Shown here: positions 1 to 34,266 of the stretch, one piece after another
How positions within the stretch are numbered: the first letter of the stretch is position 1
Layout: the number at the start of each line of letters is the position of its first letter
Assembly (NCBI GenBank): GCA_015522055.1
Contig: WAMZ01000157.1
Coordinates: forward strand, 1 to 34,266
Reading direction: 5' to 3'
DNA: 34,266 nucleotides
From: Candidatus Geothermarchaeota archaeon
Lineage (GTDB): Archaea; Thermoproteota; Nitrososphaeria; Geothermarchaeales; JDFR-13
Position numbers and translations under genes: made by a program
The notes under the pieces: model-generated
Seen by the model: only the letters and a program-made list of their open reading frames with translations
Told to the model about the DNA's origin: nothing
The model's database searches: none

Positions 1-86
1 GTATAGTTGGTAATTGTAAATGAATATAAAGATTTTTATATAAAAAATGTACTCTAAAATTATGAAAAAGAATTTTATAAATAAAT

Positions 87-1988
87 GTGTCTAAAATGAA
101 TAACAATGAATATTTGTGGATGGAGGACATTAAATCGAATAAGGTGTTGGAGTTTGTTGATAACTTGAACGCGGAATTCAATGAACTAGTAGGTGATTTG
201 AGGCACACTATTGCAGAGGGCATCAGTAAATACTATAATGTCGAGAAGGTTGACTATGCATTTGGGTTCCGCGACGGTGTTTTCATACTTGTGAATACTG
301 GTAAGGTCCATAAAGTTATCAGGTATACTCATGATGGGGAGCTTATAGAGATTATTTCCAGCGATAAAATTGGTAAGGAAGTGATGTTTCTCGCAGCCCT
401 ACCTAGTTGGGATGGAAGCGTAATGTGCCTATTCTATACCACTGGTAGCGATAGAGGGTTCTTTAGATTCATGGAGGTTGATAGTGGCTCAGTAATATAC
501 GAATTTAGGGACTTTTTATCACAAATCTTTTGGCTTGACAACAATAGGTATCTATATATACGTGCCTATAGGGATAGGCCTACTCCGGATGGTGTAAAGC
601 CTCCTGCATATAGAGTCTACCTGAGGGAGCTTGGTTCTGATAAGGAGGAATTGGTTTTCGGGGAGGGTTTACCAACTAATTACCATATGTATGTGAATAG
701 GGACTATCGGCTCAGATGGATGTATCTTAATGTTAGGAGGGGGTGGACGGCGACAAGGGTTTATTGGAGTAGGTTCGGGGATGCATATGGCTGGAGATTG
801 TTGTATGATGCGGGGGAAAACTATGCATTCGCGTCTGGATATCTAGGTGGTAAGCATTTAGTGACCGTTTATGATGGGAATAAGCTGGGTAGGGTGGTTG
901 GTGTATCGGATAGTAAATATACAACTGTCTACCAGGAAGATACATACCCGGTATCGAATGCTTTTGTATACAGTGATAAGCTATTTTTAATTAGGTCTAT
1001 TCACGCTTCATCACATATATACATGTTGGATGATGATGGGTTACGTGAGGTTAGACTTGATATAGATGTCCCGATTACACTCAGGAACTTTGGGTGGACA
1101 AGTAGACATCTATTCTATATTGTCGAGAGTTTCTCTATACCATCGAGCCTCTACATGTTTAATGAGGATTTCACTGGGAGTAGGCCGATCTTTAGCTCGA
1201 AGGTTGATATTGATGTTGTTGTCGAAGAGGATTTCGTGGAATCCCATGACGGCGTGAATATCCACTATTTCATGGTGAGGAATAGGGATAGGGATGCGAA
1301 GATAGCATTGGTTCATGGATATGGTGGCTTCGGGATATCTATGACACCTTCGTATCTAGGTTATATACTGAAGTTTATTGAGGATGGGGGAGTGTATGTA
1401 TTGGCAAATCTACGTGGCGGCTGTGAGTATGGTGAGAAGTGGCATGAGATGGGTATGAAGGAGAAGAAGTTCAATGTGTTTTACGACTATTTGGCTGTTC
1501 TGAGGAGGCTGAGGGAGAAGGGCTATAAAATAATTGGCTTCGGGAGGAGCAACGGTGGATTGCTTATTACAGCCACATTGAATATGGATCCAGAGATTAT
1601 GGATTTAGCGATAGTAGGTTATCCCCTCACAGATATGCTCCGTTTTCATAAACTTTATATAGGGAGGCTGTGGACGACGGAGTATGGGAACCCAGACGAT
1701 CCTAAGGATAGGGAATATATATCTAGATACTCTCCAATCCACAATATTGGGGATGTATCTAGATATCCCCCGATACTTGTATATACTGGGCTGCATGATG
1801 ATAGGGTCCATCCATCACACGCATTTAGATATGTGGCTAAGATGAGGGATTTGGGAGCCAAGATCTACCTGAGAACCGATACTGTATCGGGGCATCTTGG
1901 TGCATCCCTGGAACGTAAGAAAGAAGAATATGTCGATATACTTTCCTTCATATATAGATTCTTCAAATTGGGGGATGGAGGCGCTTAA
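87..1988 (+). CDS. S9 family prolyl-oligopeptidase-like serine peptidase
   Basis: 633 aa; N-terminal beta-propeller-like region, then alpha/beta hydrolase with ANLRGGCEYGEKWHEMG, nucleophile GFGRSNGGLL, Asp region DDRVHPSHAF and His region SGHLGA. GTG start at 87, alternative ATG at 96. Confidence 0.9.
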   Translation: MSKMNNNEYLWMEDIKSNKVLEFVDNLNAEFNELVGDLRHTIAEGISKYYNVEKVDYAFGFRDGVFILVNTGKVHKVIRYTHDGELIEIISSDKIGKEVMFLAALPSWDGSVMCLFYTTGSDRGFFRFMEVDSGSVIYEFRDFLSQIFWLDNNRYLYIRAYRDRPTPDGVKPPAYRVYLRELGSDKEELVFGEGLPTNYHMYVNRDYRLRWMYLNVRRGWTATRVYWSRFGDAYGWRLLYDAGENYAFASGYLGGKHLVTVYDGNKLGRVVGVSDSKYTTVYQEDTYPVSNAFVYSDKLFLIRSIHASSHIYMLDDDGLREVRLDIDVPITLRNFGWTSRHLFYIVESFSIPSSLYMFNEDFTGSRPIFSSKVDIDVVVEEDFVESHDGVNIHYFMVRNRDRDAKIALVHGYGGFGISMTPSYLGYILKFIEDGGVYVLANLRGGCEYGEKWHEMGMKEKKFNVFYDYLAVLRRLREKGYKIIGFGRSNGGLLITATLNMDPEIMDLAIVGYPLTDMLRFHKLYIGRLWTTEYGNPDDPKDREYISRYSPIHNIGDVSRYPPILVYTGLHDDRVHPSHAFRYVAKMRDLGAKIYLRTDTVSGHLGASLERKKEEYVDILSFIYRFFKLGDGGA

Positions 1989-2152
1989 TTATATATCCTT
2001 TATAGTGAATATATATAGATTATATTTAATCAATAGATATTTCCTACATATATATAGTTAAGGATTTAAATATTAAGAAGTGAAATTTATAGATTGTCAA
2101 CTATTTCCCCTTTATTCTGCGTCTATGACCCTATATCTAGTTATTATGCGGG

Positions 2153-3640
2153 TTGGGTGGGATTATGAGAAGGGGACAGCTATCGTTAGTGACTGTAATA
2201 CTGTTGATTATCGCGTTGTTGGTCGGCGTCGCCGTAGGCTACTTCGCTATACCGAGGGGCCCGGCTGAGGATGTAGAGAAAATTATACAGGAGAGGGATC
2301 AGTTGAGGCAGAAGGTTGAGGAGCTTACAGCGATGCTTCAGCCTGGAGAGATCACGGTGAAGGTGTGGACCATAGGGCCTGACCCTCCATCTGAGTATAG
2401 GCTGAGGAACATCGAGATTGCCGCCGATATACTGAATTCCATGCTTGAGAAGCTTGGTGCCAATGTTACTGTCAAGATCGACGGAGAGTTCTTCGTGAGA
2501 CCTGTTGAGTGGGGAGAGTATAAGAACAATTTCTACCTAGCCTATCAGGCTGGTGAGGCACCAGATATTTATCTAACCGGGCATGAGGACATAGGCTTCC
2601 TAGCAGAGAACAACTATATTATACCGCTCGACGACTACATCAATGAGTATTGGGATGTGGTATACTATGACATTATCAGTACATTGTGGGACGCAGTGAA
2701 GTATAAGGGTAAGATATGGGCTGTTCCACAGGATACTGAGGCTAGGCCGATGTATTTCAGGAAGGATGTGCTGAGGGCACTTGGATGGTCTGAGGCTGAG
2801 ATAGAGGCCCTGCCTAAGAAGATTATGAGTGGTGAGTTCACATTATATGATCTTCTAGATTTGGCTAAGCAGGCGAAGGATGCTGGTCTCGTTGAGAGAG
2901 GTATACTGCATAGGGTTAAGGAGGGATACGACTATTTCCAGTTCTACCTCGGCTTCGGCGGTAGACTATGGGATGCCGATGCTGGTAAGATGGTGTTCAC
3001 CGAGGATGCATGGAGGAAGACTCTACAGTGGTTCTATGACGCTGTGTATGTCTATGGAGTTATTAGTCCAAACCAGTTCAGCGGAGACTGGGACAACGAC
3101 TTCCACTTCCCATTCACAGAGGGCAGAGCCCTATTCTTGAGCGGCGGTACTTGGCACAAGGGTGAGTGGATCCAGAAGGGACTACTTACTGAGGACCAGT
3201 TTAATGAGAATATTGGATATGCCCTGCATCCTGCTGGTGAGCCCGGTAAATCCCCAGTCACCCTTAGCCACCCATTGGTGTATACCATAACGAAGTTGGC
3301 CCAGGATAGGGGTGTTGCCGACATCGCATTTATACTGATAACTCTAGCTACCAGCCCACACTTGAATAGCTACCACTCGGTTAAGAGCGCACACCTAGCC
3401 ATACTATATAGCCAGATTAGCGACTCGAGATATGTCCAGGATCCATTCCTCCATGACGTGGCTTACATGCTTGAGTATACGACGTTCATACCGAATCATC
3501 CGAAGTGGGGTGACTATAGCAGAATCGTCTTCAACATATTGAGAGCTGTCGAGACCGGCGACCTTGGGCCCGACGACGCATTCCAGGAGCTTAAGAGCCA
3601 GATACAGAGTGAGTTGGGCGACGCCGTAATATTCGAGTGA
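2153..3640 (+). CDS. ABC transporter extracellular solute-binding protein (family 1, carbohydrate type)
   Basis: 495 aa; N-terminal hydrophobic signal/anchor (LSLVTVILLIIALLVGVAVGYFAI), periplasmic-binding-protein-like body, followed immediately by two permeases. ATG at 2165 is a likelier start than TTG at 2153. Confidence 0.85.
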   Translation: MGGIMRRGQLSLVTVILLIIALLVGVAVGYFAIPRGPAEDVEKIIQERDQLRQKVEELTAMLQPGEITVKVWTIGPDPPSEYRLRNIEIAADILNSMLEKLGANVTVKIDGEFFVRPVEWGEYKNNFYLAYQAGEAPDIYLTGHEDIGFLAENNYIIPLDDYINEYWDVVYYDIISTLWDAVKYKGKIWAVPQDTEARPMYFRKDVLRALGWSEAEIEALPKKIMSGEFTLYDLLDLAKQAKDAGLVERGILHRVKEGYDYFQFYLGFGGRLWDADAGKMVFTEDAWRKTLQWFYDAVYVYGVISPNQFSGDWDNDFHFPFTEGRALFLSGGTWHKGEWIQKGLLTEDQFNENIGYALHPAGEPGKSPVTLSHPLVYTITKLAQDRGVADIAFILITLATSPHLNSYHSVKSAHLAILYSQISDSRYVQDPFLHDVAYMLEYTTFIPNHPKWGDYSRIVFNILRAVETGDLGPDDAFQELKSQIQSELGDAVIFE

Positions 3641-4611
3641 CGTCCCCCACCACTTTTTATAATGGTGATAGGGATTTGGCGACACTGACTACGTTAAGGA
3701 TTAGGCGTAAGGTTTTCAAAGGTTATTTAGCCGTCTTTCTTATACCGAGCCTGACATTTATAGCCGTATTCTTCCTCCTGCCAGTCATATTAACGTTCCT
3801 AATAGGTCTTACGGATATGGATTACTCCTTCAAGTGGAACTGGATATGGTTGGATAATTATATTAAGATACTCAGTGATAGGTGGGCATATAAGATAATG
3901 ATGAATACATTTTTCTACGTATTCTCGACTCTAACATTCTTCAATGTTGGATTGGCCCTCTTAATATCAATAGCGACTACACATGTAAATGAACTCGTGG
4001 GCTCGGCTTTCAGGGCCCTGTGGCTCCTCCCCCGTATAACTCCATCCACGGTCTATGCATTGCTCTGGCTATGGGCAGCCCGGGGTGAGGAGTATAGCCT
4101 ATTCAATTGGATATTAGGCTTCTTTGGATTTAAGCCTATTGATTGGAGGCTTACGCATCCCTGGCTAATTGTCATACTTGTAAATGGATTTGTCGGAACT
4201 AGCTTCGGTATGATTATATTTACTGCCGCCCTAAAGAGTATCCCGGAGGATTATATCAGGGCTGCGAAGGTGGATGGTGCATCGACGCTGCAAATCATTA
4301 GGCATATCGAGTTACCTCTAATAAAGTGGCCGTTATTATTTGTAACTGCCTATCAGACTCTCTCCCTATTCACCAGCTATGAATATATATTGTTGGTCAC
4401 TAATGGAGGACCTGGACTATATACTACTGAGGTATGGGCTCTATATTCATATCACCTGGCATTCGCACAGTATGGCGGTATAGTTAAGTTTGGATATGGT
4501 GCTGCCCTAGCAACGATCCTAGTTATTATTGGCATCATTATGAGCATTATATATCTAAAGATGTTTAGGTTCAGTGAGTTGATGACGGAGCCCAAGATAG
4601 AGGTGGTATAG
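3637..4611 (+). CDS. ABC sugar transporter permease (MalF/UgpA-like)
   Basis: 324 aa, multiple TM helices, EAA-type loop (IPEDYIRAAKVDGASTLQIIRHIELPLIKW); overlaps the stop of the upstream binding-protein gene. Confidence 0.88.
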   Translation: MTSPTTFYNGDRDLATLTTLRIRRKVFKGYLAVFLIPSLTFIAVFFLLPVILTFLIGLTDMDYSFKWNWIWLDNYIKILSDRWAYKIMMNTFFYVFSTLTFFNVGLALLISIATTHVNELVGSAFRALWLLPRITPSTVYALLWLWAARGEEYSLFNWILGFFGFKPIDWRLTHPWLIVILVNGFVGTSFGMIIFTAALKSIPEDYIRAAKVDGASTLQIIRHIELPLIKWPLLFVTAYQTLSLFTSYEYILLVTNGGPGLYTTEVWALYSYHLAFAQYGGIVKFGYGAALATILVIIGIIMSIIYLKMFRFSELMTEPKIEVV

Positions 4612-4612
4612 G

Positions 4613-5455
4613 GTGAAGGTGGGCAGAATAATTACATATACATTCCTCATATTGATAACTATGCCCATTATACTATTGTATGTCCTTCTATTCCTCCAGA
4701 GTATATCTACTAGGCTAGATGGAATTATTCCAAGGGGGTTCACGTTATCCAATTGGGAGTTCCTGAGCACGGGAGATATTATTATTCCTGGGACGACCTT
4801 CAGCTACTATCCTAATCTCTATCTTGTATTGGGAAATACATTCCTATTGGCGATTCTAATTGCCCTCTTGGAAGTTGTTTTCTCATCATTGGCTGGATAT
4901 GCCCTATCTAGATATAGGTTTAGGGGTAGGTCCAAGCTACTTACATTGACGATTATACTGCATGCTTTCCCCGGCATAACCCTATTAATTGCCCTATTCT
5001 ATGTATTGAATGCCCTTAAGCTCTATAACACTTTGACTGGTGTAATCATTGTTAAGGTGGCGCTGGATCTCCCTCTGGGCATATGGATTATGAAGGGGTT
5101 CTTTGACTCGGTTCCATGGGATATTGAGATGAGTGCTTTGGTCGATGGGACAACGAGGCTCGGGGCTTGGTGGAGGGTCATTATGCCTAATGTTAGGAAT
5201 GGATTGATGGCCGTACTTATCTTCGGCTTCTTATCGGGGTGGAGCGAGTTTATCTATGTGTTGACATTCATCGCGTCCCAAGATTATTGGACGCTGAGTA
5301 TGCTTGTATATGCATTGACTACCGGCGAGTATTCATATATAAATCCGGGTGTGACTGCTACGGTGGCGATAATATACATGATTCCAGTTGTAATATTCTT
5401 CCTATTCGCCCAGAAATACCTGCTCAGGATACAAATTGCTGCCAAGGGGGTCTGA
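4613..5455 (+). CDS. ABC sugar transporter permease (MalG/UgpE-like)
   Basis: 280 aa, multiple TM helices, EAA loop (VPWDIEMSALVDGTTRLGAWWRVIMPNVRNG); directly follows the first permease. Confidence 0.88.
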   Translation: MKVGRIITYTFLILITMPIILLYVLLFLQSISTRLDGIIPRGFTLSNWEFLSTGDIIIPGTTFSYYPNLYLVLGNTFLLAILIALLEVVFSSLAGYALSRYRFRGRSKLLTLTIILHAFPGITLLIALFYVLNALKLYNTLTGVIIVKVALDLPLGIWIMKGFFDSVPWDIEMSALVDGTTRLGAWWRVIMPNVRNGLMAVLIFGFLSGWSEFIYVLTFIASQDYWTLSMLVYALTTGEYSYINPGVTATVAIIYMIPVVIFFLFAQKYLLRIQIAAKGV

Positions 5456-5462
5456 ATCTAGT

Positions 5463-6542
5463 CTAGAGTATCACCTTACCTGTCTTCTTATCGAAGAAGT
5501 GTAGCCTCGTGGTATCGAAGGTGAACTTTATCTTATCACCTTCATTCACATCCTCTTCCCCGGGGACCAATGCCCTTATGATACCGGCCCCTATATCGAT
5601 GTGGACGATCTTATCCCTACCGAGCGGCTCAACTACATAGACCTTCCCCGTATATTCCCCACGTTTAATATGTATATGTTCTGGCCTAACTGCAAGTATG
5701 ATATCTTCACCCTCATCTATATGATCCAAGATGCCTATATACTCCTTAGGTATCTTGAATATATAGTCAATTCCATCAAGTATTAGGTCTCCATCTTGTC
5801 TCCTTATAGTTCCCTCTATGAAGTTTATCGGTACGCTCCCGATGAATCCAGCTACGAATAGATTGGCTGGCCTATTATACAGTTCGTCGGGGGTCCCATA
5901 TTGTTGGAGCTTACCCTTATTGAGCACGGCTATCCTATCCGACATCGTCATGGCCTCCACTTGATCATGTGTTACATATATTGTTGTTATCCCCAGCTCC
6001 CTCTGTAGGTGTTTGAGCTCAGCCCTCATCTGTATTCTGAGTTTTGCATCGAGGTTTGATAGTGGCTCATCCATTAGGAATATATCCGGCTCCTTCACGA
6101 GCGCTCTAGCTAAGGCGACTCGCTGTTGCTGCCCCCCACTCAGCTGACCAGGCTTTCTATCTAATAATTCATAGATACCTAGCATTCTTGCTACCCTAAC
6201 AACCCTATTTCTGATCTCATTCTTAGGAACCTTCTTGAGTTTCAGTGGGAAGGCTATGTTGTCAAATACACTCATATGGGGGTAGAGTGCGTAGCTTTGG
6301 AATACCATGCCTACGTTCCTGTCCCTAGGCTCGACATCATTCATGACTCTATCGTCGAAATATATATAGCCCTTTGTGGGTTTGTATATCCCAGCCACCA
6401 TTAGGAGTGTCGTCGTCTTTCCACATCCACTAGGCCCCAATAGTGATATGAATTCGCCGTCTTTTATCTCGAGGTTTAGGTTATCAACCGCCTTTACTTT
6501 CCCAAAATGCTTTGATAGATTTTCCAATCTAACTCTAACCAT
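5463..6542 (-). CDS. ABC sugar transporter ATPase (MalK/UgpC-like)
   Basis: 359 aa; Walker A GPSGCGKTT, signature LSGGQQQRVALARAL, Walker B DIFLMDEPLSNLDAKLR, C-terminal TOBE-like domain. Convergent with the permease genes. Confidence 0.93.
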   Translation of the reverse strand: MVRVRLENLSKHFGKVKAVDNLNLEIKDGEFISLLGPSGCGKTTTLLMVAGIYKPTKGYIYFDDRVMNDVEPRDRNVGMVFQSYALYPHMSVFDNIAFPLKLKKVPKNEIRNRVVRVARMLGIYELLDRKPGQLSGGQQQRVALARALVKEPDIFLMDEPLSNLDAKLRIQMRAELKHLQRELGITTIYVTHDQVEAMTMSDRIAVLNKGKLQQYGTPDELYNRPANLFVAGFIGSVPINFIEGTIRRQDGDLILDGIDYIFKIPKEYIGILDHIDEGEDIILAVRPEHIHIKRGEYTGKVYVVEPLGRDKIVHIDIGAGIIRALVPGEEDVNEGDKIKFTFDTTRLHFFDKKTGKVIL

Positions 6543-6735
6543 CCCCCATCACCTAGTTCTCAGATGGTTATTGAATTAGAGCGTGAGTATAGAATCTATT
6601 CATTTAGTGTAAACTTCAATTTGTCTATTATACAAATTGACTTGTCTTAGATATAAATGATAATAATTATAGATTAAACAATGCCTAAGATAAATAGATA
6701 AAATCTTATATGAGACGGAGGGACTTGATGTTTTT

Positions 6736-7995
6736 ATGAATAGGAAGAATCTCTCCATTGCTATTATTCTCCTTATACTGGCAATAGCCACAGTTGTGGT
6801 ATTCCAAGGTCTTTGGGTGCCTAACCGATCTATACCTAAGACGGTTGAATCTCCCTCGGATGCATCTACTCCATCTGTATTGAACCATACCCCATTCGGT
6901 ATACATATTAATTTAATCGATACGGATCCTCTAGCCATCTCATTTATCTGGGTAACTCTATCACCGACGAATGCATCTATTCTCGAGGTAACATTCGATA
7001 ATGGTACCGTTGTGAGGCTGGCTGGGGTTCAGAGGGAGTATAAGGGTGTTTATTGGCATAGAGTTATACTTACTGGATTAGTCCCAGGTGAGGCATTCTC
7101 CTATAGGGTTGGTGACCCCGAGTTATCTATGAGTGATGAATTTAAGGTGAAGCTCCCGGATAACGAGGGGCCACTTACATTTACCGTATATGGTGACCAG
7201 GGTATCAATAAGTATTCTAGGATGGCTGTATCTACAGCCCTGTCATTTAATCCTGCCTTCAATTTCCATGTAGGGGATCTATCCTATGGTGGTGCCAATG
7301 TAGATATCTGGCTTAAATGGTTCTCTATTATTGAACCTCTTGCGGCTACTAGGCCCTACATAGTGGCTGTAGGTAATCATGAGTATGATGGTGAGGGTGA
7401 TTTAAGCGATATAAATATTTATATCGGGTCCCCAGATGAATCGTTTAACTACTGGTTTGTATGGTCCAATGCCTTCTTCTTAGTGATTAACCTCGGTCCA
7501 GAGGATGATGCGGTATTATCGACTGACATATATAACTGGGTTAGAGACTCGTTAGGCTATGCTTCACGGTTGGATGTTGTTAAATGGAAATTCGTCTTCC
7601 TTCATTACCCCCCATATAGCTCTGGAGTAGCCCATGGCTCTGCACCAATAACTGAGTCTCTAATGGAATTGTTTGATGAGTATGGTGTCGATATCGTATT
7701 TGCCGGGCATGAACACAATTATGAGAGGACCTACCCTATATACAATGGAGCCGTGGTTTCACGGAATGACTCTCTATACATCAATCCCGGGGGAACGATA
7801 TATGTAGTTGTGGGGGGCGCTGGTGGGGGGCTCTACAAAGATTTTATTGAGCCTCAGCCGGAGTGGTCGTTTTATAGGGAGGCGAGATACTCGATCGGTG
7901 TCGTGGAGATTAGGGGGGACACACTTGTATTCAAGGCTGTAGATAGCCAGACTGGTGAGGTTTTCGATGAGTTCATTATTATCAAAAAGGATTAG
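6736..7995 (+). CDS. Purple-acid-phosphatase-like metallophosphoesterase, secreted or membrane anchored
   Basis: 419 aa; N-terminal hydrophobic segment, then metallophosphoesterase motifs VYGDQG, HVGDLSYGG, AVGNHEY, FLHYPPY, FAGHEHNYERT. Confidence 0.87.
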   Translation: MNRKNLSIAIILLILAIATVVVFQGLWVPNRSIPKTVESPSDASTPSVLNHTPFGIHINLIDTDPLAISFIWVTLSPTNASILEVTFDNGTVVRLAGVQREYKGVYWHRVILTGLVPGEAFSYRVGDPELSMSDEFKVKLPDNEGPLTFTVYGDQGINKYSRMAVSTALSFNPAFNFHVGDLSYGGANVDIWLKWFSIIEPLAATRPYIVAVGNHEYDGEGDLSDINIYIGSPDESFNYWFVWSNAFFLVINLGPEDDAVLSTDIYNWVRDSLGYASRLDVVKWKFVFLHYPPYSSGVAHGSAPITESLMELFDEYGVDIVFAGHEHNYERTYPIYNGAVVSRNDSLYINPGGTIYVVVGGAGGGLYKDFIEPQPEWSFYREARYSIGVVEIRGDTLVFKAVDSQTGEVFDEFIIIKKD

Positions 7996-8040
7996 ATTTA
8001 GCTCCATCCACCGCGCTGGTTTCATGGAGCCCATTTACCC

Positions 8041-8913
8041 TTAAATATTTCTTAGGATGTCGTCTAGCGACTCCTCACCTTCCCAGAATCTGTCGATTAT
8101 GTGTATCCCATCGAGGGTAATCTCAATCAATCTACGCTCTACGTTATCCAGTTCTTCCTTATCCATGGGTGACTTTAATGTGGTGAATATTCCACCTACA
8201 TAGTATCTTGTACCCAGCCCCTTCTCCGAGGCGAGTTTATTGAAGTAGTCTCTGTAGATTGGTAGGAGGCTTGCCTCCATCTCGGTCGCTAATACACCTA
8301 TATCCCTGTATGCCTTAAATTTCTTATAATGCTCCTCACCGATAGGGCTATTGTGGTAACCTTCGTAGAAATATAAGTCGTCCTTAGAGTGTGTCTTACC
8401 TAGAAATAGATTACTGCCCAGTCGTAGGCCCTTCTTTATGCTGGCTTTTGTTAATGAGAGATATATAACTGGATCCATATCTGCTGGATATTCACTGTAG
8501 ATAACTTTATTCGAGACTGATTCGTCTCTGACCACCGCAGTGGGTATTATTACTGAGTAGGGTGGTATGTATTGCTGGAAGGGGCCTGATGTCCCTACCC
8601 TAATTATATGTACCTTATTATTTGTTTCCAACGATAGAGCCATTACTTCCGCTAATGTTATCCCCATACTCCCTACACCCATGCCGCTTGTGAATCCCAG
8701 TATATCAACCCCATCATGGGTGCCACGTACCCATTTAAGCCCCCTTCTAGGTGTATGTATCTTGGCATCCTCGAGTAGCGTGTATAGAATCTCTATCCTT
8801 CTAGGTGAACCTGCATTTATTATATACCGTGCAATGTCTTCCCTTTTTAGTTCTAGATGATATGAAGATCCGTCCCTCCAGCTAAATATTAATCCTTCAT
8901 AGAATTTCTCCAT
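8041..8913 (-). CDS. Nucleoside phosphorylase (uridine/purine phosphorylase family)
   Basis: 290 aa; PNP/UDP family signatures (GFTSGMGVGSMGITLAEV, RVGTSGPFQ, ATEMEASLL). Confidence 0.82.
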   Translation of the reverse strand: MEKFYEGLIFSWRDGSSYHLELKREDIARYIINAGSPRRIEILYTLLEDAKIHTPRRGLKWVRGTHDGVDILGFTSGMGVGSMGITLAEVMALSLETNNKVHIIRVGTSGPFQQYIPPYSVIIPTAVVRDESVSNKVIYSEYPADMDPVIYLSLTKASIKKGLRLGSNLFLGKTHSKDDLYFYEGYHNSPIGEEHYKKFKAYRDIGVLATEMEASLLPIYRDYFNKLASEKGLGTRYYVGGIFTTLKSPMDKEELDNVERRLIEITLDGIHIIDRFWEGEESLDDILRNI

Positions 8914-9016
8914 GGTAAATATTATTGTTAGTCATTTAATTTTAGGTTAATCTGGTTAGTGATATAACATAGTTATAAATTTATATTAATAACACTAAAC
9001 AATATATTGGTGTGGT

Positions 9017-9253
9017 ATGAGGCGAATAGATTTAAGAGATATTAAGGATATGGAGTGTAGCAAGTCTAAGCTGGAGACATTCCAGATCCATATTGTTGCC
9101 AATGCGGATATTGGTGAGGAGCTGGAGGTTGTTGTTGGGAAGGAGGATGTGTGGGAGGCTCTACAAGAGATGGGCGAGGATTATGGTTATGAGGTTATAG
9201 AAGCCCGTAAAGTTAGTGATGATGAATATATAGTTAGGATTAGGATTGTATAG
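9017..9253 (+). CDS. Small TusA/SirA-like protein (putative)
   Basis: 78 aa; layout xDLRxxxxxC...GEELEVVVGKEDVWEALQEMGEDYGYEVIEARKVSDDEYIVRI matches TusA-fold proteins, but the CPxP motif is degenerate (ECSKSK). Upstream of sufCBD. Confidence 0.55.
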   Translation: MRRIDLRDIKDMECSKSKLETFQIHIVANADIGEELEVVVGKEDVWEALQEMGEDYGYEVIEARKVSDDEYIVRIRIV

Positions 9254-9348
9254 CCGATATATATTTCTGTCATCCTAATCTGTTAAATATATTTAAATAT
9301 TCCCATGCCATATCTTTATATAACAGTGTTATTTTAGGTAGATATGCT

Positions 9349-10110
9349 ATGTTGGAGGTTAAAGACCTTTCTGTTGGCATTAAAGCTGACAGGATAAAGA
9401 ATATCCTTTATAATGTATCGTTAACTGTGGAGCCCGGCGAGGTCCATGCGATAATGGGTCCCAATGGCAGTGGTAAGACTAGTCTCCTATATAGCATAAT
9501 GGGGCATCCAAGATACGTTATACTGAAGGGTCAGGTGCTCTTGGATGGTGAGGATATTACTGGGCTGCCTCCTGAGGAGAGGAGTCTTAAGGGCTTGATG
9601 CTCAGTTTCCAACACCCGGTTGAGGTTGAGGGGGTTAGGCTGTCTACTTTACTTATAGCTGCTTGGAATAAGAGGAGGGGTGAGGCGGATCTCTTGAAGA
9701 TTGGGGATGCGAGGATGCTTAGGGATATGAGGCAATTGGCTTCCAGGGTTGGGTTGAAGCCTGAGTTCCTTAGGCGCGATGTTAATGTTGGTTTTAGTGG
9801 TGGTGAGAGGAAGAGGAGTGAGTTGTTCCAGGCTCTATTTCTAAGGCCTAAATATATGCTTCTCGATGAGCCTGATACGGGTCTGGATATAGATGGTGTG
9901 AAGCTGATTGCGGAGAATATATCTAGGATAGCTGAGGATGGCGTGGGTGTACTACTGGTCACTCACTATGCTAGGATACTGAATTATGTGAGGCCTGATA
10001 AGGTTAGTGTGATTGTGAATGGCCGTATAGTTGACACTGGTGGTCCAGAGCTTGCAGAGAGGATTGATAGAGAGGGGTATAAGAGTTATGGGGTGATAGA
10101 GGTTGACTGA
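9349..10110 (+). CDS. sufC: Fe-S cluster assembly ATPase SufC
   Basis: 253 aa; Walker A GPNGSGKTS, FSGGERKRSELFQAL, LLDEPDTGLDIDGVK; followed by sufB. Confidence 0.95.
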   Translation: MLEVKDLSVGIKADRIKNILYNVSLTVEPGEVHAIMGPNGSGKTSLLYSIMGHPRYVILKGQVLLDGEDITGLPPEERSLKGLMLSFQHPVEVEGVRLSTLLIAAWNKRRGEADLLKIGDARMLRDMRQLASRVGLKPEFLRRDVNVGFSGGERKRSELFQALFLRPKYMLLDEPDTGLDIDGVKLIAENISRIAEDGVGVLLVTHYARILNYVRPDKVSVIVNGRIVDTGGPELAERIDREGYKSYGVIEVD

Positions 10111-11536
10111 GGCGGTTAAGACTACGGATATTGAGGAGATTCTAAAGTATACATCTGTCGATGAGCTTTATGGCTGGGAGTGGGAGTATGCCAAGGAGAT
10201 AGAGATTAGGGGTAGGATTACGAGGGATATTATTGAGGAGATCTCGAGGGTTAAGAAGGAGCCTGATTGGATGCTTAGGCTTAGGCTTAGGGCTCTCGAC
10301 CTATTCTATAGACTGCCTATGCCTAGGTGGTTGACGGGTATTGAGGAGATTGATCTTGAGGAGTTGGCTGCGTATGTTAAGCCTAAGGCTGAGCGTACGG
10401 AGGAGTGGACCGATTTACCGGAGGAGATTCGGAAGGCTTATGAGAAGCTTGGTATACCCGAGATTGAGGCGAGGTTCCTATCTGGGTTGACCGCTGTATA
10501 TGGTAGTGAGACTGTATATAGTAAGATGAAGGAGAAGCTTGAGGAGCAGGGAGTCATTATCATGCCTATTGAGGACGCGGTTCAGAAGTATCCAGACCTA
10601 ATTAAGAGGTATTTCGCCCGTATATTTCCACCATCCGATCATAAATTTGCGGCTCTCCATGTGGCTCTGTGGAGTGGCGGTGCATTTGTATATGTGCCTA
10701 AGGGTGTTAAGGTTGAGCAGCCTATAGAGGCGTTCTTCTTTATAGGCGGTAGTCTCGAGGGTCAGTTTGAGCATACACTCGTCGTCGCTGATGAGGGTAG
10801 CTATGTGCATTTTATTGAGGGTTGTTCAGCCCCCCTCCTTAAGAGATATAGTTTCCATGATGGGATGGTGGAGCTATATGCTGCTAGGAATGCCCATATA
10901 AAGTTTACGACGCTCCAGAATTGGAGTAGGGATATTATAAACTTTAATAATAAGAGGGGGATTGCGAAGGAGGGGGCTGTTATCGAGTGGACTGAAGGTA
11001 GCATAGGTAGTAAGATTACATATACATATCCCAGCACAATCCTTGCAGGTAGGGGGGCCAAGACTAGTAATATTGTAATAGGGATAGCCAATGGGCCATA
11101 TCTTAAGGATACCGGCTCAAAGGTAATACATGCTGCTCCCGAGACCGCGAGTAGGATCGTGTCGAAGAGTATAAGTAATAACGGGGGTATCAGTGTCTAT
11201 AGAGGTTTAGTCAGGATTAATAAGGGTGCATATAATAGTATCGCGAATGTTGAGTGTGACTCCCTTATACTGGATGAATCTAGCCTGGCTTATACATATC
11301 CACATAACCAGGTTGAGGAGCCTACAGCCACTGTATCTCATGAGGCTAAGACGGGTAGGCTTAGTGAGGAGCAGCTCTTCTATATGGCCTCGAGGGGGTT
11401 AGATGAGGGTGAGGCTAAGAGCCTCATAGTCATAGGTATGTTGAAAGAGATTCTTAGTGACCTACCCCTAGAGTTCGTTAGCATATTGAATAGGGTTATA
11501 CAGCTAGAGTTTAGCGAGGTAGGTGGTGTTGGCTAG
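10103..11536 (+). CDS. sufB: Fe-S cluster assembly protein SufB
   Basis: 477 aa; SufB-typical YVPKGVKVEQPIEAFF, EGCSAP, GRGAKTSNIVIGIANG, ASRIVSKSIS, SHEAKTGRLSEEQLFYMASRGLDEGEAKSLI. Confidence 0.96.
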   Translation: MTEAVKTTDIEEILKYTSVDELYGWEWEYAKEIEIRGRITRDIIEEISRVKKEPDWMLRLRLRALDLFYRLPMPRWLTGIEEIDLEELAAYVKPKAERTEEWTDLPEEIRKAYEKLGIPEIEARFLSGLTAVYGSETVYSKMKEKLEEQGVIIMPIEDAVQKYPDLIKRYFARIFPPSDHKFAALHVALWSGGAFVYVPKGVKVEQPIEAFFFIGGSLEGQFEHTLVVADEGSYVHFIEGCSAPLLKRYSFHDGMVELYAARNAHIKFTTLQNWSRDIINFNNKRGIAKEGAVIEWTEGSIGSKITYTYPSTILAGRGAKTSNIVIGIANGPYLKDTGSKVIHAAPETASRIVSKSISNNGGISVYRGLVRINKGAYNSIANVECDSLILDESSLAYTYPHNQVEEPTATVSHEAKTGRLSEEQLFYMASRGLDEGEAKSLIVIGMLKEILSDLPLEFVSILNRVIQLEFSEVGGVG

Positions 11537-12653
11537 CGAGACAATAGAGCTTATCCGTAGGATGGGTAGGGAGGGTGTAAAGAGGCTGGAGTACCAGAAG
11601 TTTGGAGATTCCCCTACCGTAAAATATTATACGAAGTGGGATCTCTACAGTAAATATCTTGAGGACCCCGGTATATGTACTAGTGTAGGCCTCATTGTTA
11701 AGTCTGATGTGGAGAAGGTGGGTATATGGAAGTTCTCATCCCACGAAGACCTTTATCCAATTGGTAAATTGATCAGGCCTGATGAGTCTAAGATTGTTGC
11801 TAGCCACTACGCGGCTCTTAGGGATGCATTGGTGGTTGAGATTAGGGACAATACCGATGTCGAGATTAGGGTTGGTGATGGATTGGGTTCATCGTCGATA
11901 CATTCTAGACATATTATACTCGTCACTAAGAAGCGTATAAAGGCTAACGTTACCATAGATGCCACCAATTATGAGAACGACGCCCTAGAGACTCTATTTA
12001 TAGAGGGATACCTGGGTAAGAAGTCTAAGCTGAACCTACTTATACTAAATAATCCACCGGAAAACACTCCTAGCATAAATATATTTAGGTTTGCATTGGA
12101 TGATGGAGCCGACCTCAAGTATGGCTACCTGGGATCAGGTGGATATATGCATCATCAGAATGACCTATTTCTATTAGGTGAGAGGGCGAAGGTGATAAGT
12201 GGAGCCGCATTTGTATCGGGACCTAAGCAGAAGATTGATTATGTCGGTAGCGTTGTACATGAGGGCCCTAGGGGGGAGAGTCATATAACCTCTCAGGGGG
12301 TTATCTTCGGTGATGGCTATGGTGTCGCTAGGGGATTGGCGAGGGTCACACGCTCCGGGGACTGGAGTAAAACTGTGTTTGAGGCTGGCGTCATCTTGAT
12401 GGATGAGGGGGGTAAGGGATATGCATCCCCCATGTTAGAGATAGATACGGGTAATGTTTTGGAGGCTAGGCATGAGGCTAGGGAGGCTAGATTCGGTTTG
12501 GAGCAGCTATTCTATCTAGCGACTAGGGGTTTCAATAAGGATGAGGCGAGGTACCTACTTACATATGGTATTCTACTCAATCAAGTTTCTCACCTGGATG
12601 GTGAGCTTCTAGAATATGCTGATGGCTTCATCAGGGATATGTTCTTCAAATAA
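11523..12653 (+). CDS. sufD: Fe-S cluster assembly protein SufD (SufB/D family)
   Basis: 376 aa; C-terminal EARHEAREARFGLEQLFYLATRGFNKDEARYLL matches the SufB/D family; translationally coupled to sufB. Confidence 0.88.
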   Translation: MVLASETIELIRRMGREGVKRLEYQKFGDSPTVKYYTKWDLYSKYLEDPGICTSVGLIVKSDVEKVGIWKFSSHEDLYPIGKLIRPDESKIVASHYAALRDALVVEIRDNTDVEIRVGDGLGSSSIHSRHIILVTKKRIKANVTIDATNYENDALETLFIEGYLGKKSKLNLLILNNPPENTPSINIFRFALDDGADLKYGYLGSGGYMHHQNDLFLLGERAKVISGAAFVSGPKQKIDYVGSVVHEGPRGESHITSQGVIFGDGYGVARGLARVTRSGDWSKTVFEAGVILMDEGGKGYASPMLEIDTGNVLEARHEAREARFGLEQLFYLATRGFNKDEARYLLTYGILLNQVSHLDGELLEYADGFIRDMFFK

Positions 12654-12757
12654 TGTTATAAATTCTTTTTAATGTATGTAAATACCTAATTATACATATC
12701 AGTAATTCTAAATATAGTACGTTATATATACGGCTCGACATTTATATAATTTTTGGT

Positions 12758-13171
12758 ATGAGCTACATAGGGAAGAAGATTAGGGATGTGATGGTTCCGA
12801 AGGGACGGCTGGTATACACTACACCTGATACCACGGTTAAGGATGCAGTGAAGCTAATGGTTAAGAGTAATGTCGGCAGTATCCTTATCGTGGAGAACGA
12901 TAAACTGGTTGGTATATTCACTGAGAGGGACCTGATGAAGATGATCGCTGAGGATAAACCTGTATACACCGCGATTGGCGATGTAATGACGAAGAACCCG
13001 GTCTCACTTAAGCCTGATGACCCATTGAGTAAGGCAGCATTATTAATGAGTGAGAGGGGGTTCAGGCACGTACCCATTGTTGATGAAGAGGGTAACCTGG
13101 TCGGTATAGTGTCGTCTAGGGATATATCCAGGGTGTTCTATGAAGCTGCGGAGGCCTCCTTCACAGAATAG
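12758..13171 (+). CDS. CBS-domain pair protein
   Basis: 137 aa; two CBS repeats (VGSILIVENDKLVGIFTERDLMK and FRHVPIVDEEGNLVGIVSSRDISR). Confidence 0.92.
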   Translation: MSYIGKKIRDVMVPKGRLVYTTPDTTVKDAVKLMVKSNVGSILIVENDKLVGIFTERDLMKMIAEDKPVYTAIGDVMTKNPVSLKPDDPLSKAALLMSERGFRHVPIVDEEGNLVGIVSSRDISRVFYEAAEASFTE

Positions 13172-13225
13172 CCTCTTCTTTATTATAATCTTCTCTCGAT
13201 AAATGCCTAATACTTAGGTAGATGT

Positions 13226-15997
13226 TTATGTGGTTAGGCCCTTAACCTGTTTTATGATCTTCCTCATCACGTATCTAAGTATTCCACCGTTTATGTAATA
13301 GTCAATCTCCACCTCATTGTCTAGTCGGCATATTACTCTAAACTCTTTCTTACTTCCATCTGGCCTATGGGCAACGACCTTCAGCTCCTTCTTCGGATGT
13401 AGGCCTTCCTCAATACCTAGTATGTCGTAGACCTCGTCACCCCTCAACCCTAGTGACTCAGCGTCCTCTCCTTCGAGGAACTGTAGTGGTAGTATGCCCA
13501 TCCCTATTAAATTGCTTCTATGTATCCTTTCGAAGCTCTTCGCGATGACTGCTTTTACCCCCAATAGGTATGGACCCTTGGCAGCCCAATCTCTACTACT
13601 GCCTGTTCCATAGGCCCTGCCAGCTATTACTATAGTATCTATATTATTCTCCATATATTTCATAGCTGCTTCATAGACGGTAGTTACACGTTTCTCGGGC
13701 CAGTATATGGTATATCCACCTTCTCTATCGACTAGTAGGTTTCTTATTCTTGGGTTGGCGAATGTACCCCTCATCATGACTTCATGGTTTCCTCTTCTGC
13801 TTCCATAGGTTAAGTATTCAGTTGGCTTAACCCCCTGTTTGGAGAGATATTCTGCTGCGGGTGTGCCCTCCTGGATGACTCCGGCTGGGCTTATATGGTC
13901 TGTGGTGACTCTATCACCGAGCAATAGGAGTACCCTTGCATTTTTTATATCCCTGGGCTTTGGCACGTCTAGGCTGAATCCTTCGAAGAATGGGGGGCGC
14001 TTTATGAACGTAGATTTCTCATCCCAATTATATAGGAGTCCCGTTGGTGCCTCTAGTTTCCTCCACTCTTCGGTCCCCTCATATATGTCGCTATATACTT
14101 GTTTGTAGATATCTGTCCTGACATATTTAGATACATATTCATTTATCTCCTCGATGCTTGGCCATATATCTCTGAGGTACACTGGTTCTCCCGTGGGGGT
14201 CCTACCTATAGGCTCGTTGTATGGGTCCCAGTTTATGGTGCCTTTTATTGCGTATGCAACTACCATTATAGGTGATGCTAGGAAGTTACCTTTTGATAAG
14301 GGGTGGATCCTGCCGGAGAAGTTTCTATTCCCACTGAGGACGCTCACTGCATATAGATTGTAGCTCCTTATGGCTTTCTCGACTATCGGGTGGAGCGGCC
14401 CGCTGTTCCCTATACATGTAGTACATCCATATCCGACTATATGGAATCCCAGTGCCTCTAGATATGGTAATAGACCCGACTCTTCAAGATATTTTGTGAC
14501 GGCTCTACTCCCGGGTGCTAGACTCGTCTTTACCCACGGCTTGATCTTGAGCCCATACTCGACAGCCTTCTTTGCTAGTAGACCTGCACCAATCAATAGA
14601 TACGGGTTTGATGTATTTGTACAGCTGGTTATAGCGGCTATTACTATGGATCCATGGCTTAGAACCCCCTTCACTCCGTCGAGCTCTATCTCTACAGAGG
14701 GGTATTCATGGTGACCTATTGTCTCATGACCATGGACGAACTCCTCCTCAGCCCTGTCCCTACCCTCAACCTCCGCATGGCTTGGTAGGCCCATATAGTC
14801 GTGAATTATTTGTGATACACGTCTCTTGGCTTGCTTTAGTGGTATTCTGTCCTCTGGGTTCGCCGGCCCCGCTATGGATGGCTCTACCTGACTCAAATCG
14901 AAAACCAGTTTATATGTATATTCAGGTTCCATACCATCTTCATAATACAGTCCCTGTGTCTTACAATACTTCTCTACAAGTTCTATAAGTTTATCATCTC
15001 TACCGGTTATCCTGAGATAGTCTAATGTTATGTCGTCGACCGGGAAGAAGCCGGTTGTTGCCCCATACTCTGGAGCCATGTTGGCTATGGTTACCCTGTC
15101 GAATCCACTCAAATATTTTAAGCCAGGCCCATAGTATTCGACGAGCTTGCCTACGGTATCTACACCTGCCTTCTTCCTCAGAAACTCCGTTATCGCTAAC
15201 ACTATATCGGTTGATGTGACGCCCTCCTCGGGTTCACCAACTATCTTTACTCCTATAACGTCTGGTAGGGTGATATAGTATGGCTCTCCGAGTAGTACTG
15301 CTTCCGCTTCTATACCACCGACCCCCCATCCTAAGACGCCTATCCCATTTACCATGGTTGTATGACTGTCTGTACCTATCAATGTATCTGGGTATGCAAG
15401 GCTCCCATCGCTGGAGCCGTCTCTCACAACGACGTCTGCAAGATATTCTATATTTACCTGGTGGATTATCCCTTTGCCTGGGGGCACGATTCTCAGATTC
15501 TTGAATGCATTCTGGGCCCATTTCAAGAGTCTATATCTCTCCTTAAATCTCTTGAATTCAAGCTCCATGTTCTTCTGAAGTGAGAATATTACACCATGGT
15601 AGTCCACCCTAATACTATGGTCTATTATCAAGTCTCCTCTAATCTTCGCGTCCACGGCCCTGGGGTCTATACCATACTCACTCGCCAAGTCCCTCATGGC
15701 TGCGAGGTCGACTACTAGAGGTACGCCTGTATAGTCCTGCATAACTACTCTGTAGGGCTTGAACGGTATGGTTACTCTTCCCCTCTTGTTAATCCAGTCG
15801 CCTACGTTCTCTAGATCACTCTCCTTGACGCTGTATCCATCTATATTTCTCGCTATATTCTCTAGGAATATCTTGATCGTGAATGGGAGCTTCTCCAAGT
15901 TTGTATATCCAAGCTCCTCTATCTTCCTAAGGCTATATATCTTAAATCTTCCTTCGCTGGTTTCTATGGAATCTATAAAATCTAGGTGGTTCACCAA
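13226..15997 (-). CDS. acnA: Aconitate hydratase (AcnA type)
   Basis: 923 aa; LIGTDSHTTMVNGIGVLGWGVGGIEAEAV, AAITSCTNTSNP, YGCTTCIGNSGPL, SVLSGNRNFSGRIHP, AGRAYGTGSSRDWAAKGPYLLGVKAVIAKSFERIHRSNLIGMGILPLQF. Confidence 0.96.
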   Translation of the reverse strand: MVNHLDFIDSIETSEGRFKIYSLRKIEELGYTNLEKLPFTIKIFLENIARNIDGYSVKESDLENVGDWINKRGRVTIPFKPYRVVMQDYTGVPLVVDLAAMRDLASEYGIDPRAVDAKIRGDLIIDHSIRVDYHGVIFSLQKNMELEFKRFKERYRLLKWAQNAFKNLRIVPPGKGIIHQVNIEYLADVVVRDGSSDGSLAYPDTLIGTDSHTTMVNGIGVLGWGVGGIEAEAVLLGEPYYITLPDVIGVKIVGEPEEGVTSTDIVLAITEFLRKKAGVDTVGKLVEYYGPGLKYLSGFDRVTIANMAPEYGATTGFFPVDDITLDYLRITGRDDKLIELVEKYCKTQGLYYEDGMEPEYTYKLVFDLSQVEPSIAGPANPEDRIPLKQAKRRVSQIIHDYMGLPSHAEVEGRDRAEEEFVHGHETIGHHEYPSVEIELDGVKGVLSHGSIVIAAITSCTNTSNPYLLIGAGLLAKKAVEYGLKIKPWVKTSLAPGSRAVTKYLEESGLLPYLEALGFHIVGYGCTTCIGNSGPLHPIVEKAIRSYNLYAVSVLSGNRNFSGRIHPLSKGNFLASPIMVVAYAIKGTINWDPYNEPIGRTPTGEPVYLRDIWPSIEEINEYVSKYVRTDIYKQVYSDIYEGTEEWRKLEAPTGLLYNWDEKSTFIKRPPFFEGFSLDVPKPRDIKNARVLLLLGDRVTTDHISPAGVIQEGTPAAEYLSKQGVKPTEYLTYGSRRGNHEVMMRGTFANPRIRNLLVDREGGYTIYWPEKRVTTVYEAAMKYMENNIDTIVIAGRAYGTGSSRDWAAKGPYLLGVKAVIAKSFERIHRSNLIGMGILPLQFLEGEDAESLGLRGDEVYDILGIEEGLHPKKELKVVAHRPDGSKKEFRVICRLDNEVEIDYYINGGILRYVMRKIIKQVKGLTT

Positions 15998-16101
15998 TAG
16001 ATTAACACCCCCGGTTTATCATTATTTATAGTTCTTCCATGCTATAAAGCTAAATATAATGCTGATTGGGATCGAGTCGGGGGTTTTATGAGGGTTGTGC
16101 C

Positions 16102-16932
16102 TTAAAGATCATATTTATAGACGTAGAAAGTCTTCTCCTCATCTACTTCATGGACACCCTTTACCATCTCTATCAATTCCGGGTCGCTTGGTATGTATCC
16201 ATATAGCTTGGATATTCCTTTTTTATCAGATACCTCTTTCAATGCCCCGAGTATATCGAGATACCCGTCTATGGATAGTGCATCTAAATATCTTACATAA
16301 ATATAGTTCTCCCCTCCTAGCTGGATGGTGGGGCCGGTGATGGCAACTCCATCATCAACATATATCCTATCATTTCTATAGATTCTATTATATGCATCTC
16401 TGTATACTGGGAGAAATATCCAGGGTGATCTTCTCCACGCCATGATATAGTTGTTATCCGCCAGTCTATAATATTTGGATGTTAGTTGGTTCCAGCTTAG
16501 TCCGATATTAAATTTCTTAGGCTCGAGGACGCTTAGGTCATCGACCCTTAAAATTGTATATTTGGCGGCCCTAACGAATCCTATTGATTCCAGGCTTTTC
16601 TGTGCTGGTAAATTATCCTTCATTGTTATTAGCATGGCTCTCCTGCAGCCTTTTTGCCTAGCAAGGTCTAGGGAGTATATGTTTGCCTTCTTAGCCAATC
16701 CTCTGCCTTGGTATTCTGGCTTGACCCTCATGCCCTCGAACCATGCTGTGTCGCCAAGCCATTTAATATGCCATATGGCTATTGGTTTCTCATTATCATA
16801 TATTGCTAGGAACTCACCTTCCTTCATCCATCTCCTCCATACATGTGGTATGTAATCGTGTTCACCCCAAATATCCTTTATCCAGCTCAGTATATAGTCC
16901 ATGTCACTAAGTTTCACTCGATCTATATACAT
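16102..16932 (-). CDS. GNAT family N-acetyltransferase
   Basis: 276 aa; acetyl-CoA-binding motif VKPEYQGRGLAKKANIYSLDLARQKGC and KSLESIGFVRA. Confidence 0.85.
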   Translation of the reverse strand: MYIDRVKLSDMDYILSWIKDIWGEHDYIPHVWRRWMKEGEFLAIYDNEKPIAIWHIKWLGDTAWFEGMRVKPEYQGRGLAKKANIYSLDLARQKGCRRAMLITMKDNLPAQKSLESIGFVRAAKYTILRVDDLSVLEPKKFNIGLSWNQLTSKYYRLADNNYIMAWRRSPWIFLPVYRDAYNRIYRNDRIYVDDGVAITGPTIQLGGENYIYVRYLDALSIDGYLDILGALKEVSDKKGISKLYGYIPSDPELIEMVKGVHEVDEEKTFYVYKYDL

Positions 16933-17011
16933 ATTTGAATCACTATATTTGATATGGTCTACTATTGAAATGAAAATTTTTTCTATCTATTTATTTAATT
17001 GATTTTTTGGT

Positions 17012-17458
17012 ATGACTAGGATATATTTGGTTCAGCATGGGAAGACTTATCCTAAGGAGGTTGACCCGGAGAGGAGGCTGAGTGAGGAAGGTGTCAGGGA
17101 GACGGAGTCTGTGGCTAGGAAGGCTAGGGCATTGGAGGTTAAGGTTAGGGAGATCTGGCATAGTGGTAAGACTAGGGCCAGGATGACTGCGGAGATATTC
17201 TCGGAGTATCTAGGCGTCGATGAGTTGATCGAGAAGGAGAATTTGGCGCCTCTAGATGACCCGAGACCTATATACGAGGAGTTGATGAATATCGATTATG
17301 ATGTTATGGTTGTGGGCCACCTTCCTCATTTGAGTAAGCTATTAAGTATGTTGCTCCATGTAGATACAGAGGTCTTAAGATTTAACTATTCCCATTTATT
17401 GGCGCTTGAGAGGGAGGAGAGCGGGAAGTTCCTAATTATATGGTATATCCCACCATAA
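17012..17458 (+). CDS. SixA-like histidine phosphatase
   Basis: 148 aa; IYLVQHGKT (RHG variant with QHG), RLSEEGVRETE, HSGKTRARMTAEIFSEYLG, VVGHLPHLSKLLSML. Confidence 0.85.
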   Translation: MTRIYLVQHGKTYPKEVDPERRLSEEGVRETESVARKARALEVKVREIWHSGKTRARMTAEIFSEYLGVDELIEKENLAPLDDPRPIYEELMNIDYDVMVVGHLPHLSKLLSMLLHVDTEVLRFNYSHLLALEREESGKFLIIWYIPP

Positions 17459-17463
17459 ATTGG

Positions 17464-18012
17464 TCATGTCTTTATACAACATTCATATATGTCTTCCGGC
17501 AGCCCCTCCAAAATTTTCATATATACGCATTGTAGGTCTATCGGGTTTTGGGGTAACTTATTACTTGGCGGCCCTTCACTAACTAGGCTGGATCTAATTT
17601 TCTCCGCTATATCCATCTGATCCATCTGTACCTTAACTAGCATGGCCAGTACCCTGATGAGCCACCTCACCACTCCGCGATGTTCATCATCCATGTAGTC
17701 CTCTAGGATCTCATGCGCCTCCCAATATCGATATTCTTTAATTAATCTGCATAACTCGGCAATATTTCTCGGTCTCTCGACATCCAGGTTCAATGCTTGA
17801 TACATTTCCAACCCTATTTTACCTAGGTGGGCCGCTAAACCCTCTATCCCAATCGATGTATGTATATCGATCTCGATGTATCTAGGGGATATCCTAATGT
17901 TTATCCTTTCTATTTTGGGCATGGTCCTCTTTATCATTCTGATTAGGCGCCCTCTATCGCTTGGAACATATCTCTTTCTATTCTCGACTAGTATTAGGTA
18001 TCGGTTCATCAT
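17464..18012 (-). CDS. DUF309-like protein
   Basis: 182 aa; LIKEYRYWEAHEILEDYM...RGVVRWLIRVLAMLVKVQMDQ resembles the DUF309 helical domain (EAHE(I/V)LE). Confidence 0.6.
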   Translation of the reverse strand: MMNRYLILVENRKRYVPSDRGRLIRMIKRTMPKIERINIRISPRYIEIDIHTSIGIEGLAAHLGKIGLEMYQALNLDVERPRNIAELCRLIKEYRYWEAHEILEDYMDDEHRGVVRWLIRVLAMLVKVQMDQMDIAEKIRSSLVSEGPPSNKLPQNPIDLQCVYMKILEGLPEDIYECCIKT

Positions 18013-18064
18013 TCTGTCTACAATTAAATATTTCTTCTTTTCTAAAATTTGTTGGTGTATTTAT

Positions 18065-18574
18065 ATGGTGAAGAGTAGGTATTGCTTTAGGCCGATTGGT
18101 TATGTGGTCGATGGGCTCCCAGTTGACAAGTCATCGGGTATCATAAGTCGTTTCCAAGTTATTTCCACCATACATATATTCGATGAATATGTCGAGGGGC
18201 TGAGGGGGCTTGAGGAGTTCTCACATATAATCGTCTTATGGGTCATTGATAGGAGGAGGAAGGTTACATTACAAGGACATCCACATGGAGATCCCGAGGG
18301 CCCTCTAGTGGGTGTATTTGCTACAAGGTCGCCCAATCGGCCTGCCCCCATTGGGTTTACCGTAGTCGAGCTGGTGGGTGTAGAAGGTAATATTGTTAAG
18401 GTGAGGGGACTCGATGCCTGGCCTGGGACCCCGGTTATAGATATAAAGCCATATGATTACTATGACCATGTAAATACGATGAGGGTCCCGGAATGGTTCC
18501 TCAAGTATTGGAATAGGAAGAAGGTGGAATTGGATTATCCCCGGCTTGTACCATGGCTGGGGCCGAAGCCCTAG
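18065..18574 (+). CDS. trmO: TrmO/TsaA-like tRNA (N6-threonylcarbamoyladenosine) methyltransferase family (UPF0066)
   Basis: ORF called from 17876, but homology begins at the internal ATG 18065 (MVKSRYCFRPIGYV); motifs SHIIVLWVIDR, GVFATRSPNRPAPIGFTVVEL, LDAWPGTPVIDIKPY. Confidence 0.85.
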   Translation: MVKSRYCFRPIGYVVDGLPVDKSSGIISRFQVISTIHIFDEYVEGLRGLEEFSHIIVLWVIDRRRKVTLQGHPHGDPEGPLVGVFATRSPNRPAPIGFTVVELVGVEGNIVKVRGLDAWPGTPVIDIKPYDYYDHVNTMRVPEWFLKYWNRKKVELDYPRLVPWLGPKP

Positions 18575-18625
18575 ATAAGCAAATAATTATTAGTGACCTC
18601 ATCATCAATAATAAATTTTTAAGAG

Positions 18626-18814
18626 GTGTTTGGCTTGAGCTCTGTGGAGGAGAAGGTCTTGGAGGCTTTCAAGAATGCCGGGAAACCATTGAGGCCGGGA
18701 GACGTCGTAAAGATGACTGGTCTCGATAAGAAGGCTGTTCAGCAGGCGATCAGTAAACTGAAGAAGGAGGGTAAGCTTATATCTCCAAAGCGGTGCTACT
18801 ATTCACTCCCATAA
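18626..18814 (+). CDS. Small winged-helix DNA-binding protein
   Basis: 62 aa; VLEAFKNAGKPLRPGDVVKMTGLDKKAVQQAISKLKKEGKL is a typical wHTH. Confidence 0.7.
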   Translation: MFGLSSVEEKVLEAFKNAGKPLRPGDVVKMTGLDKKAVQQAISKLKKEGKLISPKRCYYSLP

Positions 18815-18887
18815 CCATCGCTCCTCTACCCCTTTTTATCTGAATATATAAATGGTGATAGTTGGGTATAGTAGGGCGCCTCATAAG

Positions 18888-19775
18888 CTAGTTCTTCTCC
18901 ATCCACTTCCCATATAATACGTAGGATATTATCGATATTGCCATCCATGAAGTTATGTCGGTTATCCCCTCGATATATAGATCTCTTATGGTGGTCAGCC
19001 TTGTCAACCCCCAATATGCATTTACAGCGCCGTGGATACCGGAGGGCACTAGGATGTTGCGACTCATCCAGTAGCTATATGCTAATAACGCCCCAATGAA
19101 TATCGTGAATATAGGGTATATACCGATTTTAAATATGGTTATATGTGGTGGGTCTCCAAATATATCGATTTCCCCATACCCGAGTAGGAGCATGGCTGGG
19201 TAGTGCCAGAATCCCCAGATTAATCCTGTAAGTAATATTGATAATCCCTTTCCATACCTAGTTTTGAGCTTTTCTAGTAAAAATGCTCTCCAGCCCATCT
19301 CTTCCCCATAGGCATATAATGCGTTGATGGTTATGCTGGCTGTGTATCCATTCACGATTAGAAGGAGTAGTTTGATGTGTTGTGGAAGCTCACCTAATGG
19401 CTCTGGGAGTTCGATATTGGCCAGACCGGCTCCTGTTAAACCTCTGTAGACTACAAAGTAGATCCCAACTGTGAGTAGAACTATAGAGGGTGTCAATATA
19501 TAGAAAAATAATCCCCTCAAGTCTATCCTTAGGTTGCTTCTAATCCATTTCATAATGTCATATCCATACATCTTCATTACTAGTATACTGGCTGCCAAGG
19601 GGGTATACATGCGTAGTAATCCCCATGTTGGGACAAATATCAATATGTCTCCATCTGGGCTGGTGGAGAATCCAAATCCCATGATATAATAAAATATATC
19701 TATGATAGCTGCTAATCCATATGAAATTATTATAAAAAGTATTAACTGGTTTGGTGTCTTCATCTCCCCCTCCAT
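18888..19775 (-). CDS. CPBP (CAAX/Abi) family intramembrane metalloprotease
   Basis: 295 aa, multiple TM helices; EEMGWRAFLLEKL and GFWHYPAMLLLG motifs. Confidence 0.85.
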   Translation of the reverse strand: MEGEMKTPNQLILFIIISYGLAAIIDIFYYIMGFGFSTSPDGDILIFVPTWGLLRMYTPLAASILVMKMYGYDIMKWIRSNLRIDLRGLFFYILTPSIVLLTVGIYFVVYRGLTGAGLANIELPEPLGELPQHIKLLLLIVNGYTASITINALYAYGEEMGWRAFLLEKLKTRYGKGLSILLTGLIWGFWHYPAMLLLGYGEIDIFGDPPHITIFKIGIYPIFTIFIGALLAYSYWMSRNILVPSGIHGAVNAYWGLTRLTTIRDLYIEGITDITSWMAISIISYVLYGKWMEKN

Positions 19776-20545
19776 TGAGGCCTCCTCTTCTCTAGGAATG
19801 CCTTGATCCCTTCTTTAGTATCCTCAGTCTCAAATATATATTTGAATAGCTCCGCCTCGATCCGGAGGCCGGTGGATAATGGTGTTTCTAATGCATAGTT
19901 GATCGCCTCCTTTGCTATAGCTATGTGTATGGGGCTTTTTGAGACTATCTTTTCTATTATTCTCTCCACTTCCTCCTCTAGTTGGTCGTCGGGAACGACT
20001 TTATTGACGAGACCTAGCTTCTCAAGTTCATGGGGTGATACGAAGCTCCCCGTATATATTAGTTCCCGAGCTTTCTTATCACCTATTAATCTGGGTAGGT
20101 TCTGGGTTCCTCCTCCCCCTGGTATCAAGCCTACCCTGAGCTCGGGCTGTCCAAACTTGGCTGTCTCCGATGCGATAACTATGTCACAGAACTGGATGAG
20201 CTCGAATCCACCGCCTATGCAGTAGCCCCTTACCGCCGCTATGACAGGTTTGGGAATTTCCCTTATTCTCCTTCCTATGGCGTGGGCTGTTCCATATTCC
20301 CTAAGGAACTTGTCGAGTTCTTCGCGGGTAATGTCCTTGAAATAGTTTAGGTCGGCTCCTGCTGAGAAATGCTCCCCATCCCCCTTTATTACCACTACCC
20401 TTATCTCTGGGTCCTTGGCCGCTTTTTCAAGGCCCTCGATCAAATCCTTCCTAATATTTATGTCTAATGCATTGTATTTTCCCGGGTTACTTATGGTTAT
20501 ATAGGCTGTATGCCCCCTCTTTTCATAGGTAGCCTTACCAGGCAT
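19760..20545 (-). CDS. Enoyl-CoA hydratase/isomerase (crotonase family)
   Basis: 261 aa; GEHFSAGADLNYF oxyanion region, GYCIGGGFELIQFCDIVIAS and AKFGQPELRVGLIPGGGGTQNLPRLIG with both catalytic-position Glu residues. Confidence 0.93.
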   Translation of the reverse strand: MPGKATYEKRGHTAYITISNPGKYNALDINIRKDLIEGLEKAAKDPEIRVVVIKGDGEHFSAGADLNYFKDITREELDKFLREYGTAHAIGRRIREIPKPVIAAVRGYCIGGGFELIQFCDIVIASETAKFGQPELRVGLIPGGGGTQNLPRLIGDKKARELIYTGSFVSPHELEKLGLVNKVVPDDQLEEEVERIIEKIVSKSPIHIAIAKEAINYALETPLSTGLRIEAELFKYIFETEDTKEGIKAFLEKRRPQWRGR

Positions 20546-20556
20546 ATCACATCAAC

Positions 20557-21306
20557 CTAGCCAAGCTTCTTCAGGATTTCTAATTTATCGTTTCTCCTTA
20601 GTATCTCCAGCTCCTCCTTTGTCGGTGGTTCAGTCTGTGGCACTTCATCGGGTATATCGAGCTTGAAGCCGGTATTCTCTATTACCTGTTCAACCGTAAC
20701 TCCTGGATGTATACTTCTAAGCCTCATCCATCCCTCTTCGTTGAAGTCCATTACGCATAAATTTGTGACCACTAGTCTAGGGCCATTGAATGGCTTCAGC
20801 CCCCTATGCCCCTTGTATGAGTGGAAGTCGAGTCTCTCGACGAATACACGCTTATTATGGCTATGCGTCCATATATAGATATTCTTGGCTCTAGGTAGGT
20901 ATCCGAGGCCTATGGTGCCGGGTCCTCTTACCTTTGGTTTTTGCCAGTCCCCTATACATACCAGGTTTAGGCCTCCATATGGGTCTATCTGCATCCCCCC
21001 GGCGAAGAAGAGGTCTATATCTCCACTCTCCTCTAGGTCGAAGACATCCTCGAAGGTTATGAATGCATCACATATGTCTTTATATACCATGTAGTCACCC
21101 ATGTCCCATGGTATATTTCCAACTGGATTGACTGCGTATCCAAGGCTTAATATCGTTATATTAGGTGCATATAGCTCCTTTGCAAGTATTAGGGAGGCTA
21201 GGGGCACCCATGATGCGTTTCCAACTATAGTAAGCCATCCATCCTCTATCTCCCTACTAAATACACATGCCATCAATTCGGATGTAGAATACTCCATGAT
21301 CCTCAC
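20557..21306 (-). CDS. CoA-transferase family I beta-type subunit, IpdB-like
   Basis: 249 aa; HNKRVFVERLDFHS, LRSIHPGVTVEQVIENTGFKLDIPDE...PTKEELEILR matches the IpdB/GctB layout; the usual ExG catalytic glutamate appears absent (ITILSLGYAVNPVG). Confidence 0.82.
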   Translation of the reverse strand: MRIMEYSTSELMACVFSREIEDGWLTIVGNASWVPLASLILAKELYAPNITILSLGYAVNPVGNIPWDMGDYMVYKDICDAFITFEDVFDLEESGDIDLFFAGGMQIDPYGGLNLVCIGDWQKPKVRGPGTIGLGYLPRAKNIYIWTHSHNKRVFVERLDFHSYKGHRGLKPFNGPRLVVTNLCVMDFNEEGWMRLRSIHPGVTVEQVIENTGFKLDIPDEVPQTEPPTKEELEILRRNDKLEILKKLG

Positions 21307-22172
21307 CCTACTCTAAGGCTGTTAAGCTTATCCCAACCAATTACCTCGAGGTAATCCATATGGCTCTTCCCAGATACATATTTATCGATATATTCTCTGA
21401 AGCCATCCTCGGTCCTCGCCATCTTCACATACATCCTTAGATGCTCCTCATCCCTTCTATGTATCAAGTCGCTGCCAAGTGGGTGGCATGCAAACTGGAT
21501 GTTGACGACGGCGTCTACTAGGAATCCAGGTATAGTTACATCTCTATTCCTCCTCCTGATCTCTGTATGATCTACCAGCTTATCGCATGTCAGCACCACC
21601 TTCCTCGAGGCCTTGGCAAGCATCTTATCTGTGGCTATATTCCCTAGGTGGATGCCGTTTCCATATCTATCGGCTAGCTGTACATGTATGAATGCCACGG
21701 ATGGTCTTATGGGTGGCACCGTGACGTATCTCCTGCCATCATAGGGGCTGACCACCTCTTTATATAGGGGATTTACCTTGGGTAGGTCATTGTCATATCC
21801 GTAGGCTAGTGGTATGAAGGGTAGATTGGCGGCACCAGCCTTGAGACCAAAGCCCCAGAAAACCTCATCTATCTCTATGACCTTAAGCCTACCGCCCTCG
21901 ACCATCCTCCTAAATGATGGTGCTAGCCCCATCTCGGCAAAAGTCACGAATGGTGCCATTATCCTATCCACTTTGCCAGCTCCGATAAGTATGTCTACTG
22001 GGTATGTCCCCATGAATGAATATAGAGTTAGGCCCCCGAGATCCATATTTATGATCTCCCTAGCCACTGCAGAGGGTGTGTTGTAGGTTAATGAGCCGCC
22101 CAATGCGAGGTCGATGCCGTCCTCAACGAATTTCTCGACAGCCTCTTCTAAGGACATTGTCTTATCCTTCAT
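21303..22172 (-). CDS. CoA-transferase family I alpha-type subunit, IpdA-like
   Basis: 289 aa; EIDEVFWGFGLKAGAANLPFIPL, SPYDGRRYVTVPPIRPSVAFIHVQLADRYGNGIHLG, EDGFREYIDKYVSG; overlaps the beta subunit gene by 4 nt. Confidence 0.85.
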   Translation of the reverse strand: MKDKTMSLEEAVEKFVEDGIDLALGGSLTYNTPSAVAREIINMDLGGLTLYSFMGTYPVDILIGAGKVDRIMAPFVTFAEMGLAPSFRRMVEGGRLKVIEIDEVFWGFGLKAGAANLPFIPLAYGYDNDLPKVNPLYKEVVSPYDGRRYVTVPPIRPSVAFIHVQLADRYGNGIHLGNIATDKMLAKASRKVVLTCDKLVDHTEIRRRNRDVTIPGFLVDAVVNIQFACHPLGSDLIHRRDEEHLRMYVKMARTEDGFREYIDKYVSGKSHMDYLEVIGWDKLNSLRVG

Positions 22173-22333
22173 GGAACCACCATATAATAATGGTTATTTG
22201 GTATTGGGCTAGAAAAATGAGTAGGCTAGTAATTATATTGATTGCTTACAATTTATATATCTTTAATCCAATCTATATAAATTGGGGGGCGTCTGTGGAG
22301 AGGAGGGAAGGGGTTTCAGGTGGCTGGAGACGT

Positions 22334-22510
22334 ATGTTTATAGTGTCTCCCGAGCGTATAGAGGAGGTTAGGGAGCTCTACGAGTCGCTTGGTTTTGAGG
22401 TTAGGATGGAGAAGCCTGATCCCAGTGAATTTAAGGAAGAGTGTTCTTCATGCGCTGTAAAAATATGTAGTGAGTGTTTCGTTGTCTATGTGAGGAAGCC
22501 GGGGGATTGA
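22334..22510 (+). CDS. Small double-CxxC protein, possible metal or Fe-S binding
   Basis: 58 aa from ATG 22334 (longer ORF upstream to 22076 is antisense to the IpdA-like gene). Contains CSSCAVKICSEC; coupled to the downstream MoaD-like gene (1-nt gap). Confidence 0.55.
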   Translation: MFIVSPERIEEVRELYESLGFEVRMEKPDPSEFKEECSSCAVKICSECFVVYVRKPGD

Positions 22511-22511
22511 G

Positions 22512-22778
22512 TTGGCAAATATTAAAGTGTCTGTTAAGGCTTTTCCTGTATTCAAGGATTTCGTTGATGTCAGTCTTGAGGAGGGCTCTACATTATCAGA
22601 TCTCGTTGATTATATGTCGAGGATGTATGATGAGTTTAGGGAGAATTACTTAGATGATAATGGATCCTTAGATGTGGATGTAGTAGTCATGGTTAATAAT
22701 AAGCCTGTGAGGGACATGAGTCTAGTTTTGTCCGATGGTGATAAGGTTTATTTTATTCCCCCAGTGGCCGGTGGATAA
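22512..22778 (+). CDS. MoaD/ThiS-family ubiquitin-like sulfur carrier
   Basis: 88 aa; beta-grasp pattern with VMVNNKPVRDMSLVLSDGDKVYFIPPVAGG and terminal Gly-Gly. Confidence 0.87.
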   Translation: MANIKVSVKAFPVFKDFVDVSLEEGSTLSDLVDYMSRMYDEFRENYLDDNGSLDVDVVVMVNNKPVRDMSLVLSDGDKVYFIPPVAGG

Positions 22779-22794
22779 TAGGCTTATCGATGAG

Positions 22795-23886
22795 TTATTC
22801 GATGAATAGGATTCTGTTTGCGGCTGCATCTGCTATAGCGACACTGAATCCAGCTATTCTACGTATCTCCCTACCTATCATCATTATCCTATGAGCCTTA
22901 TCCACATCTGTCACGGTCTTAATAACCAATCTATCGAGTTCATCTTCTAGGGACCTTATCTCAGGCATTATGGTCGTTACTTTGAATACCCTCTCCAAAT
23001 CCTTGTTTATGAAGGAGTGGACTGCTAGATTCTGCATCTCAATAGATTTCTCTGAGGCATCGCTGATCAATTCCTTTATCCTATCACTTAGGTCGTGGTC
23101 CTTTAGGGATAGGTAGTGCCTTGATATGTATATGCTATGATAGACTATCCTGTTTAAGTCCCTGGATGCTAAGACATATGACAGTAGTTCTCTCGTGGTC
23201 TTTATGCCTTTCTCCTCGGCTATCGCTGGATTGATGCTGCAGAGTGTAATGTTCCTTATCAATTTCCTATATATCCTTAGCATCTCACTCTCCCTATTTA
23301 CAACGTCTCTGGCTAGGCTGGTATCGTTATTCATTATAGACTCTATTGACTCTCTATGGGCCGTCACGGCTAGATCGTGGAGCTGCATCATCATCTCATC
23401 CAGGGTCTCTGGATATACATTGGAGGGGATCTGGTATACAAGATACTCAGAGTCGTCTCTCACGATCTCACTCCCCGGCATATCGAGCCGCATATCTCTC
23501 ATGAGCTGTTTAGCCTTGTAGTCTACACTTTCGCCGAGTTTTATAGCCACCCTATTGACTCCCTGCATATAGTATGTCAGTATCATGTATCTAAGTAGCT
23601 TTATATCCTTTACCTCCTCGAAGTTCAGCTCTACCCTCCTCTCCTGCTCTATACTCTCAAGCGGATAAATTCTCAGTGAGTATCCGTCTTCATTTAGGAG
23701 GAGCTTCGAACCCTTTTCTAAACCGTGTTTCTCCACCCACCACTTGGGTATAGTCAGTATATAACTACCTTTCTTTATAGACTGAAGGTTTCTGATTCCG
23801 GGTTTCTCAGGAATTATCCGCCCCATTCCATATAAATTATTCCCGAGTATCATTAATATATATAAAATATTATTACATGCTTCCAT
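22795..23886 (-). CDS. AbrB-like DNA-binding domain fused to PhoU-like domain
   Basis: 363 aa; RNLQSIKKGSYILTIPKWWVEKHGLEKGSKLLLNEDG (SpoVT/AbrB-like) followed by PhoU-type helical repeats. Likely start at internal Met 23826 (MGRIIPEKPG). Confidence 0.8.
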   Translation of the reverse strand: MEACNNILYILMILGNNLYGMGRIIPEKPGIRNLQSIKKGSYILTIPKWWVEKHGLEKGSKLLLNEDGYSLRIYPLESIEQERRVELNFEEVKDIKLLRYMILTYYMQGVNRVAIKLGESVDYKAKQLMRDMRLDMPGSEIVRDDSEYLVYQIPSNVYPETLDEMMMQLHDLAVTAHRESIESIMNNDTSLARDVVNRESEMLRIYRKLIRNITLCSINPAIAEEKGIKTTRELLSYVLASRDLNRIVYHSIYISRHYLSLKDHDLSDRIKELISDASEKSIEMQNLAVHSFINKDLERVFKVTTIMPEIRSLEDELDRLVIKTVTDVDKAHRIMMIGREIRRIAGFSVAIADAAANRILFIE

Positions 23887-23915
23887 ATTCTATGACATTG
23901 ATTGTAATTATATAT

Positions 23916-23935
23916 TTAACCTAAAATTTATATAG
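23916..23935 (+). promoter_or_regulatory. Putative archaeal promoter element (TATA-like) of the bcr-like operon
   Basis: ttaacctaaaatttatatag about 33-52 nt upstream of ATG 23968, followed by a GGTGG SD-like sequence at about 23959-23963. Confidence 0.4.
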
Positions 23936-23967
23936 ATAGCACATAAATTATATTAATTGGTGGTCCG

Positions 23968-25257
23968 ATGGCTACGTCTTCACAAGCCGCCGGAGGTAAG
24001 CTTGACTTTAAGGAGTTTGACCAGGCTAGACGGTATCAGGCTAGACTGGTTAAAGAATATTATGTAAAGATGTATAATGCTATAAAGAATGGTGCGAAGG
24101 TTGCCTATGCGTATGTGATGGCTAATCCGATAGAGCTATTAATGGTCTTTGACATTGTGCCTGTATATCCCGAGGTCACCAGTCTTCAGATATCCTATAA
24201 GGGTGGGGCGCCTGAACTCATTGGCGCCGCTGAAGAGTTTGGATACTCCACCGACTGCTGTGGATATGTTAAGATGGGTATCGGTGCCCTCCTGCGTGGT
24301 GGTAAGACGGTTATCGGCAATATCCCTAAGCCTGATCTATTATTCTTGGGTTACTCAGGTTGCCAGGTATATATACACTGGTGGGAGCAGCTTCAGTATC
24401 TATTTAAAGCGCCTGTAGTCACCGTCGATGTGCCGTATTACCGTGATTTTGATGGGCATGTCTATAATCATGATATTAAATATGTTACTAGGCAGTTGGA
24501 GGATGTTGTTATTCCTAAGTTGGAGGAGATTAGTGGGAAGAGGTTTGATGAGGAGAGGCTTAAGGAGATTGTTTATTATTCTAGGGAGGCTTGGAGGTAT
24601 TGGAGGGAGGCTATTCACATGGGTAAGCTGGTGCCTTCGCCATTGGACGCGTATTTCGAGGCGATATATTACATGTCTGTCATAACGCTTCTCCGGGGGA
24701 CCCCTGAGGCGGTAGAGTTTTATAAGTTCCTTCTGGATGAGCTTTGGAGGAGGTATGAGGCTGGGGTGGGCCCGACGGAGAGGGAGGACTTTAGGATAGT
24801 GTTTGAGGGTGTCCCCAACTATCCATTCTTCAAGCGTTTCTGGGGTCTATTTAAGCGTTGGAATGCTAGGGCTGTGGCATCGACGTATCCTAAGGTCGCT
24901 GGCTTGGTTGATGTGGGGGCGTTTAAGCTTGATCCTGAGAGGCCGATAGAGAGTCTGGCTGAGTATATGATTCATGCATATTGTAACTGGAATATGATTT
25001 ATCGGCTTAAACTCCTTGAGCAGTATGTCCACGAGTATAAGGCTGACGGCGTCGTCATACATTCTATTAAGAGTTGTAGAAGTTTCTCTATGGGGCATGG
25101 AGACCTAAGAGAGTATTTTGTGAAGGAGAAGGATATCCCTGCTCTCCTTATCGATTCAGACCATGTAGATCCAAGGTATTATGCCGAGGCTCAGCTTAGG
25201 AATAGGATTGATGCCTTCTTCGAGGAGCTTTCTATTAGGAAGGGGGTGGAGGTATAG
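23968..25257 (+). CDS. Benzoyl-CoA reductase / 2-hydroxyacyl-CoA dehydratase D-component, BcrB/BzdO-like
   Basis: 429 aa; FDIVPVYPEVTSLQ, YSTDCCGYVKMGIGALL, FLGYSGCQVYIHWWEQL, DGVVIHSIKSCRSFSMGHGDLRE; adjacent to two ASKHA ATPases. Confidence 0.85.
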   Translation: MATSSQAAGGKLDFKEFDQARRYQARLVKEYYVKMYNAIKNGAKVAYAYVMANPIELLMVFDIVPVYPEVTSLQISYKGGAPELIGAAEEFGYSTDCCGYVKMGIGALLRGGKTVIGNIPKPDLLFLGYSGCQVYIHWWEQLQYLFKAPVVTVDVPYYRDFDGHVYNHDIKYVTRQLEDVVIPKLEEISGKRFDEERLKEIVYYSREAWRYWREAIHMGKLVPSPLDAYFEAIYYMSVITLLRGTPEAVEFYKFLLDELWRRYEAGVGPTEREDFRIVFEGVPNYPFFKRFWGLFKRWNARAVASTYPKVAGLVDVGAFKLDPERPIESLAEYMIHAYCNWNMIYRLKLLEQYVHEYKADGVVIHSIKSCRSFSMGHGDLREYFVKEKDIPALLIDSDHVDPRYYAEAQLRNRIDAFFEELSIRKGVEV

Positions 25258-26061
25258 ATGGCTAAATACTATGTAGCTGGTATAGATGCTGGCTCGACAT
25301 ATACGAAGGCAGCGATAATGGATGACGAGAATAACTTGATTGGGACAGCTATTACAATGACTGGTGTCAGGATAAATGAGGCTGCCGACAAGGTTTTTGA
25401 GATGGTTTTGAGTAAGACCGGCTTATCACGTGACGATATTAAATTTGTTGTTGGGACAGGCTATGGTAGGTTCAAGATCACATTTGGTGATACCCAAGTT
25501 ACTGAGATCAGTTGCCATGCGAAGGGGGCCCACTACCTATTCCCTAATACACGCACCGTCTTGGATATGGGTGGACAGGATACCAAGGCGATTAGAATTA
25601 ATGAGAAGGGTGAGGTTATTGATTTCGTCATGAATGATAAGTGTGCAGCTGGCACGGGTAGGTTTATAGAAGGTGCTGCCAAAGCCCTTGGCCTGGAGCT
25701 TAGCCAAGTTGGCCCTATATCATTGACATCCAAGAACCCAACCAAGATTAGTAGTACATGTGCAGTCTTCGCGGAGAGCGAGGTGCTTGAGCAGCTTGCA
25801 TGGGGTCATAGTATAGAGGATATTCTATATGGTGTCCATCTATCCATAGCTAATAGAGCCATCGGGCTGCTAAGGAGGGTTGGGATTGTGCCGGAGATAA
25901 CGTTTACGGGTGGTGTATCCCTAAACGATGGTATGGCTAAGGCCTTGGAGGAGCTGTTGAAGATGAAGGTCAACCGTAGCCCACTCACCATGTACTGTGG
26001 AGCTATAGGCGCAGCCCTCTTCGCTAATGAAAAGGTTATGATTAGGCAGAAGGTTGTATAG
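25258..26061 (+). CDS. Benzoyl-CoA reductase ATPase subunit, BcrD/BzdP-like (BadF/BadG/BcrA/BcrD family)
   Basis: 267 aa; GIDAGSTYTKAAIM, VLDMGGQDTKAI, NDKCAAGTGRFIE, SSTCAVFAESEV, FTGGVSLNDGM. Confidence 0.9.
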   Translation: MAKYYVAGIDAGSTYTKAAIMDDENNLIGTAITMTGVRINEAADKVFEMVLSKTGLSRDDIKFVVGTGYGRFKITFGDTQVTEISCHAKGAHYLFPNTRTVLDMGGQDTKAIRINEKGEVIDFVMNDKCAAGTGRFIEGAAKALGLELSQVGPISLTSKNPTKISSTCAVFAESEVLEQLAWGHSIEDILYGVHLSIANRAIGLLRRVGIVPEITFTGGVSLNDGMAKALEELLKMKVNRSPLTMYCGAIGAALFANEKVMIRQKVV

Positions 26062-26078
26062 CATGGGGTGGTTCTGAA

Positions 26079-26879
26079 ATGGTTTATACTGTGGGGATAG
26101 ATGTTGGGACTAGGAATACTAAAGTAGCGATTATGGAGGATGGTTCCCAGATAGTGTATCTAGGTTTTAGGAAGACTGGATACGACTTTAACAAGGCTGC
26201 TAGGGAGGTGTTTAGGGAGGCGTTGGATTCGACAGGATTAAGGGAGGATGATGTAGATTATATTGTGGCTACTGGTTTCGGTAGATATAGAGTAGATTTT
26301 AGGGATATTAATGTGACCGATATTACTTCTGCGGCTAGGGGGGCGCATTTCCTATATCCCAATACAAAGACCGTACTGGATATAGGGGCTGGTAACACAC
26401 GTGTTAGTAAGATTGATGATAGAGGTAAGGTGGTCAAGTTTGCGTCTACAGAGAAGTGTGCAGCTGGTGGTGGAGGTTTCCTAGAGAAGATAGCATACTA
26501 TACTGGTTTCAAGATTGATGAGATTGGGAGGGTGGCTATTAAGTCTCAGAATCCTGTGGAGATCTCGACTGTATGTAGTGTTTTGGCGGAGTCCGAGGTT
26601 ATAAACTTGATTACTCAGGATGTCCCGATGGAGGATGTACTTATGGGTGCCCATCTATCTGTGGTTGGTAGGGTTATATTGACTGTTAGGAGGGTTGGTG
26701 TGGAGCCTGAGCTGACCTTGACGGGAGGCCTCGTGCTCAACCCAGCGGTTGTTAGGGCATTGAAGACTAAGCTTGGTGTCGATGTAAATGCATCTAGTGA
26801 TCTGTATTACGCTGGGGCTATAGGGGCGGCTAGGCTTGGATATATTAGGCTTGTTAAGAAGGGGCTGGTGAGGGTCTGA
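26079..26879 (+). CDS. Benzoyl-CoA reductase ATPase subunit, BcrA/BzdQ-like
   Basis: 266 aa; GIDVGTRNTKVAIM, VLDIGAGNTRVSKI, EKCAAGGGGFLEKIAYYTGF, STVCSVLAESEVINLI, LTGGLVLNPAVV. Confidence 0.87.
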   Translation: MVYTVGIDVGTRNTKVAIMEDGSQIVYLGFRKTGYDFNKAAREVFREALDSTGLREDDVDYIVATGFGRYRVDFRDINVTDITSAARGAHFLYPNTKTVLDIGAGNTRVSKIDDRGKVVKFASTEKCAAGGGGFLEKIAYYTGFKIDEIGRVAIKSQNPVEISTVCSVLAESEVINLITQDVPMEDVLMGAHLSVVGRVILTVRRVGVEPELTLTGGLVLNPAVVRALKTKLGVDVNASSDLYYAGAIGAARLGYIRLVKKGLVRV

Positions 26880-28042
26880 TGAGCCAGGTGGCCGCGCCAA
26901 CTACATTAGATATATTTAGGCAGTGGTATGAGGATTCATTTACAGACTTCAAGCTGGTTAGGGAGTGGAAGGATGTTAATGCATGGCACGCGCTGGGATA
27001 TTTTCCAGTATATTTCCCTGTCGAGTTGGCCGAGGCATTCGATACACTACCCGTTGCGCTCTATGGGGCTGAGGGGAGGATAAATCTAGATATAGCGATT
27101 GCACATACCCAATCATTTGTATGCACCATATGCAAAAGTGTATTCCAGCTTGGGGCGGAGAAGAGGCTAGACGCCTTCGATATACTTGTGTTCTCAAATA
27201 TTTGTGATGTGGCGCGCAACCTATCTGGGATAGTTAAGAGGAACCTCCCCGACAAGACGATAGTATATCTACATTACCCGATACATAATGACACTGAGTT
27301 GGCGGTTTCATACCTAGTCGATGAATATAGGAGACTTGTAAATATCTTGGAGGAAACTACGGGTATCAAGTATGATGAGGAGAGGCTTAGGGAGGCTATT
27401 AGGCTCCATAATGAGAAGAGGAGGCTGATTAAGATATTGATTGACCTCAGGAGGGAGAAGCCTTGGCTTGTGCCATTCACAGAATATTATATCGTGACGA
27501 AGGCCGCCTCGATTATGCCTGTTGATAAGTATAATAAGCTCCTGGAGAGATATATCGGTGAAGTTGTGAAGAGGGATGTGAGGCCTGCAGATAGGCTAAG
27601 GATCCTGGTGAAGGGTAATTTCTGTGAGCAGCCGCCTCTAATGTTTATGAAGACTATTGAGGATGCCGGTGCATATATAATTGAGGATGAGAGCCTGATA
27701 GGCCAATACTGGATAGGTGAGGTGTCTATAGAGGGTGACCCGTTGCTTGAGCTTGCGAAGGCCTATGTATCCAATGATGTGCCGCTGACAGTTAGGTATC
27801 ACCCCTCCTTGGATAAGCAGGAGTTTATTAAGCGTGAGATTAAGGAGAAGAATGCTGAGGGCGTTCTATTCCTATCGCCTAAGTTCTGTGAGCCAAGCCT
27901 ATATGACTATATCATATATAAGAAGGCATTGGATGAGATACACTTCCCATATCTACATCTAGAGTATGAGGAGACCACATCGAGCTTCGAGCACCTTAGG
28001 ACGATGGTGGAGACCTTCGTAGAGTCGATTATGTTCGACTAG
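26879..28042 (+). CDS. Benzoyl-CoA reductase / 2-hydroxyacyl-CoA dehydratase D-component, BcrC/BzdN-like
   Basis: 387 aa; HALGYFPVYFPVELAEAF, AHTQSFVCTICKSVFQLG, FSNICDVARNLSG, VKGNFCEQPPLMFMKTIEDAGAYIIEDE, FLSPKFCEPSLYDY. Start ATG overlaps the upstream stop. Confidence 0.85.
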   Translation: MSQVAAPTTLDIFRQWYEDSFTDFKLVREWKDVNAWHALGYFPVYFPVELAEAFDTLPVALYGAEGRINLDIAIAHTQSFVCTICKSVFQLGAEKRLDAFDILVFSNICDVARNLSGIVKRNLPDKTIVYLHYPIHNDTELAVSYLVDEYRRLVNILEETTGIKYDEERLREAIRLHNEKRRLIKILIDLRREKPWLVPFTEYYIVTKAASIMPVDKYNKLLERYIGEVVKRDVRPADRLRILVKGNFCEQPPLMFMKTIEDAGAYIIEDESLIGQYWIGEVSIEGDPLLELAKAYVSNDVPLTVRYHPSLDKQEFIKREIKEKNAEGVLFLSPKFCEPSLYDYIIYKKALDEIHFPYLHLEYEETTSSFEHLRTMVETFVESIMFD

Positions 28043-28168
28043 TAAAGCCCCACTATTTATTACTCTATATATATCTTTTACATAGTTAATTCTATAATAT
28101 TCCGATTAAATATATAATTTAGACCCTAAATATATTAATTATAGTGTTTCTTCATATGCGGTGGTTCC

Positions 28169-29503
28169 ATGAAGGTTGAGAGCTGGATATTTCAACCGGA
28201 GTATGAGTGTATGAAGCGGGATAAGCTGATGGAGCTCCAGGAGGAGAGGCTTAGGAAGCTCGTTGAGTACTGCTATAGAAACTCTCCATTCTATAGGAAG
28301 AGGTTTAAGGAGGCTGGTATAACGCCGGATGACATCAAGAGTTTGGATGACCTCAGTAAGATTCCATTTACCACCAAGGATGATATGAGGGATGCCTATC
28401 CCTATGGGATGTTGGCGACGGGTATCGATAAGGTGTTGGAGATCCATGCGAGTTCAGGGACTACTGGGAAGCCTACGACGACGTTTTATTCGCAGCATGA
28501 TCTAGATGTATGGAGTGAGGTGATGGCGAGGATATATGCGGCGGCAGGTACTAGGGAAGGTGATATTATACATAATGCATACGGATATGGCCTATTTACT
28601 GGTGGCCTGGGATTCCACTATGGAGCCCTGAAGATAGGGGCGGCCGTCGTCCCGGTCTCGTCGGGTGGGACTGAGAGGCAGTTAACCTTGGCTAAGGAGC
28701 TGGGTACAACGGTCCTATGTTGTACACCTACATATGCCATGTACCTTGCTGAGTATGCCAGGACTAAATTGGGGTGGGACCCTGCCAAGGAACTCAAGTG
28801 GAAGAGTGGTATATTTGGTGCCGAGCCTTGGAGCGAGAAGCTTAGGCAGAAGATCGAGGAGCAACTTGGGCTCGAGGCATTCGACATATATGGCTTGTCG
28901 GAGATAATCGGCCCAGGTGTCTCTGTTGAGTGTGGCGAGCATAATGGCCTCCATATATTCGAGGATCATTTCCTAGTTGAGGTTGTGGATCCTGCTACTG
29001 GTGAGCCTGTCGAGGAGGGTGAGACTGGTGAGCTTGTGCTTACGACATTGACTAAGGAGGCTATGCCTCTACTTAGATATAGGACAGGCGACCTTACAAC
29101 TTGGACTACCGAGGAGTGTAGCTGTGGTAGGACCATCGGTAGGATGGGTAGGATCCTCGGTAGGGCTGATGATATGGTTAAGGTTAGGGGTGTCAAGTTC
29201 TGGCCGAAGGCTTTGGAGGAGGCAATCCTAAGTGTTGATGGTGCATCTGGCAATTTCATCGCCAAGATAGAGAGGCCGAAGATTATGGATGTCTTGACTA
29301 TCGAGATCGAGCCTGATCCAGAGGTCTATGAGATGGTGGGGGGCGACCTCAGTAAGCTTGAGCCGCTGAAGAAGAAGATTATCGATAAGGTTAGGAACGC
29401 CATTGGAGTGACTCCGAATGTGGTTCTAAAGCCCGTTGGTAGTGTCCAGAGATTCACTGGTAAGGCTAAGAGGGTAGTCGATCTTAGGAAGCTTGGTGAC
29501 TAA
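28169..29503 (+). CDS. Phenylacetate/benzoate-CoA ligase-like AMP-forming enzyme (PaaK family)
   Basis: 444 aa; EIHASSGTTGKPTTTFYS, DIYGLSEIIGPGVSVEC, LLRYRTGDLTTWTTEECSCGRTIGRMGRILGRADDMVKVRGVKFWP. Confidence 0.92.
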   Translation: MKVESWIFQPEYECMKRDKLMELQEERLRKLVEYCYRNSPFYRKRFKEAGITPDDIKSLDDLSKIPFTTKDDMRDAYPYGMLATGIDKVLEIHASSGTTGKPTTTFYSQHDLDVWSEVMARIYAAAGTREGDIIHNAYGYGLFTGGLGFHYGALKIGAAVVPVSSGGTERQLTLAKELGTTVLCCTPTYAMYLAEYARTKLGWDPAKELKWKSGIFGAEPWSEKLRQKIEEQLGLEAFDIYGLSEIIGPGVSVECGEHNGLHIFEDHFLVEVVDPATGEPVEEGETGELVLTTLTKEAMPLLRYRTGDLTTWTTEECSCGRTIGRMGRILGRADDMVKVRGVKFWPKALEEAILSVDGASGNFIAKIERPKIMDVLTIEIEPDPEVYEMVGGDLSKLEPLKKKIIDKVRNAIGVTPNVVLKPVGSVQRFTGKAKRVVDLRKLGD

Positions 29504-29513
29504 TCGAGTTTAT

Positions 29514-29531
29514 AACTTTTTTATTTTTTAG
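29514..29531 (+). terminator. Possible oligo-T archaeal terminator between ligase and livG
   Basis: aactttttta ttttttag T-rich tract just after the ligase stop (29503); no hairpin required in archaea. Not distinguishable from a promoter-proximal AT tract by eye. Confidence 0.3.
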
Positions 29532-29542
29532 GTGTATAATCG

Positions 29543-30217
29543 ATGCTGAGGGTGGAGAAGCTTACGAAGAAGTTCGGGGAGCTAGTTGCATTGAATAATG
29601 TTGATCTAGAGGTTAGGGAGGGTGAGTGTAGGGGGATAATCGGGCCCAATGGAGCCGGTAAGACTACCTTATTTAATGTTATATCTGGCTTTATGAAGCC
29701 TACATCTGGCCGGGTCTTCTTCAATGGTATGGATGTGACTGGTTTCAAGCCTTATAGGCTTGTCTCTATGGGGATGGTTAGGACTTTCCAGATCGTTAGG
29801 GTGTTTAAGAACCTAACTGTATATCAGAATTTTCAGGTGGTGCTTGACGATCCTGATGAGCTTGTTAAAGAGATGGGGCTGTGGGAGAAGAGGGATTATA
29901 AGGCTATAGACCTCCCGTTTGGGGAGTTGAGGAGGCTAAGTATAGGGCTGGCCCTTGCTATGAATCCTAGGCTGCTTCTGTTGGATGAGCCTTTCTCTGG
30001 CCTCAGCCCCAAGGAGTCTATGGAGCTAGTCAATGTTATAAAGGGGTTGCATGAGAGGGGGGTTACACTCGTTGTTATCGAGCATAAGCTTAAGGAGCTC
30101 TTTACGTTGGCTGATAAGGTTACGGTCTTGAGTAGTGGTAGGGTTATATTTGAGGGGACCCCTGAGGAGGTTGTGAATGACTCTAGGGTCATTGAAGCTT
30201 ATTTGGGTACTGGTTGA
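29543..30217 (+). CDS. Branched-chain amino acid-type ABC transporter ATPase (LivG-like)
   Basis: 224 aa; GPNGAGKTTLFNVISGFMKPTSG, LPFGELRRLSIGLALAM, LLLLDEPFSGLSPKES, EHKLKELFTLADKVTVL. Confidence 0.92.
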   Translation: MLRVEKLTKKFGELVALNNVDLEVREGECRGIIGPNGAGKTTLFNVISGFMKPTSGRVFFNGMDVTGFKPYRLVSMGMVRTFQIVRVFKNLTVYQNFQVVLDDPDELVKEMGLWEKRDYKAIDLPFGELRRLSIGLALAMNPRLLLLDEPFSGLSPKESMELVNVIKGLHERGVTLVVIEHKLKELFTLADKVTVLSSGRVIFEGTPEEVVNDSRVIEAYLGTG

Positions 30218-30238
30218 ATCCGTTTTTGGGGATGGCTA

Positions 30239-30931
30239 ATGAGGGTATTGGATATTGAGGATTTGAAGGCTTATTATGGGAAGGCAATCGTGCTTAGAGG
30301 GATAGATATCTTTATTGATGAGGGTGAGACGGTCGCGATTCTAGGGCCGAATGGGGCTGGTAAAACCACCTTGCTCAAGAGTATATTGGGCCTCGTCTAT
30401 ACAGAGGGCTCTATCTCCTTCTTCGGCCGTGATATAACTAGGCTGAAGACGAGTGAGAGGATTAAGATGGGTATAGCTATATGCCCTGAGGGGAGGCATC
30501 TATTCCCAAATATGACTGTTGAGGACAACCTTATACTAGGCTCTAGGGGTAATGATTATAGGGATAAGTTGGAGTTTGTCTATAGCCTCTTCCCAGAGAT
30601 AGAGCGTAGGCGTAGGAATCTATGTAAGAATTTGAGTGGCGGGGAGCAGCAGATGGTCGCGATTGGGAGGGCGTTGATGGCTGAGCCTAGGCTTCTGTTG
30701 ATGGATGAGCCCTCGATGGGCTTGGCCCCGATTGTTATTAATAGGATTAGGGATGCACTTCTTAGGATTAGGGAGGAGACGAATCTAAATATTTTGATGG
30801 TTGAGCAGAATATCAAGCTCGCATTCGAGGTATCGGATAGGATATATGTGCTTGTTAAGGGAGATATAGTTGGTGAGGGTACTACCGAGTCATTGAGGGG
30901 GTTGGAGAAGCAGTATTTCGAGCAGATATAA
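30239..30931 (+). CDS. Branched-chain amino acid-type ABC transporter ATPase (LivF-like)
   Basis: 230 aa; GPNGAGKTTLLKSILGL, CPEGRHLFPNMTVEDNL, LSGGEQQMVAIGRALMAEPRLLLMDEPSMGLAPI, MVEQNIKLAFEVSDRIYVL. Confidence 0.93.
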   Translation: MRVLDIEDLKAYYGKAIVLRGIDIFIDEGETVAILGPNGAGKTTLLKSILGLVYTEGSISFFGRDITRLKTSERIKMGIAICPEGRHLFPNMTVEDNLILGSRGNDYRDKLEFVYSLFPEIERRRRNLCKNLSGGEQQMVAIGRALMAEPRLLLMDEPSMGLAPIVINRIRDALLRIREETNLNILMVEQNIKLAFEVSDRIYVLVKGDIVGEGTTESLRGLEKQYFEQI

Positions 30932-30938
30932 ATAAATT

Positions 30939-31955
30939 TTAGGGAGCCGTATATAGTTTCCTCAGCCTCTCATATATTCCGTGGGGCATTGTTATAGCTA
31001 TAACGATTAATAGGATATATAGTATTATGTCGTCGTTGAGTGGGAAGGCTGGCGGTATGTAGGGGACCAAATATACTTTCAGTACCCAGTATTTTAGGAG
31101 GTATATTAGGAAGCCGCCTATCACTGGCCCTACTATACTTCCAAGCCCACCTATAACCACGGCTAGTATTATGAGTAGCATGAGGGGTACGTCGAATAGG
31201 TCGGGTGAGACCGTGATTCTATAGTGGACTAGTAGTGCTCCCGATAGGCCTGCGAAGAAGGAGCTGACACCCATCGCGAAGACCTTATATAGATATATAT
31301 TTATTCCTAGTGCCTCAGCCAGTGTATTGTCCTCCCTGATAGCTATTAGTGTCAGGCCAAGCTTGCTGTTCTTTATCCCATATAGGATTGCGAAGCATAT
31401 GATCATGAATGCTAGGCTCACTATATATTTTCCGAATGTATCCTGTGCTATTGCTTTCCCTAGGCCTACGGAGAATCCCTCCTCACCGCCGAATAGGTCC
31501 TTGAATACATAGGTTGCCTTGATGAATAATAGGGGTAGTATAGCTGTAACTAGGGCGAAGTACCACCCCTTTAGTCTAAGGGTTATCAATCCAATCGCTA
31601 CACCGAATATTGCTGCTACTACTCCTCCTAGGAAGATTGTGAGTGGTATCGGTAGCTCGGGTATATTGGCTAATGGCGATAATATTGTGCCCTCGAATCT
31701 ACTCGGTACATGTAGTAGTGCTGTGACGTATCCGCCTATTCCTATGAATATTGTGTGGCCCAGGTTTACCTCCCCGACGAGGCCTGTTAGGAAGTCCCAG
31801 CTTATTGAGAAGACTATGAATATAAATGTGAGCCCCAGGATATATAGTAGTGTTTCTGGGAGGAATATGGGTATTACGGCCATTACCATTAGGAAGCCTA
31901 TTAGGTATGATAGGTCGCTGCTCTGCATCCTCCAAAACCTCTCTATCCTCTTCAT
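30939..31955 (-). CDS. Branched-chain amino acid-type ABC transporter permease (LivM-like)
   Basis: ORF called to 32033; likely start is ATG 31955-31953, overlapping the LivH stop (ATGA). Multiple TM helices; GHTIFIGIGGYVTALL, REDNTLAEALGINIYLYKVFAMGVSSFFAGLSGALL. Confidence 0.9.
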   Translation of the reverse strand: MKRIERFWRMQSSDLSYLIGFLMVMAVIPIFLPETLLYILGLTFIFIVFSISWDFLTGLVGEVNLGHTIFIGIGGYVTALLHVPSRFEGTILSPLANIPELPIPLTIFLGGVVAAIFGVAIGLITLRLKGWYFALVTAILPLLFIKATYVFKDLFGGEEGFSVGLGKAIAQDTFGKYIVSLAFMIICFAILYGIKNSKLGLTLIAIREDNTLAEALGINIYLYKVFAMGVSSFFAGLSGALLVHYRITVSPDLFDVPLMLLIILAVVIGGLGSIVGPVIGGFLIYLLKYWVLKVYLVPYIPPAFPLNDDIILYILLIVIAITMPHGIYERLRKLYTAP

Positions 31956-32818
31956 TCTTCCACCCCGTAGAGGCCTGTGGGCTTTATTATTAGTATTACT
32001 ATGATTATGGCTAATGCTATGAACTCTGACCACCTAGCTCCTAGTAGAGTAGTGGTGCCTATGTATATGAATCCAATTATGAATGATGATATTATGCTTC
32101 CCTTTACGCTCCCCAAGCCTCCGAGTATGACTATAGCGAATGCGAGTATTAGTGAGTTGAGGATCTGGAAGGGGTTTGCGGCATACATTTGTGAGTAGAG
32201 TGTCCCACTCAATGCCGCTAAGATAGCGGATATAAATATGGTTACCGCGAATATCTTGTTAACATCTATCCCTATTAGGATCGCCCCCTCGGCGTCCTGA
32301 CTCGCCGCATTTATCTCCTTACCCAGCCTAGTACGCTCTATGAATAGCCATAATGCACCGATGGTTGCGATTGAGATGAGTAGTATCACTAGCCTAAGGA
32401 TAGGTATCGTTACACCAGCTATGCTTAGGGTCCCGCTTATCATCCTCGGATATGATAAGCCAAACTCTCCATAGGTTAGTAGTATCACCTGCTCTATTAT
32501 GAGTGCCAGGGCTAGGGTGACTATTATTGTCATGACCTCATTCTTGATGACTGGATATATAATTATGTAGTATGCAATGAGCGAGAATAGACCTACGGCT
32601 AAAATACTTAATATAGTTGATGTTATTGGGTCGAGGTTCAGCTGCTGCATTATAAATATGCCTATGTAGGCGCCCATCATGAAGAATGCTCCGTGAGAGA
32701 AGTTTAGGATCCTTGATACACCGAATATCAGGGTGAACCCAGATGATATGAGGGCTAGGACGCCTCCGAAGGTCGCACCATATAATAATATAGTTAATAT
32801 GGTGTTTACATCGACCAT
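31952..32818 (-). CDS. Branched-chain amino acid-type ABC transporter permease (LivH-like)
   Basis: 288 aa; GVLALISSGFTLIFGVSRILNFSHGAFFMMGAYIG, LAFAIVILGGLGSVKGSIISSFIIGF. Confidence 0.92.
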   Translation of the reverse strand: MVDVNTILTILLYGATFGGVLALISSGFTLIFGVSRILNFSHGAFFMMGAYIGIFIMQQLNLDPITSTILSILAVGLFSLIAYYIIIYPVIKNEVMTIIVTLALALIIEQVILLTYGEFGLSYPRMISGTLSIAGVTIPILRLVILLISIATIGALWLFIERTRLGKEINAASQDAEGAILIGIDVNKIFAVTIFISAILAALSGTLYSQMYAANPFQILNSLILAFAIVILGGLGSVKGSIISSFIIGFIYIGTTTLLGARWSEFIALAIIIVILIIKPTGLYGVEE

Positions 32819-32920
32819 CTATATCCCCAACACTATCTTGATTCGGCTTTCCAGAATAAATTATCCATAATATATCGATATAATGTATAATAAAAAGTTG
32901 GTTGTGACGAGCTTATATGC

Positions 32921-34246
32921 TTAGAACCATGGAGGCTCGATCATCTCTGCATTCTTAATCTTTCCTCTTATTACGTATTGCTTACCGCCTTGCCACTGGG
33001 AGATCCAGTTCCTGACGTAGTTGTCTCCCCATACTAGGTCGTGGTCGAATTTATTCTCGTCACCCGGTGGGTAGAATGCAATCGTCCTCGTTAGATTGAT
33101 CGGGTTATCTGGATTGAATTTCTCTAGATATTGTACAACTACATCTGGGTTGAATGGGTCTTCCACACCATCGTCATGCGCCATCTCAACAACCTTCTTG
33201 AATAGGTATACGGCGTCGTATGCACCATATCCCTGGTGGGCCTCTGGTGGATGGCCATAGGCCTCCTCATAATTCTGTATGAACTTCCTGCACATATCTG
33301 TTGGTGGTGCTGTATTTACTACGCCGCCGTCAGCTAGGAATATGTAGCCCTCGGCAGCCCCTTCGGTAGCCTCATAGAACCCTAGGTCTAGGGCAGCGAG
33401 GTCATGGCCGGCTAGTAGTATCGGTAGCTTTAGGTTGGCCCACTGCTTAACCATAACGTCTCCGGTACCAGCTATCGCCAATATGGGTACGACGACTTGG
33501 ACACCCATGTCGTGAGCCTCGACTAGGAGGGGTTCATACTCGGTATATCCCCTGCCTACCTTGGCATCCTTGGCTATGGTTATGCCCCTCTTATCTAGCT
33601 CCGGCTGTAAGAAACTCATTACTGCATCTGTCCATATATGCTCATCCCTAATTATGTATATCTTACTAACGTCATATCCCTTCTCCTCAAGCATGTCGAG
33701 CATGTCGGCTAGGTCCCACGCGAATGTCGCACCATTATTCTGTGTGATCCTGAACCAATACTTATACTTGTCGTACTCGTCATGTACCTTGGCTGGGTGT
33801 GCTGGTGACGATGCATCGGCTAGGAAGGGCATCTTCAACTCGGCCATGGGCTCCATCATCGCTAGCATAATACCGCTGGAGAATCCTCCTGTCATGAAGT
33901 CGGCTTTCTCAACGGTTACCAGTCTCCTGAACTCGGATGTAGCTACATCGGGGTTCAGCTTAGTGTCACCGACTACCAGCCTCACGGGCATGTCTAGTAT
34001 TCCACCGGCCTGGTTTATCTCTCTTATGGCTAGCTCTGCGGCGTTTCTCTGTACACTACCCTGCTTAGTTGCCATTGGGGCTATTACCCCGATTACCACC
34101 TCCGTCTTCTTAGGAGCTGTTACGGCTGGTCTACTAGTCATACCAGCATAGTAGCCTACCCCGGCGCCTACTACGAATGCGACCCCCGCCGTGACTGCAA
34201 GCTTTAGGAAATCCCTTCTTCCAACCTGTCCACCTTCCTCAGACAT
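32921..34246 (-). CDS. Liv-type ABC transporter substrate-binding protein with Tat-like signal
   Basis: 441 aa; N-terminal GRRDFLKLAVTAGVAFVVGAGVGYYAG twin-arginine signal, type I periplasmic binding fold (IGVIAPMATKQGSVQRNAAELAIREINQAGGI). Confidence 0.9.
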   Translation of the reverse strand: MSEEGGQVGRRDFLKLAVTAGVAFVVGAGVGYYAGMTSRPAVTAPKKTEVVIGVIAPMATKQGSVQRNAAELAIREINQAGGILDMPVRLVVGDTKLNPDVATSEFRRLVTVEKADFMTGGFSSGIMLAMMEPMAELKMPFLADASSPAHPAKVHDEYDKYKYWFRITQNNGATFAWDLADMLDMLEEKGYDVSKIYIIRDEHIWTDAVMSFLQPELDKRGITIAKDAKVGRGYTEYEPLLVEAHDMGVQVVVPILAIAGTGDVMVKQWANLKLPILLAGHDLAALDLGFYEATEGAAEGYIFLADGGVVNTAPPTDMCRKFIQNYEEAYGHPPEAHQGYGAYDAVYLFKKVVEMAHDDGVEDPFNPDVVVQYLEKFNPDNPINLTRTIAFYPPGDENKFDHDLVWGDNYVRNWISQWQGGKQYVIRGKIKNAEMIEPPWF

Positions 34247-34266
34247 ATATAATCACAATATAAAAT

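Follow-up and report, generated by a model that had tools for sequence, protein, structure and literature searches.

Two adjacent genes of an uncultured archaeon were found to encode a CoA-transferase-fold alpha/beta pair that lacks the catalytic glutamate of true CoA transferases and lies next to the genes of a benzoyl-CoA reductase (BCR). Judged from sequence, the pair belongs to a separate uncharacterised clade common to a few soil and marine bacteria, and its reading as something other than a canonical CoA transferase is supported. It probably serves the BCR pathway as a C–C hydrolase or decarboxylase. We favour, tentatively, the reading that it acts on an acyl-CoA of that pathway, where the reaction would most likely be hydrolytic C–C cleavage. 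The analysed stretch of 34,266 nucleotides (hereafter the window) corresponds to contig C157 in a metagenome-assembled genome (MAG) of 1.30 Mb that is 75% complete. The genus was sampled by this and two congeneric MAGs labelled as Nitrososphaeria or Candidatus Geothermarchaeota, and the three genomes are all fragmented and 72–75% complete.

The initial annotation had described an IpdA-like, an IpdB-like and a crotonase gene in one unit at 19760–22172, and all three ORFs were found at exactly these positions on the minus strand, namely the A subunit (21303–22172, 289 aa), the B subunit (20557–21306, 249 aa) and the crotonase (19760–20545, 261 aa). The A and B genes overlap by 4 bases, the gap from B to the crotonase gene is 11 bases, and a fourth minus-strand gene, assigned by Pfam to a CAAX-type membrane protease (18888–19775), overlaps the crotonase gene by 16 bases and is probably functionally unrelated to the triad. 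Past a MoaD/SAMP-like ubiquitin-fold gene (22512–22778) and a regulator-like gene whose product has AbrB/MazE-like and PhoU domain matches (22795–23886, minus strand), a divergent series of plus-strand genes encodes a BCR subunit B-like protein (23968–25257; TIGR02260, 324 bits, below the cut-off of 487), a BcrA/BzdQ-like ATPase/activator subunit (25258–26061) and a second, BcrD-like ATPase subunit (26079–26879), both by NCBIfam, a BCR subunit C-like protein (26879–28042; TIGR02263, 269 bits, below the cut-off of 421), a PaaK-type aryl-CoA ligase (28169–29503; TIGR02155, 515 bits, below the cut-off of 646) and two ABC ATPases (29543–30931), of which the first has a C-terminal domain of branched-chain-amino-acid transporters. 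The two ATPases probably form one ABC transporter with two BPD_transp_2 permeases and a periplasmic binding protein encoded on the minus strand (30939–34246). TIGR02260, TIGR02263, TIGR02259 and TIGR02261 were among the best matches of the window bcr genes, each below its cut-off; with two dehydratase-like subunits, two ASKHA ATPases and best matches of the Bcr type, the reductase has the composition of a class I benzoyl-CoA reductase.

The order of A, B, crotonase and CAAX protease genes, as well as the wider arrangement of triad, MoaD-like, PhoU-like, bcr and ligase genes, recurs in the two congeneric MAGs, and the triad unit adjoins bcrBADC, paaK and ABC transporter genes in all three genomes. 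Identity to the congeners is 70–72% for the A subunits and 87–88% for the B subunits. This shared neighbourhood in three species-level genomes, at that level of A-subunit identity, makes it very improbable that the pair is unrelated to the BCR genes and serves amino-acid or fatty-acid breakdown as a chance neighbour, even though the triad points away from the bcr genes, from which the MoaD-like and regulator-like genes separate it, its fourth gene encodes a CAAX protease, and bacterial relatives of the pair were found in varied catabolic clusters. As a separate observation, a COX1-family protein gene (595 aa), not seen at the corresponding place beside the triad in the window, adjoins the triad in both congeners (L008:12326-15285 and L009:12468-14255); NCBIfam gave no match for the L009 copy, and the L008 copy is followed by a cytochrome-c-domain gene, possibly reflecting a nitric oxide reductase-like or oxidase complex.

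Pfam CoA_trans matched both subunits (5e-17 for A and 1.6e-12 for B), and ECH_1 matched the triad crotonase (1e-73). By single-sequence search against the PDB, the A subunit matched GctA with 99 bits, IpdA with 93 and AibA with 83, and the B subunit matched GctB with 88 bits, AibB with 65 and IpdB with 60. The similarity to IpdAB, the COCHEA-CoA hydrolase with which steroid degraders cut a cholesterol ring, is therefore genuine, but by raw score it ranks second for A and third for B, the first being glutaconate CoA-transferase (GctAB, 1poi), which shares the fold and the subunit sizes of the window pair. The mean identity of the B subunit was likewise 37% to Gct-type sequences versus 30% to IpdB. 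AlphaFold models built from three sequences for each subunit reached pLDDT values of 38 and 49, too poor for inspection of the active site.

The active-site columns of 56 aligned A+B pairs were compared; 30 of these pairs form the Gct-type clade. At the column of GctB Glu54, all 30 Gct-type pairs have Glu, whereas the window B subunit has Leu55, as do both congeners, within an invariant ILSLGYAVNP stretch devoid of acidic residues. The IpdB of R. jostii has Gly57 in place of this glutamate (PMC5380842). The opposite pattern holds in the A subunit: at the acidic column of IpdA (the Glu of E-M-D-E), which is defined by crystal structures since 6coj and 6co6 differ by a Glu-to-Ala change exactly there, the Gct-type pairs have N, H, Q, M or L and never Glu, while Glu is found in the window (Glu103, within the motif EIDEVFWGFGLKAGAANLPFIP) and in both congeners. 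The site reads DE in the window and SQ in 1poi, with S-N or S-H in most relatives. Within the window's own clade this column varies, with Gly in Variovorax and Ala in Paracoccus; the acid is not universal there, so that the catalytic role of Glu103 is putative.

Could the pair still transfer CoA by an altered mechanism, with another residue or a ternary complex in place of the glutamate, and so activate an aromatic or dicarboxylic acid? The closest PDB match of both subunits, glutaconate CoA-transferase, and the greater mean identity with Gct-type sequences speak for this reading, but we consider it quite improbable, given that the glutamate invariant in the Gct clade is the residue that forms the CoA anhydride in CoA transferases (PMC5380842), that residues 49–67 of the window B subunit include no acidic residue, and that the cluster already encodes a PaaK-type ligase. 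Gct-type transferase identity itself was ruled out by the missing glutamate together with an approximately unbiased (AU) test, in which placement of the window pairs inside the Glu-bearing Gct clade was rejected (p = 0.001). The earlier proposal that the pair is not a CoA transferase was supported as regards a canonical one: the glutamate is missing, the IpdA-type acid is kept, and membership of the glutaconate CoA-transferase clade is rejected by phylogeny. The window genes will probably carry a CoA-transferase annotation, a label that, given the missing glutamate, is probably wrong for the whole of their clade.

The tree was computed from the 56 A+B pairs with active-site columns removed, the non-archaeal sequences being drawn solely from plasmids and PDB chains. 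The pairs of the window genus grouped with Rhizobium ACO-34A (support 99/91) and then with Variovorax, Paracoccus and R. opacus (98/92), and both the IpdAB clade (100/100) and the Glu-bearing Gct clade (100/99) were separate from them. AibAB did not group with the window pair either, but its branch is very long. Monophyly of the window pair with IpdAB was not formally rejected for the combined subunits (AU p = 0.067; p = 0.123 for the wider clade), so that kinship with IpdAB is conceivable. Trees of A or B alone were weak and neither favoured nesting in Gct; grouping with IpdAB was allowed for A alone (p = 0.33) and disfavoured for B alone (p = 0.043).

A similar split between the subunits was seen for diagnostic columns, defined as residues that never vary in IpdAB but are rare among Gct-type proteins: 9 of 28 were present in the A subunit and 0 of 20 in the B subunit, which has ILSLGYAVNP instead of the [TS]DGEA loop of IpdB. 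The resemblance to IpdAB claimed in the initial annotation thus holds for A and fails for B. Among the motifs that had been aligned by eye, E[IMLA]DE and GL.A.A..LPF.P discriminate indeed, being found in 6 of 6 IpdA sequences and 0 of 30 Gct-type A subunits, whereas H....D..GN, HPGVT, FVE..D and PT..EL..[IL]R are common to both groups. Compared directly with IpdAB (6co6, 6con and 6coj), the window pair shares the fold, the two adjacent genes, the loss of the transferase glutamate, the acidic residue of IpdA (EMDE or EIDE) and the G and LPF.P pocket motif in A, but differs in its identity of only about 30%, in its separate clade, and in a unit without an IpdC or EchA20 partner that has BCR instead of steroid genes next door; no IpdC-like gene was found among the annotated ORFs of the window. 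Orthology to IpdAB was accordingly not upheld, the pair lying outside the IpdAB clade with a B subunit that has none of the IpdB-diagnostic residues.

AibAB, a 3-methylglutaconyl-CoA decarboxylase (5mzw), likewise has the Gct fold without the transferase glutamate. A decarboxylase of this type would act through an enolate and without transferring CoA, taking CO2 from an enoyl-CoA that ends in a carboxylate, for example glutaconyl-CoA late in the BCR pathway; glutaryl-CoA or glutaconyl-CoA is an expected late intermediate of benzoyl-CoA breakdown. Against the window B subunit, moreover, AibB outscores IpdB. The residue in place of the glutamate is Cys56 in AibB and Leu in the window, and since AibAB still decarboxylates with Cys56 of B changed to Ala, Ser, Asn or Val (PMC7756340), Leu is compatible with decarboxylation. 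Having lost the same glutamate and tolerating these replacements, AibAB provides the main rival to hydrolytic cleavage, although we regard it as unlikely: AibA has Gly at the column of Glu103, and the window pair does not group with AibAB in the tree, the branch of the latter being very long.

The third member of the triad fits the steroid module poorly. The triad crotonase is 28% identical to an EchA20 from a steroid cluster, and its best PDB match was a 3-hydroxypropionyl-CoA dehydratase (5zai, 225 bits). Both positions that we take, from established knowledge of enoyl-CoA hydratases, to be the hydratase glutamates are occupied by Glu (GGGFE and GQPE), and the sequence GQPELRVG is found without the GP[KR].G motif that replaces the second glutamate in MenB and BadI. 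EchA20 identity was ruled out by the low identity and the presence of both glutamates, and this part of the proposed module was abandoned. The protein is instead a probable enoyl-CoA or dienoyl-CoA hydratase by its sequence, and a role on the reductase product like that of Dch or BadK would fit better than that of EchA20; this role is putative, as no family model supported it and the Dch model (TIGR03189) was not among its 25 best NCBIfam matches.

A candidate for the ring-opening step was found elsewhere in the genomes. Of the four crotonase-domain proteins in the window genome, one of 312 aa with a C-terminal zinc ribbon (L056:146-1084) gave similar scores with the models of MenB (132 bits), Oah (129 bits) and BadI (125 bits). 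The GPRVG of its SPGPRVG sequence aligns with GPKVG of MenB, and its best plasmid matches, which include annotated BadI proteins, are 35–37% identical. Counterparts with 89–92% identity were found in just the two congeners (L080:3685-4611 and L081:87-1025), in one of which (G002, L080) the gene is head to head with a short-chain dehydrogenase/reductase (SDR) gene that scores 226 bits against the BadH model, less than the cut-off. Next come an AOR-family gene and an operon for a 2-oxoacid:acceptor oxidoreductase. Orthologous SDRs with 86% identity are encoded in the other two genomes on contig pieces. The genus thus resembles the BadK/BadH/BadI route of Rhodopseudomonas palustris (cyclohexenecarboxyl-CoA hydratase, dehydrogenase and ring-opening hydrolase) in encoding a BadI/MenB/Oah-type crotonase beside a BadH-like SDR, and the triad crotonase could be the hydratase, but its counterparts are all below the NCBIfam equivalog cut-offs. 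The R. palustris route is not known to use a CoA-transferase-fold pair. It is more likely that the ring is opened by this crotonase than by the pair, and the initial suggestion of an alternative to Oah/BzdY is weakened.

A comparable set was found in a genome of another family of the class (G040, L089:1-17000), where bcrC is 52% identical to the window subunit C. Its bcr cluster is headed by a gene similar to the window PhoU/AbrB-like regulator and includes a benzoate-CoA ligase above the cut-off (487 versus 375 bits) as well as crotonase, BadH-like SDR, 2-oxoacid oxidoreductase and periplasmic binding protein genes. G040 yielded no relative of the window A subunit; this genome being 79% complete, the absence is no more than suggestive. 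Together with the BadI/MenB/Oah-type crotonase in three genomes, the BadH-like SDR beside it in one and a triad crotonase unlike EchA20, these features argue against the pair being a genuine relative of IpdAB and opening the ring of the BCR product by hydrolysis in place of Oah/BzdY. The bcr genes next door, the IpdA motif with Glu103, the 9 IpdA-diagnostic residues and the AU values for the combined subunits and for A alone would favour that role, which the B subunit disfavours, and we hold it to be improbable. Among the papers listed by literature searches on Geothermarchaeota and aromatics, or on BadI in archaea, none concerned the locus by title or abstract.

Under the favoured reading of hydrolytic C–C cleavage, a class I CoA-transferase-fold pair in which the glutamate that accepts CoA in true transferases has been lost would bind an acyl-CoA from the neighbouring BCR pathway in the usual groove. 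With Glu103 of the A subunit possibly serving as acid/base, a beta-keto or vinylogous acyl-CoA would undergo enolate chemistry that most likely ends in C–C hydrolysis as in IpdAB, while the triad crotonase would hydrate the dienoyl-CoA or enoyl-CoA product of the reductase and the BadI/MenB/Oah-type crotonase encoded elsewhere would open the ring itself. We infer the role of Glu103, the substrate, the C–C hydrolysis and the link to the BCR pathway from these comparisons. A bolder proposition is that the pair represents a third branch of the fold in catalytic terms, distinct from GctAB, AibAB and IpdAB, and cleaves a C–C bond in an acyl-CoA, alicyclic or already ring-opened, of an archaeal BCR pathway; this is conceivable but doubtful. 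If the pair proves to be a C–C hydrolase or decarboxylase, the CoA-transfer fold with its two documented exceptions would gain a third branch, and anaerobic aromatic degradation in uncultured Geothermarchaeota-type archaea would gain an extra step.

The search of 398 genomes of the phylum gave B-subunit matches in 65, and the best 30 places were examined. In other families of the phylum (L046, L048–L050, L052 and L053), another CoA-transferase-fold clade has ED[TV]C, with Cys at the column of the IpdA acid, and Val where GctB has its Glu, so that this clade, too, is without the transferase glutamate. A related glutamate-less pair was found near phosphosulfolactate synthase genes on actinobacterial plasmids (L019:4845-9754 and L058:1974-7730), perhaps in the context of coenzyme-M-dependent alkene metabolism.
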